The notes under the pieces were generated by a model that worked only from the letters and a program-made list of their open reading frames with translations, did not search any database and was not told the origin of the DNA. A stretch of 62,902 bases of DNA from Pelagibacteraceae bacterium AG-404-N13 (GTDB lineage Bacteria > Pseudomonadota > Alphaproteobacteria > Pelagibacterales > Pelagibacteraceae): assembly GCA_003216255.1 (NCBI GenBank), contig QCJD01000007.1, positions 1 through 62,902 of the forward strand, read 5' to 3'. The translations under genes and the position numbers were made by a program. Numbering within the stretch: the first letter of the stretch is position 1; each line of letters begins with the position of its first letter. Positions 1-62,902 of the stretch are shown here, piece by piece.

Positions 1-2
1 TT

Positions 3-1583
3 GAACCTTTTTTAACTGAACAATGGTTTGCTGATGCTAAAAAATTATCTGTTAAAGCTAAAGAAGTTGTAAATAATAAAAAAACAAATTTCTTTCCTGA
101 AAATTGGTCTAAAACTTATTTTCAATGGATGGATAATATTGAGCCATGGTGTATCTCAAGACAATTATGGTGGGGTCATCAAATACCAGCTTGGTACGGC
201 CCAGATAAAAAAATTTTTGTAGCAATAAATGAAGACGAAGCAAAAGCAAATGCGAATAAACATTATAATAAAGATGTTGAATTAATTCGAGATCCAGATG
301 TTCTTGATACATGGTTTTCTTCTGGTCTATGGCCATTTGCAACTTTAGGATGGCCAGATGAAAAAGAATTTGTAGAAAAATTTTATCCTACTTCAGTTTT
401 AGTTACCGGCTTTGATATCATATTTTTTTGGGTTGCAAGAATGATTATGTTTGGAACAGAATTTTTACATAAAGAACCATTTAAAGATATTTATGTTCAT
501 GCATTAGTTAGAGATGAAAAAGGACAAAAAATGTCTAAGTCAAAAGGCAATGTAATTGATCCTTTGGATTTAATAGAAAAATATAGTGCTGATGCTTTAA
601 GATTTACTTTACTTTCAATGGCATCACCAGGTCGTGATGTAAAATTATCTGAAGATAGAGTTAAAGGATATAGAAATTTTTTAAATAAAATATGGAATGC
701 AAACAATTTTTTAATTCAAAATGAATGCAGTTTTAATAATGTAGAAAAACCTAATGATTTAAAAGTTAATATTAATAAATGGATTTATTCAGAATTTTTA
801 ACCAAAAAGGATGAAATACAAAAAAATATCAAAGGTTATCGTTTTGATGAAGCCGCAAAAAATGTATATCAATTTGTATGGCATTCATTTTGTGATTGGT
901 ATTTAGAACTTTCAAAGACAATACTATTTTCAGATAATAAAGAAGCTATTAATGAAGTAAGAAATGTTTCTAGCTTTATATTTAGAGAAATACTAATAAT
1001 CCTTCACCCTTTTATACCTTTTATAACGGAAGAAATTTGGCTTAAAAATAAGTTAGATAAAAATAGCAATGATTTCTTGATGTATGCTAACTGGTCTAAT
1101 GAAAATTCAACTAAAGATAGAGAAATTGATGATGTATACAAAATCATCGATATAATAACCTCAATTAGATCGTTTAAAAATGAATTAGGTGTAAGTCCTG
1201 GATCATTAATTGATATATCTTTAAAAAATACATCTAAAGAGACAATTGATTTTTTTAATAACAATCAAATTGTCGTAAAAAAACTTGGTAGAATAAATAA
1301 TATTTTAGACAAAGATCTTGATAAGGGATCGGCTACTTTAGTTATCAATGGTGAATTATTTAAACTTTATTTTGAGCAAGATGTTGATTTAGAAATAATT
1401 AAAAACAATCTTTCAAAAAAACATTCTAAAATTAAAGAAGAAATAAACAAAATCAATACAAGACTAAGTAATAAAAGTTTTACAGATAAAGCACCTAAAG
1501 ATATTGTAGAACAAGAAAAAACAAACTTTGATAAATTAGAAAAAGATGCTAAAAAAATAGAGTTAACTTTAGAAAGTTTATAA
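3..1583 (+). CDS. valS: Valine--tRNA ligase, C-terminal part (cut by window edge)
   Basis: Class I aminoacyl-tRNA synthetase that charges tRNA-Val. The reading frame is open from base 3, so the start and the HIGH-motif half lie outside the window. Seen here: the [11 protein letters not shown] block typical of ValRS, the KMSKS loop (bases 528-542), an anticodon-binding helical domain, and a C-terminal lysine/glutamate-rich coiled coil (last ~65 residues) that corresponds to the ValRS tRNA-binding arm. The stop overlaps the ilvD start by one base (TAATG), suggesting translational coupling. Confidence 0.97.
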
Positions 1584-3301
1584 TGCGGAAATTCAATAAA
1601 AAGAAATTACCTAGCAGGCATACTTCTTTAGGTCCAGATAAAGCTCCACAAAGATCTTTTTATTATGCAATGGATTTAACAGAAAAAGATGTGGCAAAAC
1701 CATTTGTTGGCGTTGTTTCAACCTGGAATGAGGCAGCCCCTTGTAACATTAATTTAATGAAACAGGCCCAATCTGTTAAAAAAGGTGTTCATGCAGCAGG
1801 CGGTACACCAAGAGAATTTTGCACAATTACAGTAACAGACGGAATTGCAATGGGACATGAGGGAATGAAGTCTTCGTTAATTTCAAGGGATGTAATTGCA
1901 GATTCAACGGAACTTACAGTTAGAGGTCATTGTTATGATGCCTTAGTTGGTTTAGCTGGTTGTGATAAATCATTACCTGGTCTTATGATGTCTATGGTTC
2001 GATTAAATGTACCAAGTGTATTTATTTATGGCGGATCAATATTACCAGGAAGATTTAATGGCAAGGATGTAACTGTAGTAGATGTTTTTGAAGGTGTTGG
2101 AAAATATACATCAAAAAAAATGACTGCTCATGCTTTAAGAAAACTTGAATTAAAAGCATGTCCTAGTGCAGGTGCTTGTGGTGGACAGTTTACTGCAAAC
2201 ACAATGGCCTGTGTTTCAGAAGCAATTGGATTAGCGTTACCTTATTCAGCTGGAACACCAGCTCCATATACTGAAAGAAATAAATATGCGCTAGCAAGTG
2301 GTAAAGCTGTGATGAATTTATTAGCAAAAAATATTAGACCAAGAGATATTGTTACAAGAAAGTCATTAGAAAATGCTGCAACAATTGTTGCTGCTACAGG
2401 TGGATCTACAAATGCTGGTTTACATTTACCGGCTATTGCAAATGAAATTGGAATTAAATTTGATTTAATGGATGTAGCAAAAATTTTTAAAAGAACTCCT
2501 TACTTAGCTGATTTAAAACCAGGTGGAAAATATGTTGCTAAAGATATGTGGGAAGCTGGTGGAGTACCAATGTTATTAAAAACTTTAATGGATGGTGGTT
2601 TTATTCATGGAGATTGCATGACAGTCACGGGAAAAACTATGAAGGAAAATTTAAAAAATGTTAAATTTAAAACAAACCAAAAAGTAATGAGAAAATATAA
2701 TAACCCATTATCTAAAACTGGAGGCGTTGTTGGATTAAAAGGAAATTTAGCACCAGAAGGTGGAATAGTAAAAATTGCAGGATTAAAAAAATTACAATTC
2801 ACTGGAAAAGCAAGATGTTTTAATACAGAAGAAGATGCATACAAAGCAGTTAAAAATAGAAAATATAAAGATGGTGATATCATAATAATTAGATACGAAG
2901 GACCCAAAGGTGGTCCTGGCATGAGAGAAATGCTTCAAACAACAGCTGCAATATATGGACAAGGAAAAGGGGAGAAAGTAGCCCTTATAACGGATGGAAG
3001 GTTCTCTGGGGCTACCAGAGGCTTTTGTATAGGTCATGTGGGTCCTGAGGCCTCTGTAGGCGGTCCTATAGCCCTTTTAAGGAACGGAGATGTTATCGAT
3101 ATTGATGCTAAAAAAGGAACTATCAATGTCAGACTTTCTAAAAAAGAATTAAGTGCAAGAAGAAAAAAATGGAAACCAAAGAAAATGAATTTTGGTAACG
3201 GTACATTATGGAAATATGCTCAAACTGTAGGTCCAGCTTACAAAGGAGCGCCAACACATCCAGGTGGAAAAAACGAGGTTAGAACTTACGCTGATATTTA
3301 A
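1583..3301 (+). CDS. ilvD: Dihydroxy-acid dehydratase
   Basis: Dehydrates 2,3-dihydroxy-3-methylbutanoate and -pentanoate to the 2-oxo acids in valine/isoleucine synthesis. At 572 residues it has normal family length. The three Fe-S ligand cysteines of the IlvD/Edd family are visible at C54 (AAPCN), C127 (GCDKS) and C199 ([12 protein letters not shown]). The [11 protein letters not shown] and [14 protein letters not shown] blocks are also diagnostic. It is joined by TAATG overlaps to valS upstream and manC downstream, so the three genes are probably co-transcribed although functionally unrelated. Confidence 0.98.
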
Positions 3302-4503
3302 TGAAAATTAGACCTGTAATACTCTGTGGTGGTGCAGGAAGACGTCTCTGGCCAAATCAAAAAAATCATCAAGCAAAACAATTTATAGATTTTGGCGGAT
3401 GGACACTAATGCAAAAAACATTAGAAAGAGTAAAAAACTCTACATTTGATTATCCAATTATAAGCACTAATTCTAAGTACTTAAAGCAAGTAAGATCAGC
3501 TTTAAAAAAAAACAAAGTTAAAAAATATAAAATTGTACTAGAACCAGCAAAAAAAAATACAGCTCCAGCAATCCTTGCTTCAGCTTTAATTAAAGATATA
3601 CCAATAAATCAACCATTAATGTTTTTCGCTGCAGATCATTTGATAGAAAAATCAAGTATTTTAAACAAATCAATTAATATAAATAAACATAACTTAAATG
3701 ATAAGAACTTATTTATATTTGGTATAAAACCAACAAATCCATCCAGTGAATATGGATACTTTTTAACTAAAAAAGTTAAAAGCATTAACAAAGTCACCAG
3801 ATTTATTGAAAAACCAAAACCTGCAAAAGTGAAACAAGTTATTAAAAGGAAGGGTTATTGGAATTCTGGAATGTTTTTCTTAAGAAAAGACTCAATTATT
3901 AATAACTTTAAGAAATATCAACCAAAAACATATAAAAGCTGTTTAGCTTCAGTAAACAAGGCTAAATATAAAAATAATACTTATTATTTAAATAAAAGTT
4001 CATTTGTTAAATCAGTAGAAAAATCTTTTGATTATGCAATTCTTGAAAAAACTAAACAAATCAATGCCATTAAACTAGATATTCCTTGGTCTGATCTTGG
4101 CAGCTGGAAAGAGATTTTAAAAGTATATGATAAAAATAAGAACAAATATGTTAAGAAAAAGAACGTTTATTATAGACCGTGGGGTAGATATACAAATTTA
4201 TTTAATGGTAAGAGATTTCTGATTAAAGAATTATTTGTTAAATCCAAAGGTATTTTAAGCCTACAAAAGCATCACCACAGAGCTGAACATTGGTTAATTA
4301 CACAAGGAAACCCAAAAATAACATTAAACAAAAATATTTTTAACAAAAAACCAAATGAACATATATTTATTCCGTTAGAAGCAATTCATAGAATTCAAAA
4401 CCCTGGAAAAAAACCAGTTAAAATCATGGAAGCTCAGGTAGGATCAATACTTAAAGAAACAGATATTGTTAGATATCAAGATGTTTATGGCCGTGTTAAA
4501 TAG
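3301..4503 (+). CDS. manC: Mannose-1-phosphate guanylyltransferase with mannose-6-phosphate isomerase type II cupin domain
   Basis: Makes GDP-mannose from mannose-1-phosphate and GTP for surface polysaccharide. The N-terminal nucleotidyltransferase begins with LCGGAGRRLWP (about residues 8-18) and contains AKQF, AADHLIE and EYGYF blocks. The C-terminal ~110 residues are the cupin domain (YYRPWGRY, KHHHRAEHWLIT, IFIPLEAIHRIQN). At 400 residues it is shorter than the usual ~470, mostly in the linker between the two domains. The stop codon lies inside a long inverted repeat (4486-4518). It fits with the glycosyltransferase genes farther along the window. Confidence 0.92.
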   Translation: MKIRPVILCGGAGRRLWPNQKNHQAKQFIDFGGWTLMQKTLERVKNSTFDYPIISTNSKYLKQVRSALKKNKVKKYKIVLEPAKKNTAPAILASALIKDIPINQPLMFFAADHLIEKSSILNKSININKHNLNDKNLFIFGIKPTNPSSEYGYFLTKKVKSINKVTRFIEKPKPAKVKQVIKRKGYWNSGMFFLRKDSIINNFKKYQPKTYKSCLASVNKAKYKNNTYYLNKSSFVKSVEKSFDYAILEKTKQINAIKLDIPWSDLGSWKEILKVYDKNKNKYVKKKNVYYRPWGRYTNLFNGKRFLIKELFVKSKGILSLQKHHHRAEHWLITQGNPKITLNKNIFNKKPNEHIFIPLEAIHRIQNPGKKPVKIMEAQVGSILKETDIVRYQDVYGRVK

Positions 4504-4518
4504 ATTAACACGACCATA
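4486..4518. terminator. Hairpin between convergent genes, likely bidirectional terminator
   Basis: Arms TATGG-C-CGTGTTAA (4486-4499) and TTAACACG-A-CCATA (4505-4518) pair over 13 of 14 positions around a 5-base loop, and the structure covers the manC stop codon. A T-rich stretch follows on the plus strand. It lies 10 bases from the stop of the convergent permease gene, so it could end transcripts from both sides. Confidence 0.6.
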
Positions 4519-4527
4519 TAGATTTAT

Positions 4528-5493
4528 TTAAAACCAATTATTTGGAATAATTATGTAGTGAATTGCTAAAACAATTCCAACCGATACACTTAATCCAAAG
4601 ATCATTTTAAGAAAATCTTTACCAATAAGAGGAAAAACATAGCCAAATTTATATTCTTTGTTCATTGATGCTATGGCTAATTCTCTTCCACATAATAACC
4701 CTACAAATACCCAAGTTGTTGACATTGGCAGATCATTTAATTCTTTAAAATAAAATAAAACACCTGCATAAATTATATTAATAATGGTAGCTGATCTTGC
4801 ATATCTTGTTCCTGTTTTTTCAAGAACTACTTTCTGAATTGGACCACCTTGAATGTAGAAAATATAAAATAATAAGGCAGTAAAATACCCCATTACAATT
4901 AAGAGCAATGTTATATCTAATTGTCTTGGAAGATATACGGCAATATTTGCTACATCGTGAGATAACCAAACCCACCATAACCAACCAGATGTTATCCAAA
5001 CAGAATTTCTCCAAAACCCAACCCATTTTTCATCTACTTCATCAAATTTTTCATTGATAAATTTAGATACAGCTATCCACGCTATGTAAGCAACCATTGC
5101 TGCTAATCCATAACCAACCACACTTTTCAATAGCATTTTTTCAAGCACAACTGTTGAAGCAAATGCTGAAAGAACTAAGAAAGTAGTAGATACTGGTATT
5201 CCAATTCTTGTTAATAATAATAGTATTGCAGGTGCTACTGCATGATACCATTGAATTTCTTGATAAGGTATTCTAGTTAATCTTCCATAAGAAATATCAC
5301 CATCATACGCATACCATCCCCATGCTAACGCAAAAATCATTACAGCTGATGCAGATCCTGCAAGAGTATACCATTTAAACCACTTTTTTTTTGAAGCAAT
5401 AAATGTTCCTAGTGTTTGAATTGAGTCGTTAGCGATTACGCTATAACCAGCAAGGGCAAAGCCTATGATGGTATAAATTAAAGTCATTTCCAT
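4528..5493 (-). CDS. PiT-family-like permease (probable phosphate/anion transporter)
   Basis: Integral membrane protein of 321 residues with about ten hydrophobic segments. It shows the internal duplication of PiT carriers. The first half has ANDSIQTLGT (about residue 21) followed by PVSTTFLVLSAFAS. The second half has SHDVANIAVYLPR followed by PMSTTWVFVGLLCGREL. These correspond to the paired (G)ANDVAN and P-S-TT signatures of phosphate permeases, though both are diverged. It lies 192 bases downstream of the AqpS-like/ArsC genes on the same strand, consistent with phosphate uptake linked to arsenate handling. A good ribosome site (GGAG) precedes the ATG. The gap upstream of it contains one small hairpin (5599-5616) and no gene. 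Substrate is inferred from family only. Confidence 0.75.
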   Translation of the reverse strand: MEMTLIYTIIGFALAGYSVIANDSIQTLGTFIASKKKWFKWYTLAGSASAVMIFALAWGWYAYDGDISYGRLTRIPYQEIQWYHAVAPAILLLLTRIGIPVSTTFLVLSAFASTVVLEKMLLKSVVGYGLAAMVAYIAWIAVSKFINEKFDEVDEKWVGFWRNSVWITSGWLWWVWLSHDVANIAVYLPRQLDITLLLIVMGYFTALLFYIFYIQGGPIQKVVLEKTGTRYARSATIINIIYAGVLFYFKELNDLPMSTTWVFVGLLCGRELAIASMNKEYKFGYVFPLIGKDFLKMIFGLSVSVGIVLAIHYIIIPNNWF

Positions 5494-5685
5494 TTTTTTT
5501 CTCCTTTATATTATTGTTTTCGGTTCCATCTATTTATGACTTAAAATCTATGTAATCTGTGAAGGAAAGATTTACTATCTTTAAATTTTTTTTTTTGAGA
5601 ATCAGTACGGTGATTCAATTACGTTTAAACTAATTAAGATTAATGTCTACTTTAATCATTTTTAAAATTCTTAGTAGAGTTGTAT

Positions 5686-6336
5686 TTATTTGATTAGTCG
5701 CTTGATTATATAAACAGCAACAACAGCCCCCAGTAGTTCAGCAAATATATAAGTTGGTGTATTTAAGTAATTAATGCCAGTAAATGAATCTGTAAAAGTT
5801 CTAGCAATTGCAACAGCTGGATTCGCAAATGATGTGGATGAAGTAAACCAATAACCAGCTGATATATAGGTAGCAACACATGCAGCTACTGTAATTTTAC
5901 CATCTTTTAATGTAGCAAAAATAATAAAAATAAGACCGAAAGTTGCTACTATTTCTGATAAAAATATATGAAAACCATCTCTATTTTTTGCAGATAATTC
6001 AATAATACTGTGTTCAAAAAAAACATTTGCCAACATAACTCCTAATAGACAACCTAGTATCTGAGCAGGAATAAATGTTAATAATTCTTTTCCTTTAATT
6101 CTTTTAGTTAAATACATAGATAAACTTACAAAAGGATTTAGATGAGCACCTGAAATATTAGCAAAAGCTGTTATTAATACAAATAAACCCGCTCCAGTAG
6201 CAATTGTATTTGCTAATAATCTAACAGCATTATCATTAGTTAGATTTTCAGCCATTATTCCAGAACCAACAATAACCATTACTAGGAAGCAGCTAGCTAT
6301 AAACTCACCTAAGAAAATTTTATTATTATTCTTCAT
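5686..6336 (-). CDS. aqpS: MIP-family channel, AqpS-like
   Basis: Six-helix aquaglyceroporin of 216 residues. The two pore boxes are GAHLNPFVSL (first NPA changed to NPF) and FANPAVAIARTFT (second NPA intact). The position after the second NPA is Val, where most aquaporins have the selectivity-filter Arg. As I recall, the Sinorhizobium meliloti arsenic channel AqpS has the same Val, which supports a similar role. The gene overlaps the end of arsC by 11 bases, so the channel probably lets arsenite or related species leave the cell after arsenate reduction. No ArsB or ACR3 pump is seen nearby. Confidence 0.82.
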   Translation of the reverse strand: MKNNNKIFLGEFIASCFLVMVIVGSGIMAENLTNDNAVRLLANTIATGAGLFVLITAFANISGAHLNPFVSLSMYLTKRIKGKELLTFIPAQILGCLLGVMLANVFFEHSIIELSAKNRDGFHIFLSEIVATFGLIFIIFATLKDGKITVAACVATYISAGYWFTSSTSFANPAVAIARTFTDSFTGINYLNTPTYIFAELLGAVVAVYIIKRLIK

Positions 6337-6757
6337 TTTTTATCCAATTTTTAATTTTTTCGTTAATAACATTAAACGTGTTTAAGATAATGTTATTTTT
6401 TTCGTTTTCATTTAAATTTATTAATTTAGATACAGGATCTTCAATATCCCAGTGAATAATTTGATCTTTTTTAGGCCAAATAGGGCACACCTCGTGATTT
6501 GCATTATTACAAACGGTAATCACATGATCCATTTTAATTTCACTATTAATAAAAATATCAAAGTTTTTGGATGTTGTTTTGCTTAGATCATAGTTTTTCA
6601 TTTCTAAAAATTTTTTAATATCACTATTTATTTTACCTGTTGGATTACTACCGGCACTGTAGGCTTTAAATTTATTATTGAAATTATTGTTAATTATAGC
6701 TTCAGCAATAATGCTTCTTGCTGAGTTACCAGTACAAACAAACAAGATATTTTTCAT
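6326..6757 (-). CDS. arsC: Arsenate reductase, thioredoxin-type (LMW-PTP fold)
   Basis: Reduces arsenate to arsenite with a low-molecular-weight phosphatase fold. Visible residues are the P-loop CTGNSAR (C8-R14), the redox pair C83 and C91 in VCNNANHEVCP, and the DP catalytic aspartate near residue 107. All are expected for thioredoxin-coupled ArsC and not for ordinary tyrosine phosphatases, which lack the second cysteine pair. At 143 residues it has normal length. It is coupled to the preceding small membrane protein by TAATG and overlaps the AqpS-like gene downstream. Confidence 0.92.
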   Translation of the reverse strand: MKNILFVCTGNSARSIIAEAIINNNFNNKFKAYSAGSNPTGKINSDIKKFLEMKNYDLSKTTSKNFDIFINSEIKMDHVITVCNNANHEVCPIWPKKDQIIHWDIEDPVSKLINLNENEKNNIILNTFNVINEKIKNWIKNEE

Positions 6758-6978
6758 TAAATTATAATTTTATAAATTCCTATTACAAACAATGGTATTT
6801 GCAATCCAAAGTTAGTTAATATCGCTTTGTCTTTAGATATAAACCCTGCAATCGTCCAACCAATAACGCCTAATCCATGAAAATATATATTTATTGGATA
6901 GATGTTAAGATTAGTTAATAAAATACCTGTTAATACTAAAAATGTACTTATCCATTTAAGATATTTTTTTATAAACAT
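6757..6978 (-). CDS. Small membrane protein (possible DUF6552)
   Basis: A 73-residue protein made almost entirely of three hydrophobic segments, with short basic stretches at the N-terminus (MFIKKYLK) and in the loop ISKDK. I believe this matches a small marine alphaproteobacterial family (DUF6552), but this is from memory. A strong ribosome site (GGAGGG, ~6 bases upstream) precedes the ATG. The stop overlaps the arsC start by one base, so it is the first gene of the arsC-aqpS unit. Function unknown. Confidence 0.75.
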   Translation of the reverse strand: MFIKKYLKWISTFLVLTGILLTNLNIYPINIYFHGLGVIGWTIAGFISKDKAILTNFGLQIPLFVIGIYKIII

Positions 6979-7029
6979 AATAATCCCTCCTAGTTTTTAT
7001 AAAAATTTAATTATTTAAGATGTTTTTAC

Positions 7030-7425
7030 TTATTTTTTACAGTTTTTACACAAACCAAAAAACTCTAAATTGTATTTATTGTATTTCATTCCTGATTTGT
7101 CAGCAAAATTACTAAGGTACTTGGAAAGCTTTAAGTTGCTTACTTCTGTTACATCTTCGCAGTTTTCACAAATTGAAAAAGCTGTAGCCTTAGAAACTTG
7201 ACAATTTGAATTTTTGCAAGCAACAAATGCATTTCTACTCTCAATTTTGTGAATTTTACCAATCTCTATCAGTTTGTCTAAAGCTCTATAAACTTGTAAA
7301 GGAGCTTTAATACCTTGCTTTTTAACATTAAATAAAATTGAATATGCTTTTAATGGACCAGATGATTTTTCGATTAAGTCCAAAATAATTTTTTGATTTT
7401 TAGATAAATTTTCTTGTTTTTGCAT
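7030..7425 (-). CDS. zur: Fur-family regulator, probably zinc-responsive Zur
   Basis: Winged-helix metalloregulator of 131 residues with the Fur-family DNA-recognition region (APLQVYRALDKLIEIGKIHK). The structural zinc site is kept: C86/C89 (CENC) and C126/C129 (CKNC). It differs from other Zur proteins in the regulatory site. The histidine-rich stretch usually found just before the CxxC is replaced by ACKNSNCQVSKATAF, with cysteines C70 and C75 but no histidine. It lies 24 bases downstream of znuB in the znuC-znuB-zur unit, and Zur-box-like palindromes lie in front of znuC and znuA, which supports the zinc assignment. Confidence 0.88.
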   Translation of the reverse strand: MQKQENLSKNQKIILDLIEKSSGPLKAYSILFNVKKQGIKAPLQVYRALDKLIEIGKIHKIESRNAFVACKNSNCQVSKATAFSICENCEDVTEVSNLKLSKYLSNFADKSGMKYNKYNLEFFGLCKNCKK

Positions 7426-7449
7426 TAGATTATTTTTTACTATACTCCT

Positions 7450-8253
7450 TTAATTTTTCAATTGAATCGTTTGTTTAATTTTAAGCAATGATAATATAAA
7501 TAGTATTAGGGCTGCAGCAATTATCGAAGGACCGGATGGAGTATTAAATTCTAATGAAGAAAATAATCCAATAAAAACTGATAACAATCCTCCAATTACA
7601 GAAAATACAACCATCTTTTGCGGATTATCTGATAGATTTCTTGCCATAGCTGTAGGTATAATTAACATTCCTGTGATTAATAACACTCCAACTAATTTAA
7701 TTGAAATAGCTATTATGGCCGCTAATAAAATTGTAAAGATCGCTTTAGCTCTATCAGGATAAAGACCTTCTGCTTGTGCCAATTCATAGTTTACAGTAGA
7801 AGCAAACAACGGTTTCCAAATTAATCTTAAAACTAATAAAATTAAGGCCCCACCAACCCATATAGTAATTAAATCTTTTTTATTAACAGCTAATATATCT
7901 CCAAACAGTAATCCCATAATGTCAAATCTAATAAATGTTAAAAAGCCAATTACCACCAAACCAACAGCTAATGATGAGTGGGCTAAAAGTCCAAGCAGGG
8001 CATCACTCGGTAGATTAGTTTTTTTTTGTAGTTGTATTAATATTAAGGCAATAATTGATGAAACTAAAAATATTGAAACTGCAATATTAAACTCTAATGA
8101 ATATGCAATTGTTACACCAAGTAAAGCTGAATGAGCAAGTGTATCTCCAAAATAAGATAATCTTCTCCAAACAACAAAACATCCAAGTGGACCTGTAACA
8201 AATGCAATACCTATACCTGCAACTAAAGCTCTTATAAAAAAATCATCAAACAT
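7450..8253 (-). CDS. znuB: Zinc ABC transporter permease ZnuB
   Basis: ABC-3 family inner-membrane permease (267 residues, about eight helices) that forms the channel for zinc delivered by ZnuA. Typical blocks are GPLGCFVVWRRLSYFGDTLAHSALLG near the N-terminus (shown here in part: VWRRLSYFGDTLAHSALL), LLGLLAHSSLA, and KLVGVLLITGMLIIPTAMAR. It directly follows znuC with no gap (8253/8254). Confidence 0.95.
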   Translation of the reverse strand: MFDDFFIRALVAGIGIAFVTGPLGCFVVWRRLSYFGDTLAHSALLGVTIAYSLEFNIAVSIFLVSSIIALILIQLQKKTNLPSDALLGLLAHSSLAVGLVVIGFLTFIRFDIMGLLFGDILAVNKKDLITIWVGGALILLVLRLIWKPLFASTVNYELAQAEGLYPDRAKAIFTILLAAIIAISIKLVGVLLITGMLIIPTAMARNLSDNPQKMVVFSVIGGLLSVFIGLFSSLEFNTPSGPSIIAAALILFILSLLKIKQTIQLKN

Positions 8254-9000
8254 TTAATTTTTTTTAATTTCTCCGTCACTAGAGTGAACATGATCGTGTT
8301 TATGTTCATAAATTGATAGTGTTTGAGCAGCCTGTTCACCAAATAATGCTTTGTACTCATTATTTTTTGCAACAGCTATTGGAGTGCCTGAACAACAGAC
8401 ATGACCATTTAAACAAACAACATGATCTGTTGCACTCATGACCGTATGCAAGTCATGAGAAATTAACAAAATCCCACAATTTAATTTTTCCGAGATTTTT
8501 TTAATTAATTCATACAAGGCTATTTCTCCTGTAAAGTCTACACCCTGAACAGGCTCATCAAGTACTAATAATTCTGGTTTTTTTGAAATAGCTCTAGCAA
8601 GTAGCACTCTTTGAAATTCCCCACCTGATAAATTTCCTAAGTTTTTATCTTTAAGATGACTTACTCCAGTCATTGAAAGAGCTTCATCTACTGTAGCATC
8701 TCTAAGATTTTCAGTTAAAAGCATAAAATCTTTAACTCTCAGAGGAAGCGTCCAATCTATAGATATTTTTTGAGGAACATACCCAATATTATTTGTGTAT
8801 TTTTCAACTTCTCCTTCAATATTTTTAAATAAACCTAAAGCAATTTTAGCAGTTGTGCTTTTGCCAGATCCGTTAGGACCAATTAAGGTAACAATTTTAC
8901 CTTTTTCGACTTGTAGAGAAACACCTTTGACAAGCCACTTTGTATTTTGTTGAAAACCAACGTTATTCAACTTTACTAAAATATTATTTTCTGAGCTCAT
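8254..9000 (-). CDS. znuC: Zinc ABC transporter ATPase ZnuC
   Basis: Cytoplasmic ATPase of the zinc importer, 248 residues. It has Walker A GPNGSGKST (41-49), the signature LSGGEFQR, Walker B LLVLDEP and the H-loop SHDLHTVM. Like ZnuC of other proteobacteria it ends in a histidine-bearing tail (HKHDHVHSS), possibly a zinc-sensing or -binding extension. It is the first gene of the minus-strand unit znuC-znuB-zur and faces znuA across 73 bases with two Zur-box-like palindromes. Confidence 0.95.
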   Translation of the reverse strand: MSSENNILVKLNNVGFQQNTKWLVKGVSLQVEKGKIVTLIGPNGSGKSTTAKIALGLFKNIEGEVEKYTNNIGYVPQKISIDWTLPLRVKDFMLLTENLRDATVDEALSMTGVSHLKDKNLGNLSGGEFQRVLLARAISKKPELLVLDEPVQGVDFTGEIALYELIKKISEKLNCGILLISHDLHTVMSATDHVVCLNGHVCCSGTPIAVAKNNEYKALFGEQAAQTLSIYEHKHDHVHSSDGEIKKN

Positions 9001-9021
9001 TTATTCACTTGACTTAATTAT

Positions 9022-9034
9022 GTTATATTATTAC
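9022..9034. promoter_or_regulatory. Zur box, imperfect copy
   Basis: GTTATATTATTAC differs at one arm position from the 13-bp palindrome type GTTATAnTATAAC used by alphaproteobacterial Zur. It lies 18 bases, edge to edge start, before the perfect copy at 9040, in the divergent znuC/znuA promoter region. Confidence 0.6.
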
Positions 9035-9039
9035 ACAGC

Positions 9040-9052
9040 GTTATATTATAAC
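9040..9052. promoter_or_regulatory. Zur box, perfect palindrome
   Basis: GTTATATTATAAC is a perfect 6-1-6 palindrome of the alphaproteobacterial Zur operator type. It sits 21 bases before the znuA ATG and 39 bases before znuC, so Zur with zinc bound would be expected to repress both directions. The consensus is from established knowledge; the match is seen directly. Confidence 0.82.
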
Positions 9053-9073
9053 AATTAACAAAAACCAATTACT

Positions 9074-10171
9074 ATGAAAAATATAAAAAAATCTTCAATA
9101 ATCATAACAATACTATCATTTTTAACCTTATTTACATCAGCAAATGCTGAAATTAAGGTTGTTGCATCAATTAAACCAATACATTCATTAGCAAGTTATC
9201 TAATGGATGGAGTAGCCAAACCTGATTTAATAGTTGATGGATACGCATCACCACATGGGTTTGCCATGAAGCCTTCGCATGCAAAAATGTTACAAGACGC
9301 TGACATTGTTTTTTGGGTAGGTGAGGATTTAGAAAATTTTTTAGAAAAACCATTAGATTCAATTGCAGCTAAAGCAGAAAAGATTGAGTTATTAGAAGTT
9401 AAAGGTTTAGTTAAGTTAAAATTCAGAGAGAGAAATATTTTTGATGACCATGACGATCATGATGATCATGGACACAAAAAAAAAGATGACCATGATGACC
9501 ATGATGACCATGCAAAAAAAGAAGATGGTCATAAAGAGGACGATCATGACGATCATGGACACAAAAAAAAAGATGATCATGATGACCACGACCATGATGA
9601 CCATGCAAAGAAAGAGGATGGTCATGACGATCACGATGATCATGATGGACATGAAGGACATCACCACGGTGAATTTGATCCACACATTTGGTTAGATCCA
9701 ATTAACGCAAAAGTGATTTTATTTGAAATGTCTAAACACTTAATTGAAAATGACCCAACAAATGAAACTACTTATAGAGCTAATTTAAGCAAGGCTTATA
9801 AAGAAATTGATAAACTTATAAATGATGTGACCACAGAATTAAATGAGAGTACTGCCTCGATTGTTTTTCATGATGCTTACCAATACTTTGAGAAAAGATT
9901 TAATGTAAATATATTAGGAGCATTTACAGTAAACACAGATGTATTACCCGGCGCGGAACAACTTTCAGAGATCAGAGAAGTAATTGAGCATGAGAAAGTT
10001 GCTTGTGTATTTTCTGAGCCTCAATTTAATCCTGATATTATTCAAGCTGTTGCAAAGGATATGAATATTAAGACAGGAATTGTAGATCCGTTAGGTGCAA
10101 CTTTAACTCCAGGAAAAAGCTTGTATTTTGATTTAATTAAAAATATGTCAAAATCTTTTAAAGGATGTTAA
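9074..10171 (+). CDS. znuA: Zinc ABC transporter substrate-binding protein ZnuA
   Basis: Periplasmic zinc-capture protein, 365 residues. A signal peptide ends near SANA/E (residue 25). Probable zinc ligands are H61 (SPHGFAMKPS), H204 (DPHIWLDP), H266 (FHDAYQYF) and an aspartate in GIVDPLGA. Between ligands 1 and 2 lies an unusually long acidic histidine-rich loop (residues ~124-198) built from two imperfect ~29-31-residue repeats of DDHDDHGHKKK and AKKEDGH units. The loop is much longer than in typical ZnuA. It is followed after 8 bases by the COG0523 GTPase gene, probably in one transcript under Zur control. Confidence 0.96.
   Translation: MKNIKKSSIIITILSFLTLFTSANAEIKVVASIKPIHSLASYLMDGVAKPDLIVDGYASPHGFAMKPSHAKMLQDADIVFWVGEDLENFLEKPLDSIAAKAEKIELLEVKGLVKLKFRERNIFDDHDDHDDHGHKKKDDHDDHDDHAKKEDGHKEDDHDDHGHKKKDDHDDHDHDDHAKKEDGHDDHDDHDGHEGHHHGEFDPHIWLDPINAKVILFEMSKHLIENDPTNETTYRANLSKAYKEIDKLINDVTTELNESTASIVFHDAYQYFEKRFNVNILGAFTVNTDVLPGAEQLSEIREVIEHEKVACVFSEPQFNPDIIQAVAKDMNIKTGIVDPLGATLTPGKSLYFDLIKNMSKSFKGC
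9443..9667 (+). repeat. Tandem repeat encoding the ZnuA His/Asp-rich loop
   Basis: Two imperfect DNA units of about 87-93 bases encode the histidine loop of ZnuA. HGHKKK recurs with a period of 29 codons and AKKEDGH with a period of 31. Each unit contains a run of nine A residues (9476-9484 and 9563-9571), which is a possible site of length change by slippage or unequal recombination. Confidence 0.85.
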
Positions 10172-10179
10172 ATTAATTA

Positions 10180-11154
10180 ATGGAAGAAGCAAACAAACAA
10201 GTTCCTGTTACAGTTTTAACAGGTTTTTTAGGTGCAGGAAAAACAACTCTTTTAAATAGAATATTAACCGAACAGCATGGAAAAAAATATGCTGTAATAG
10301 TTAATGAATTTGGAGAACAGGGCATTGATAACGATCTTGTAGTTGATGCTGATGAAGAAGTGTTTGAAATGAACAATGGTTGCATCTGTTGCACCGTAAG
10401 GGGAGATCTAATTCGTATTTTAAGTGGATTAATGAAGCGTGCAGACAAACTTGATGCAATAATAGTAGAGACTACTGGATTAGCCGATCCAGCCCCAGTT
10501 GCTCAAACATTTTTTGTCGACCAGGATGTTGCTGATCGTACAAAATTAGATGCAATTGTTACTGTTGCAGATGCTGTTCATTTAAGCTCTCAATTAACTG
10601 ATCATCACGAGGCTGAGGAACAAATTGCTTTTGCAGATGTCGTGTTACTTAATAAAATTGATCTTGTTGATGAAAGTGGATTAGAAGTTGTAAAAGAGAG
10701 AATTAAAAAGATTAATCCATTTGCTAAAATTATTAATACCACTAAATGTGGAGTCCCATTAAAAGAAATTCTTAATCTTGATGCATTTAGTTTAAAACGT
10801 GTCTTAGATGTTGAGCCTGATTTTCTTACATCAGATCATGATCACGAACATGACGATGATGTTACTAGCTTATCTTTTGTTTCTAACACCCCTTTGAATA
10901 TGGAAAAGTTTCAAGAATGGTTTGGCAATCTATTGCAAACCAAGGGTCAAGATATACTCAGAACTAAAGGCATTCTTGATTTTAAAGACCAAAGTGATCG
11001 ATACGTGTTTCAAGGTGTACATATGTTAATGGATGCTTCGCCAATGGGGAAATGGCCTGAAGGAAAAGAACGAAGTTCTCGTTTAGTTTTCATTGGTCGA
11101 AATCTTGAAAGTATGAACTTAAAAGAAGGATTTGAAAACTGTAAATCGGCATGA
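10180..11154 (+). CDS. COG0523 (CobW/ZNG1-type) GTPase, probable zinc metallochaperone
   Basis: G3E-family GTPase of 324 residues. The P-loop GFLGAGKTT (15-23), the metal-binding CxCC motif GCICC (C68, C70, C71), ETTGLADP and NKID (about residue 159) are all present. A short histidine/aspartate run (DHDHEHDDD) lies between the GTPase and the C-terminal CobW_C domain. Members near Zur-regulated genes insert zinc into client proteins under zinc starvation. The position directly after znuA supports that role over a cobalamin role. The end overlaps the WD40 gene start by four bases (ATGA). Confidence 0.9.
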   Translation: MEEANKQVPVTVLTGFLGAGKTTLLNRILTEQHGKKYAVIVNEFGEQGIDNDLVVDADEEVFEMNNGCICCTVRGDLIRILSGLMKRADKLDAIIVETTGLADPAPVAQTFFVDQDVADRTKLDAIVTVADAVHLSSQLTDHHEAEEQIAFADVVLLNKIDLVDESGLEVVKERIKKINPFAKIINTTKCGVPLKEILNLDAFSLKRVLDVEPDFLTSDHDHEHDDDVTSLSFVSNTPLNMEKFQEWFGNLLQTKGQDILRTKGILDFKDQSDRYVFQGVHMLMDASPMGKWPEGKERSSRLVFIGRNLESMNLKEGFENCKSA

Positions 11155-12209
11155 TAGCTGATACAAATGAATTCCCAGAATTAGATAAAACTAAATTTGA
11201 ACAAAGAGGAACTGAGTTTAAACTTGGTATACCTGTAATTAATGCTGTTTCAATTGGCAATTCTATAGCAGTTGGATTTGGAGATGGTACTGTAAGAATT
11301 TTTACATCTGGTCAATGTTCTGAACCAATAAAAGCACATAAAGGTATTGTTCTTTGCATGTCAAAAGATGGTGATCATATTTTAACTGGTGGAGATGACG
11401 GTCGATTTTTGAAAATTTCACTTGATGGAGAGATAAATGAAATTGGTAATTTTGGTACTCGTTGGGTAGACAATGTTACAGCAAATAATGGAAATTTGGT
11501 TTGTTCATCAGGAAAAATTGTTTATCTATGGTCTCCGAATAAAAAAGAACCAAAATTATTTGAGCATAATAGTACCATCGGAGGTATAGCATTTGATGCT
11601 AAAGGCAGAAGATTAGCAGTTTCTCGTTATGACGGAGTTACACTTTGGAAAAAAGATTATACCAATAAATGGGAATCTTCGAATTTGATTTTTAAGGGTT
11701 CTCATAACAAAGTAAGTTTTAGTCCAGATGGAAAATACTTGGTAACAACTATGCAAGAAAATTTAATTCGTTGCTGGCGTTTAAAAGATAATGTTGACTT
11801 TGCTATGTCAGGATACAATACAAAAGTTAAAAGTTTCGCATTCGTTGGTGAAACAAGTTATTTAGCAACCTCTGGAGCTTTAGGAATGGGTATAGCTGCT
11901 GCAATATGTTGGCCTTTTGATGGAGATGGACCAATGGGTCGTAAGCCTACCTGTCTTCAGTATTCAGGAAACAATCAAGTTACATTTGTAGAGCCGTTCC
12001 CTAGTGAGAAAGCTGTTTTTGCTGGTTTAAGCGATGGTTCTGTTTATTTATCAGAAATTGAAAAATCAAGTAATACAATCATCATTCGTAGCTTTACCGA
12101 GTCCGAAGTTACTTCAATTGCTGTTACTGAAGATTGCTCCAGTATATTAATTGGTGATATGGGAGGAAATATTTTATGGACATCAATATGGGATGAGAAA
12201 AAAAGTTAA
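11151..12209 (+). CDS. WD40-repeat protein linked to the COG0523 GTPase
   Basis: A 352-residue cytoplasmic protein (no signal peptide) with about six to seven WD40-like blades, for example GFGDGTVRIF, TGGDDGRFLKI, VSRYDGVTLW, FSPDGKYLVTT and AGLSDGSVYLSEI. Such propellers act as binding platforms and have no catalytic residues. The ATGA overlap with the GTPase gene implies coupled translation, so it may be a partner of the zinc chaperone or of its client. Exact function unknown; family and fold are clear. Confidence 0.88.
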   Translation: MIADTNEFPELDKTKFEQRGTEFKLGIPVINAVSIGNSIAVGFGDGTVRIFTSGQCSEPIKAHKGIVLCMSKDGDHILTGGDDGRFLKISLDGEINEIGNFGTRWVDNVTANNGNLVCSSGKIVYLWSPNKKEPKLFEHNSTIGGIAFDAKGRRLAVSRYDGVTLWKKDYTNKWESSNLIFKGSHNKVSFSPDGKYLVTTMQENLIRCWRLKDNVDFAMSGYNTKVKSFAFVGETSYLATSGALGMGIAAAICWPFDGDGPMGRKPTCLQYSGNNQVTFVEPFPSEKAVFAGLSDGSVYLSEIEKSSNTIIIRSFTESEVTSIAVTEDCSSILIGDMGGNILWTSIWDEKKS

Positions 12210-12212
12210 ATT

Positions 12213-12476
12213 ATGTTTAATAAAAAAAAACCAAATCCTGAAATTATAAGAAATTTAAAAAAAATTTTTTCAAATGAAAATCAAATTCCAGATACATCAA
12301 TTTTAAGTATTGCAGAATTAACCTGTCATGAACCTAATTGTCCACCTATTGAGACAATTATAACCGAAAGGGCAATGGATGGGAAAGTAAGAAATTGGCG
12401 TATTGGAAAACCAATTAATGAAATTTTAGAATCAGATATTGTTAACTTGACCAACTCCCATAATCATAGTCACTAA
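12213..12476 (+). CDS. Small conserved protein with CHEPNCPPIET motif
   Basis: An 87-residue soluble protein starting three bases after the WD40 gene. Its centre carries TCHEPNCPPIETIITER, with two cysteines and a histidine that could bind metal, and it ends in a histidine tail (NSHNHSH). I recall similar small proteins beside COG0523 GTPases in other alphaproteobacteria, but cannot name a family. Gene order and the putative ligands suggest a zinc-handling role together with the GTPase and WD40 protein; this is inference. Confidence 0.8.
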   Translation: MFNKKKPNPEIIRNLKKIFSNENQIPDTSILSIAELTCHEPNCPPIETIITERAMDGKVRNWRIGKPINEILESDIVNLTNSHNHSH

Positions 12477-12523
12477 AATAATTTAAATTGCACTTTAGGC
12501 ATAAATAATATTTAATATTATAT

Positions 12524-13522
12524 ATGGCTACAGTTTCTTTAACTTTAGATGAGATATTTGATTTAGCAAAAACAACCTTATTAGCTAATGGATGTGATGA
12601 TGAAACAGCTTCAATTCTATCCAATCTAATTAGAAATGCTGAAAGGGATGGTTCTTTATCTCATGGATTATTTAGATTACCAGCTTATGTTTCTGGACTT
12701 AAAAGCGGGAAGATCAATGGAAAAGGTAAACCAGAAATAGAAAAAATTTCTTCATCTGTTATTAAGGTTCATGGAAATAATTGTTTGGCACCAGTAGTAT
12801 TAAACAAAGGCTTGCCAGAACTAAGCAAAGCTGCAAAAGAAAATGGTGTTGCAGTATTAGCCATTAATAATTCTCATCATATGGCTGCTATGTGGCCTGA
12901 AACAGAAAAATTAGCAGAAGATGGCCTGGTAGCTTTTGCATGTACATCCTATAAGCCAGCTGTAGCTCCAGCAGGAGCAATTAAACCTCTTTTTGGAACA
13001 AATCCAATTTCATTTGCTTGGCCTAGACAAGGAAAAACTCCAGTTGTGTATGATATGGCTACTGCATCAATGGCAATGGGTGAAGTACAGGTTGCTAAAA
13101 GAGAAGGGCATAAAGTTCCATTAGGTACAGGTCTTACAAAAGATGGAAAAGCAACTACAGATCCTGGAGAAATAGCTGATGGTGGTGTCTTATTACCTTT
13201 TGGTGGTTACAAAGGTTCAGCAATAGCAATGATGGTAGAATTAATGGCAGGTGCTTTGGTAGGTGATAATTTTAGTTATGAAACAGCAGCTAAAGATACT
13301 AATGATGGTGGACCACCAAGTGGTGGTGAATTTATTTTAGCAATTAGTCCTGAAAAAACCGCAGGAACTAACTGGCAAAAACATTCTGAAGAATTTTTTG
13401 AAAAAATGAAATCAATGGGCGAAGTAAGATTACCTGGTGAAAGACGTCATAAAAATAGATTAGATACAGGCCCAAGAAATATTAATGAAGAATTAGTTAA
13501 TAAAATTAAATCTTTAAGTTAA
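12524..13522 (+). CDS. dpkA: Ldh2/MDH2-family NAD(P)H reductase, probably delta1-piperideine/pyrroline-2-carboxylate reductase
   Basis: A 332-residue oxidoreductase of the malate/L-lactate/sulfolactate dehydrogenase family. The NNSHHMAAMWPE block, the VAPAGAIKPLFGTNPISFAWP block and the C-terminal RLPGERR are close to those of Pseudomonas DpkA, which reduces cyclic imino acids to L-pipecolate or L-proline. Ordinary malate or lactate dehydrogenase activity cannot be excluded from sequence. It lies 47 bases after the zinc cluster and converges on xthA, overlapping its end by 9 bases. Confidence 0.82.
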   Translation: MATVSLTLDEIFDLAKTTLLANGCDDETASILSNLIRNAERDGSLSHGLFRLPAYVSGLKSGKINGKGKPEIEKISSSVIKVHGNNCLAPVVLNKGLPELSKAAKENGVAVLAINNSHHMAAMWPETEKLAEDGLVAFACTSYKPAVAPAGAIKPLFGTNPISFAWPRQGKTPVVYDMATASMAMGEVQVAKREGHKVPLGTGLTKDGKATTDPGEIADGGVLLPFGGYKGSAIAMMVELMAGALVGDNFSYETAAKDTNDGGPPSGGEFILAISPEKTAGTNWQKHSEEFFEKMKSMGEVRLPGERRHKNRLDTGPRNINEELVNKIKSLS

Positions 13523-14290
13523 TTCAATTTCAATTGGTGTATGGTCTGAAGGTTTAGTTCTTCCTCTAGGATATTTGTTTATTTTAACATCCTTAACTAT
13601 ATTAATTAAAGAATTGGAAACTAAAAAATGATCAATTCTCATTCCATTGTTTTTTTGCCAAGCACCACTAGTATAATCCCAAAATGTATAACCTTCATTA
13701 TCTGGGAATTTATGTCTGTAAGCATCGTGAAATCCAAGATTTATAATCTCTCTTAATCTTTTTCTTATTTCTAATCTAAATAAAGCATCGTTTTCATAAT
13801 TTTTTGGGTTATGCACATCCTCAGCTGCAGGTATAATATTAAAATCACCTCCTATAATTATATTTTCATTTTTTTTTAATATTTTTTTTAATGTTTTAAT
13901 TAAGCTATCCAGCCAATAAATTTTATAATCATATTTTTCTGTATCAACAGGATTACCATTTGGTGTGTAAATATTAATTATTTGTATACTTTTAGATTTA
14001 TGTTTTAAATCTGCAGTAATAATCCTTGATTGTTTTAATTTATCTTTAAAAATATCATTTTGGATATTTGAAAGTTTTTTTTTAGAAACAATTGCAACGC
14101 CATTATAACTTTTTTGACCAAAGACATAGTTTTCATAATTTAATTTTTTTAGATCATCAAAAGGGTATGTTTCATTAGGAGTTTTGATTTCCTGCATCAT
14201 TATTACGTCAGGACTAAATTTTTTTATGTATTCTTTTATGTTTTCAATTCTAGCTCTTATAGAATTTACATTCCATGAACTAATTATCAT
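13514..14290 (-). CDS. xthA: Exodeoxyribonuclease III / AP endonuclease
   Basis: Metal-dependent base-excision repair enzyme, 258 residues. Motifs are SSWNVNSIRARI at the N-terminus, MMQEIK (catalytic Glu), IINIYTPNG, GGDFNI, and the final SDHTPIEIEL. An upstream ATG in frame (14320) would add MWLWRFLLAL, but that lies within the preceding gene. The start at 14290 gives the family N-terminus and a TAATG overlap with the ErpA-type gene, so it is preferred. Confidence 0.95.
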   Translation of the reverse strand: MIISSWNVNSIRARIENIKEYIKKFSPDVIMMQEIKTPNETYPFDDLKKLNYENYVFGQKSYNGVAIVSKKKLSNIQNDIFKDKLKQSRIITADLKHKSKSIQIINIYTPNGNPVDTEKYDYKIYWLDSLIKTLKKILKKNENIIIGGDFNIIPAAEDVHNPKNYENDALFRLEIRKRLREIINLGFHDAYRHKFPDNEGYTFWDYTSGAWQKNNGMRIDHFLVSNSLINIVKDVKINKYPRGRTKPSDHTPIEIELT

Positions 14291-14607
14291 TAAAGCGAGA
14301 AGGAAACGCCACAGCCACAAGAAGATTTACTTTGTGGGTTATTTATTTTAAATGAATCTCCAATTAATTCCTTAACGAAATCAACTTCAGATCCTTTCAA
14401 CAAATCTGCAGATGCTTTATCTATTAAAATGTTTTCATGACACAAATCATCATCATTTTTTGAACTATCAAATGAAAAATCATATTGAAATCCCGAGCAT
14501 CCACCACCTTTTATAGCGATTCTGAAAAAAGAACCTTTCTCCTTAGAAGACAGGAGATGGTTTATTTGATTTATTGCATTATCTGTAAATTTAATTTCTT
14601 TAATCAT
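14290..14607 (-). CDS. erpA: A-type Fe-S carrier protein (ErpA/IscA family)
   Basis: A 105-residue HesB/IscA-family carrier that receives and transfers iron-sulfur clusters. The three conserved cysteines are present: C37 in GGGCSGF and C97/C99 in SCGCG near the C-terminus. The isolated position beside xthA rather than in a suf or isc operon fits ErpA, but IscA/SufA cannot be separated on sequence alone. Confidence 0.9.
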   Translation of the reverse strand: MIKEIKFTDNAINQINHLLSSKEKGSFFRIAIKGGGCSGFQYDFSFDSSKNDDDLCHENILIDKASADLLKGSEVDFVKELIGDSFKINNPQSKSSCGCGVSFSL

Positions 14608-14657
14608 GTTTTAACACTGATATTACTAATATAATTATATTTTACCATTTTTAAAGA

Positions 14658-15776
14658 ATGAAAAATTATTCAAAATTAGGATTATTTAAAAGCAAGGGTA
14701 GATTAAATAATGAACCAAGAAATAAGTATAGAAGTCCTTTTCAAAGAGATAGGGATAGAATAATCCATTCAGCATCCTTTCGAAGGCTTAAACACAAGAC
14801 CCAGGTATTTGTTAATACAGAGGGAGATCATTATAGAACTAGAATTACTCACTCTATTGAAGTTGCGCAAATAGCAAGATCTATAGCAAAGTATTTAAAT
14901 TTAAATGATGATTTAGCTGAAACTTTAAGTTTAGCTCATGATCTCGGGCACACTCCTTTTGGTCATGCAGGAGAATTTGCCTTAAATGATTGTATGATAA
15001 AACATGGTGGATTTGATCATAATTTACAAACGCTTAGGATAGTTATGTTTTTAGAAAATAAATATCTAAAATTTAAGGGATTAAATCTTACAGTTGAAAC
15101 TTTAGATGGACTTTTAAAGCACAATGGACCCTTTAAAGATTTTAGTAAACTTGATTCTATTATTGGTACAAAAAACTTTAAAAATAAAATTAATTTTCAT
15201 CATAACACTTCTTTAGAAGCCCAAATTGCAAGTATTTCTGATGATGTGGCTTATAATAATCATGATATACAAGATGGAATTAAAGCTAAATTATTTAGCC
15301 TAAATGAATTAATTGAAATTAATTTTTTTAAAGAAATATATAATTCTTACAAAAAAAATATTAAAAGAGACAATAAAGAAATTATTATTTATCAAATTAT
15401 TAGAGATTCTATTAATTTAATGGTCAAAGATATAATTAAAAACTCAATTAAAAATATTAAAGAAAATAATATAAAAAAAATATCAGATATTCAAAAAAAT
15501 AAAAAACAAACTGTAATATTCTCAAAAAAATTTTTATCTATTGAAAAAGAAATTAAACAATTTTTAAAAACTAAAATGTATAATAATAAGAGTGTTTTAA
15601 TTAAAAATAATAATGGTAAAAAAGTTATTAAAAAACTTTTCAAAATGATTACTAATCAACCAAGAAAATTTATTAAAGTATCAGATTTGAAAACAGATCA
15701 ATACAGATCGATTTCAGATTATATTTCGGGCATGACTGATAGATTTGCAATTCAACTTTATAAATCATCAATATGA
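14658..15776 (+). CDS. dgt: dGTP triphosphohydrolase-like protein
   Basis: HD-domain nucleotide hydrolase of 372 residues that converts dGTP (or other dNTPs) to the nucleoside and triphosphate. The HD signature is visible: TRITHSIEVAQIARSI, then SLAHDLGHTPFGHAGE, and later SDDVAYNNHDIQDG. The C-terminal half is lysine/asparagine rich. It overlaps argS by four bases (ATGA), the common alphaproteobacterial arrangement. Confidence 0.94.
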   Translation: MKNYSKLGLFKSKGRLNNEPRNKYRSPFQRDRDRIIHSASFRRLKHKTQVFVNTEGDHYRTRITHSIEVAQIARSIAKYLNLNDDLAETLSLAHDLGHTPFGHAGEFALNDCMIKHGGFDHNLQTLRIVMFLENKYLKFKGLNLTVETLDGLLKHNGPFKDFSKLDSIIGTKNFKNKINFHHNTSLEAQIASISDDVAYNNHDIQDGIKAKLFSLNELIEINFFKEIYNSYKKNIKRDNKEIIIYQIIRDSINLMVKDIIKNSIKNIKENNIKKISDIQKNKKQTVIFSKKFLSIEKEIKQFLKTKMYNNKSVLIKNNNGKKVIKKLFKMITNQPRKFIKVSDLKTDQYRSISDYISGMTDRFAIQLYKSSI

Positions 15777-17503
15777 ATATTTTTGAAATATATCTAAATA
15801 AAATTTTAGATTTAATTAAAAAAGCAAATCAAGATGATATAATAGAGTTGCCAGAAAATTTATCAGGTATTAACGTTGATATACCCCCATCTAAATATAA
15901 TTGTGATATGTCAACAAATGTTGCTATGGTTTTATCAAAACCAAATAAAAAATCTCCTATAGAATTAGCAGAAATTATTGCAAATATTATAAAATCTGAT
16001 GATGAAAATATTGATGAAATAAAAGTAGAAAAGCCTGGTTTTATAAATCTAAAGTTTAAAAAAATTTTTTGGAATAACTTTCTTAAAAATATTATTAATC
16101 AAAATAATTATGGATCAATAAATTCAATAAATTCAAAAAAGTATTTAGTAGAATTTGTATCTGCAAATCCTACTGGACCTCTACATGTAGGTCATTGTCG
16201 AGGTGCTATTTTAGGTGATGTTATATCTAATTTATTAAAATTTAATAATCATATAGTAACAAAAGAATATTATGTTAATGATTATGGAAACCAGATTATC
16301 TATTTTACAAAATCTATTTATTTTAGAATCCGTGAAATTTTACATAAAGAAAAATTTCCAGTTGATAATAAAGATCTTTATCCAGGAGACTATCTAATTG
16401 ATATTGCAAAAAATATAATTGAACAAAATCCTAATTTTGAGTTTGATAACTTTGATAAAATATCAAAAGAACTAACAAAATTATCAGTCCAAGAGTCCAT
16501 TAAATTGATTAAATTTAATTTAAATAATTTAGGTATTTCTCATGATAATTTTGCAAGTGAAACTGAGATAGTTTTAAATAATGAAGTTGAACAGGTTGTT
16601 GATAAATTAAAAAAAGATAAATTTGTTTATTTAGGTAAAATTAAAGCACCAGAGGGTGAAGAATCTAAAAACTGGGTTGAAAGAGAGCAATTACTTTTTA
16701 AATCTACTGATTTTGGTGATGATAAAGATAGAGCTTTACAAAAAAACGATAAGTCTTGGACATACTTTGCAAGCGATGTTGCTTATCATAATACAAAATT
16801 AAAAAGAAATTTTGATGTACTTATAAATATTTTGGGCGCTGATCACGCTGGCTATATTAAAAGAATTACATCAGTAGTTGAAGCTCTTTCTGGAGAAAAA
16901 AATAAATTAGTTTGTAAAGTTAGCCAACTTGTTAAATTAATTAAAGACGGCAAACCTTTCAAAATGTCCAAAAGAAAAGGTGACTATATAACCGTTGAAG
17001 ATTTAATTAGCGAAGTGGGCAAAGATGCTACAAGATTTATAATGCTAAATAGAAGCAATGATGCAGAACTAGATTTTGATTTTACGAAGGTTAAAGAAAA
17101 GTCTAAAGATAATCCCTTATATTATGTTCAGTATTGTTATGCACGGATTTCATCAGTATTTAGAAATTTAAATAGAAATATAAATGACAATATTGAAATA
17201 ACTAATTATGATTTTAAATTTAATGATGATGAAATAAAAATTTTTCAAAAAATATCTCAATGGCCTAAATGTATAGATATAGCAACATCTAAGTTAGAGC
17301 CTCACAGAATACCGGTTTATCTTTATGAGTTAGCATCTGAATTTCATTCTTATTGGAATATGGGTAGGAACGATGAAACAAAAAGATTTATAGAAAAAGA
17401 TAATACAATCAAAGACGAAAAAATTATATTTTTAAAAACTGTTTCCAATGTAATTAAAAGTGGAATGAATATTATTGGTGTTGAAACTCCTGAGAAAATG
17501 TAA
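15773..17503 (+). CDS. argS: Arginine--tRNA ligase
   Basis: Class I synthetase for tRNA-Arg, 576 residues. It has the ArgRS signature SANPTGPLHVGHCRGA (HIGH variant), a KMSKRKGDYITVEDLI loop and the DALR anticodon-binding C-terminus. An N-terminal additional domain precedes the core. It is coupled by TAATG to the next small gene. Confidence 0.98.
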   Translation: MNIFEIYLNKILDLIKKANQDDIIELPENLSGINVDIPPSKYNCDMSTNVAMVLSKPNKKSPIELAEIIANIIKSDDENIDEIKVEKPGFINLKFKKIFWNNFLKNIINQNNYGSINSINSKKYLVEFVSANPTGPLHVGHCRGAILGDVISNLLKFNNHIVTKEYYVNDYGNQIIYFTKSIYFRIREILHKEKFPVDNKDLYPGDYLIDIAKNIIEQNPNFEFDNFDKISKELTKLSVQESIKLIKFNLNNLGISHDNFASETEIVLNNEVEQVVDKLKKDKFVYLGKIKAPEGEESKNWVEREQLLFKSTDFGDDKDRALQKNDKSWTYFASDVAYHNTKLKRNFDVLINILGADHAGYIKRITSVVEALSGEKNKLVCKVSQLVKLIKDGKPFKMSKRKGDYITVEDLISEVGKDATRFIMLNRSNDAELDFDFTKVKEKSKDNPLYYVQYCYARISSVFRNLNRNINDNIEITNYDFKFNDDEIKIFQKISQWPKCIDIATSKLEPHRIPVYLYELASEFHSYWNMGRNDETKRFIEKDNTIKDEKIIFLKTVSNVIKSGMNIIGVETPEKM

Positions 17504-17766
17504 TGTTTAAAGAAATAAAATATTTATTTTTTGTTATTGTTATTTTTTTTTTCATCTTCTTTACTGTAAGGTTTTACTTTTCGGACGAGAATTTAAAAAA
17601 ATCTTATAGATCAATATCACAATTAGATGAAAAGATTAAAGAATCAGAAAAGCATCTAATCATGCTTAATAATAACACTGATAACATTATTGAATTTGTT
17701 GAGTATAAAAATGATAAAAAAATAAAAAAATTTTCTTTTTGGGAACTTATCTATAATGATGAATAA
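17503..17766 (+). CDS. Small single-pass membrane protein in the argS-nagZ slot
   Basis: An 87-residue protein with one N-terminal transmembrane helix (about residues 6-25) and a short charged, probably coiled-coil tail. In many alphaproteobacteria a longer SPOR-domain protein lies between argS and nagZ. This gene occupies the same slot but has no visible SPOR domain, so it may be a reduced remnant or a replacement. It overlaps nagZ by 11 bases. Function unknown. Confidence 0.8.
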   Translation: MFKEIKYLFFVIVIFFFIFFTVRFYFSDENLKKSYRSISQLDEKIKESEKHLIMLNNNTDNIIEFVEYKNDKKIKKFSFWELIYNDE

Positions 17767-18709
17767 AAATCATAAATCCTTTATATGTGGTTTAAAAGGT
17801 AAGCATTTATCTAATCAAGAAAAGAAATTTCTAACAAAGCATAAGCCGTGGGGTGTAATTTTATTTTCAAGAAATATAAGTTCAATCAAACAAACAAAAA
17901 ACTTAACTAATTCTATCAAAAAAATATTTAAAAATAATAATTATCCAATTTTAATTGATGAAGAAGGTGGTCGAGTTACTAGACTTAAAAAATTTATCGA
18001 CAGTTCTTTATTCTCAGCAAAATATTTTGGTGACCTATATAAAAAAAACAATAAAAAATTTGAAATTTATTTCAGTGTATATGTTAAACAAATTTCATAC
18101 CTGCTAAGATCATTAGGAATAAACATTAATTCTGTTCCAGTTTTAGATTTGAGAAGATCAATTACTCATAATATAATTGGTGATAGATCCTATTCTTCAA
18201 ACAAAAAATTAGTCACAAAAATAGGCGATATATGCATAGAAAAGTTTCACAAAAATAGAATTGCCACTATAATTAAACACATTCCGGGCCATGGATTGGC
18301 TATTTCAGATAGTCATAAAAAATTGCCAATTATTAATAAAAATATTGAATATTTAATTCGAAATGACTTTCAAACATTTAAAAATAAAAAGTCTTTGATA
18401 GCAATGACTGGTCATTTGTTATTTAAAAAAATTGATAGAAACGAAACTGTTACACATTCTAAAAAAATGATTAATTTAATAAGAAACAAGATTGGTTTTA
18501 AAAATATTTTAATCACTGATGACTTATCAATGAAAGCTCTAAAATACTCATTGGAAGAAAATGTTAAAAAATCCTTTCTTGCAGGTTGTAATTTAGCACT
18601 TCATTGCAATGGTAATTTAAAAGAAATGTTAATTGTTGCTAAGAATTCACCTAAAATAGATAATTTTATTTTAAAAAAAACATCACAATTGATTGATATA
18701 ATAAGTTAG
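17756..18709 (+). CDS. nagZ: Beta-N-acetylhexosaminidase (peptidoglycan recycling)
   Basis: Family 3 glycoside hydrolase that removes GlcNAc from recycled muropeptides. Key blocks are LIDEEGGRVTRL, the catalytic KHIPGHGLAISDSHKKLP region and LITDDLSMKAL with the nucleophile Asp. At 317 residues it is a normal single-domain NagZ. Two adjacent ATG codons (17756 and 17759) can both serve as start. Confidence 0.94.
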   Translation: MMNKNHKSFICGLKGKHLSNQEKKFLTKHKPWGVILFSRNISSIKQTKNLTNSIKKIFKNNNYPILIDEEGGRVTRLKKFIDSSLFSAKYFGDLYKKNNKKFEIYFSVYVKQISYLLRSLGININSVPVLDLRRSITHNIIGDRSYSSNKKLVTKIGDICIEKFHKNRIATIIKHIPGHGLAISDSHKKLPIINKNIEYLIRNDFQTFKNKKSLIAMTGHLLFKKIDRNETVTHSKKMINLIRNKIGFKNILITDDLSMKALKYSLEENVKKSFLAGCNLALHCNGNLKEMLIVAKNSPKIDNFILKKTSQLIDIIS

Positions 18710-18717
18710 AATTAATT

Positions 18718-19455
18718 ATGGAACACACCGATTCTTTAGAATTTAATGTTGAGTTGTCTTCGTACACTGGTTCACTTGAAATATTGCTAGATTTAGCTAA
18801 AGCTCAAAAAGTTGATTTGGAAAAAATTTCAGTTACGAAATTAGCTGACCAATTTCATGAATTTATCACAAAAACTAAGAATTTAAATTTAGAGATAGCA
18901 TCCGAATATCTTTTAATGGCAACATGGTTAACTTATCTAAAATCAAAATTGTTATTGCCAGAGTCCGATGAAGAAGAGTTCAAAGCTTTAGAAGTTGCAG
19001 AAAAATTAAAATTACAATTAAAAAAATTAGAATTAATAAGATTGTTATCATCCCAAATGCTAAGTAGAAAAAGACTCGGTAGAGATGTCTTTATGAGAGG
19101 ATCGAAAAGTGGAATGAAATCTATTTATGACTCAAAATATACTTTAACTTTATTTGATGTTTTAAAAACATATGCAAACATAATTATGACTAAAGATTTT
19201 CAAAAAATGAACATTCCTAAATTACCTGTTTTCACAACAGAGGATGGTATAAGTACAATAAAAGATTTTTTTGGTAAGTTAAATGATTGGAAAAATATTT
19301 CAGAATTAATACCTAAAAATTTTAAATCTACAAAAGATTTAAAAAGAACTGGACATGCAGGAATTTTAGCTGGTTCATTAGAATTAGTTAAAGAAGGCAA
19401 TGTTAAAATCAAACAAAATAAACTTTTTGAAGACATATACATTAAAGAGAATTAA
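18718..19455 (+). CDS. scpA: Segregation and condensation protein A
   Basis: Kleisin subunit of the SMC-ScpAB condensin, 245 residues. The N-terminus FNVELSSYTGSLEILLDLAKAQKVDL matches the kleisin helical start (part shown: YTGSLEILLDLAKAQKVDL), followed by ASEYLLMATWLTYLKSKLLL. It is coupled to scpB by TAATG. Confidence 0.95.
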   Translation: MEHTDSLEFNVELSSYTGSLEILLDLAKAQKVDLEKISVTKLADQFHEFITKTKNLNLEIASEYLLMATWLTYLKSKLLLPESDEEEFKALEVAEKLKLQLKKLELIRLLSSQMLSRKRLGRDVFMRGSKSGMKSIYDSKYTLTLFDVLKTYANIIMTKDFQKMNIPKLPVFTTEDGISTIKDFFGKLNDWKNISELIPKNFKSTKDLKRTGHAGILAGSLELVKEGNVKIKQNKLFEDIYIKEN

Positions 19456-20147
19456 TGAATAAAGTTAAAAAAAATAATATTGTAAATTTTCCTGGCAAAA
19501 TTACTGAAGCAGAAAGAGAAGTAGAAGCAATTATTTTTGCTGCGGCTGAACCACTTTCTGTTGAAACAATTGAATCTAAAATTACAAAAAAAATAGATGT
19601 AATAAAAACATTAGAAAAATTAAGAAATTTTTATTCTAATAGAGGAATCAATCTTGTTTGCATCTCAAATAAGTGGTCTTTTAGAACTGCTGAAAATCTT
19701 TCCTCTTTAATGTCACAACAAAAAACAGTTGAAAAAAAATTATCTAAAGCTGCAATAGAAACTTTAGCTATAATTGTATATCACCAACCTGTTACTAGAG
19801 CTGAAATTGAAGAAATAAGAGGTGTTGCATTTGGTACTAATACTCTTGAAATACTTATGGAATTAAACTGGGTAAGACCTCTTGGAAGAAAAGATGTTCC
19901 AGGTAAACCAATTCAATATGGTACCTCAGAAGATTTTTTAAGTCATTTTAATTTGCAAAAGTTGTCAGATTTACCAACTGTTGATGAATTAGGTACAGCT
20001 GGACTAATTGATACCACAAATGTCGATGCTTCGATTTTTGGTACTGGAAAGTTCTATAAAGAAAAACAAGAAGATAAAAAGGAAAATATTTACTCAGAGA
20101 TAGATGAAATGTTAGGCAGCACTCTAAAAAATGAAGATGATGAGTAA
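19455..20147 (+). CDS. scpB: Segregation and condensation protein B
   Basis: Winged-helix partner of ScpA in the condensin complex, 230 residues. Visible blocks are EREVEAIIFAAAEPLSVE, AAIETLAIIVYHQPVTRAEIEEIRG (part: ETLAIIVYHQPVTRAEI) and PGKPIQYGTSEDFLSHF. The C-terminal ~50 residues are acidic and probably disordered. Confidence 0.95.
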   Translation: MNKVKKNNIVNFPGKITEAEREVEAIIFAAAEPLSVETIESKITKKIDVIKTLEKLRNFYSNRGINLVCISNKWSFRTAENLSSLMSQQKTVEKKLSKAAIETLAIIVYHQPVTRAEIEEIRGVAFGTNTLEILMELNWVRPLGRKDVPGKPIQYGTSEDFLSHFNLQKLSDLPTVDELGTAGLIDTTNVDASIFGTGKFYKEKQEDKKENIYSEIDEMLGSTLKNEDDE

Positions 20148-20190
20148 AAAGATACTTTTAAAATTCAAATTATAGGAGTATAAACTAATT

Positions 20191-20388
20191 ATGAGTATAG
20201 GATTTTGGCAAATTGCAATAGTTGTTATCTTAGTTGTTTTACTATTCGGCAGAGGTAAAATTTCAAGTCTGATGGGAGATGTTGCTAAAGGAATTAAAAG
20301 TTTTAAAAAAGGTATGTCAACAGATCCAACTGATGACAAAGAGCCAAAAAATATTTCAGATAATCAAGACTCAAATAACAAAGAGTAA
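20191..20388 (+). CDS. tatA: Twin-arginine translocase subunit TatA
   Basis: A 65-residue TatA: one N-terminal helix ([19 protein letters not shown]), the [20 protein letters not shown] amphipathic segment (part shown) and a short charged tail. It forms the protein-conducting pore for folded Tat substrates. It is part of the tatA-tatB-tatC unit that follows scpB. Confidence 0.95.
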
Positions 20389-20391
20389 TCA

Positions 20392-20622
20392 ATGCCACAA
20401 ATTGGCTGGTTTGAAATCTTAATAATAGTTTCAATTGCAATAATAGTAGTTGGCCCAAAAGATTTTCCAATAATGTTAAAAAAAGTTGGATCTTGGATTG
20501 GATCTGCAAAAAGATATGTTTCTGATATTCAAAATCAAGTTACCGATATATCTGATGAAAAATTTGATAGCCCTGATGATAAGGCAAAAAATGAAAATAA
20601 AGAAGAAGTGAAAAATGACTAA
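20392..20622 (+). CDS. tatB: Twin-arginine translocase subunit TatB
   Basis: A 76-residue protein with the TatB pattern: PQIGWFEILIIVSIAIIVVG helix, GPKDFP hinge and an amphipathic helix. The usual long cytoplasmic tail (TatB is often >130 residues) is reduced to ~30 acidic residues. It overlaps tatC by 8 bases. Confidence 0.93.
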   Translation: MPQIGWFEILIIVSIAIIVVGPKDFPIMLKKVGSWIGSAKRYVSDIQNQVTDISDEKFDSPDDKAKNENKEEVKND

Positions 20623-21388
20623 CAAAGATAAAGAGAGTGGTTTTGTAAGTCATTTAATTGAGTTAAGACAAAGATTAATAAATTCATTGATTTGTTTAGC
20701 GTTACTATTTGTTCTTTGTTATTTTTTTTCTGAATATATTTATGGTTTTTTAGTAGAACCATATGCAGAAGCAGTAAAAAATGACGATACAAATAGAAGA
20801 TTAATTTTTACTGCACTACAAGAAACATTTCTAACTTATTTGAAAGTATCTTTTTTTGCAGCTTTTTTTATTACAAGTCCATTTCTTTTGATACAAGTTT
20901 GGAAATTTATAGCTCCTGGTTTATATAACCACGAAAAAAAAGCTATCATGCCTTACCTAGTATTAACACCAGTGCTTTTTTTGTTAGGAGGAATGCTTGT
21001 TTATTATTTAATTATGCCACTAGCAATTAAGTTTTTTTTATCTTTTGAAAGCGCCGGTCTAAACACAAATTTACCAATTCAACTTGAAGCTAAGGTCAAT
21101 GAATATTTATCTTTAGTTATGAAATTAATATTTGCTTTTGGTTTAAGTTTTCAATTACCAGTAGTTTTAAGCTTGTTAGCAAGAATAGGAGTAGTAAACT
21201 CAACATTTTTGAAAGAAAGAAGAAAATATGTTGTAGTAATAATATTTGCAGCCGCTGCAATATTAACTCCACCAGATCCAGTCACACAAATTGGTTTAGC
21301 TATACCTTTACTTATTTTATATGAATTATCAATTTTTTCAGTAAATATAATTGAAAAAAAGGCAGAACAAAGAAATGCACAACATTAA
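20615..21388 (+). CDS. tatC: Twin-arginine translocase subunit TatC
   Basis: Six-helix receptor for Tat signal peptides, 257 residues. The N-terminal FVSHLIELRQRLINS, FAAFFITSPFLLIQVWKFIAPGL (part: FFITSPFLLIQVWKFIAPGL) and AAAAILTPPDPVTQ blocks are diagnostic. The end overlaps the serS start by 14 bases. Confidence 0.97.
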   Translation: MTNKDKESGFVSHLIELRQRLINSLICLALLFVLCYFFSEYIYGFLVEPYAEAVKNDDTNRRLIFTALQETFLTYLKVSFFAAFFITSPFLLIQVWKFIAPGLYNHEKKAIMPYLVLTPVLFLLGGMLVYYLIMPLAIKFFLSFESAGLNTNLPIQLEAKVNEYLSLVMKLIFAFGLSFQLPVVLSLLARIGVVNSTFLKERRKYVVVIIFAAAAILTPPDPVTQIGLAIPLLILYELSIFSVNIIEKKAEQRNAQH

Positions 21389-22634
21389 AGATATTAGAAA
21401 TAATTTTGAAGATTTCAAAAATAGTATCAAACATAGAAATATTGATATTAATTTAAATGAAATAATTGAATTAGATAAAAAAAATAGAAATTTTATTCAT
21501 GATAAAGAAAAACTTGAAATGGAAAAAAAATCTATTTCTAAATCAAAAGATGAAAGTTTATTTAAGAAATCAAAAGAAATATCAATACAAATTGAAGAAT
21601 TAAGCAAAAAACAAAAAATTATTAAAGATAAACTTGATAACATACTCAGCTCTATACCAAATGTTCCTTTAAATGATGTGCCTCTTGGTAAAGATGAAAA
21701 TGATAATAAAGAAGTTGTTAAAGTCGGAAAAATTAATAAATTTTCTTTTAAACCTAAGTCACATTATGAATTAGGTGAAAAACTTAAAATGTTAGATTTT
21801 GATCTAGCTTCAAAAACAACTGGATCAAGGTTTGTTTTTGTAAAAGACAAGCTTGCGACTTTAGAAAGAGCAATATCAAATTTTATGATTGATACACACA
21901 CTAAAATTAATGGTTATACAGAAATTTCTCCACCATTGATGGCCACTGATAATACAATGTTTGGTACTGGACAGTTACCAAAATTTGAAAATGATCAATT
22001 TGAAATTAAGTTTGATGATAAAAATGAAAGGAAATTCTTGATACCTACAGCTGAAGTAATACTTACCAATATGGTTAAAAATCAAATTTTAAACATCAAT
22101 TCATTACCAATGAGACTTGTTGCTTCTACACCATGTTTTAGAAAAGAAGCTGGTAGTTATGGTAAAGATACTAAAGGAATGATCAGACAGCATCAATTTT
22201 ACAAAGTAGAATTAGTTAGTATTGTTGAGAACAACAAATGTTTAGATGAACTTGAAAGAATGACAAATTGTGCAACAAAAATTTTAGATGATCTAAAACT
22301 TCCTTATAGAAAAATTATTTTAAGCACAGGTGATATGGGCTTTAGTGCAGAAAAAACTTATGATATTGAAGTTTGGCTTCCCTCTGAAGAAAAATATAGA
22401 GAAATTTCAAGCTGCTCATCATGTGGTACTTTTCAAGCAACGAGAATGAAGGCAAGATACAAAAACAAGGATAATAATACCGAATTTGTTGGTACTTTAA
22501 ATGGTAGTGGTTTGGCTGTTGGAAGAACATTGATAGCAATTTTAGAAAATTATCAGACTGAAGATGGATCAATTATAATTCCAGATGTACTAAAACCATA
22601 TATGGGAAATATCGATAAAATTTCTATCAATTAA
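21375..22634 (+). CDS. serS: Serine--tRNA ligase
   Basis: Class II synthetase for tRNA-Ser, 419 residues from this start. The N-terminal long coiled-coil arm (MHNIKDIRNNFEDFKNS onward) is followed by the class II motifs, including TPCFRKEAGSYGKDTKGMIR, the ISSCSSCGTFQATRM block and GSGLAVGRTLIAILEN. An in-frame ATG at 21351 would add MKKRQNKE, but the family starts at the MHNIKDIR segment, so 21375 is preferred. Confidence 0.96.
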   Translation: MHNIKDIRNNFEDFKNSIKHRNIDINLNEIIELDKKNRNFIHDKEKLEMEKKSISKSKDESLFKKSKEISIQIEELSKKQKIIKDKLDNILSSIPNVPLNDVPLGKDENDNKEVVKVGKINKFSFKPKSHYELGEKLKMLDFDLASKTTGSRFVFVKDKLATLERAISNFMIDTHTKINGYTEISPPLMATDNTMFGTGQLPKFENDQFEIKFDDKNERKFLIPTAEVILTNMVKNQILNINSLPMRLVASTPCFRKEAGSYGKDTKGMIRQHQFYKVELVSIVENNKCLDELERMTNCATKILDDLKLPYRKIILSTGDMGFSAEKTYDIEVWLPSEEKYREISSCSSCGTFQATRMKARYKNKDNNTEFVGTLNGSGLAVGRTLIAILENYQTEDGSIIIPDVLKPYMGNIDKISIN

Positions 22635-22688
22635 GAGTTGTCTTTAAATATTAGATAGTATAAATAATCGTAAACTTAAGAGGACATC

Positions 22689-22976
22689 ATGGATGCTGGA
22701 ATTGGACAATTTATACCTTTAATTTTAATTTTTGTAATATTTTATTTCTTTTTAATAAGACCACAGCAAAAAAAAGTCAAAGAGCACAAACTAATGGTTG
22801 AAGGTTTAAAAAGAGGGGACAAAGTTATAACAACAGGTGGAATTATTGGATCAGTTGAAAGAATTATAGATAACGAAAAAGTTGAAGTTAAAATTTCAGA
22901 AAATGTTAGTGTTGAAATAGTTAGAGCTAGCGGTATCCAAAGTTTAGTAAATAATACTGTTGAGCCTAAAAAATAA
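22689..22976 (+). CDS. yajC: Preprotein translocase accessory subunit YajC
   Basis: A 95-residue single-helix protein that associates with SecDF. It shows the YajC pattern FYFFLIRPQQKKVKEHK and VITTGGIIGSVE. A clear AAGAGGA ribosome site precedes the ATG. It is the first gene of yajC-secD-secF. Confidence 0.95.
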   Translation: MDAGIGQFIPLILIFVIFYFFLIRPQQKKVKEHKLMVEGLKRGDKVITTGGIIGSVERIIDNEKVEVKISENVSVEIVRASGIQSLVNNTVEPKK

Positions 22977-22991
22977 TATTCAAAATTTAAA

Positions 22992-24545
22992 GTGTTATAC
23001 TTTTCCAAATTAAGGGTTATTTCAGTTTTAATATTTACTTTAATAGTTTCTTATTTTGCAGCATCAAATTTCTTAAAATTTGACGATGAATATTTTTCTA
23101 AAAATATAAAACTTGGTCTTGATTTGCAGGGTGGTTCTTATCTGCTTTTAGAAATTGATAACGATCCTGTTATTACTCAAAAATTACAAAGTAAATTGAT
23201 AGACTTGAAAAGATATTTTAAAGATAAGAAGTTAACAATAAGAAATTTTTCCATTGATAAAAATACGATTATTTTTGAGTCATCAGATGATAATGTAGAT
23301 GAAGTATTAAAACTTTTAGATGATGATGAAAGCGAAATTAATCCTTATTTTCAACAATATAAATCTCATACATTTGATTTTGTAGAAAATGATAATTTTT
23401 TTAAACTTTCTTTATCAAATTATGGTTTAGTATTACTTAAAAATTCATCTCTAGATCAAGCAATCGAAATAGTTAGAAGAAGAGTTGACGAAGTAGGAAC
23501 AAATGAACCGAATATATTAAAAAGAGGAAATGACAGAATTTTAGTTGAATTACCAGGATTAGATGATCCAGGCAGAATAAAATCATTATTAGGAAAAACT
23601 GCCAATCTAACTTTCCAATTTATAACACAGAACAATGAAGAGTCTTTTGGTACTGAAAAGTTGCAATTCGATGATGGTTCTGAAGAAGCATTTGTCAGTA
23701 AAAGAATTATTTTAAGTGGTGATAATTTAGTAGATGCAAAGCCGTCTATGGATACACAATCAAATGAAACAGTTGTAAATTTTACCCTTGATAGAGTAGG
23801 TGCAAAAAAATTTGGAAAAGCTACAAGCACTGGTGTTGGTAAAAGGTTAGCAATTATATTGGATGGTAAAATTATAAGTGCTCCTAGTGTAAGAGAGCCT
23901 ATAATTGGTGGCTCAGGACAAATTTCAGGAGATTTTACTTTTCAATCTGCAACAGATTTAGCTTTATTATTAAGATCTGGTGCGTTACCAGCTCCGTTAA
24001 ACATAATAGAGGAAAGAACAGTTGGTCCTGGTTTAGGTCAAGATTCAATTGATGCAGGAATATTTTCATTAGTTATCGGGTTTGCTTTAGTTGTCTTATT
24101 TATGATTTATAAATATAGAATATTTGGTGTTATTGCTAATTTAGCTTTAATTTCTAACTTATTTTTATTAGTTGGAATTTTAACTTTATTTGAAGCAACT
24201 TTAACATTACCTGGAATTGCAGGGATAATTCTTACTGTGGGAATGGCTGTTGATGCCAACGTACTTATTTTTGAAAGAATTAAAGAAGAAATAAAAAATG
24301 AAAAAAATTATATAATTGCGTTTGACTCAGGTTATATAAAATCTAGAACAACTATATTAGATGCAAATATAACAACTTTAATTGCTGCTTTTATACTATT
24401 TTTTATGGGATCTGGTCCCATTAAAGGTTTTTCAGTAACACTAGGCGTTGGAATATTAACTACCTTATTTTCCGTTTATTTTATAGCACGTCTGTTTACA
24501 GCATTTTTTGTAATAAAAAATAAAAATAAGGAAAATTTAATCTAA
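22992..24545 (+). CDS. secD: Protein translocase subunit SecD
   Basis: RND-type membrane protein (517 residues) that uses the proton gradient to help complete Sec export. It has one N-terminal helix, a large periplasmic P1 domain (GLDLQGGSYLLLEID, IVRRRVDEVGTNEP) and five C-terminal helices with GIILTVGMAVDANVLIFERI. The start is GTG; no in-frame ATG lies upstream. It is followed by secF at the next base. Confidence 0.97.
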   Translation: MLYFSKLRVISVLIFTLIVSYFAASNFLKFDDEYFSKNIKLGLDLQGGSYLLLEIDNDPVITQKLQSKLIDLKRYFKDKKLTIRNFSIDKNTIIFESSDDNVDEVLKLLDDDESEINPYFQQYKSHTFDFVENDNFFKLSLSNYGLVLLKNSSLDQAIEIVRRRVDEVGTNEPNILKRGNDRILVELPGLDDPGRIKSLLGKTANLTFQFITQNNEESFGTEKLQFDDGSEEAFVSKRIILSGDNLVDAKPSMDTQSNETVVNFTLDRVGAKKFGKATSTGVGKRLAIILDGKIISAPSVREPIIGGSGQISGDFTFQSATDLALLLRSGALPAPLNIIEERTVGPGLGQDSIDAGIFSLVIGFALVVLFMIYKYRIFGVIANLALISNLFLLVGILTLFEATLTLPGIAGIILTVGMAVDANVLIFERIKEEIKNEKNYIIAFDSGYIKSRTTILDANITTLIAAFILFFMGSGPIKGFSVTLGVGILTTLFSVYFIARLFTAFFVIKNKNKENLI

Positions 24546-25439
24546 ATGAAAACAATTCAATTTAATAAACTATATAAGCTTTTTAATATTACCTCAGTGT
24601 TTCTGATTGTTATATCTTTATGCTTATTATTGTTCAAAGGTCTTAACTTTGGTGTTGATTTTAAAGGTGGAACTTTAATTGAAATCAGAACAGATCAAAG
24701 TTCTTCTAAAATATCTTTAATAAGAGATAGCTTCAATCAAATGAATTTAGGAGATGTTTCAGTAAAAAGCTTCGGTAATGAAACTGATTATATTGTAAAA
24801 TTTGAAAAACAAAATTCAAATGATCCTGAATTTATTGAAAATATTAAGCAAAAATTATCAAATTCAATTGGTAACGTAGATTTTAGACGAGTGGAAAACG
24901 TGGGGCCTAAAGTAAGCGCAGAATTACTTAGATCAGGAATTATAGCTATAGGTTTATCATTAGCCGCAATGCTGTTGTATATCTGGATAAGATTTGAATG
25001 GCAATTTAGTTTAGGAGCAATTTTAGCATTGTTTCATGATGTAATATTAACATTAGGAATATTTTCGCTTTTTTCATTAGAAATTAATTTATCAATTGTT
25101 GCAGCTGTTTTAACAATTGTTGGCTATTCAATGAATGACACAGTTGTAATTTTTGATCGTGTAAGAGAAAATTTAAGAAAGTATGCCGATATTAAAATTT
25201 TCGAATTAACAAATATTTCAATTAACGAAACTTTATCAAGAACAATAATTACATCTGCAACTACATTATTGGCTCTTTTATCAATATATTTATTTGGAGG
25301 AGAAATTTTAAAAGGTTTTTCTCTAGCAATGATACTTGGAGTAATTTTTGGAACTTATTCATCAATATACATAGCAAATCCAATTCTAGTTTTGCTTAAA
25401 GTTAGTCAGAGAACAATTATAAAAGAAGAAAAAGATTAG
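24546..25439 (+). CDS. secF: Protein translocase subunit SecF
   Basis: Partner of SecD, 297 residues, six helices. Diagnostic parts are LNFGVDFKGGTLIEIR, ALFHDVILTLGIFSL and TIVGYSMNDTVVIFDRVREN. It ends convergent with, and overlapping by four bases, the PuuD-like gene. Confidence 0.97.
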   Translation: MKTIQFNKLYKLFNITSVFLIVISLCLLLFKGLNFGVDFKGGTLIEIRTDQSSSKISLIRDSFNQMNLGDVSVKSFGNETDYIVKFEKQNSNDPEFIENIKQKLSNSIGNVDFRRVENVGPKVSAELLRSGIIAIGLSLAAMLLYIWIRFEWQFSLGAILALFHDVILTLGIFSLFSLEINLSIVAAVLTIVGYSMNDTVVIFDRVRENLRKYADIKIFELTNISINETLSRTIITSATTLLALLSIYLFGGEILKGFSLAMILGVIFGTYSSIYIANPILVLLKVSQRTIIKEEKD

Positions 25440-26038
25440 TATAAATTTTGTGCTGCTACCATTGATAAAAGCATTGGTAATGACAGCAAAGTATTTGTTC
25501 TAGAAAATAGCATTGCAGTTTTAGCAGACTTAGCTTTTTTTTCAGGATCACAATCGACTATGCCTAAAGCTCTTTTTTGATTTGGCCAAATTACAAACCA
25601 AACATTGAAGGCCATTATTAAACCTAACCACATACCAATACCAATTGCAGTATCTCTTCCACCGCCAGATCCAATGCCTAGTGTCATAGCTTGATGAAGA
25701 TATCCATTAAGGTAAGCTAATATCAATCCAGATATTATTGTTAAAAGTGCTGCCCATCTAAACCAAAACAATGCTGAAGGAGCTATAACTTTACCTATTG
25801 CAGGTTTTTGATCATCGGGAATTTTAGGCATATTTGGAATTTGAACAAAGTTGAAATACCATAATAAACCAATCCACATAATTGCGACAACTACATGTAT
25901 ATATCTGAATAACCAACTCCAAAAAATTATATCTATATCAAATCCACCATTTCCAAAATATAAACCTAAGAACAAAAGTATAGATAGTCCTAAAGAAATA
26001 TGAATTGTTTTTGAAAGTGATTGTAGAATCGAAGTCAT
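25436..26038 (-). CDS. PuuD-like (urate hydroxylase N-terminal type) membrane protein, no cytochrome c domain
   Basis: A 200-residue membrane protein with about five helices. The blocks FRYIHVVVAIMWIGLLWYFNF, ALFWFRWAALLTIISGL (heme- or cofactor-type histidine in the first) and FNVWFVIWPNQKRALG match the membrane half of bacterial PuuD/urate oxidase N-terminal proteins, as I recall. In PuuD that half is followed by a cytochrome c domain (CxxCH). No such domain is present here. Urate hydroxylation is therefore not established. Confidence 0.72.
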   Translation of the reverse strand: MTSILQSLSKTIHISLGLSILLFLGLYFGNGGFDIDIIFWSWLFRYIHVVVAIMWIGLLWYFNFVQIPNMPKIPDDQKPAIGKVIAPSALFWFRWAALLTIISGLILAYLNGYLHQAMTLGIGSGGGRDTAIGIGMWLGLIMAFNVWFVIWPNQKRALGIVDCDPEKKAKSAKTAMLFSRTNTLLSLPMLLSMVAAQNLY

Positions 26039-26071
26039 TATATTTTTTTATACACTAAATTTGTCTAAATT

Positions 26072-28948
26072 TTAAGCTGTTTTTTTGAACTTACTGTTAA
26101 GCAATGGTGTTAAAAATTTACCTGTGTGACTATTTTCCACCTTTGTTATTTCTTCAGGTTTTCCTTCAGCTATTATATTTCCACCTTTAACTCCGCCTTC
26201 AGGACCCATATCTACAATATAATCTGCTGTTTTAATTACATCCAAGTTATGTTCTATGACAACAACAGTATTTCCTGTAGCTACAAAAGTATGTAAAATT
26301 TCAAGAAGTTTTTTAATATCATGTTGATGTAAACCAGTTGTAGGTTCGTCTAATATATACATAGTTCTTCCAGTAGATCTTTTTGATAATTCTTTTGCTA
26401 ATTTTATTCTTTGCGCTTCTCCTCCAGATAGAGTAGTTGCTTGTTGACCTATTTTAATATAGCCAAGTCCAACTTTTTTTAAAGTCAATAATTTTGTTTT
26501 AATATTTGAAATATTTTCAAAATAATCACATCCTTCATCTACAGTCATATTTAAAACGTCAGCTATACTTTTATCTTTAAATTTAATTTCTAAAGTTTCC
26601 CTATTATATCTTGAGCCTTTGCACTCATCACATGTAATATACACATCGGGTAAAAAATGCATTTCATAGGTTATAACACCATCGCCTTCGCAAGCTTCGC
26701 ACCTTCCACCTCTTACATTAAATGAAAATCTACCAGGTTTATATCCTCTGCTCTTAGACTCAGGTAAATTTGTAAACCAATCTCTAATAGGTCCAAATGC
26801 TCCTGTATAAGTTGCTGGATTTGATCTTGGTGTTCTTCCTATAGGTGATTGGTCTATATCTATTACTTTATCGATTAACTCTATACCCTTAAATCCTCTG
26901 AAAGGATGAGGAATTTTTCTAGATTTATTATTATTTAACGTAAGATTTAATGCATTATACAAAGTTTGTAATATTAATGTTGATTTACCACTACCTGATA
27001 CTCCAGTTACACAAGTAAAACTTCCCAAAGGAATTTTAAGATTAACATTATTCAAATTATTACCAGTAGCACCATTTATTTCTAAAAATCTTCCATTTTT
27101 AGCTAGCCTTCTAGATTTTGGTATAGGGATGAAACTTTTGTTTGATAAATATCTTCCAGTTATACTGTCATTGTTTTTTAATATATCTTCGTATGTTCCT
27201 TCAGCAACAACTGTACCTCCTTTGTTACCAGCTTCTGGACCAAGATCAACAATATGATCAGCATTTTCCATTGTTTCAGTGTCATGTTCAACTACTATAA
27301 CTGTATTTCCTAAATCTCTAAGTCTTTTAAGAGCATCTATTAATTTAACATTATCTTTTTGATGCAAACCTATAGATGGTTCATCAAGTACATATAAAAC
27401 TCCAGTTAATCCTGAACCGATTTGAGATGCTAATCTTATTCTTTGAGCCTCTCCACCTGATAATGTTCCTGACTCTCTAGATAAAGTTAGATAATCTAAA
27501 CCTACATTTAAAAGAAAATCTAATCTTTCATTTATTTCTTTTAATATATGTTGTGCAATTTTTATTTGTCTTTTATCTAAGTTATTTTCTAATCCTTCAA
27601 ACCATTTTTTTGCGTCTGATATAGATTTTTCAGTAACCTGACTTATATTTAAATCATCAATTTTAACACAAAGAGCCTCATCTTTAAGTCTAAAGCCATT
27701 GCATCTTTCACATTTTGTATCTGATTGATATTGACCAATTTCTTCTCTTTTCCAATCACTATCTGTTTCCAAATATCTTCTTTCTAGATTATTTATTACA
27801 CCTTCAAAAGTTTTTTTGTGTGAATATTTTTCATATCCATCGTCATAGGAAAATTTAATTTCTTCATCATCAGAACCATATAAGATAATATTTTTTATAT
27901 TCTTTGGAAGTTTTGACCATCTGTCACTTAATGAAAATCCATAATGTTTTGATAAAGAAGCTAATGTCTGCGCATAATACATTGAGGTAGATTTAGACCA
28001 TGGTTGTATAGCACCATCTGCAATACTTTTTTTTTCGTCAGGAACAACCAATTTTGGATCAACATTTAATTTTACTCCTATACCTTCACATTCCTCACAA
28101 GCACCATAAGGACTATTAAATGAAAATAATCTTGGTTCAATTTCTTCAATTGTAAATCCACTTTCTGGACAAGCAAATTTTGTGGAAAAAATTAATTTTT
28201 CAACTTTTCTAAATTTTTTTGGTAAAGTTTCATTTTCATATTCAACAAACAGTAGACCATTAGATAAGTTTACAGCTGTCTCAACACTTTCTGCTAATCT
28301 GTTACCAAGCGAAGAATTTATAATTATTCTGTCAACTAGTATTGAAATATCATGTTTTATTTTTTTATTTAGTTCTGGGGCTTTTTCTATCTCATATAAT
28401 TTATTATCAATTTTTATTTTTCTAAATCCTCTTTTTTTGTAACCTAAAATTTCCTTTTTATATTCACCTTTTCGTCCTCTAACTACTGGAGCATATAAAA
28501 AAATAGTTGATTTTTTTGGCAATTCTTTAATTTTATCTACAATTTGACTGATTGTTTGTGAAGCAATTGGTTTACCTGTAAATGGAGAATACGGAATACC
28601 AGCTCTAGCAAACAATACTCTCATATAGTCATAAATTTCAGTTACAGTTGCTACGGTAGATCTTGGATTTTTTGAGGTATTTTTTTGTTCAATTGATATA
28701 GCTGGGCTTAAACCTTCAATTAAATCTACATTTGGTTTTTTCATTTTATCCAAAAACTGTCTTGCATAAGCTGAAAGACTTTCTACATATCTCCTTTGAC
28801 CCTCAGCATATATTGTATCAAATGCTAAAGATGATTTTCCTGAACCAGAAAGACCTGTAATGACAACAAATTTATCTTTTGGTATCTCTAAAGAAATGTT
28901 CTTTAAATTGTGCTCTTTTGCACCCTTAATAACTATCTTTTTAAGCAT
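26072..28948 (-). CDS. uvrA: Excinuclease ABC subunit A
   Basis: Damage-recognition ATPase of nucleotide excision repair, 958 residues. It has two ABC modules: Walker [11 protein letters not shown] (N) and [10 protein letters not shown] (C), with [12 protein letters not shown] and [12 protein letters not shown] signatures. The zinc module cysteines are CEECEG and CEACEGDGV with CDECKG. The first pair reads CPES rather than CPxC, as in other alphaproteobacteria. No LexA-type box was seen in the 82 bases shared with ssb. Confidence 0.98.
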
Positions 28949-29030
28949 ATTTTTTGTTGCTTTAGATTAATAAAATTAATATTCAATATAAATAGTGTTA
29001 TAATTAAACATATCAAAAATTTAAATTATT

Positions 29031-29480
29031 ATGGCAGGAAGTTTAAATAAAGTACTTTTAATCGGACGTTTAGGCGCAGATCCAGAAATCAAGCAAATGG
29101 TTAATGGAAAAAGTGTAGCAAGATTAAGTTTAGCAACCAGTCAATCTTGGAAAGATAAAAATACTGGTGAAAAAAAAGAAAAGACTGAATGGCACCGTAT
29201 AGTTGTGTTCAATGAAGGGTTAGTAAATGTTGTGCAGCAATATTTAAAAAAAGGAGCTCAAGTATACATAGAAGGACAATTATCTACACGTAAATGGAAA
29301 GACGAACAATCAGGCCAAGATAAATATTCTACAGAAATATTAATACAAGGATATAATTCTTCATTAACTATGCTTGGTGGCGGTTCTCAAAATAACATTG
29401 GGTCACAAGATACAAACCAAAGTATAGAAAACAATAGTCCCACAGGTCAAAACGATTTGGATGACGATATTCCATTTTAG
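29031..29480 (+). CDS. ssb: Single-stranded DNA-binding protein
   Basis: OB-fold ssDNA-binding protein, 149 residues. N-terminal [18 protein letters not shown] and [11 protein letters not shown] match SSB. The flexible linker is asparagine/glutamine rich and ends in the DDDIPF tip that recruits repair and replication proteins. It is divergent from uvrA, a classic pairing. Confidence 0.97.
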
Positions 29481-29485
29481 TTTTT

Positions 29486-32059
29486 ATGCAAAAAGAACAA
29501 ATCTCTAAAGATAACAACATAAAACCTATCTCAATGTATGATGAGATGAGCTCATCTTATCTTTCATACGCAATGAGCGTGATAATTAGTAGAGCACTTC
29601 CCGATGTAAGAGATGGTTTAAAGCCTGTTCATAGAAGAATTTTATATGCAATGCATAAAGGTGGTTTTGACTGGTCAAAGCAATTTAGAAAATCTGCTAG
29701 AATAGTTGGAGATGTAATTGGTAAATATCATCCTCATGGAGACCAAGCTGTTTATGATGCCCTAGTTAGAATGGTACAAGATTTTTCAATGAGCTTACCA
29801 TTGATAGATGGTCAAGGAAATTTTGGATCTATTGATGGAGACCCACCTGCAGCAATGAGATATACAGAAACAAGATTAGCAAAAGTTGCTCAATACTTAA
29901 TTGACGATATTGAAAAAGAAACAGTATCTTTTAAAAGTAATTATGATGAAACTGAATTTGAACCGTCAGTACTACCAGCTCAATATCCAAATTTACTAGT
30001 TAATGGAGCGGGAGGTATAGCAGTTGGAATGGCCACTAGCATTCCACCTCATAATCTAGGAGAAGTTATTGATGGAACTTTAGCTTTGATAAAAAATAAA
30101 GATATAAAAATTAAAGATTTAATGAAATTAATACCAGGACCAGATTTTCCAACAGGAGGAGTAATAATTGGAAAAGATATTATTAAACAAGGATATAAGA
30201 TAGGAAGAGGATCATTTAAAATAAGAGGTGAAATTGATGTAGAAAACCTAAAAAATGGTAAAGATAGATTAGTAATTACATCAATTCCATATCAAATAAA
30301 TAAATCTAATCTTAACGAAAGAATCGCTGAACTAGTTAGAGAAAAGAAAATTGAAGGTATAAGTGATATAAGAGATGAGTCAAATAGAGAAGGGATAAGA
30401 GTTGCTATCGACCTTAGAAGAGGAATTGAGCCAGAAACTGTTAAGAGACAGTTATACAAGTATACTTCTATAGAGAGTTCATTTGGTTTTAATAGTCTGG
30501 CTATTGTTGATAACAAACCAAAAACTTGCAGTCTAAAAGATTTCTTAGAAAGTTTTTTAAAATTTAGAGAAGATGTTGTAATTAAAAAAACAAAATTTGA
30601 TTTAAAAAAAGCTGAAGATAGAGCGCACATACTTGTAGGTTTATCTGTAAGTGTAGAAAATATTGATAAGGTTATCAAGATTATTAGATCCTCTAAAAAT
30701 CCTGATGATGCAAAAAATTCATTATTAAAAACTAAATGGAAAATATCTAAATCATCAAAATTAATAAAACTTGTTGATAATAAAAACTATAAAGGAACAT
30801 ATAATCTATCTGCAAATCAAGTAGACTCAATATTAGAATTAAGATTACAGAAATTAACAGCTCTTGGGATAAATGAAATAGAACAAGAACTTAAAAAGTT
30901 GGCTGATCTAATAATTAAATATAAAAAAATTATTAATTCTAAAAGTGAATTATTGAAAGTTATCAGTACAGATTTACAAACAATTAAAGAAAAATTTTCT
31001 TTTCCAAGAAGAACTAAAATTATAGATGCAATTCTAAATTACGATATAGAAGAAACAATTCATAAAGAAGCGGTAATAATAACAATTACTTTACAAGGTT
31101 ATATAAAAAGAGGAGCTTTAAGCAACGTAAAACAACAAAAAAGAGGTGGTAAAGGAAAAACGGGAATAAAAACTAGAGATGAGGACTCTGTTGTTCAAAC
31201 ACTTTCAGTAAATACTCATACTTCAGTTCTATTCTTTTCAACTCAAGGATTAGCTTATAAAATTAAAGCTTGGAAAATCCCTGAAGGTTCAGCAGCATCA
31301 AAAGGTAAATCTTTATTCAATATATTACCTTTAAAAAATCATCAATCCATAAGCTCAATAATGCCTTTTCCTGATGACAATGTTGATAAAGAAAATATGC
31401 ATATAATATTTGCTACAAGCAAAGGAAAAATTAGAAAAAATAATTTAGAAGATTTTACGTCAATTAATGCATCAGGTAAAATAGCTATGAAACTTGATAA
31501 TGATGATAAAATTGTTGGTGTTAAAATTTGTAAGGATGATCAAGATATAATACTGAATACAAAACTTGGAAAATGTATAAGATTTGAGTCTAAAAAATTA
31601 AGAGTATTTAAAGGAAGATCCTCAAAAGGTATCAGGGGGATTAATTTAGCTGAAAAGGATAGTATAGTTTCATTATCAATAATTGACCATGATGTAAAAA
31701 ATAACAAAAAAAACAAAGATGCTAAATCTGAGCACATTGCAAAAGAAAAATTTATTTTGTCAATTACAGAAAATGGTTATGGAAAAAGAACTTCACACTA
31801 TGATTTTAGAGTTACAAATAGAGGCGGAAAGGGAATAATAGGAATTGTTAATTCATCAAGAAATGGCAATGTATCATCCTCATTTCCAGTTTTTGAAGGT
31901 GATCAAGTATTAATCTCTACGAATAAAGGCAGAGTTATAAGAACATCTGTAAAAGAAATCAGAGTTGCTGGAAGGAATACCCAAGGCGTTAGAATTATTA
32001 AGTTATCTGGTGATGAAAAAGTAGTTTCAGCTATAAAACTTGATGATAATCTTATCTAA
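29486..32059 (+). CDS. gyrA: DNA gyrase subunit A
   Basis: Type II topoisomerase subunit, 857 residues. It has the catalytic tyrosine in AAMRYTE, the helix-turn-helix [15 protein letters not shown], and the C-terminal pinwheel with the GyrA box-like KRGGKGKTG that separates it from ParC. The position equivalent to E. coli Ser83 is Gln. The stop overlaps coaD by one base. Confidence 0.96.
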
Positions 32060-32553
32060 TGAAAAATATAGCAATTTATCCTGGTACATTTGATCCTATA
32101 ACTTTTGGCCATATAGATGTAATAAAAAAAGCTTTAAAATTTGTTGACAAAGTAATTGTTGGAATTTCTGATGGAAATCAAAAAAATTTTTTGTTCTCAA
32201 TTGATGAAAGAGTTAAAATAGTAAAAAAAGCAGTTTTTAATGATTTGAATTTTAAAAAGAATAAAGTTGAGATTATTACATTTGACTCATTAACAACAGA
32301 CCTTTGTAAAAAATATAAATCAAATATTATATTAAGAGGATTGAGAGCTGTATCGGATTTTGAATATGAGTTTCAACTAGCGGGGATGAATAGAAAACTT
32401 AATAGTAGTATAGAAACAATTTTTCTTATGTCTGACCTTGAAAATCAGATTATTTCCTCACGATTTGTAAAAGAAATAGCTCAACACAAAGGTGACTTAA
32501 AAAAATTTACAACTAAAAGTACAATAAAATCATTAAAAAATATCTATGCTTAA
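32059..32553 (+). CDS. coaD: Phosphopantetheine adenylyltransferase
   Basis: Fourth step of coenzyme A synthesis. At 164 residues, it has the nucleotidyltransferase motif YPGTFDPITFGH and the C-terminal ISSRFVKEIAQHKGDL block. It is coupled to gyrA (TAATG) and overlaps the cyclophilin gene by 8 bases. Confidence 0.97.
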   Translation: MKNIAIYPGTFDPITFGHIDVIKKALKFVDKVIVGISDGNQKNFLFSIDERVKIVKKAVFNDLNFKKNKVEIITFDSLTTDLCKKYKSNIILRGLRAVSDFEYEFQLAGMNRKLNSSIETIFLMSDLENQIISSRFVKEIAQHKGDLKKFTTKSTIKSLKNIYA

Positions 32554-33106
32554 ATTTTTAAATATATTTTTTTATTTATTTTTAATTTTAACAAACAATT
32601 TAATCGCAAAGGAGAATATTATGATACTTAAACTTAAAGATGGAGACGTAAAGATTGAAATGTTTCCTGATGTGGCTCCAAATCATGTAAAAAGAATTAC
32701 TGAATTAGCAAACAGTGGAAAATATGACAATGTAGTATTTCATAGAGTTATCGAGGGATTTATGGCACAAACAGGTGATGTTAAATTTGGCAATTCAGAG
32801 TCAAAAGATTTTGATCTAAGAAGAGCAGGAATGGGCGGATCAGACTTACCTGATTTAAAAGAAGAATTTAATGATGTTCCTCATGAAAGAGGGACTCTTT
32901 CAATGGCAAGATCATCTGATCCTAATAGTGCAAATAGTCAATTTTTTATTTGTTTTGAACAAGCCTCTTTCCTTGATAGACAATACACTGTTTTTGGTAA
33001 AGTTATTGAAGGAATGGAGTTTGTTGATATGATCAAAAAAGGAGATAGCAATAACAATGGTGCGGTTTCTGATCCTGATAAAATAATTAGCTTTAAATCC
33101 CAATAA
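32546..33106 (+). CDS. Cyclophilin-type peptidyl-prolyl isomerase
   Basis: Cis-trans proline isomerase, 186 residues. Cyclophilin blocks are FHRVIEGFMAQTGD, RGTLSMARSSDPNSANSQFF and FLDRQYTVFGKV. From this start it has a signal peptide (MLKFLNIFFYLFLILTNNLIA). A second in-frame ATG at 32621 has a much better ribosome site (AAGGAG at 32609-32614, six bases before) and would give a cytoplasmic form. Both starts may be used. Confidence 0.93.
   Translation: MLKFLNIFFYLFLILTNNLIAKENIMILKLKDGDVKIEMFPDVAPNHVKRITELANSGKYDNVVFHRVIEGFMAQTGDVKFGNSESKDFDLRRAGMGGSDLPDLKEEFNDVPHERGTLSMARSSDPNSANSQFFICFEQASFLDRQYTVFGKVIEGMEFVDMIKKGDSNNNGAVSDPDKIISFKSQ
32609..32614 (+). promoter_or_regulatory. Strong internal ribosome binding site in the cyclophilin gene
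   Basis: AAGGAG lies six bases before an in-frame ATG (32621) and just after the predicted signal-peptide region. It could start a cytoplasmic cyclophilin from the same gene. Confidence 0.5.
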
Positions 33107-33112
33107 TAATGA

Positions 33113-34225
33113 ATGGCATTAAAAAAATTTAATTTTAATGTTAATTATACAGAAAATTATTCAAGAGTAGGACTTATAGAAACTAGCAGGGGAAATATAA
33201 ATACTCCTGCTTTCATGCCGGTTGGCACTCAAGCCACTATTAAGGGTGCATTTATTAATGATATTTTAAAAACTGGAAGTGAGATAATTCTCTCAAACAC
33301 TTACCATTTAATGATAAGACCAGGCACAGATAGAATTAAAGCTGTAGGAGGCTTACATGAATTTATGAATTGTAGTTTACCAATATTAACAGACTCAGGA
33401 GGATTTCAAGTAATGTCTCTTTCTAAATTAAATAAAATAGATAGAGAAAAAGGTGCAATATTTCAATCACATATAGATGGAAAAAAATTTATTTTAAGTC
33501 CAGAGGAAAGTATTAGAATTCAGAAATCTTTAAACTCAGATATTGTTATGGTGATGGACGAATGTCCAAAAAAATCTACTGATTATCAAAAAATAAAAAA
33601 ATCCATGGAATTATCCATTGAATGGGCCGAGAGATCAAAAAATGCTTTTGGGTTAAATCCACACAAAGCTCTTTTTGGAATTGTGCAAGGGGGTTTGTTT
33701 GATGACTTAAGAAATAAATCCCTAAAAGCATTAATCGATATAGATTTTGATGGTTATGCAATAGGTGGATTAGCTGTAGGTGATACACAAGACGAAATGT
33801 TTAAAGTTCTTGATAATTTAAAAGAAAACATGCCTAAAGATAAACCTAGATATTTAATGGGTGTTGGAACGCCCTCTGACATATTGGGAGCTGTAAAAAG
33901 AGGTGTTGATATGTTTGATTGTGTGTTGCCAACTAGATCAGGTAGGACTGGATTGGCTTTTACATGGAATGGCAGAGTTCAGATTAGAAATTCTAAGAAT
34001 CAAAATGATAATTCTCCTTTAGATCCTAGTGTGACAAAATTTGATTTAAATAAATATTCGAAAAATTATTTAAATCATTTATTTAATACAAATGAAATGT
34101 TGGCCTCAATGATACTGACTTTAAATAATATCAATTTTTACCAAGAACTTATGCATGAAATTAGAGAAAATATAAAAAAAGGTAGCTTTGAACAATTTCA
34201 TAATAAGTACTTTAATTTATTATAA
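33113..34225 (+). CDS. tgt: tRNA-guanine transglycosylase lacking the zinc site
   Basis: Exchanges guanine for preQ1 at position 34 of GUN-anticodon tRNAs. The catalytic core is intact: D94 in LTDSGGFQVMSL and D269 in MFDCVLPTR, with the GGLAVGD substrate loop. The zinc site is gone. Aligned by eye to E. coli, the three cysteines of the CxCxxC motif become V307, K309 and L312, and the histidine becomes N338, while the surrounding YSKNYLNHLFNTNEML helix is kept. At 370 residues it has normal length. Confidence 0.95.
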   Translation: MALKKFNFNVNYTENYSRVGLIETSRGNINTPAFMPVGTQATIKGAFINDILKTGSEIILSNTYHLMIRPGTDRIKAVGGLHEFMNCSLPILTDSGGFQVMSLSKLNKIDREKGAIFQSHIDGKKFILSPEESIRIQKSLNSDIVMVMDECPKKSTDYQKIKKSMELSIEWAERSKNAFGLNPHKALFGIVQGGLFDDLRNKSLKALIDIDFDGYAIGGLAVGDTQDEMFKVLDNLKENMPKDKPRYLMGVGTPSDILGAVKRGVDMFDCVLPTRSGRTGLAFTWNGRVQIRNSKNQNDNSPLDPSVTKFDLNKYSKNYLNHLFNTNEMLASMILTLNNINFYQELMHEIRENIKKGSFEQFHNKYFNLL

Positions 34226-34271
34226 TTTTTCACATTGAAAATTTTTTAAAAATGAATATAAAAACCTCGTT

Positions 34272-34347
<76 letters not shown>

Positions 34348-34348
34348 C

Positions 34349-35170
34349 TTAGGATATAGGCGGATATTTTATAATAATTTCATTCATCCATTCAGAAATA
34401 TTATTTATTCTATTAATTGACGATGGATGAGTGCTCATAAAAACAGGAGGTTCTTTTCCTTTGTTGGCTTCTCTCATTCTTTCCCAAACTTTAACTGTTT
34501 CTCTGATATCATAACCTGATAAGGACGCAAAAATCATTCCTAAATAATCAGCTTCAGTTTCTTGTTTTCTGCTAAAAGGATTCATAATACCGATTGAAGA
34601 TAACAGTCCGACAGTATCCATTCCTGTTGCTCTATTAATTTCAGAAAGCTTTCCACCTGTAGCAATATTGATTAATGTTGTTCCAGTTTTAACTAAAGCA
34701 CCTCTGCTTGCTCTTTCAACAGAGTGTTTTGCAACAGCATGAGCTATTTCATGACCCATAACTGCTGCTAAACCATTTTTATTTTTTGTAACATCTAAAA
34801 TACCTGTATAAACTGCTATTTTACCTCCAGGCATACACCAGGCATTTTTCATTTTTTTATTTTCTATTAATATGTATTCCCATTGGAAATTTGCTGTTGG
34901 GTTATTTAAATTTTCTCTATAAAAATATTCAGAAATTGAGTTTTCCATTTTACTTCCAATTCTTTTAATAAGATTTAAAGTTTCAATGTCTTCGCTCATC
35001 TTTTCTTTTTCTTTTACTTTTTCATAAATTTGTGCGGCTTGAGCATTTAACTTAGATTCGGGTATAATTTTTAATTGTTTTCGTTCTGTAATAGGAGCGT
35101 TTGAACATGAGTTCAAACTCATTGATAAACAACCACATCCCAACAATTGTATAAAATTTCTTCTATTCAC
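34349..35170 (-). CDS. M48-family metalloprotease lipoprotein (LoiP/BepA type)
   Basis: Zinc protease of 273 residues with HEIAH (140-144) in GHEIAHAVAKH and a likely third ligand Glu in ETEADYLG. The N-terminus has a lipobox LNSC with C22 as the lipidated residue, and an RRNFIQLLG stretch resembling a Tat motif. It is probably a periplasmic, membrane-tethered envelope quality-control protease. Confidence 0.93.
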   Translation of the reverse strand: MNRRNFIQLLGCGCLSMSLNSCSNAPITERKQLKIIPESKLNAQAAQIYEKVKEKEKMSEDIETLNLIKRIGSKMENSISEYFYRENLNNPTANFQWEYILIENKKMKNAWCMPGGKIAVYTGILDVTKNKNGLAAVMGHEIAHAVAKHSVERASRGALVKTGTTLINIATGGKLSEINRATGMDTVGLLSSIGIMNPFSRKQETEADYLGMIFASLSGYDIRETVKVWERMREANKGKEPPVFMSTHPSSINRINNISEWMNEIIIKYPPIS

Positions 35171-35259
35171 TTTTTTTAAAAACTATAATAAATGTATTCA
35201 TATAATAAAAAAACTACTATAAATTTAAGCAAGTTTTTAAACAAACTTAATTGCAAAAT

Positions 35260-35886
35260 ATGGCAAAATTAAAAAGAAGATCAATATCAATTTTAGCAAA
35301 ATTGAGAAATTATTTTATTACAGGTATTGTTGTATTAGTTCCAATTGGTATAACTCTTTATTTAACAAAATTTTTTATCTCAATTTCTTCAAGATTAATT
35401 CCATATAACTTAAATCCAAATAATTACTTACCTTTTGCTATCCCTGGTTTAGAAATTTTGTTATCTGTTATATTTATTACATTAATTGGTGGAATATCTT
35501 TATCTTTCATTGGAAAAAGAATTTTAAAATTTGTAAATGATTTATTTAAAAGAATACCAATATTACGAACTATTTATTCAGCGATAGGGCAAATGACCGA
35601 AAGTTTGGCTCCAAACAAATCTGGTAATAAAAAAAGTGTAGTTTTAATACAATACCCACGTAAAGGAAGTTGGGCTGTTGGTTTTGCCACAAAAGATAAT
35701 AAAGGCGAAATATCGGAAAAAACTAATTCTAACTTAATAAATGTTTTTGTTCCAACTACACCTAATCCCACTAGTGGTTTTTTACTAATGTTTCCAAAAG
35801 AAGAAATAATTTATCTTGATATGTCTTTTGAGGAAGCATCTAAATTTATAGTATCAGCAGGCACTTCTGAAATTGGAGCTAAATAA
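35260..35886 (+). CDS. DUF502-family membrane protein
   Basis: A 208-residue protein with two transmembrane segments near the N-terminus and a conserved soluble part. The RNYFITGIVVLVPIGITLYL, RIPILRTIYSAIGQ and FVPTTPNPTSGFLLMFP blocks are those of DUF502 proteins. Function unknown. A TTG at 35251 is in frame, but the ATG at 35260 gives the usual basic start (MAKLKRRS). It converges on recG with an 8-base overlap. Confidence 0.9.
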   Translation: MAKLKRRSISILAKLRNYFITGIVVLVPIGITLYLTKFFISISSRLIPYNLNPNNYLPFAIPGLEILLSVIFITLIGGISLSFIGKRILKFVNDLFKRIPILRTIYSAIGQMTESLAPNKSGNKKSVVLIQYPRKGSWAVGFATKDNKGEISEKTNSNLINVFVPTTPNPTSGFLLMFPKEEIIYLDMSFEEASKFIVSAGTSEIGAK

Positions 35887-37921
35887 TATCATTCATTATC
35901 GAAGCTCTATCATACAGTTTTAAAAGTTTATAATATTCACCTAATTTTGAATTATTTTGTTCAATTTTATTAATTTCTTCTTCAGCAAGTTCAAACAAAT
36001 CTCTATGCAAAATTGGGTCGGCTATTTTAAATTTTTTAATTCCACTTTGTTTAAATCCAAGTATATCACCGTATCCTCTTAATTTCATATCTTCTTCAGA
36101 TATTTCAAAACCATCATTTGAACTTTTTAGAATATTAATTCTTTTCTTTGCGTTTTCACTTAGTTGAGATTTAAACAATAAAATACAATAACTTTTTTTG
36201 TTACCTCTTCCCACACGTCCACGCAACTGATGAAGTTGTGATAATCCATATTTATTTGCATTCTCTATTACTATTACATTTGCATTTGGAAAATCTATAC
36301 CGACTTCAATTACTGTAGTCGAAACAAGCACATCAATTTTTTTATGTAAAAAGTCGTTTAATATTTTATTTTTATCAGTCTTTTCCATAGATCCGTGAAT
36401 TAAACCAACACGATTATCAAAAAATTTCTGTAAATATTTATTTTTTTCTACAGCTGACTGGTGATCTAATTTTTTAGATTTCTCAATCAATGGACATACC
36501 CAGAATACTTGTCCACCATTAACTATTTCTTTTTTTGCAAATTTAATGACTTCTTCAATTTTTGAATCTAGTTTGCTGTATGTCTTAATTTCTTTTCTAT
36601 TTTTTGGTTTTTCTCTTATCAAAGTTACATCCATATCTCCGTAGATGGTCATCATCATTGTTCTTGGTATTGGTGTTGCAGACATTACCAAAACATCACA
36701 ATCATTACCTCCTTTATCAGATAGCTCTTTTCTCTGGTTTACACCAAACTTATGTTGTTCATCAATTATTATTAAGCCTAATCTGCTAAATTTAATTTTT
36801 TTTTGAAATAAAGAATGAGTACCAATAATTAAATTAATTTTATTGTTTTCTAAACTCTCAAGGATTTTTTTTTTACTAGAATAATCTATCTTACCAGTAA
36901 TTAACTCTATTTTGATATCTGAATTAAAAAAATCTTTTGAAAAATTATAATGCTGTTTTGCTAAAATTTCAGTAGGGACCATCAAAGCAACTTGATATCC
37001 TGATTTAATAGTATTTAAAGCAGCTATTAGAGAAACAATTGTCTTACCCGAACCCACATCTCCCTGAACTAATCTAAACATTCTTTCTTTTGAAGATAGA
37101 TCTTTTTCTATATCCCTAATTGCATTTTTTTGATCATTCGTAAGATCAAACTTAAGTTTACTTAAGTATTCTTTTTTAATGTTTGAATCAAAATGTTTCC
37201 TTTTTTTTTTAATTTTTTTTATTTTTAATCTTATTTGTGAAGAAATTAGAAAATTTGCTAAAATCTCATCAAATGTAAGTCTTCTTAAATAATCTGAATT
37301 ATTTAATTTTTCATATTCAAAATTATGTATTTTTTCAATTGATTCTTTCCATCTAACATTATTAAACTTTCGAATTAAATTTTTGCTGTGCCATTCTTTT
37401 AAATCTGGTATATTTTTTAAAACTTCCTGTATAATTTTATTATATTTTGTTATGGATAATCCTTCTGTCAAACTATAGTTTTTTAAATCTTTAATGACAC
37501 CATCTTCATTTATAGATACAAGTTTAGGATTAGTAATTTGATATTTTCCTTTATAAAATCCTATCTTTCCATAGACGATAGTTTCGTTATTTATTGGTAA
37601 AATCTTTTTAATATATCCTTCATAACTATTAAAAAATATACAATCTATCTTTCCATTTGAAGATATACAATTAACTCTATTAGGTAAGTTTTTTATTCTT
37701 GGAAAACTATATTTAATTGGTACCAGCTTTACTGATTGATCTTTTCCAATTTCTAGATTTTTGAATTCTGTAGTTCTTGATGTTTCAATATTTGAAATAG
37801 GTAAGTGCCACAATAAATCAAATATAGTTTTAATCTTTTTTTTAAAAAATAACTGTATTGTTTTATTACCTATTCCTTTAATTTTATCTAAAGGTGATAA
37901 TAAATATTCATAATCATTCAT
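35879..37921 (-). CDS. recG: ATP-dependent DNA helicase RecG
   Basis: Branched-DNA helicase for fork rescue and recombination, 680 residues. An N-terminal wedge (OB) domain precedes the helicase motifs: VQGDVGSGKTIVS (I), DEQHKFG (II), ATPIPRT (III) and QLRGRVGRG (VI). The C-terminal SSNDGFEISEEDMKLRGYGD is characteristic. It is divergent from sdhE across 24 bases. Confidence 0.97.
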   Translation of the reverse strand: MNDYEYLLSPLDKIKGIGNKTIQLFFKKKIKTIFDLLWHLPISNIETSRTTEFKNLEIGKDQSVKLVPIKYSFPRIKNLPNRVNCISSNGKIDCIFFNSYEGYIKKILPINNETIVYGKIGFYKGKYQITNPKLVSINEDGVIKDLKNYSLTEGLSITKYNKIIQEVLKNIPDLKEWHSKNLIRKFNNVRWKESIEKIHNFEYEKLNNSDYLRRLTFDEILANFLISSQIRLKIKKIKKKRKHFDSNIKKEYLSKLKFDLTNDQKNAIRDIEKDLSSKERMFRLVQGDVGSGKTIVSLIAALNTIKSGYQVALMVPTEILAKQHYNFSKDFFNSDIKIELITGKIDYSSKKKILESLENNKINLIIGTHSLFQKKIKFSRLGLIIIDEQHKFGVNQRKELSDKGGNDCDVLVMSATPIPRTMMMTIYGDMDVTLIREKPKNRKEIKTYSKLDSKIEEVIKFAKKEIVNGGQVFWVCPLIEKSKKLDHQSAVEKNKYLQKFFDNRVGLIHGSMEKTDKNKILNDFLHKKIDVLVSTTVIEVGIDFPNANVIVIENANKYGLSQLHQLRGRVGRGNKKSYCILLFKSQLSENAKKRINILKSSNDGFEISEEDMKLRGYGDILGFKQSGIKKFKIADPILHRDLFELAEEEINKIEQNNSKLGEYYKLLKLYDRASIMNDII

Positions 37922-37945
37922 AAAATATATATAAATATATAATTA

Positions 37946-38200
37946 ATGAATTCAAATAAACAAAATTTAATAAATAAAATTAAGTATCGTTCTCATTATA
38001 GAGGAACTAAAGAGATGGATATTTTTTTAAGTACCTTTGTTGATGAAATTATAAATGATTTAAATTTAAATGAGTTGGAACAGTTGAATAATTTGGTTAA
38101 TTTAAACGACGAAGAAATTATTAGTATTTCAAAAGGTTCTTTAAAAATTGATATAGATGAAAAAATTTTAAATTTTTTAATTAATTTTAATAATAAATAA
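37946..38200 (+). CDS. sdhE: FAD assembly factor SdhE
   Basis: An 84-residue helical protein that helps FAD attach to succinate dehydrogenase. The RGxxE motif is R19-G-T-K-E23 in SHYRGTKEMDI. The divergent recG/sdhE pair is common in alphaproteobacteria. The stop codon touches the 3' end of the convergent tRNA-Ser with no gap. Confidence 0.92.
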   Translation: MNSNKQNLINKIKYRSHYRGTKEMDIFLSTFVDEIINDLNLNELEQLNNLVNLNDEEIISISKGSLKIDIDEKILNFLINFNNK

Positions 38201-38290
38201 TGGCGGAGAGACTGGGATTCGAACCCAGGAAAGAGTTGCCCCTTTGCCGGTTTTCAAGACCGGTGCTTTCAACCGCTCAGCCATCTCTCC
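38201..38290 (-). tRNA. tRNA-Ser (UGA)
   Basis: A 90-base class II tRNA with encoded CCA on the minus strand. The acceptor GGAGAGA pairs with TCTCTCC (with discriminator G), the anticodon loop is CTTGAAA with anticodon TGA, a long variable arm follows, and the T loop is GTTCGAATC. It abuts the sdhE stop codon. Confidence 0.96.
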
Positions 38291-38382
38291 GTGAGCAAGG
38301 TTTTATAAGTATAAAATTAAAATTCAACTAAAAAACATAAGATTTAACTAATAGAATTGTGTAATAGTCTATTTCATTTTCT

Positions 38383-39264
38383 ATGAATAAGAAAAATTTC
38401 AATAAAGGAATATTGTTATCAACGCTAGGATCATTCTGGTGGGGTTTTTTTGGAGTAATTTATTTTAAATATATATCTTTTATAGGACATATCGAAGTAG
38501 TAATTCATCGTAGTTTTTGGACAACTATTACTTTATTATTAAGTACTATTTTCTTATCAAAATGGAAAATTTTTTTTTCTTTAATTAAAGATAAACGACA
38601 ACTAATAATACTTTTTTTTACCGGAATTCTAATTTTTTTAAATTGGGCTGTATGGATATATGCAGTTGCCATTGATCAAATAATAGATGCAAGTTTTGGT
38701 TATTTTATTATGCCTATTATAAGTGTTTTTTTAGGATATTTTTTTTTTAATGAAAAAATTAGCAATAAAGGAAAAATGTCAATATTTATAGTTTTAATAT
38801 CAATTATATATTTATTATTAGTTGATTTTAATAGCATACCTTGGATTGGTTTGATCGTTGCTATCCTATGGAGCGTCTACAATTTAATTAGAAAAAAAAT
38901 TAAAGTAGATACAGATACAGGTTTATTTATTGAAAGTTTATTAATATTACCATTTATTCTTATTGCTTTTTATATAATTACTAAAAATAGTTATAATGAT
39001 TTTGATATATCAAATCCATCTCTAATGTTAATTTTAATTCTAGCTGGACCAATGACAGTGATTCCTTTATTTTTATATGTTAAAGGTGTTGAATTATCTG
39101 GTCTAGGTCCAGCAGGAATGATTTTTTATATAACGCCGTCTTTGCAGTTTATATTGGGGTATTTTATGTTTAATGAACCTTTAAATATTCAAAAGTTAGT
39201 AAGTTTCTTTTTAATTTGGATTGCTGTATTTATTTATTTGAAAGATTTATATGAAAAAAATTAA
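38383..39264 (+). CDS. rarD: RarD-type EamA transporter
   Basis: A 293-residue, ten-helix drug/metabolite transporter. The GSFWWGFFGVIYFKYI, EVVIHRSFW and LNWAVWIYAV blocks match RarD rather than general EamA permeases. Substrate unknown. It overlaps mltB by 14 bases. Confidence 0.9.
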   Translation: MNKKNFNKGILLSTLGSFWWGFFGVIYFKYISFIGHIEVVIHRSFWTTITLLLSTIFLSKWKIFFSLIKDKRQLIILFFTGILIFLNWAVWIYAVAIDQIIDASFGYFIMPIISVFLGYFFFNEKISNKGKMSIFIVLISIIYLLLVDFNSIPWIGLIVAILWSVYNLIRKKIKVDTDTGLFIESLLILPFILIAFYIITKNSYNDFDISNPSLMLILILAGPMTVIPLFLYVKGVELSGLGPAGMIFYITPSLQFILGYFMFNEPLNIQKLVSFFLIWIAVFIYLKDLYEKN

Positions 39265-40249
39265 TTTAATTTTATTTGTATTTTTTTTAATATTTAATTT
39301 TTCTTATTTGAAAGCTGAAAGTACTTTTGATGATTGGAAAGTAAATTTTAAAATTTATGCTCAAGAACAAGGTATAAGTTTAACAACAATAAATAAGCTT
39401 ATAGATAATAGTAAATTTTTACCAAATGTAATTAAATATGATAGATATCAACCTGAATTTTATGAAGATACAAAAACATATGTTTCAAAAAGAACTTCAA
39501 ACAAAAAAATAAAAATTGGAAGTAAGGTTTATAACAATAATTTTGATAAAATAGACTTAATATCAAATAAATATAAAGTTGATAAAAATTTATTGCTTTC
39601 TTTGATGGGTATAGAAACTAATTTTGGTAGTTACTTAGGCAAAATGGATATTGTATCTTCTTTAGCAACTTTAAGTTTTGATAAAAGAAGAAGTGAATTT
39701 TTTACGTCTGAACTTATAATTTTATTAAAACTTGTTGACGAAAATATTGTTGAACCTGAATCATTATTTGGTTCTTGGGCGGGAGCGTTTGGAAATTTTC
39801 AGTTTATGCCGTCTACAATAAAAAATTACGCTATTGATTATGATAATGATGGAAAAATAAATCTAAAAAAAACTGACGATTCTTTTGCATCAGCTGCAAA
39901 TTATTTGAATAAACTTGGATGGACAAACAAAGAACCATGTTTTTATAAAGTAAAATTAAAAGAAAATGTACCTCATAATTATTTAAATGTTTCAGCGAAA
40001 AAAATTCATAGCGTTAAAAAAGTTAGTTATCTTAAAAAGTATATCCAAGACTCTCATTTCTTAAATACTCATGATAAACTAAGCGCTGCATTAGTCACTC
40101 CTGATGCTGAAATAGTTGAAAATCCAAATAAATTGTCACCAGCCTATGTTGTTTTCAACAATTATAAATTAGTTTTAAAATGGAACAGATCATTAAGATT
40201 TGCACTAGCTGTATGCACCTTAAAAGATAAATTTAAAAATGAATTGTAG
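39251..40249 (+). CDS. mltB: Lytic murein transglycosylase, MltB family
   Basis: Cleaves peptidoglycan glycan strands. At 332 residues, it has a signal peptide (MKKINLILFVFFLIF, cleaved near LKAE), catalytic Glu in LMGIETNFGSYLG, and GSWAGAFGNFQFMPST. It opens the cell-wall run mltB-rlpA-like-dac. Confidence 0.95.
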   Translation: MKKINLILFVFFLIFNFSYLKAESTFDDWKVNFKIYAQEQGISLTTINKLIDNSKFLPNVIKYDRYQPEFYEDTKTYVSKRTSNKKIKIGSKVYNNNFDKIDLISNKYKVDKNLLLSLMGIETNFGSYLGKMDIVSSLATLSFDKRRSEFFTSELIILLKLVDENIVEPESLFGSWAGAFGNFQFMPSTIKNYAIDYDNDGKINLKKTDDSFASAANYLNKLGWTNKEPCFYKVKLKENVPHNYLNVSAKKIHSVKKVSYLKKYIQDSHFLNTHDKLSAALVTPDAEIVENPNKLSPAYVVFNNYKLVLKWNRSLRFALAVCTLKDKFKNEL

Positions 40250-40997
40250 AATTATTTTATTATTTTGTTTTTTATTAATGTTTTCATGTGATCAGAATCC
40301 AAAAAAAATAAATTATGAAAGTGGATTTAAAAATTATTCTAACAAAGGATTTGCCCTTATATATGACGAAAAATTATTTAAGAGCAAAGATTTAAATCGA
40401 AAAATGAGTGATAGATCTTTGCTAGTTTTCAGTAATGCTTTAAAAAAAGAAACACCAGTTAAGATAACAAATTTAATTAATGGTAAGTACTTAATAGCAA
40501 AAGTTGGAAAAAATACTATATACCCTGAGTTTTATAATTCTGTAATTTCTAAAAGGATTGCGGAAGATTTGAATTTAGATGTAAATCAACCTTATATTGA
40601 ACTAAAAACATTAGACCACAATAATTCTTTTGTTATTAATAAAGCAAAGACTTTTGATGAAGAAAAGGAAGTTGCAAATAAAGCTCCTGTTGAAGGAATT
40701 AAAATTGAAAATATAGGAAATACAATTATTAAAAAAGAAGCAAACGAAGTTATTAAATCTAAAAATACATTTAATTATATTATAAAAATTGCTGATCTAT
40801 ACTTTTTAGAATCCGCAAAAATCCTAAAAGAAAGACTGGCAAATGAGTATAATATTAATAACGTTAAAATTATTAAATTATCAAAAAATAGCTACAGAAT
40901 TTATAAAGGTCCATTTAAAAATTTGGAATCTATTAAAAAAGATTATAAAGATATTACCAAATTAAATTTTGAAAATATTGAAATTATAAAGTTATGA
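40239..40997 (+). CDS. Degenerate RlpA-like SPOR-domain lipoprotein
   Basis: A 252-residue lipoprotein (C17 in LMFSC) in the position of rlpA between mltB and dac. The middle (VKITNLINGKYLIAKV) resembles the RlpA double-psi barrel, but the RINDRGPF-type stretch with the active Asp is replaced by GKNTIYPEF. The C-terminal ~75 residues look like a SPOR domain that binds denuded glycans. It is likely a non-catalytic septal-wall binding protein. The identification rests partly on gene order. Confidence 0.7.
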   Translation: MNCRIILLFCFLLMFSCDQNPKKINYESGFKNYSNKGFALIYDEKLFKSKDLNRKMSDRSLLVFSNALKKETPVKITNLINGKYLIAKVGKNTIYPEFYNSVISKRIAEDLNLDVNQPYIELKTLDHNNSFVINKAKTFDEEKEVANKAPVEGIKIENIGNTIIKKEANEVIKSKNTFNYIIKIADLYFLESAKILKERLANEYNINNVKIIKLSKNSYRIYKGPFKNLESIKKDYKDITKLNFENIEIIKL

Positions 40998-42148
40998 AAA
41001 AAATAATATTACATATTACAGTTATAATTCTAACATTCAGTTATTCTGCTGCAAATGCTCAATTAAATATAAATGCCAGAACGGCTATATTGCAAGATTA
41101 TCTATCTGGTAAAATTCTTTATGAGAAAGATGCCGACAGAAAAATTTTTCCTGCTTCAATGACAAAAATAATGACCTCAATTATTGCTTTCGATTTATTA
41201 AAAAGTAATGAAATTAGTTTAGAAGACAAATTTTTAGTTTCTGAAAATGCATGGAGACTTTCTGAAGCAGGATATTCTTCTATGTTTATAATGGTAGGTG
41301 ATGAAATTTCAGTAGAAAATTTATTAAGAGGTATAATTGTATCCTCAGGAAATGATGCATGTATTGCTTTAGCTGAAGGAATAGCTGGATCTGAAGAAGA
41401 GTTTGCAATTTTAATGAATGAAAAAGCTCAAGAAATAGGCATGGAAAATACTAATTTTTCAAATTCTTCTGGCATCAATGCTCCCGACAATATTTCTACA
41501 GTTAGAGATATATTAATTATGTCAAATTATTTAATTAAAAATTATCCTTTATATTATGAGTATTTTAAAGAAAAAGAATTTACCTGGGATAGAACTGGCG
41601 GAGATCCAATAAAACAAGGTAACAGAAATCCTTTACTTTATAAAAATGTAGGAGTAGATGGCATTAAAACTGGATATTTATCATACGAAAAATATTCTCT
41701 TGCATCATCAATTAAAAGAAAAGAACGAAGACTAATAGCCGTAGGAAGTGGGTTTAATACCAAAAATGATAGATCAAAAGAGTCATTACGATTATTAACT
41801 TGGGGATTATCAAAATTTGAAACAATTAAAATTGCTGAAAAAAATAAAGTTTTTACTAACGTAGATGTTTGGCAAGGTAGAAAAAATACATTAGATGTAT
41901 ATTTAAATACCGATATATACGAAACAATACCAAAAGCTAAGAAAAAATATTTAAAGGCCATTGTAAATTATGAAGGACCTATTCCAGCGCCAATTAATAA
42001 AAATGATAAAGTAGCAGAGCTAAAAGTTTATTTTAAAGATGAACTGCTTGGGAATTATGATTTGCTAGCTTTAGAAAATATCAAAAAGCAAAATATAATT
42101 TCAAGATTATTAACATCAGTTAATTTCTTATTATGGGGCGATGTCTAA
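40994..42148 (+). CDS. D-alanyl-D-alanine carboxypeptidase (low-molecular-weight PBP)
   Basis: DD-carboxypeptidase of 384 residues (DacA/DacC type) that trims pentapeptides in the periplasm. The active-site motifs are S55-M-T-K58, SGN in VSSGNDACIAL and KTG in GIKTGY. A signal peptide is cleaved near NAQ. A C-terminal beta domain and an amphipathic anchor end the protein. It overlaps rlpA-like (ATGA) and tmk (8 bases). Confidence 0.94.
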   Translation: MKKIILHITVIILTFSYSAANAQLNINARTAILQDYLSGKILYEKDADRKIFPASMTKIMTSIIAFDLLKSNEISLEDKFLVSENAWRLSEAGYSSMFIMVGDEISVENLLRGIIVSSGNDACIALAEGIAGSEEEFAILMNEKAQEIGMENTNFSNSSGINAPDNISTVRDILIMSNYLIKNYPLYYEYFKEKEFTWDRTGGDPIKQGNRNPLLYKNVGVDGIKTGYLSYEKYSLASSIKRKERRLIAVGSGFNTKNDRSKESLRLLTWGLSKFETIKIAEKNKVFTNVDVWQGRKNTLDVYLNTDIYETIPKAKKKYLKAIVNYEGPIPAPINKNDKVAELKVYFKDELLGNYDLLALENIKKQNIISRLLTSVNFLLWGDV

Positions 42149-42755
42149 AAACCCAGTTATAATTTTTGAGGGTATAGAAGCTTCAGGTAAATCTACAAAT
42201 CTAGATATAGCAGCTAAATATTTAAAAAAAAAAAGAAAAAAATATATTAAATTAAGAGAACCTGGTGGCACTCTTTTTTCTGAGAAAATTAGAAAACTAT
42301 TACTTAATAAGAATTATAAATTAGATCACAAAACAGATTTAATGCTTTTTTTTGCATCAAGATCTGAAAATTTTCAAAAAATAATTAAAAAAAATTATAA
42401 TAAAAGAATTATATTAATTGATCGTTTTATAGACTCAACCGTAGCTTACCAACATTATGGTATGAATATTAATTTAAATATAATTAAAACATTAAATAAA
42501 TTTATTATTGGTAATTTTAAAGCTGATATTACATTTTTAAGTACAGTAAATGTCATGAATTTAAGATTAAGACTAAATAAAAGGTTAAAACTAAATAGAT
42601 ATGACAAGTTTAAATTAAAGTTTTACACTAAAGTACAGAAAGGTTATTTAAAAATATCAAAAAATAAAAAAAATTATATATTACTAGACTCTAATACTAA
42701 TTCAGAAAAAGAAATGAGTAAAATAATTATAAAAAAATTAGAAAAAATTATTTAA
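42141..42755 (+). CDS. tmk: Thymidylate kinase
   Basis: Phosphorylates dTMP to dTDP. At 204 residues, it has the P-loop FEGIEASGKST (7-17), LREPGGT and the DRFIDST switch. It is coupled to holB by TAATG. Confidence 0.95.
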   Translation: MSKNPVIIFEGIEASGKSTNLDIAAKYLKKKRKKYIKLREPGGTLFSEKIRKLLLNKNYKLDHKTDLMLFFASRSENFQKIIKKNYNKRIILIDRFIDSTVAYQHYGMNINLNIIKTLNKFIIGNFKADITFLSTVNVMNLRLRLNKRLKLNRYDKFKLKFYTKVQKGYLKISKNKKNYILLDSNTNSEKEMSKIIIKKLEKII

Positions 42756-43624
42756 TGTCAGTAAACAATTTAATTGGACATAAAGTTTATTTAAATAATT
42801 TAGAACATTTATATAAAAAAAATAAGCTACCTAACAAAATACTTTTATCGGGATACAAAGGTATAGGTAAGTCATTATTAGTTAAAAATTTTTTGTATAA
42901 AATTTTTGATGATAATAATTCATATAATTTAATCAATAATAATTCTCATCCAAATATATTAAATATTAAAAAAAAAGATGATAAAAAAATTATTGAAATT
43001 GATCAAATAAGAGAAATTATAAAATTTACAAATCAATCATCATTTAATAATAAATCAAAATTTATAGTTATTGATGATGCTGAGTATCTCAATACCAGTT
43101 CTTCTAATGCTTTATTAAAATCTTTAGAAGATCCTAATTTTAATGTCTTTTTTTTTCTAGTCTATAATTCTAATTTTAAAATTTTAGATACTATTAAATC
43201 AAGATGTATAGAAATTAAAATTAATCTTAATCAAAAAGATACAAGATTAATTGTAAATAAATATTTTGACGATGAAATATATGAAAATATCAATATTAGT
43301 TTATCAAATTTTTATTCTACACCAAATTTTTTAATATTAATGGTCAATTATTTGAAGGAAAATGATTTATCTTTAGTTGATACAAATATAAATGTTTTAA
43401 TAAAAAATATTATTGTAAATAAACATTATAATAAAAATTCTTTTATCAAAGATAACCTAAATTACATTATTGAATTATTTTTTTATAATCATATAAACAT
43501 CACAAAAAAAATTTCATATAAAGTAAAAGAGTATTATTATAATAAACTACTCAATATCAGAAAGTTTAATCTTGACTATGAAACTTTTTTTTTAGAATTT
43601 GATGATAATTTATTAAATGGATAA
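42755..43624 (+). CDS. holB: DNA polymerase III subunit delta'
   Basis: Clamp-loader subunit, 289 residues. A P-loop-like KILLSGYKGIGKSLL, ALLKSLEDP, and the SRC motif (IKSRCIEI) identify it. The four-cysteine zinc module of E. coli delta' is absent, as in many alphaproteobacteria. It has a very lysine/asparagine-rich composition. Confidence 0.9.
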   Translation: MSVNNLIGHKVYLNNLEHLYKKNKLPNKILLSGYKGIGKSLLVKNFLYKIFDDNNSYNLINNNSHPNILNIKKKDDKKIIEIDQIREIIKFTNQSSFNNKSKFIVIDDAEYLNTSSSNALLKSLEDPNFNVFFFLVYNSNFKILDTIKSRCIEIKINLNQKDTRLIVNKYFDDEIYENINISLSNFYSTPNFLILMVNYLKENDLSLVDTNINVLIKNIIVNKHYNKNSFIKDNLNYIIELFFYNHINITKKISYKVKEYYYNKLLNIRKFNLDYETFFLEFDDNLLNG

Positions 43625-45143
43625 AAACTTTTATATAACCACACCCATATACTATCCATCTGCTAAACCTCATATGGGGCATGCTTATTCAAGTATAATT
43701 GCAGATTTTTTTTCACGTTTTAAAAAAATTGATGGTTATAATGTTTATTTTTTAACTGGTACTGATGAACATGGATTAAAAATTCAAAGATCTGCTGAAA
43801 AACAAAATAAAGACCCTAAAGCATTTTGTGATGAAATAAGTAAAACTTTCGAGGATTTAACTAAAACATTAAATTTGTCTAATACTGATTTTATAAGAAC
43901 AACTGAAAATAGACATAAAATTTCTGTACAAAAACTATGGAATATTCTTGAAGAAAATAATCAAATTTATCTTTCAAAATATTCTGGTTGGTATTCAGTT
44001 TCAGATGAAGCTTTTTATAATAATGATGAAGTTGAAAATAAAGATGGATCTAAAGTAGCAAAACTATCCGGATCAATTGTGGAATGGGTTGAAGAAGAAT
44101 CATATTTTTTTAAACTATCTGAATGGGAAAAACCTTTATTAGAATTTTACGAAAAAAATAAAAATTTTATACTTCCAGAAAGTCGAAGAAATGAAGTAAT
44201 AAGTTTTGTAAAAAACGGATTAAAAGATTTATCTGTTAGTAGAAAATCATTTACATGGGGCATTAAAGTACCAAGCAATGAAAATCATATCGTTTATGTT
44301 TGGTTGGATGCATTAACAAATTATTTAAGTTCGTTAAAATACCCTGATGAAAGTAATGATTTGTTTAAAAATTTTTGGCCAGCAGACATACATATTATTG
44401 GAAAAGATATATTGAGATTTCATGCAATTTATTGGCCAGCTTTTTTATTAGCAGCAAAAATAAAACCTCCAAATAGAGTTTATGGTCATGGTTGGATACT
44501 TTCTGGTGATGAAAAAATGTCAAAATCTAAAGGGAATATTTTAGATCCATTAGAAATCATTAATATTTATGGACTAGACCCATTAAGATATTATCTTTTG
44601 AAAGAGGTATCTTTTGGCAATGATGGTAATATCTCAGAAGATAAATTGGAAAATTGTATAAATAGTGATTTGGCAAATAATTTTGGAAATTTATGTCAAA
44701 GGGTTCTTTCTTTTACTGAAAAAAATTGTGCTTCAGTTATACCAGATCATAAATTTATAAAAGATGATTTAGTAATTTTAGAGTCTTTGAATAATATAGA
44801 CAAAATTAGAAGTTTCATTGATAATCAAGATATTAATCAATATATGAACTTTATTGTTGATCGTCTTTTTGCTTCAAATAAATATTTTAACGATCAAGAA
44901 CCATGGAAAAAAAAAGATGATAAATTAAGGCTAAATACAATTGTATATACATCTTTAGAGTTGATAAGAAAGATAACTATTCTTTTATATCCTGTAATGC
45001 CCAAGACCTCAGTCAAAGTATTAAATACATTTAATATAAAGGAAGATGAGATTGATTTTGCATCTTTAAAAAATAATGAAATATTAAAACAACAAAGTAA
45101 AATTAATAAATTAGATATATTGTTTAAAAAGATTGATAAATGA
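43617..45143 (+). CDS. metG: Methionine--tRNA ligase
   Basis: Class I synthetase for tRNA-Met, 508 residues. HIGH-type motif in PSAKPHMGHAYSS, GTDEHGLKIQRSAE, and [14 protein letters not shown]. It is the short form without the zinc knuckles or the C-terminal dimer domain of E. coli MetRS. It overlaps holB by 8 bases and tatD by 4. Confidence 0.97.
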   Translation: MDKNFYITTPIYYPSAKPHMGHAYSSIIADFFSRFKKIDGYNVYFLTGTDEHGLKIQRSAEKQNKDPKAFCDEISKTFEDLTKTLNLSNTDFIRTTENRHKISVQKLWNILEENNQIYLSKYSGWYSVSDEAFYNNDEVENKDGSKVAKLSGSIVEWVEEESYFFKLSEWEKPLLEFYEKNKNFILPESRRNEVISFVKNGLKDLSVSRKSFTWGIKVPSNENHIVYVWLDALTNYLSSLKYPDESNDLFKNFWPADIHIIGKDILRFHAIYWPAFLLAAKIKPPNRVYGHGWILSGDEKMSKSKGNILDPLEIINIYGLDPLRYYLLKEVSFGNDGNISEDKLENCINSDLANNFGNLCQRVLSFTEKNCASVIPDHKFIKDDLVILESLNNIDKIRSFIDNQDINQYMNFIVDRLFASNKYFNDQEPWKKKDDKLRLNTIVYTSLELIRKITILLYPVMPKTSVKVLNTFNIKEDEIDFASLKNNEILKQQSKINKLDILFKKIDK

Positions 45144-45898
45144 TTGATTCGCACTGCCATCTAGATCATGAACCACTATTTTCTAATATAAATGATGTAA
45201 TTAAAAGATCAAAAAAAGTGGGTATAAAAAAAATTTTAACTATTTCAACGAATATTAAAAGTTTTGAAATTATAAAAAAAATTATTGAAATTGACGAGAT
45301 GATTTATGGAACTATTGGAATACATCCGCATGAAACAAGTAATGATTTAATTAAAACTGATTATATTATTGATAATGCAAAAAAACATAAGAAGATAATC
45401 GGAGTAGGTGAGACTGGTTTAGATTTTTATTACGAGAACAGTAAAAAAAATGATCAAATTAATAGCTTCATCAAGCATATAGAGGCATCTATAGAACTTC
45501 AATATCCATTGATAGTTCATTCAAGAAATGCTGAAGTTGATACCTTTAATATTCTAAATAATTATAAAAATACTGATATAAAAATCTTAATGCATTGTTT
45601 TACTGGATCAAAAGAGTTTGCAAAAAAATTGATGACTTTAAATACTTATTTTTCAGCAAGTGGAATAATAACTTTTAAAAATAGCGTAGAACTTCAAGAG
45701 ACTTTTAAGATTATTGATAATGATAGAGTCTTGATTGAGACTGATAGTCCTTTTTTAGCTCCAATACCAATGAGAGGAAAAAAAAATGAACCTTCATTTA
45801 TAAAATACACTCTTGAAAAACTTTCTGATTTAAAATCTATTAAATTTGAAGACTTAGATCAAATAACAACAAATAATTTTGAAAAATTATTTTCATAA
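45140..45898 (+). CDS. tatD: TatD-family metal-dependent DNase
   Basis: TIM-barrel hydrolase, 252 residues. The metal ligands are visible in DSHCHLDHE, GETGLDFYY, IVHSRNAE, MHCFTGS and ETDSPFLAP. The place after metG and before an MBL-fold gene is standard in alphaproteobacteria (YcfH-type). Confidence 0.94.
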   Translation: MIDSHCHLDHEPLFSNINDVIKRSKKVGIKKILTISTNIKSFEIIKKIIEIDEMIYGTIGIHPHETSNDLIKTDYIIDNAKKHKKIIGVGETGLDFYYENSKKNDQINSFIKHIEASIELQYPLIVHSRNAEVDTFNILNNYKNTDIKILMHCFTGSKEFAKKLMTLNTYFSASGIITFKNSVELQETFKIIDNDRVLIETDSPFLAPIPMRGKKNEPSFIKYTLEKLSDLKSIKFEDLDQITTNNFEKLFS

Positions 45899-46674
45899 TG
45901 AAAATTAAATTTATTATATTGGGATGTGGCAGTTCAATGGGTGTACCCAGATCAGATGGATATTTTGGCAATTGTGACCCAAAAAATAAAAAAAATTTTA
46001 GAACAAGATGTTCGGCTTTAATAAAAACTTTAAATCAGAACATTTTAATCGATACATCTCCTGACTTAAGACATCAATTATTAAGAAATAAAATTAACAA
46101 AATTGATAAAGTTTATTATTCACACAAGCATGCCGATCAAACACACGGGATTAATGATTTAAGATCTTTTTTTATTAATAGCAAAAAACAATTAAATGTA
46201 TACGCAGATAAAGATACTTCTAAATATTTAAAGCAGAGTTTTTCTTATTGTTTTAAAAGCCTTTCAAAAGAATATCCTGCAATAATGAGGTTAAATAAAT
46301 TAAATAAAACATCGATTATTAATAATGGAGAAAAAAAAATTATAGTTAGATCTGTTAAAGTAAAACATGGTAGTGTTAAATCAAATTGTTTTATTATTGA
46401 TAAAAAGTTGGCATATATAACAGACGTTAGTGACTTTTATGAAAAAGATTTCTTATATTTTAAAAATTTAAAGTATTTAATAATTGATTGTCTTTGGTAC
46501 AATTATCATCCATCACATTTTAACTTAGAAAGATCATTGCATTATATAAAAAAATTTAAACCTGACAAAGCTATACTCTCAAATTTGTCTCCAGTTTTAG
46601 ATTATAATAAACTTAAAAAGTTATTGCCTAAAAATGTTCAGCCAGCCTATGATGGTATGAACTTTTTAATTTAG
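45898..46674 (+). CDS. MBL-fold metal-dependent hydrolase (PhnP-like)
   Basis: A 258-residue metallo-beta-lactamase-fold hydrolase. Blocks are GCGSSMGVPR, the metal motif YSHKHADQTHGINDLR and YITDVSDF. PhnP and related phosphodiesterases share these features. The exact substrate is unknown. It is coupled to tatD by TAATG and converges on the glutathione peroxidase gene with a 9-base overlap. Confidence 0.9.
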   Translation: MKIKFIILGCGSSMGVPRSDGYFGNCDPKNKKNFRTRCSALIKTLNQNILIDTSPDLRHQLLRNKINKIDKVYYSHKHADQTHGINDLRSFFINSKKQLNVYADKDTSKYLKQSFSYCFKSLSKEYPAIMRLNKLNKTSIINNGEKKIIVRSVKVKHGSVKSNCFIIDKKLAYITDVSDFYEKDFLYFKNLKYLIIDCLWYNYHPSHFNLERSLHYIKKFKPDKAILSNLSPVLDYNKLKKLLPKNVQPAYDGMNFLI

Positions 46675-47214
46675 AAGTCTTTCAATTATTGCAATTATTT
46701 TTTTAGAAGTGGGTTTTGTTAATGATGAATAAGTTTCTTCAATTTTACCTGTTCTGTTAATTAGTATTTTATGAAAATTCCATTTGGGTATAGCTGATTT
46801 ACCGTGATTTTGTTTAGCCCATTTATATATTTCATGAGCATTATTTCCTTTTACTTCAGTTAACGTTGTTAGAGGGAAATTAATGTTAAAATTTACTTCA
46901 CAAAATTTTTTAATTTCACTGTTTTTTTTCTTTTCTTGGTTAAATGAATTTGAAGGTATGCCTAAAACTATTAAACCCTTAGATTTATATGTATCCCATA
47001 AACTTTGTAAATCATCGTATTGCTTTGTGAAACCACAATAACTTGCTGTATTTACTAAAAGAATTACTTTGTTTTCGTATTGTTTAAAATTTATAATTTC
47101 TCCATTAATACTTTCTATTTGAAAATCATAGAAAACTTTTTCATAATTTGAAATTGCTGAATTTTTAAAAAATAAAAACATTAAACTAATTCCAACTATT
47201 ATAATTTTTTTCAT
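46666..47214 (-). CDS. Glutathione peroxidase-family protein, exported
   Basis: Peroxide-reducing thiol peroxidase, 182 residues. An N-terminal hydrophobic signal segment (residues 3-18) suggests periplasmic location. The catalytic cysteine is C60 in NTASYCGFT, with PSNSFNQE and KWNFHKILI completing the active site. It probably uses thioredoxin, as most bacterial members do. Confidence 0.92.
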   Translation of the reverse strand: MKKIIIVGISLMFLFFKNSAISNYEKVFYDFQIESINGEIINFKQYENKVILLVNTASYCGFTKQYDDLQSLWDTYKSKGLIVLGIPSNSFNQEKKKNSEIKKFCEVNFNINFPLTTLTEVKGNNAHEIYKWAKQNHGKSAIPKWNFHKILINRTGKIEETYSSLTKPTSKKIIAIIERLLN

Positions 47215-47223
47215 TAACTAAAG

Positions 47224-48396
47224 TTATTTATTTGGACTAAATAGTATTAAAAAGTAGCCAGTTAAAGTGGACAATAATGACCCAGTTAAAACTCCTATTT
47301 TAACTCCATCCATATATTGAATATTATCAACAAATGCTAAATTTCCTACAAATAGGCTCATTGTGAAACCAATACCTGTCAAAATACCTACGCCATACAA
47401 TTTAAACCAATTAGAATTGTTTGGCATTTGAGCTATTTTTAATTTTATAGAAACATAAGAAAAAACAAAAACACCCAATTGTTTTCCAATAAATAGACCT
47501 AAAAGAATGCCTAATGGAACTTTATTTAACAAAGAAGCAAAAGATAAACCTTCTAAAGATACACCGGCATTAGCGAACGCAAATATTGGCATAATTCCAA
47601 ATGCAACATAAGGACTAATTGCGTGTTCAATTTTCAATAATAACGAGAAATCTTTTTCTTTTTTTCTATGAGGTATTGTCAATGCCAACAAAACTCCAGC
47701 AATAGTGGCATGTATTCCTGAATTATGTGTAAAGTCCCAAAGAAAAATTCCAACAATTAGGTAAGGTAGAAATTTTTTTATATTAAATTTATTTATTACT
47801 AACAATATAATAAAAGCTAATAGCATTAAGCCTAAATATTTATAACTTAGATCGCCAGAGTAGAAAAGGGCAATTATTACTATTGCTCCTAGATCATCTA
47901 TTATTGCAAGTGCAGTTAAAAAAACTTTTAATGATAATGGAACTCTTTTACCCAATAAAGACAGAACACCTAAAGAGAATGCTATGTCAGTAGCTGATGG
48001 TATTGCCCATCCATTTAAAGTTTCACTATCTCCTAAATTTATAAATATATAAATTAAAGCTGGAACAAGCATGCCTCCAACGGCAGCAATTATTGGTAAT
48101 AGAGCTTGTTTTATATTTGAAAGTTCTCCTTGTAGAAACTCTCTTTTAATTTCTAATGTAACGAAAAAAAAGAAAACTGCCATAAAAGCATCATTTATCC
48201 AATGTAATATGGACAGTTTTAATCCAAAATTGTTTATACCAATAAATAAGTATTTATTTAAAGTAGCAAAATATAATTCTGCTAAAGTAGAATTGCTAAT
48301 TATTAATGCAATTATTGCCGCAAATAATAATACTAGACCACTTGCAGCCTCAAGATTAAAAAACCATTTAAAAGGTTTTGAAAGATAATTAATCAT
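47224..48396 (-). CDS. nhaA: Na+/H+ antiporter NhaA
   Basis: Twelve-helix sodium/proton antiporter, 390 residues. Key blocks are AIPSATDIAFSLGVLSLLG and the paired aspartates in AIIDDLGAIVIIALFY, plus a C-terminal GIGFTMSLFVGNLAF. It fits a marine organism exporting sodium. Confidence 0.97.
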   Translation of the reverse strand: MINYLSKPFKWFFNLEAASGLVLLFAAIIALIISNSTLAELYFATLNKYLFIGINNFGLKLSILHWINDAFMAVFFFFVTLEIKREFLQGELSNIKQALLPIIAAVGGMLVPALIYIFINLGDSETLNGWAIPSATDIAFSLGVLSLLGKRVPLSLKVFLTALAIIDDLGAIVIIALFYSGDLSYKYLGLMLLAFIILLVINKFNIKKFLPYLIVGIFLWDFTHNSGIHATIAGVLLALTIPHRKKEKDFSLLLKIEHAISPYVAFGIMPIFAFANAGVSLEGLSFASLLNKVPLGILLGLFIGKQLGVFVFSYVSIKLKIAQMPNNSNWFKLYGVGILTGIGFTMSLFVGNLAFVDNIQYMDGVKIGVLTGSLLSTLTGYFLILFSPNK

Positions 48397-48399
48397 ATA

Positions 48400-48846
48400 C
48401 TAATTAAAAAGATCTATAATAAATAGTTTTATATCTTGCAATGTCTCAAATAAGTTCAATAAGATAATTTCTAATTGCGGAAAAGAATTAATTAATGGTT
48501 CTTTTAACGTATCAATTAGAATAATTAATGCTACTAAAGATATAATACAAACTACTAAATTTGCAAAAAACTTACTTCCTGATTTTTTTTCTTTTTCTGC
48601 AGTTTTATTATTAGTTTTTAAATGTTTATATTTTAATGTTTTTTCAATATCATTTTTAATTTTCTTTGTTTCAATTATATTATTAGAATGATCATCTTTT
48701 AAAGTAAGCAGTTCTGAACTTTCTTCTTCAATTTTAAAAAACCAAGCATGACCACAAGAACCACACTTTAAATTCCGTCCTTTTGAGGGTATTTGAGAAG
48801 CATCAATTTTAAATTGCTTCATACAATTTGGGCAAGTAATTATCAT
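48400..48846 (-). CDS. Zinc-ribbon membrane protein (MJ0042 type)
   Basis: A 148-residue protein with an N-terminal zinc ribbon (C5, C8, C28, C31 in CPNCMKQFKI and LKCGSCGHAWFF), a charged linker and a transmembrane helix near residues 95-112. Such proteins are common in alphaproteobacteria and function is unknown. It starts three bases upstream of nhaA on the same strand. Confidence 0.88.
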   Translation of the reverse strand: MIITCPNCMKQFKIDASQIPSKGRNLKCGSCGHAWFFKIEEESSELLTLKDDHSNNIIETKKIKNDIEKTLKYKHLKTNNKTAEKEKKSGSKFFANLVVCIISLVALIILIDTLKEPLINSFPQLEIILLNLFETLQDIKLFIIDLFN

Positions 48847-48940
48847 ACTTTATTATATATCAAATCTTTATTAAATTTATTTTAATTTTGATCTCTTTAT
48901 ACTTTTAAATAATTATTATCTACTGTATTAGTACACCATT

Positions 48941-49017
<77 letters not shown>

Positions 49018-49019
49018 TT

Positions 49020-49862
49020 ATGAGAAATTTCAAAATAGGTTTAATAAAAATAATACTATTTATTGGTAGCAAAACAATTTTAGGTAGAGGACTGTTCAGA
49101 AAAATTTTGATCTATTTTATTGAGTCTATAATTAATACGATCAAATTTAATAAATCCAAACCATTATTTGTAACAAGTTTTTTTGATTTTAAAATTTATT
49201 ATTATGCCGATAAACAAACAGGGCCAAAATTATATTTTTCCAGAAATGAAACAAAAGAAATTAAATTTATAAAAAATAATATAGAAAACAACTCATGGTT
49301 TATTGATATAGGATCAAATATTGGTTTATATTCGTTAAATATTTCAAATATTAATTCTAAATATAAAAACGTAAAAACTTTTTCAATAGAGCCTAATCCA
49401 ATCATATATCAAAGGCTTAAAAAAAATTATCAATTACTAGTTTCACAAAATAAGTTTGTAAAAAATAATTATATATTAAAAAATTGCGCGATAGGTGACA
49501 AAGAAGGTTTTGGAATGATAGATAAAAAAGTTGATCATGCTAACGTAAAAATAATTAAATATAAAAAAAAGGATATTAATAAAAAATTTATAAAAATTAA
49601 AATTACAAAACTAAGCTTTTTATTAAAAAAATATAAAATTAATAATATCTCCTTCATAAAAATTGATACAGAAGGTTATGAATTTAAAATTTTAAAAAAT
49701 TTTTTTAGAAAATATAATTCAAAATTTTTTCCAAAATTTTTAATTGTTGAACATAACAACGACAGAAATTTTATTAAGAGTGAACGAATTATTTTAAAAT
49801 ATAATTACGAAATTTTATTTACTACAAATTCAAATACTATATACAAAAAAAATTATGTCTAA
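49020..49862 (+). CDS. FkbM-family methyltransferase
   Basis: SAM-dependent methyltransferase, 280 residues. FIDIGSNIGLYSLNI (SAM site), NCAIGDKEG and FIKIDTEGYEFKIL are the FkbM-family blocks. It probably methylates a surface sugar. The ATG lies two bases after the tRNA-Pro CCA with no Shine-Dalgarno sequence, so a processed transcript would be nearly leaderless. It overlaps the next methyltransferase by 8 bases. Confidence 0.9.
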   Translation: MRNFKIGLIKIILFIGSKTILGRGLFRKILIYFIESIINTIKFNKSKPLFVTSFFDFKIYYYADKQTGPKLYFSRNETKEIKFIKNNIENNSWFIDIGSNIGLYSLNISNINSKYKNVKTFSIEPNPIIYQRLKKNYQLLVSQNKFVKNNYILKNCAIGDKEGFGMIDKKVDHANVKIIKYKKKDINKKFIKIKITKLSFLLKKYKINNISFIKIDTEGYEFKILKNFFRKYNSKFFPKFLIVEHNNDRNFIKSERIILKYNYEILFTTNSNTIYKKNYV

Positions 49863-50559
49863 AAATAAGTACAGATATTTAAATTTATACTACTGGCTAA
49901 GAAAGTTATCCTTTACAAATTTTTTTCAAAAAAATATTTTTTTATCCAATAATTTAAAAAGAAAAATAATATTTAATTTAATTTTCAGATCATATCATTG
50001 GAGAGATTATAATAAAACGACTATAAATGAATCTAATAGTGGAGTAGGTTCAGATTTAAATGTCACAGAAAAATTAATAAAAGATTTAGATTTTTTTTTA
50101 AAAAACAACCAAATAGAGTCAATTTTGGATATAGCTTGTGGGGATTTTTTTTGGATGAATAAACTAATAAGCAATAATAAGTATTTAAATTATCTTGGAC
50201 TAGAAATAGTTGAAAGTATTGTGGAAAATAATAATAAAACATTCTCAAATCAAAAAATTAAATTTATATGTTCCGATGTAATTAATGAAAATTTACCTCA
50301 AAATCATGATTTTATTATTGTTAGAGATTTTTTAATTCACATTAAAAATGTTGATATCATCAATTTAATTGAAAAAATTAAAAAAAGTAATTGTAAGTAT
50401 TTTGCCATTAATAATTTTCCAAAAATTAAATCTAATGATGAAATTAAGGGTTATGGACACCATAGATATGTGAATATTGAAATTCCACCTTTTAATCTAA
50501 CAAATGTTTATAAAGTAATTGATGATCATGATAGAAAATTAAACATTTATAAAATTTAA
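49855..50559 (+). CDS. Class I SAM-dependent methyltransferase
   Basis: A 234-residue protein with SAM-binding motif ILDIACGDFFWMNKLI, LGLEIVESIV and CSDVINENLP. The substrate is unknown. The pairing with the FkbM gene and nearby glycosyltransferases suggests a polysaccharide or glycan target. Confidence 0.85.
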   Translation: MSKNKYRYLNLYYWLRKLSFTNFFQKNIFLSNNLKRKIIFNLIFRSYHWRDYNKTTINESNSGVGSDLNVTEKLIKDLDFFLKNNQIESILDIACGDFFWMNKLISNNKYLNYLGLEIVESIVENNNKTFSNQKIKFICSDVINENLPQNHDFIIVRDFLIHIKNVDIINLIEKIKKSNCKYFAINNFPKIKSNDEIKGYGHHRYVNIEIPPFNLTNVYKVIDDHDRKLNIYKI

Positions 50560-50593
50560 TGCTATTAATAATTAAATATAAATAATTTAATTT

Positions 50594-50872
50594 ATGAAAC
50601 GAGCTAAAATTTATAAACCATCTAAAACTGCTATGCAATCAGGAACAAATAACAGTAAGAATTGGATTATTGAATTTTATACAAAAAAACCTGGAATAAA
50701 TCCTTTGATGGGCTGGGAAAGTTCAACAGATACTTTATCTGAAGTTAAACTTGAATTTTCCACAAAAGAATTAGCTGTAAATTATGCAAGAAATAATAAA
50801 TTAGATTTTGAACTGCTAGAGCCAAAAGTTAGAAAAAGAGTTAAAAAATCATATGCTGACAATTTTAAATAA
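50594..50872 (+). CDS. NDUFS4-like complex I accessory subunit
   Basis: A 92-residue protein of the ETC complex I (NDUFS4/18 kDa) family: AKIYKPSKTAMQSGT, NWIIEFY and NPLMGWESSTDT. It is an accessory subunit shared by alphaproteobacteria and mitochondria. It stands alone, away from nuo genes. Confidence 0.9.
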   Translation: MKRAKIYKPSKTAMQSGTNNSKNWIIEFYTKKPGINPLMGWESSTDTLSEVKLEFSTKELAVNYARNNKLDFELLEPKVRKRVKKSYADNFK

Positions 50873-50875
50873 ACA

Positions 50876-51835
50876 TTAAATTAAATCTTTATTAAGATTA
50901 TTTAATACTTTATCTAATTTAATAGTTTTTATTGAGTCAACACCTCTTTTAACATCTAAGTCTTTATCAATTGGTAGTATTAAATTAGAATATGTATGTG
51001 GAGGGCAGTCACCAAGTATTACATATGTTTTCTTGCTATAAGCGATGGATAGATGTGAAAAGCCCGTATCATTACCTATAACAAATTTACATTTTTTTAA
51101 ATGTGGTATCACTTCACCGATAGTTTTTGTTGAGGTGTTTATGAATTCAATTGGTTTTGAAAAATTACTAACAATAATTTTTTCAAGATTTGATTGTTCT
51201 ATACCTGACAAAAGTAAGAATTTATTATAATTTTTTTTAATTAAAAAATTTATTAGTCCAATATAGTTTTCAGCACCCCATTGTTTTTCTGGTCCTGAGC
51301 AGGCGATACATATTCCAACTAGATTATTATCAGTTGTCGTATTGTGTTTAAGTGGTAAAAAATCAATTTTATCAATATTTAAAATTTTTTTTGTTAAATT
51401 TTTTGTTTCTTCTACAGGGTCAATTATTTTCGAAAAAAATTTTTCATAAAGTTTATTTTTTTTTTTTAAAAAAAAAGTTTGATATCGTATACCTGGGGCA
51501 TAAACTTTTTTTATTTTTGCTAAATAACAAATTATAACAAATGTAATAGATGAATGAAAAATAAAAATCTCATCTAGTTTAGCTCTTGAAAGAATTTTAT
51601 ATAACCTCAAAGCATATTTAATTGATTTTAAAAATCCTCTCTTATTATCAGGCATTTCATAAAATTCTTTAACAAATTGTTGATCTTCTAAATATGATTT
51701 TGCATTTGAAAATTTTTTTGTAATTAAAGTTACATTTGTATTTCTAACTTTTGAAATTGTTTTAAAGCTTGAAATATATGAGACAAAATTTCCCCATCCT
51801 TTGCCTGGAGCCAATATACCAACATTAAGAGTCAT
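50876..51835 (-). CDS. Glycosyltransferase family 9 (heptosyltransferase-like)
   Basis: A 319-residue GT-B enzyme. The C-terminal GNDTGFSHLSIAYSKKTYVI is the ADP-heptose/donor-binding GT9 signature; GICIACSGPEKQWGAENY marks the domain linker. It likely acts in LPS core or other surface glycan assembly. It is divergent from sbmA across 76 bases with an 18-bp A/T palindrome. Confidence 0.88.
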   Translation of the reverse strand: MTLNVGILAPGKGWGNFVSYISSFKTISKVRNTNVTLITKKFSNAKSYLEDQQFVKEFYEMPDNKRGFLKSIKYALRLYKILSRAKLDEIFIFHSSITFVIICYLAKIKKVYAPGIRYQTFFLKKKNKLYEKFFSKIIDPVEETKNLTKKILNIDKIDFLPLKHNTTTDNNLVGICIACSGPEKQWGAENYIGLINFLIKKNYNKFLLLSGIEQSNLEKIIVSNFSKPIEFINTSTKTIGEVIPHLKKCKFVIGNDTGFSHLSIAYSKKTYVILGDCPPHTYSNLILPIDKDLDVKRGVDSIKTIKLDKVLNNLNKDLI

Positions 51836-51911
51836 AAAAATAAATTGTTTTAATATATAAGCTTATATATAAGTCATAAAGTATTTAAATAATTATAAAT
51901 TAAGTTGAATT

Positions 51912-52910
51912 ATGTTTAAATTTTTCACTGATAAAAAATGGTTTTTATGGGCTTGGATAGGTTCATTTATTATTCTTTCATCTCTTTGGGTTCAGGTTGA
52001 AATAGATGTGAAAATAAATGAATGGTTTGGAGTATTTTATGATATGATTCAAAAAGCGTTAGCGGAACCAAATGCTGTAACAATTGAAGAATACTTTGGA
52101 AGCTTGTTTTCGTTTATTACTTTAGCGGGTATGTATATTGCTGTTTATGTAGCAATTAGTTTCTTTACAGCTCATTTTTTATTTAGATGGAGAACAGCAA
52201 TGGTTGAGTGGTATCACTCTGTTTATGACAAAGCTCGAAAAATAGAAGGTGCATCACAAAGAGTTCAAGAAGATACAATTAAATTCACAAGAATTATGGA
52301 AGGATTAGGTACAAGTTTGATTGAATCTATAATGATTTTGATCCAATTTATTCCTATATTGTTTGGCTTAAGTATTGGAATTCCTATTTTCTTTTTTGGT
52401 GAGTGGGAATACGGTTTAATAGTGGGTGCCTTGATATGGACTATTGGTGGAACTGTTTTTTTAATTGTACTTGGACTGATATTAAGACTAGTTGGTGTTG
52501 AATATGATTTACAAAAGCAAGAAGCTGCTTATAGAAAAATCCTTGTAATTGCAGAAGACGATGAGACTGTAAGACCAAAAAGAATTGATGAATTATTTGA
52601 TGATGTACGTAAAATTCATTTTTTAAGTTATTTAAGATATTTATATTTTAATATTGGACGAATTGCATACTTACAAGCAAATGTTTTATCAGCATATGTT
52701 TTTCTAGCTCCAGCTATTGTTGCGGGAGTTGTTACACTTGGAGTTATGCAACAAATTATAAGAGCTTTTGGAAGAGTTGAGGGATCTATGCAATATTTAT
52801 TAAAAGCTTGGCCAACTATTATAGAACTTGCAAGTGTGTATAAACGTTTAAGGGAATTTGAAGATAAACTAAAATCAACTGAAGAAATAGAAACTATTGA
52901 ATCTAAATAG
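51912..52910 (+). CDS. sbmA: SbmA/BacA-family peptide transporter, short form
   Basis: Inner-membrane proton-driven importer of peptides, 332 residues. The match to E. coli SbmA is strong: FRWRTAMVEWYHSV, IEGASQRVQEDTIKF, EAAYRKILVIAEDD, YFNIGRIAYLQ and YKRLREFEDKL. The first ~70 residues of E. coli SbmA are missing, so one or two N-terminal helices are absent. It is followed by glpX after three bases. Confidence 0.93.
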   Translation: MFKFFTDKKWFLWAWIGSFIILSSLWVQVEIDVKINEWFGVFYDMIQKALAEPNAVTIEEYFGSLFSFITLAGMYIAVYVAISFFTAHFLFRWRTAMVEWYHSVYDKARKIEGASQRVQEDTIKFTRIMEGLGTSLIESIMILIQFIPILFGLSIGIPIFFFGEWEYGLIVGALIWTIGGTVFLIVLGLILRLVGVEYDLQKQEAAYRKILVIAEDDETVRPKRIDELFDDVRKIHFLSYLRYLYFNIGRIAYLQANVLSAYVFLAPAIVAGVVTLGVMQQIIRAFGRVEGSMQYLLKAWPTIIELASVYKRLREFEDKLKSTEEIETIESK

Positions 52911-52913
52911 TTT

Positions 52914-53858
52914 ATGAATTTTAATAAAGAATTTTTAAATAAAATAATTAGCGTTACCTCGAATGCAGCAATTGCTTGTTATGAACATTTAGGAAAAAAA
53001 GATAAAATATTGGTAGATAAAGCTGCTACGGATATAATGAGAAAAAATCTTAATGACTTAGATATAGATGGTAAAATAGTGATAGGTGAGGGTGAACTCG
53101 ATGAAGCTCCCATGCTATATATTGGAGAAAAATTAGGAACAGGAAAAGGTTTTGCTGTTGATATTGCAGTAGATCCGCTTGAGGGTACAAACTTTGCAGC
53201 AAATAATTTACCAGGAGCTCTCTCAGTAATTTCAATAAGTGAAAAAGGAAATTTATTTAATGCACCTGAAACTTACATGGATAAATTGGCTGTTGGTAAA
53301 AATGTTCCATTTGATGCAACTGATTTGGATTTTACAATAGAAAAAAATATAAAAAATATCGCTGATGCTAAAAATAAAGATTTAGATAAAATAACTGTCT
53401 GTATACTTAATAGACCTAGACATAAGGAGATAATTGATAAAATAAAAGAACTAAAAGTTAATTTAAAATTAATATCAGATGGAGATGTGACAGGTGCATT
53501 ATTAGTTACAGATGATAAATATGATGTTGATATTTTCTTAGGTATTGGTGGTGGTCCAGAAGGGGTTCTAGCAGCATCAGCTTTAGATGCTTTTAATTGC
53601 AAATTTCAAGGAAGATTTTTATTTAAAACTGACACAGATAAAAAAAGAGCAAAAAATATGGGTATTAATGATTTGGATAAAAAGTATGAATTAAATGAAA
53701 TAATTAAAGGCAATTCAATTTTCTGTGCTACGGGTATAACAAAAAATGAACTAGTGAATGGAGTTAAATTAGCTGATGGTAAATTTATTACTGAAACTTT
53801 GGTAACTCAAAAAAACTCATTGCCTTTTATAGCAAAAAAAGAGGTAGCTATTACTTGA
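52914..53858 (+). CDS. glpX: Class II fructose-1,6-bisphosphatase GlpX
   Basis: Gluconeogenic phosphatase, 314 residues. The metal and substrate motifs are VIGEGELDEAPMLYIGEKLG (part: GEGELDEAPMLYIGE), AVDPLEGTNF and the GDVTGAL block. In many alphaproteobacteria glpX follows hom; here hom lies ~8 kb away and is separate. Confidence 0.95.
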   Translation: MNFNKEFLNKIISVTSNAAIACYEHLGKKDKILVDKAATDIMRKNLNDLDIDGKIVIGEGELDEAPMLYIGEKLGTGKGFAVDIAVDPLEGTNFAANNLPGALSVISISEKGNLFNAPETYMDKLAVGKNVPFDATDLDFTIEKNIKNIADAKNKDLDKITVCILNRPRHKEIIDKIKELKVNLKLISDGDVTGALLVTDDKYDVDIFLGIGGGPEGVLAASALDAFNCKFQGRFLFKTDTDKKRAKNMGINDLDKKYELNEIIKGNSIFCATGITKNELVNGVKLADGKFITETLVTQKNSLPFIAKKEVAIT

Positions 53859-53893
53859 TTAATCACAGTTATTACAATAAAAGAATTTTTTTT

Positions 53894-53968
53894 GGTCCCT
53901 TCGTCTATCGGTTAGGACACATGGTTTTCATCCATGAAAGAGGGGTTCGATTCCCCTAGGGACCGCCA
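53894..53968 (+). tRNA. tRNA-Glu (UUC)
   Basis: A 75-base cloverleaf with encoded CCA. The acceptor GGTCCCT pairs with AGGGACC, the anticodon loop is TTTTCAT with anticodon TTC, and the T loop is GTTCGATTC. The final A of CCA is also the A of the next gene's ATG. Confidence 0.97.
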
Positions 53969-54252
53969 TGAAATTCTATGTATATATGCTTCTGTCAAAA
54001 TATAAACACAGATTTTTTTCATATGTTGGATACACAACAAATTTAAATAAAAGAATTAATGACCATAATAATTCAAGAGGAGCTAAATATACTAGAGGGA
54101 AAAAATGGATCATTATTTATAAAAAAATTTATAAAACAAAATCATTAGCTATGAAAAATGAATATAAATTAAAAATGAATAAAAAATTAAGAGCTACTAT
54201 TAAATATAATTTTTTAAACAAAAATGAAAATATCAATTTTACTTCCTTATAA
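53968..54252 (+). CDS. GIY-YIG nuclease-domain protein (UPF0213 type)
   Basis: A 94-residue single-domain protein. FYVYMLLSKYKHRFFSYVGYT carries the GIY-YIG pattern (VYM...YVG) (short part: SYVGYTTNLNKRINDHN), followed by GAKYTRGKKW. The ATG overlaps the last base of tRNA-Glu, and the only upstream purine-rich stretch (AGGGA) belongs to the tRNA acceptor stem. Confidence 0.9.
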   Translation: MKFYVYMLLSKYKHRFFSYVGYTTNLNKRINDHNNSRGAKYTRGKKWIIIYKKIYKTKSLAMKNEYKLKMNKKLRATIKYNFLNKNENINFTSL

Positions 54253-56317
54253 AGAAAATTTTTCAAAAGACAAAGCTGGGGCTGTATCTCTTTATGTAAG
54301 CGATGTAACAAAAAAAAGTAAATATAAAAAAAAAATTAAAATTTATGGAGAAACTTTTAGTAAAAATATTTTATTAAATAATTTTGTTAATCTTGATATA
54401 TCAAATAAAATTTTTTTAAGTAAAAGTAGAGCTTATATTTATGAATTCATTAAAAAACAAAAAAGAAATAGTTCAGATATAATTGAAATTCATAACAGAC
54501 CTTCTTATATACCAACAATAAAAAAAAACTTAACTTCAAAAATTTTTATTTATTTCCATAATGATCCTCTACAGATGAAAGGTTCTATTCATAAGCAAGA
54601 AAGAGTTAATTTATTACATACTTGTGAAAAAATCATTTTTAATAGTCAATGGTGTCAATCAAGATTTTTTAAAGATCTAAATATAAACAATTATTTAGAA
54701 AAAATATCAGTAATACCACAATCAACTTCGAGTACGAAAATTAATTTTAAAAACAAAAAAAAAATAATTTCATTTGTTGGGAAATTAAATACTTCAAAAG
54801 GTTATGATGCATTTGGCAAAGCTATAATTAAAATTTTAAACGAATTTCCTGATTGGTCTACTGTTGTTATAGGTGATGAACCTAGAGAAAAAATTCACTT
54901 TGAACATAAAAATTTAAAATTACTTGGTTTTAAAAAAAATTCATTCATTTTAAATTTATTAAAAAAAATTAGTATTTCAGTTGTACCTTCTAGATGGGAT
55001 GAACCTTTCGGAAGATCAAGTTTAGAGGCATCAAGCAGAGGTTGCGCCTTAATCATTAGTAAAAAAGGAGGATTAACAGAAACTACTAATCATGCTTTGA
55101 TTTTAAATAATATTAATGAAAATGAAATATATAAAAAGGTTAAATTTTTAATATTAAATAGAAAAAAAAGATTAAAATTACAAAAAGATACTTATAAAAA
55201 TTTTTATTTGACTAATAAATATATCTCTAAATTAATTGATGAATTAAGAATTGGCACATTATTAGATTTAAAATCAAAAAAAAATATTAAGATTTTGCAT
55301 ATAACCAATTTAAATGAGAGATTTGATGGAAGATTGCATTATAATACTGGTAAAAGAATAAATAATGGTTTTATCAGGTTGGGTCACAATGTTTTAACAT
55401 TAAGCGACAGAGATACAATTAGTAATAATAGATCATTAACAGATATATCGGGTATAAAATCACTTAACAAAAAAATCTATAATACAGTTAATAATTTTCG
55501 CCCTGATTTAATTGTTATTGGTCATGCCGACAACATTAGTAAAGAAAATATTATTAAAATAAAAGAATTGTATAATCCAAGAATTTGTCAGTGGTTTTTA
55601 GATCCCTTAATAAAAAATGGACCTGATTTTGAAAAGAATAAAAGAAGAATATGCAATTTACATAAAATTATTGATGCAACATTCCTAACAACACATCCAA
55701 GCAATATAATATTCAAATTAAAAAATGCTTATTATATTCCAAATCCTTGCGATGAATCTTTCGAAATACTTAGCAATTTTAAAGAAAATCCAAAAAAAGA
55801 TTTGTTTTTTGCTATGAGTCATGGAGTTCATAGAGGAGTTTTAAAAGGTGGTAAATATGATGATAGAGAATTTTTTTTAAAAAAACTAAAAAAAAGAATT
55901 CCAAATATTAAATTTGATATATTTGGAATGGATGATGTTCAGCCAATTTGGGGTGAGAAATTTTTAAATATTTTAAAAAACTACAAAATGGCAATAAATT
56001 TAAGTAGGGGTAAACCTATAAAATATTATAGTAGTGATAGAATAGTTCAATTAATTGGTAACGGTTTATTAACTTTTATTGATGAAAAGACTAAACTAAA
56101 AGAAATAATAAGTGATAAAGGTGTTGTTTATTATAAAAATATAAATGATTTATCAAAAAAAATATTATATTTCAGTAAAAATATTAAAAGAATTAATAAG
56201 ATATCATCAATAGGTAAAAAAGAATATTTTAAAAAATTTAACTCAAATATTGTAGGAAGATTTATTATTGACAAAACATTTAATTATAAATCAATAAATA
56301 AATATTATTGGAATTAA
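54224..56317 (+). CDS. Two-domain glycosyltransferase: GT4 fused to CgeB-like domain
   Basis: A 697-residue protein. Residues ~1-345 are a GT4/GT-B glycosyltransferase (FVGKLNTSKGYDAF, VVPSRWDEPFGRSSLEASSRG). Residues ~360-697 are a second GT-B-like unit with FRPDLIVIGHAD, ICQWFLDP and SSDRIVQLIGNGLLTFID, resembling CgeB/Glyco_trans_1_2 proteins. The fusion could make two successive sugar transfers. It overlaps the GIY-YIG gene by 29 bases. Donor and acceptor are unknown. Confidence 0.85.
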   Translation: MKISILLPYKENFSKDKAGAVSLYVSDVTKKSKYKKKIKIYGETFSKNILLNNFVNLDISNKIFLSKSRAYIYEFIKKQKRNSSDIIEIHNRPSYIPTIKKNLTSKIFIYFHNDPLQMKGSIHKQERVNLLHTCEKIIFNSQWCQSRFFKDLNINNYLEKISVIPQSTSSTKINFKNKKKIISFVGKLNTSKGYDAFGKAIIKILNEFPDWSTVVIGDEPREKIHFEHKNLKLLGFKKNSFILNLLKKISISVVPSRWDEPFGRSSLEASSRGCALIISKKGGLTETTNHALILNNINENEIYKKVKFLILNRKKRLKLQKDTYKNFYLTNKYISKLIDELRIGTLLDLKSKKNIKILHITNLNERFDGRLHYNTGKRINNGFIRLGHNVLTLSDRDTISNNRSLTDISGIKSLNKKIYNTVNNFRPDLIVIGHADNISKENIIKIKELYNPRICQWFLDPLIKNGPDFEKNKRRICNLHKIIDATFLTTHPSNIIFKLKNAYYIPNPCDESFEILSNFKENPKKDLFFAMSHGVHRGVLKGGKYDDREFFLKKLKKRIPNIKFDIFGMDDVQPIWGEKFLNILKNYKMAINLSRGKPIKYYSSDRIVQLIGNGLLTFIDEKTKLKEIISDKGVVYYKNINDLSKKILYFSKNIKRINKISSIGKKEYFKKFNSNIVGRFIIDKTFNYKSINKYYWN

Positions 56318-56321
56318 ATTT

Positions 56322-57314
56322 GTGAAAATTTATTTTATTGAAAAAACAATTCCTTTTAATTCTTTAGATATTAACAAGCCCTTTATAGGCGGTTCTGAAA
56401 AAACATTAATTAATATTTCGAACGAATTAGGTAATTATGAAAATTTAACAATTAAAGTATTCAATTTAACAAAAACTAAAAATGTGATTGAAAAAGTTGA
56501 ATGGAACAACATAAAAAATATAACACCAAGTGATCAACCAGATATACTTATTGGGATGTCTGATGCTAATTTATTATCTTTATTTAAGTGTAAAAGAAAC
56601 TATTTATGGTCACATAGTATTCAACCAATAGAAAAATTTTTAAGAAAAAGACAATTATATCCTTTTATTAAAAATAAACCGATTATGATACTTGAGGGAG
56701 ATTATCATTTTAAAAAAAGAAGTTTTTTAACATCTTTATATGGAAAGAAAATTCTACCGATTGCAGTTGATAATGATTTTATCAATTTTAAAATTGATGA
56801 ACAATATGTTCCTGATAAAAAAGCTATATTTGTAACTCGATCAGACAGAAATTTAAATTTTTTAATTAAATGTTGGTCGTCAATAAGTTCAGAATTAGAT
56901 AATTGCAGTCTTTACATCAATCCTCCGTTTAATTTAACAGATGAACATAAGAAACTGGGTATTAGACTCAGAACAAAAGGAAATAAGTTTGATTTAATAA
57001 ATGAGTTAGCTGCATCAAGAGTAATGCTTAATCCTGGACATAAAGGTGAAGTTTTCTGCTTAGCTGCGGAGGAGGCTAGAGAATTATGTATTCCTATTGT
57101 CACCTTAGGAATTGGTGCTTTAAATGAAAGGGTGGAGCATGGTGTAACAGGATTTATTGCTAAAAATGCAAATGAGTTTATAGATTATACAATTAAAATT
57201 CTCGATAATGACAATTTTTATCTTAGCCTAAAGAAAAATTTAATAAAAAAAAGAAATGTTAGATCATATAAAAATGTAGCTAAAGAATTATTAGATATTA
57301 TTAATGAGAATTAA
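56322..57314 (+). CDS. Glycosyltransferase
   Basis: A 330-residue GT-B type enzyme starting with GTG (MKIYFIEKTIP). FIGGSEKTLINISNELG near the N-terminus and GEVFCLAAEEARELCIPIVT with GVTGFIAKNANEF at the C-terminus match GT4-like transferases. It lies four bases after the fused glycosyltransferase and probably shares its transcript and pathway. Confidence 0.85.
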   Translation: MKIYFIEKTIPFNSLDINKPFIGGSEKTLINISNELGNYENLTIKVFNLTKTKNVIEKVEWNNIKNITPSDQPDILIGMSDANLLSLFKCKRNYLWSHSIQPIEKFLRKRQLYPFIKNKPIMILEGDYHFKKRSFLTSLYGKKILPIAVDNDFINFKIDEQYVPDKKAIFVTRSDRNLNFLIKCWSSISSELDNCSLYINPPFNLTDEHKKLGIRLRTKGNKFDLINELAASRVMLNPGHKGEVFCLAAEEARELCIPIVTLGIGALNERVEHGVTGFIAKNANEFIDYTIKILDNDNFYLSLKKNLIKKRNVRSYKNVAKELLDIINEN

Positions 57315-57344
57315 GAATGTAGTGATACTTAATTTTTTGGTTAA

Positions 57345-57434
57345 AAAGAAACAGATAAGATAGCAGCTAAAAAAGCTAATATAAAATTTAGTTTTACTGA
57401 AGCTGGTTTAGAAATTATTTCAAAAAATATTTAG
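57345..57434 (+). pseudogene. Possible 3' gene remnant
   Basis: A 29-codon stretch without a start codon reads KETDKIAAKKANIKFS and continues to FTEAGLEIISKNI, then stops. A TAA lies just upstream in frame. The composition looks coding-like, and its end overlaps the recombinase gene. It may be the end of a gene disrupted or displaced here. Very short, so weak. Confidence 0.3.
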
Positions 57435-58345
57435 ATTTTAATTTTATTTAATGCATTGTTTTTAAATAGATTTGCTTCTTGGATATATCTTCTTACCATT
57501 TGCGTTGTTTTATGGCCTGTCATTGCCATAATACTTCTTTCATCTGCACCGATTTCAGCTGTAGATGTCGCAAATCCAGATCTTAAACTATGACCTGCGT
57601 ATTTTGTTTTATCCAACCCGGCTAATAATGCATATTTTTGAATTGTTAAAGCTACTGTTTTGTCAGATATATTGAATACTTTACCGTTGTTAATTTTGGC
57701 ATGTGTAATCCATTCTTTTAAAGATATAACAGGACAATAGATTTTATTTTCGAAGTAGGGGATTGCCTTGGTCATTCCTAGACCAGTTTGGTCTGTCTTT
57801 GACCTTCTTACCAATATTTTTACCCCTTCATTTACAAAATCAATATCCTCGTACTCTATTGATACTAATTCTGATCTTCTAAAGCCTCCTGCAAATCCAA
57901 TTAACAATAAAGCTCGATTTTGATATTTTTTATATTTATTTTTTTCTTCATCTATTACCTTTATAATTAATTTTAAATCATTGATTAATAATGGTTTTTT
58001 AGATATTTGTTTAACTCCCATCTTTCTTTTTATTCCCATTAAATTTTCAGCAATGATTGGATGTTTTATATCGATATAATGCCCTTTTAATCTATGAATA
58101 ACTTTTATTGAGGCTAATCTTCGTTTTAAAGTACTAAATTTACTAAAAGAGCTTAAATGAGTTAGGTATAAAGCTATTATTTTTGGATCACTTGGCATTG
58201 ATGAAAAGCCATTTTTTGAACAGAAACTTGAAAAATCTTTGAAATCAGATTGATAGGCTCTTAATGTATTATTAGCTTTAGAATTTTTTAAATTCTTTAA
58301 AGTTTCTAATTCAAGGCTTTTAACGTCTGTTATTAGTTCATTCAT
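57431..58345 (-). CDS. Tyrosine recombinase/integrase
   Basis: Site-specific recombinase of 304 residues from the preferred start. The N-terminal SAM-like core-binding domain has NTLRAYQSDFKDFSSFC and FSTLKRRLASIKVIH. The catalytic residues are the Arg in GGFRRSEL, HSLRSGFATS (HxxR), TGHKTTQMVRRYIQ with the His and nucleophile Tyr. An ATG at 58363 would add six residues but has no ribosome site and lies in the loop of an inverted repeat; the ATG at 58345 has GGAAA eight bases upstream. No other mobile-element genes are adjacent. Confidence 0.92.
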   Translation of the reverse strand: MNELITDVKSLELETLKNLKNSKANNTLRAYQSDFKDFSSFCSKNGFSSMPSDPKIIALYLTHLSSFSKFSTLKRRLASIKVIHRLKGHYIDIKHPIIAENLMGIKRKMGVKQISKKPLLINDLKLIIKVIDEEKNKYKKYQNRALLLIGFAGGFRRSELVSIEYEDIDFVNEGVKILVRRSKTDQTGLGMTKAIPYFENKIYCPVISLKEWITHAKINNGKVFNISDKTVALTIQKYALLAGLDKTKYAGHSLRSGFATSTAEIGADERSIMAMTGHKTTQMVRRYIQEANLFKNNALNKIKI

Positions 58346-58349
58346 ATAT

Positions 58350-58376
58350 TTTCCGATAACCATTAATTATCGGAAA
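58350..58376. repeat. Inverted repeat at the recombinase start
   Basis: Arms TTTCCGATAA (58350-58359) and TTATCGGAAA (58367-58376) are perfectly complementary across a 7-base spacer. The geometry fits either a tyrosine-recombinase core site or, in the recombinase mRNA, a hairpin whose 3' arm holds the GGAAA ribosome site before the ATG at 58345. Confidence 0.7.
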
Positions 58377-58468
58377 TATTATATTAAGTTATTTTTAATG
58401 TCAAGCTTTAATATTAAGCGTCTTTTTAGGTATTGCTTTATAATATTTAAGTAATATTTAATATTATT

Positions 58469-58633
58469 ATGCCAAAATATGTAATTATAGCTCTAATTGT
58501 TGTCATTGTAACCTTCATGATAATGAATTATTGGCCAAAATTAAAAGAACAGACCAAAAATCGCATATTAATGCTAATATTTGGTGTTTTTTTCTTAAGT
58601 ATTTTTGTCCTCTTATATCTCTTAATGTTTTAG
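58469..58633 (+). CDS. 54-residue two-helix membrane protein
   Basis: An ORF starting MPKYVIIALIVVIVTF and ending FVLLYLLMF, with two hydrophobic helices separated by a basic loop (PKLKEQTKNR). No clear ribosome site is seen. It ends seven bases before the structured RNA region, which could be its 3' UTR. Family not recognised. Confidence 0.55.
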   Translation: MPKYVIIALIVVIVTFMIMNYWPKLKEQTKNRILMLIFGVFFLSIFVLLYLLMF

Positions 58634-58782
58634 TTTAACTTTTCCCCAATATTAACAGGTGTTAAAAAGTTAATAAATTCAACAATAAAGTGATACTTAC
58701 AACCTGTGACTTTTGATAATGTACAAAATGAATTAAGAGGCAACTCTTAACTGACCATCTGGGGAAAAATCGAAAGATTCAA

Positions 58783-58877
58783 GAACAGAGGGCAGAAAAC
58801 TCTACAGAGTAGCGCTAAAATTGTAGAGTGAAAGGCATGGCGGTAGCGCATAAAACGACGTGCCAAAACTACTGTTC
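58783..58877 (+). promoter_or_regulatory. Candidate three-way-junction aptamer-like domain
   Basis: P1 is 58783-58788/58872-58877, P2 is 58799-58806/58822-58829, J2/3 is GAAA, and P3 is 58834-58839/58859-58864. Both terminal loops contain GTAGCGC followed by AAAA (58809-58820 and 58843-58855), and their GCGC parts could kiss. The 3' strand of P1 is also the 5' arm of the terminator, so P1 and the terminator exclude each other. Confidence 0.5.
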
Positions 58878-58915
58878 TTTGCACCTTAAAAAGTGCAAGG
58901 AAACAGGGTTTTTTT
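58872..58915 (+). terminator. Intrinsic terminator before the MGMT-family gene
   Basis: CTGTTCTTTGCAC pairs with GTGCAAGGAAACAG, with one bulged A and an 8-base loop. Seven T residues follow (58909-58915). The lower stem CTGTTC (58872-58877) can instead pair with GAACAG at 58783-58788. Confidence 0.85.
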
Positions 58916-58924
58916 CTTTATTGT

Positions 58925-59200
58925 ATGATCTTAAAAGGTACTAAATTCCAAATAAAAGTATGGAATTATTTAATGAAAATCCCTAAGGGCAAAGTAAAAA
59001 CTTATAAACAAGTTGCAAAAGGTATAAATATGCCAAAATCAGCTAGAGCAGTTGCTAATGCATGTGGCAAGAATCCTTATTCACCAAAGGTGCCATGTCA
59101 TAGAGTAATAAGATCTGATGGAAGTATAGGCGGATATTCAGGTCCTGGTGGATCAAAAACTAAAAAAAAACTATTAAAAAAAGAAGGTTTTTTGCTCTAG
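58925..59200 (+). CDS. MGMT/Ogt-type alkyltransferase domain protein, single domain
   Basis: A 91-residue protein that consists only of the DNA-binding domain of O6-alkylguanine-DNA alkyltransferases: GTKFQIKVWNYLMKIPKGKV, RAVANACGKNP and the active-site PCHRVI with C58. The N-terminal domain of Ogt/MGMT is absent. Alkyltransferase-like (ATL) proteins are also short but carry Trp at this Cys, so real transfer activity is plausible. The start lies ten bases after the terminator T run. Confidence 0.9.
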   Translation: MILKGTKFQIKVWNYLMKIPKGKVKTYKQVAKGINMPKSARAVANACGKNPYSPKVPCHRVIRSDGSIGGYSGPGGSKTKKKLLKKEGFLL

Positions 59201-59691
59201 AATCTTTCAATACCAACGTTTATCTTCAATTCTACCCTATTTTTAAGATATTTTGTGTTTTCCCCCTTTAGTTGTACCTTATATAGAAATATTTGAAAAA
59301 AAACCCCCTCTATGGCCCTTTAATCGCTATATTCTAATTTTGCAAAGCTTGCTCATTTTTCTTAATTATCGATCTTTTTAAATTAATAATTCCTTTTTTT
59401 TAGTGTTTAAACAAAGAAAAAAATATTATCAAAATCTACTGTAAGCTAAAAATATTGATTTTATTGCTTTTTATTAGAATTATTTATTTATTTAATCTTA
59501 TGAATGATTTATTTTCCATTTAAATTACAACAATTTTATTAACTTTTTTATAATTTTTTGATAAATTTTATTTAATTTCTGAATTTCTTATAATATAGAA
59601 TTTACTTTAATTTATTTAAAATATATAATAAAATCAGTAGTTTATAATAATATCTTAAATTAATTTATAAATTATTAGTACACATATATTA
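59201..59691. other. Gene-free, extremely A+T-rich gap
   Basis: I see no ORF with a family match, tRNA or convincing hairpin in these 491 bases. The right half is almost pure A/T. A 14-bp A/T palindrome (59661-59674) lies 17 bases from the end of the EamA gene but is not distinctive in this composition. Confidence 0.6.
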
Positions 59692-60531
59692 CTACTTTTT
59701 TATCTCTCTTTTAAAAACATATACACCTGAGGAGATAATTATAAATAGTCCAGTAAAAGTCCAAATATCAGGAAAATCTTTAAAGAAATAATAGCCTAAA
59801 ATTATATTAGTAACTATTTCAAAATAACCAAAAGGAGCTAATTTAGAAGCATCAGCATATCTTAATGAATAAATAAGAAGCAAATGACCTAAACAAGCAA
59901 ATATACCCATTAGAGCAAGCCATAACCACTGTGATTGGCTTAAATTGATCCATACTATTGGAACAAATAAGCTTGATATTAAGGCCCCTACTGCACCGGT
60001 AATTAAAAGAGTTAATAATGGATTATCAACAGTATGTAATTTTCTAGTAATTATTAAATATACTCCATAAAAAAAACCTGTACCTAATGCAGCAAGAGTT
60101 GCTAGATTAAATTCAATTAAACCAGGTCTTATAACTACTAAAGATCCTATAAATCCTACAATAACAGCAGACCATCTTTTAAAACCAACATTTTCTCCTA
60201 AAATTATAGTAGATAAGGCAGTTGTTATCAATGGTGCTATAAAAGCTAATGTTAAAGCCTTAGCCATAGAAATTATTGAAATCGAATAGAAAAAACAAAT
60301 ATTAGCTGATAACAAAGTTATACCTCTTAGAATTTGCAATTTAGGATTTTCAGACCATTTTAAATTTTTTCTGAAGAAAAAAAACATCAAAGGCAAAGTC
60401 CAAAAAACAGTAAAAAAATATCTGGCCCAGGTTATTTGAAAAAAAGATATCTCAGAAGACAGATATTTTGCAATTGTATCCATAAATGGAAGCACTATCC
60501 AAGCGGACAAGTTAAGAATAATTGCTTTCAT
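59692..60531 (-). CDS. EamA/DMT-family transporter
   Basis: A 279-residue ten-helix drug/metabolite transporter with the internal EamA duplication (LTLAFIAPLITTALSTIILGE and APFGYFEIVTNIILGYYFF). Substrate unknown. It is coupled by TAATG to the AEC transporter. Confidence 0.9.
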   Translation of the reverse strand: MKAIILNLSAWIVLPFMDTIAKYLSSEISFFQITWARYFFTVFWTLPLMFFFFRKNLKWSENPKLQILRGITLLSANICFFYSISIISMAKALTLAFIAPLITTALSTIILGENVGFKRWSAVIVGFIGSLVVIRPGLIEFNLATLAALGTGFFYGVYLIITRKLHTVDNPLLTLLITGAVGALISSLFVPIVWINLSQSQWLWLALMGIFACLGHLLLIYSLRYADASKLAPFGYFEIVTNIILGYYFFKDFPDIWTFTGLFIIISSGVYVFKREIKK

Positions 60532-61433
60532 TAATAAGGAAAGTATTTTAATGAAATATAAACAATTATTGGTACAGTTATCAAAGACATCAAGGTGGAT
60601 ACAACAATCATACTAGAAATGCTATCAACAACTTTTTTAGGTGAATACATTTCTGCAACTAAATATGTTAATATGGCACTGGGCATAGCTGATTGAATTA
60701 ATAAAACACCTGCAGCAAATCCGGATAAATCAAATAATTTAATTATCATAAAACCAATAATTGGACCAATAATTACTCTTCCAATTGAAGATATTACAGA
60801 ATCTTTTAATGAAAATACTTTAAGTTGAGTTAAAGAAACACCTAAAGACATTAAAATTAAAACAATCATTGCATAACCTAAAAGCATTACAGTATTGAGA
60901 ACTACTTTTGGCATCTCTAAATCAAAATATAAAAAATAAACGGCGACTATTACTGCATATGTAGGTGGACTTTTTAAAATTATTTTTATATCAAATTTTT
61001 TACTAGCTAGAAAAATATTAATAGTAAAATGGAGTAATATAACCAATGAAGAAATAGCAGCAGCAACACCCATTCCTAAAGTTCCATATGCAAACAAACA
61101 AATAGGTATTCCCATATTTCCTGTATTTGGTAAAAAATATGGTGGTAATTCTCTTGAAATATCTTTTTTCATAAAGAATAAAAAAATTATACCAATTAGT
61201 GCAAAACTAGTAAGTGCTATTATTGCATAAATAAAATATTCCGAAAAAACAGTGAAAGTTACTCCTGAAGATGTAATGGCAAAAATAAAAAGAGCGGGAG
61301 CACCAAAATTTCCCGAATAATTAGTAATGAATGAAGTATCAAAATTGGGATTTTTTTTTCCAAGGTAGTAACCAATACCTACTATAAAAAAAACTGGAAA
61401 AAGTACTTCAAATAGCTTGAGATACAATTCCAT
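60531..61433 (-). CDS. AEC-family transporter
   Basis: A 300-residue, ten-helix auxin-efflux-carrier family permease. FVIGIGYYLGKKNPNFD-like start (VGIGYYLGKKNPNFD), PNTGNMGIPICLFAYG and SAMPSAILTYLVAEMY are typical. Such proteins export organic acids or amino acids; the substrate is not determined. It starts three bases after hom on the same strand. Confidence 0.9.
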   Translation of the reverse strand: MELYLKLFEVLFPVFFIVGIGYYLGKKNPNFDTSFITNYSGNFGAPALFIFAITSSGVTFTVFSEYFIYAIIALTSFALIGIIFLFFMKKDISRELPPYFLPNTGNMGIPICLFAYGTLGMGVAAAISSLVILLHFTINIFLASKKFDIKIILKSPPTYAVIVAVYFLYFDLEMPKVVLNTVMLLGYAMIVLILMSLGVSLTQLKVFSLKDSVISSIGRVIIGPIIGFMIIKLFDLSGFAAGVLLIQSAMPSAILTYLVAEMYSPKKVVDSISSMIVVSTLMSLITVPIIVYISLKYFPY

Positions 61434-61435
61434 TT

Positions 61436-62725
61436 TTAAAATAATCTTATTAAAACTGGTGATTTAATTATATTTTTGTTAGCCTTAAATGATCTTATAC
61501 ATTTTTTTGAATTAAGTTCATTAGATTCATGAGTTATAATAGCAATAGAAGCTGTTTTCTTCTTATGATCAGGTATTTGGATTAATCTTTTGACAGAAAT
61601 ATTATATTTGGCTAGTTGTTTGGTAATTGAAGATAATACCCCAGGTTTATCTTTAACTTCCAATCTAAGATATAAAGCATTGGAGTATTTGTTTACGTTG
61701 TAAATTTTAACTTTTTTTCTTTTTTTATTAGATACACCAAATGGAAATTTTATATTACCTCTTAGTATAGATAATAAATCTGACATTAAAGCTGATGAAG
61801 TAGCTCCGGGACCAGCGCCCTCACCTTGAAGAACACTTTCTCCAACAGGTTTTCCTTCAAGTATTACCGCATTCATCACTCCATTTACATTACCAATATA
61901 TGTATTTTTTTTAACGAGACATGGGTGAACACGTTCAAATAATTGTTTATTTATTATTTCCGTTATACCTAATAGTTTTATTCTATAATCAAGTTGATCA
62001 ACAATTTCGATATCTTTGTATTCAATATTTTCAATTCCTTCCATTAAGTACTTTGAATTTGATATTTTGTTGTTAAACGACAATGATGAAAGAATTTTGA
62101 CTTTAGCTAAAGCATCATAACCATTAAGATCTAATTTAGGATTACCTGGTTCAGCATATCCTAAAGATTGAGCCTTTTTTAATACATCATTAAAACTATG
62201 CTTAGTAGTCTCCATTTCTGAAAGTATATAATTAGAAGTACCATTTAAAATTCCATATACTTTAGAAATTTTATTTGTTGCCAAACCTTCTTTTATAGTT
62301 CTTAAAATAGGTATACCTCCACCCACAGATGCCTCAAATTCTAAGTTAACTTTATTTTCTTCAGCTAATTTTGAAAGATAATCTCCATGTTTTGATATCA
62401 AAGCCTTATTTGGAGTAACTACGTGAATTCCCTTCCTTAAAGCTTTCTCAACAACTTTTTTTGAAATACCATCTGATAGTCCTATAGCTTCAAATAAAAT
62501 ATGAATTTTTTCTTTCTTTATTATTTCTAAAGGATTTGAATAAAAAATTTTTTTATTGATTTTAAAAGATCTTTTTTTATTTTTATTTTTAGCTGATATT
62601 GCAACTATATTAATTCTTTTTCCTGTTTTATTTAATATATCTTTTTTTTTATTAATTAATTCGTTTAATAAATAAGAACCAATTTGTCCTAATCCTATAA
62701 CAGCTATATTGAATTCTTTATTCAT
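61436..62725 (-). CDS. hom: Homoserine dehydrogenase
   Basis: Reduces aspartate semialdehyde to homoserine for threonine and methionine. At 429 residues, it has the NAD(P) site GLGQIGSYL, HVVTPNKALIS, GILNGTSNYILS and EPGNPKLDLNGYDALAK, plus a C-terminal ACT domain (about 350-429: LRLEVKDKPGVLSSITKQL) for feedback control. It is coupled by TAATG to the partial gene upstream. Confidence 0.97.
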   Translation of the reverse strand: MNKEFNIAVIGLGQIGSYLLNELINKKKDILNKTGKRINIVAISAKNKNKKRSFKINKKIFYSNPLEIIKKEKIHILFEAIGLSDGISKKVVEKALRKGIHVVTPNKALISKHGDYLSKLAEENKVNLEFEASVGGGIPILRTIKEGLATNKISKVYGILNGTSNYILSEMETTKHSFNDVLKKAQSLGYAEPGNPKLDLNGYDALAKVKILSSLSFNNKISNSKYLMEGIENIEYKDIEIVDQLDYRIKLLGITEIINKQLFERVHPCLVKKNTYIGNVNGVMNAVILEGKPVGESVLQGEGAGPGATSSALMSDLLSILRGNIKFPFGVSNKKRKKVKIYNVNKYSNALYLRLEVKDKPGVLSSITKQLAKYNISVKRLIQIPDHKKKTASIAIITHESNELNSKKCIRSFKANKNIIKSPVLIRLF

Positions 62726-62902
62726 TATTTTTCCATCAAATTTGGATAATTACTTTTTTTTCCATACAAAACTACATTTTTATTAAAATCTTCAAAAGAC
62801 AACGCTGAATCAAATTTAATATCAGTAATTTCTCTTTTATCATCATTTGAAATTTTATTTTCCCACAAACCACTTTTTGTATCTATGGAGCAATGTGATA
62901 AT
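62725..62902 (-). CDS. C-terminal end of an unidentified gene (cut by window edge)
   Basis: The frame is open to the window edge and ends in TAA, overlapping the hom start by one base. The ~58 visible residues include HCSIDTKSGLWENKISN and VVLYGKKSNYPNLMEK. I do not recognise the family. The tight coupling suggests co-transcription with hom. Confidence 0.75.
   Translation of the reverse strand, partial: LSHCSIDTKSGLWENKISNDDKREITDIKFDSALSFEDFNKNVVLYGKKSNYPNLMEK

Follow-up and report, generated by a model that had tools for sequence, protein, structure and literature searches.

The window, the whole 62,902-nucleotide stretch of Pelagibacteraceae DNA analysed here, contains at 58724-58915 of the forward strand a complete gene for the small RNA IMES-2, a family already known and listed in the Rfam catalogue. 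The gene order around it is that of the window's genus: a tyrosine recombinase (57431-58345, - strand, PF00589), a small ORF, IMES-2, an MGMT gene, and a transporter. An Rfam scan matches IMES-2 (RF02035) at 58726-58866(+) over the full length of the model (1-141/141) with 154 bits against a curated cut-off of 54.7, the sole non-tRNA match in the whole window, and our own 192-position model, R1, places the copy at 58724-58915(+) with 207.7 bits (1-192/192). The consensus helices P1-P4 are retained, with two non-pairs in P2 of this copy and covariation of all helices in relatives, and the source is a marine bacterium, the named loci belonging to Pelagibacteraceae and Pelagibacter. The preliminary description had called the RNA one of unknown type and had itself listed an Rfam hit to a known RNA among the findings that would overturn it, which the RF02035 match does. 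It was right that this is not tmRNA, RNase P, SRP, or 6S RNA: ARAGORN and Rfam found no tmRNA (tRNA-like domain, tag frame) in the window, and the Rfam scan found no window match to 6S RNA (RF00013). What we add to the known family is the anatomy of the gene, its pattern of presence and absence, and its promoter. Weinberg and colleagues reportedly described IMES-2 in 2009 among several marine RNAs and are said to have found it very abundant; to our knowledge, no function has been assigned to it since 2009. In the literature that we searched, which left the 2009 Nature papers outside, the names IMES-1 and IMES-2 were not found in use for this RNA. The features of the locus are as follows.

58637-58657, + strand: footprint A, a pair of direct boxes spaced by about 10 bp, DnaA-box-like, a candidate activator site (from conservation)
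58675-58696, + strand: footprint B, consensus TCAACNATAAAGTGATAC, covering the -35 position (78-89% mean identity across genera)
58714-58720, + strand: likely -10 element TGATAAT, 17-18 bp after footprint B (T, G, T, and A columns 92-100% conserved; position)
58724-58915 (approximate; Rfam core 58726-58866), + strand: transcribed part of the IMES-2 small RNA gene (Rfam RF02035 and model R1)
58733-58750, + strand: P1 hairpin with a GCAA tetraloop (99.8% of cells paired; 5 of 7 pairs changed on both sides)
58751-58795, + strand: P2, a long arm interrupted by internal loops, its tip at 58768-58779 capped by a GNRA loop (both partners changed in 9 of 11 pairs of the lower stem and in all 4 of the tip)
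58799-58829, + strand: P3 hairpin with a 15-nt loop (both partners changed in all 8 pairs)
58812-58817, + strand: P3 loop side of the kissing helix, GCGCTA, pairing with 58844-58849 (95.3% of cells paired)
58834-58864, + strand: P4 hairpin with a 13-nt loop (99.6% of cells paired; 5 of 8 pairs changed on both sides)
58844-58849, + strand: P4 loop side of the kissing helix, TAGCGC, the partner of 58812-58817
58872-58915, + strand: intrinsic terminator, a stem at 58872-58906 with one bulge followed by TTTTTTT at 58909-58915 (13 pairs covary)
58925-59200, + strand: MGMT-like gene (DNA-binding domain), outside the RNA (PF01035, E 3.6e-33)

The forward strand of 58640-58925 folds with -74.2 kcal/mol (z -4.4, with none of 200 shuffles equally good), and the opposite strand reaches a z of -2.1 against its shuffles. 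A coding reading of that opposite strand, as a 45-aa ORF, was rejected, its frame being broken by single-base indels between relatives. For pair counts, 26 relatives were aligned from the 5' start to the U tract and made into the 192-position model, which was then used to gather 91 copies for pair statistics. Across these 91 relatives, 96.0% of the cells of the 57 named pairs hold standard pairs, in an alignment fitted to nested pairs that favours such pairs, against 36-41% once the 3' partners are shifted along by 1-3 columns; changes on both sides occur in 47 of the 57 pairs against 31 +/- 2 in shuffles. In both the 26-relative and the 91-relative sets covariation lies well above both controls, so that the covariation check among SAR11 homologs that had been proposed has been run and passed. 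Both of the GNRA tetraloops that had been noticed are present, GCAA in P1 and, in P2, GAAA in the window copy and GAGA in most relatives; the two P2 non-pairs of the window copy (58762-58763 against 58784-58785) fall where most relatives pair.

The P3-P4 contact is a separate matter, since a nested covariance model is incapable of representing a loop-loop helix. Its six pairs are absent from the model to which the 91 copies were fitted, yet 95.3% of their cells are paired, in the distinct combinations GCGCTA/TAGCGC, GTGCTA/TAGCAC, GTACTA/TAGTAC, and GCACTT/TAGTGC. Six complementary bases within loops of 13-15 nt, with GCGC self-complementary in most copies, could instead join two molecules, so that IMES-2 would work as an RNA dimer or a larger RNA-only complex. 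We consider this quite improbable: in several lineages the loops lack self-complementarity (GCACTT/TAGTGC) and P3 still matches P4, and a linker of four bases sets P3 beside P4, favouring contact within one molecule.

At its 3' end the region closes, as had been described, in an intrinsic terminator, whose 13 pairs are paired in 95.9% of cells and have all changed on both sides among the 91 relatives; the outer arm covaries from CTGTT/AACAG to CTGAT/ATCAG. In other genera, quite different hairpins stand at this position, the function kept and the sequence replaced.

The 5' end is another case. A large structured RNA had been proposed over 58640-58915, and while a real fold occupies the roughly 190 nt of 58726-58915, the first third (58640-58725) is not RNA structure. 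The helices that had been drawn with it are kept in just 39-55% of cells in relatives: 55% for TTTTCCCC with GGGGAAAA, 39% for ACAGGT with ACCTGT, and 43% for TTTTG with CAAAA. For the core helices (P1, P3, P4, the outer stem of the terminator, and the kissing helix) the figure is 94-100%. A further proposed pairing, AAGAACAG (58781) with CTGTTCTT (58872), reaches 66% in the same alignment and is likewise not upheld. Identity over 58640-58725 is uneven, with three blocks common to genera and stretches near 50% between them. Since the order and spacing of these blocks fit an activator site, a -35, and a -10, we read the 86 bases at the 5' end of the proposed RNA as a dedicated promoter, predicted from conservation and placed before the RNA start.

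Footprint A, the candidate activator site, consists of the boxes TTTTCCCCA-ATATTAACAG in the window and TTATCCACA...TTCACAG in relatives; many of its columns show 88-100% identity in a set of 25 non-redundant relatives, compared with about 50% for the sequence further upstream. Footprint B has a zero-mismatch match in this genome at IMES-2 alone, and no clear second site for block B or for the double box was seen elsewhere, counts being near those of reversed-pattern controls. The likely -10 element at 58714-58720 was not called by a simple sigma-70 scan. Of 42 non-redundant upstream regions, which share descent, 29 contain the DnaA box TTATCCACA with one mismatch or none, against 2.1% of shuffles, and the window's own DnaA-like box has two mismatches. 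For these reasons, and because a consensus match is not binding, we offer only as a hypothesis, and a somewhat doubtful one, that the expression of IMES-2 is set by a DnaA-like factor acting at footprint A.

An alkyltransferase gene does lie just downstream, as had been described, and this holds within one genus, the only one in which MGMT adjoins IMES-2; other genera have mnmA, rmuC/selO, or SNase/SRAP genes there instead. Thus mnmA stands beside IMES-2, with a convergent gene downstream, at nine loci in other genera (L046, L053, L209-L213, L215, and L216), while IMES-2 lies between selO and rmuC at L057 and L214 and between a nuclease gene (SNase) and an SRAP gene at L058 and L059. A leader or riboswitch acting in cis would be expected before a conserved gene on its own strand, and what follows IMES-2 elsewhere is other genes, often convergent. 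Because its neighbours differ in other genera, the conserved function of IMES-2 cannot be a cis role on MGMT, and the suggestion that it could be a free sRNA was sound: IMES-2 is very probably a free-standing RNA that acts in trans. A 5' leader or attenuator of MGMT, with a terminator before the start codon that is read through under some condition, would fit the one genus in which the order is conserved and no more than about 10 bases lie between the terminator and the MGMT start. As an account of the family it is very improbable, given genera in which MGMT is not there and, in several, the next gene is on the opposite strand, and given relatives that lack IMES-2 and keep MGMT directly behind the small ORF. 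A secondary effect on MGMT is possible, since within that genus the RNA always lies just before it.

Several other features of the neighbourhood can be recorded. The neighbours of IMES-2 in three genera include genes of DNA-repair or recombination type (MGMT, SRAP, and RmuC, in the window and at L057, L058, and L059), probably by chance. The small ORF at 58469-58633 encodes a 54-aa membrane protein with 37-85% identity in several relatives and no Pfam match. The stretch 58380-58925 varies in relatives (L064, L068, L069, and L071-L073), holding the small membrane ORF, an acetyltransferase-like gene (by eye), IMES-2, or combinations of them. Directly before the tyrosine recombinase gene, at 58350-58376, is a perfect inverted repeat, TTTCCGATAA-CCATTAA-TTATCGGAAA, and relatives show the same layout with arms of 10-14 bp, a centre of 7 bp, and a second arm type, ATTACTATTGATAA; the arrangement resembles a dif-like site belonging to a one-recombinase system.

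IMES-2 is an accessory gene: there are close relatives that lack it at this very locus, with the flanks intact. A match is present in 200 of 397 sampled Pelagibacterales genomes, in a single copy each, including 75 of 151 good genomes, and a class-wide draw of 385 genomes yielded a match in three only, all Pelagibacteraceae and all already known. We searched 20 good genomes that belong to the same genus and gave no Rfam match; our own model found no credible copy in them (two hits, about 12.8 bits, E about 0.6), and in the ten of these 20 where MGMT was located, pairwise alignments show the small ORF or another gene running straight into MGMT with IMES-2 absent. Together, the model search and the clean absence in synteny speak against a divergent copy in these genomes. 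On a tree of MGMT and the transporter, the negatives are interspersed with carriers, some of them next to close ones, so that IMES-2 has been repeatedly lost or gained, a pattern that recombination of the flanks could exaggerate. That close relatives can do without it speaks against a housekeeping role. Phage and plasmid origins were also considered and rejected: IMG/VR (searched by exact pattern) and 50,697 phage records gave no match, and neither did plasmids.

How might such an RNA act? RNA polymerase would start near 58726 at the dedicated promoter, a start position that we infer, and would stop at 58915 at the intrinsic terminator, giving an RNA of about 190 nt. This RNA would fold into P1, the long P2 arm, and the neighbouring hairpins P3 and P4 with their loops paired together, and would act in trans rather than on its neighbour, as a compact scaffold that may bind and titrate or modulate a protein. 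Protein binding may well be what IMES-2 does, although we hold this tentatively; we favour it because the fold, the tetraloops, and the loop-loop contact are conserved and because no Hfq or ProQ was found that would support pairing with mRNAs. Pfam profiles detected Hfq (PF17209) in 0 of 8 SAR11 genomes, by a profile that can miss a very divergent Hfq, and ProQ (PF04352) in 0 of the same 8 (G000, G001, G003, G005, G011, G015, G017, and G026), with the controls detected in both searches. A host of an Hfq- or ProQ-dependent sRNA should encode one of these proteins, and with neither detected, pairing in the style of Hfq or ProQ is unlikely. SAR11 may be without the usual sRNA machinery.

Antisense pairing with mRNAs, through single-stranded linkers and the 5' tail, would agree with a free sRNA that has a U-tailed terminator and with short conserved single-stranded linkers (AGAAAG, CAAAACTACTG). 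In addition to the failure to find Hfq or ProQ in the 8 SAR11 genomes, however, the kissing helix occupies the longest conserved loops, and relatives differ in the extreme 5' tail; we regard such pairing as rather unlikely. Since that tail varies while the compact fold is kept, a protein-binding RNA fits better than a pairing sRNA. One protein to consider is RNA polymerase itself, which a functional replacement of 6S RNA would bind, adjusting transcription to nutrient state. IMES-2 has a similar size, a single copy, and a dedicated promoter, and 6S RNA (RF00013) was found in 0 of 16 SAR11 genomes at E <= 10 by a search that does detect it in Caulobacter and E. coli. But genomes lacking IMES-2 gave no 6S match either, which means that IMES-2 does not simply stand in for 6S, and the fold has several hairpins and a kissing contact rather than a single long stem with a central bubble, which makes the replacement improbable.

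The broadest form of the protein-binding reading, to which we give little credence, is an accessory global regulator: a protein-titrating RNA with a DnaA-driven promoter, taking roles of 6S and Hfq-dependent RNAs and repeatedly lost or gained between sister strains. If true, a bacterial group that is among the most abundant in the ocean would have such a regulator. Given the complete anatomy, the loop-loop contact, the promoter footprints, and a locus where closely related SAR11 genomes either have IMES-2 or lack it, natural comparisons and pull-downs become feasible with no need of genetic tools for SAR11.

Among known RNAs, IMES-1 (RF02034) belongs to the same marine naming series and has a similar length; it was matched in none of 12 SAR11 genomes, carriers and non-carriers of IMES-2, in a search whose control was silent, and was set aside on that result as a substitute in IMES-2-negative genomes. 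6S RNA (RF00013) is likewise free-standing, in single copy, and of similar length, but differs in fold. GOLLD reportedly comes from the same 2009 discovery paper as IMES-2. Like IMES-2, the ornate RNAs GOLLD, ROOL, and OLE are structured bacterial RNAs, but they are much larger. They form RNA-only complexes (PMC12286853), which we think quite improbable for IMES-2. The closest likeness is to the IMES-2 motif (RF02035) itself, with a full-length match far above the cut-off, the same four helices, and a marine SAR11 source; its nested Rfam model is without promoter, terminator, and P3-P4 pairing, all three of which are added here.
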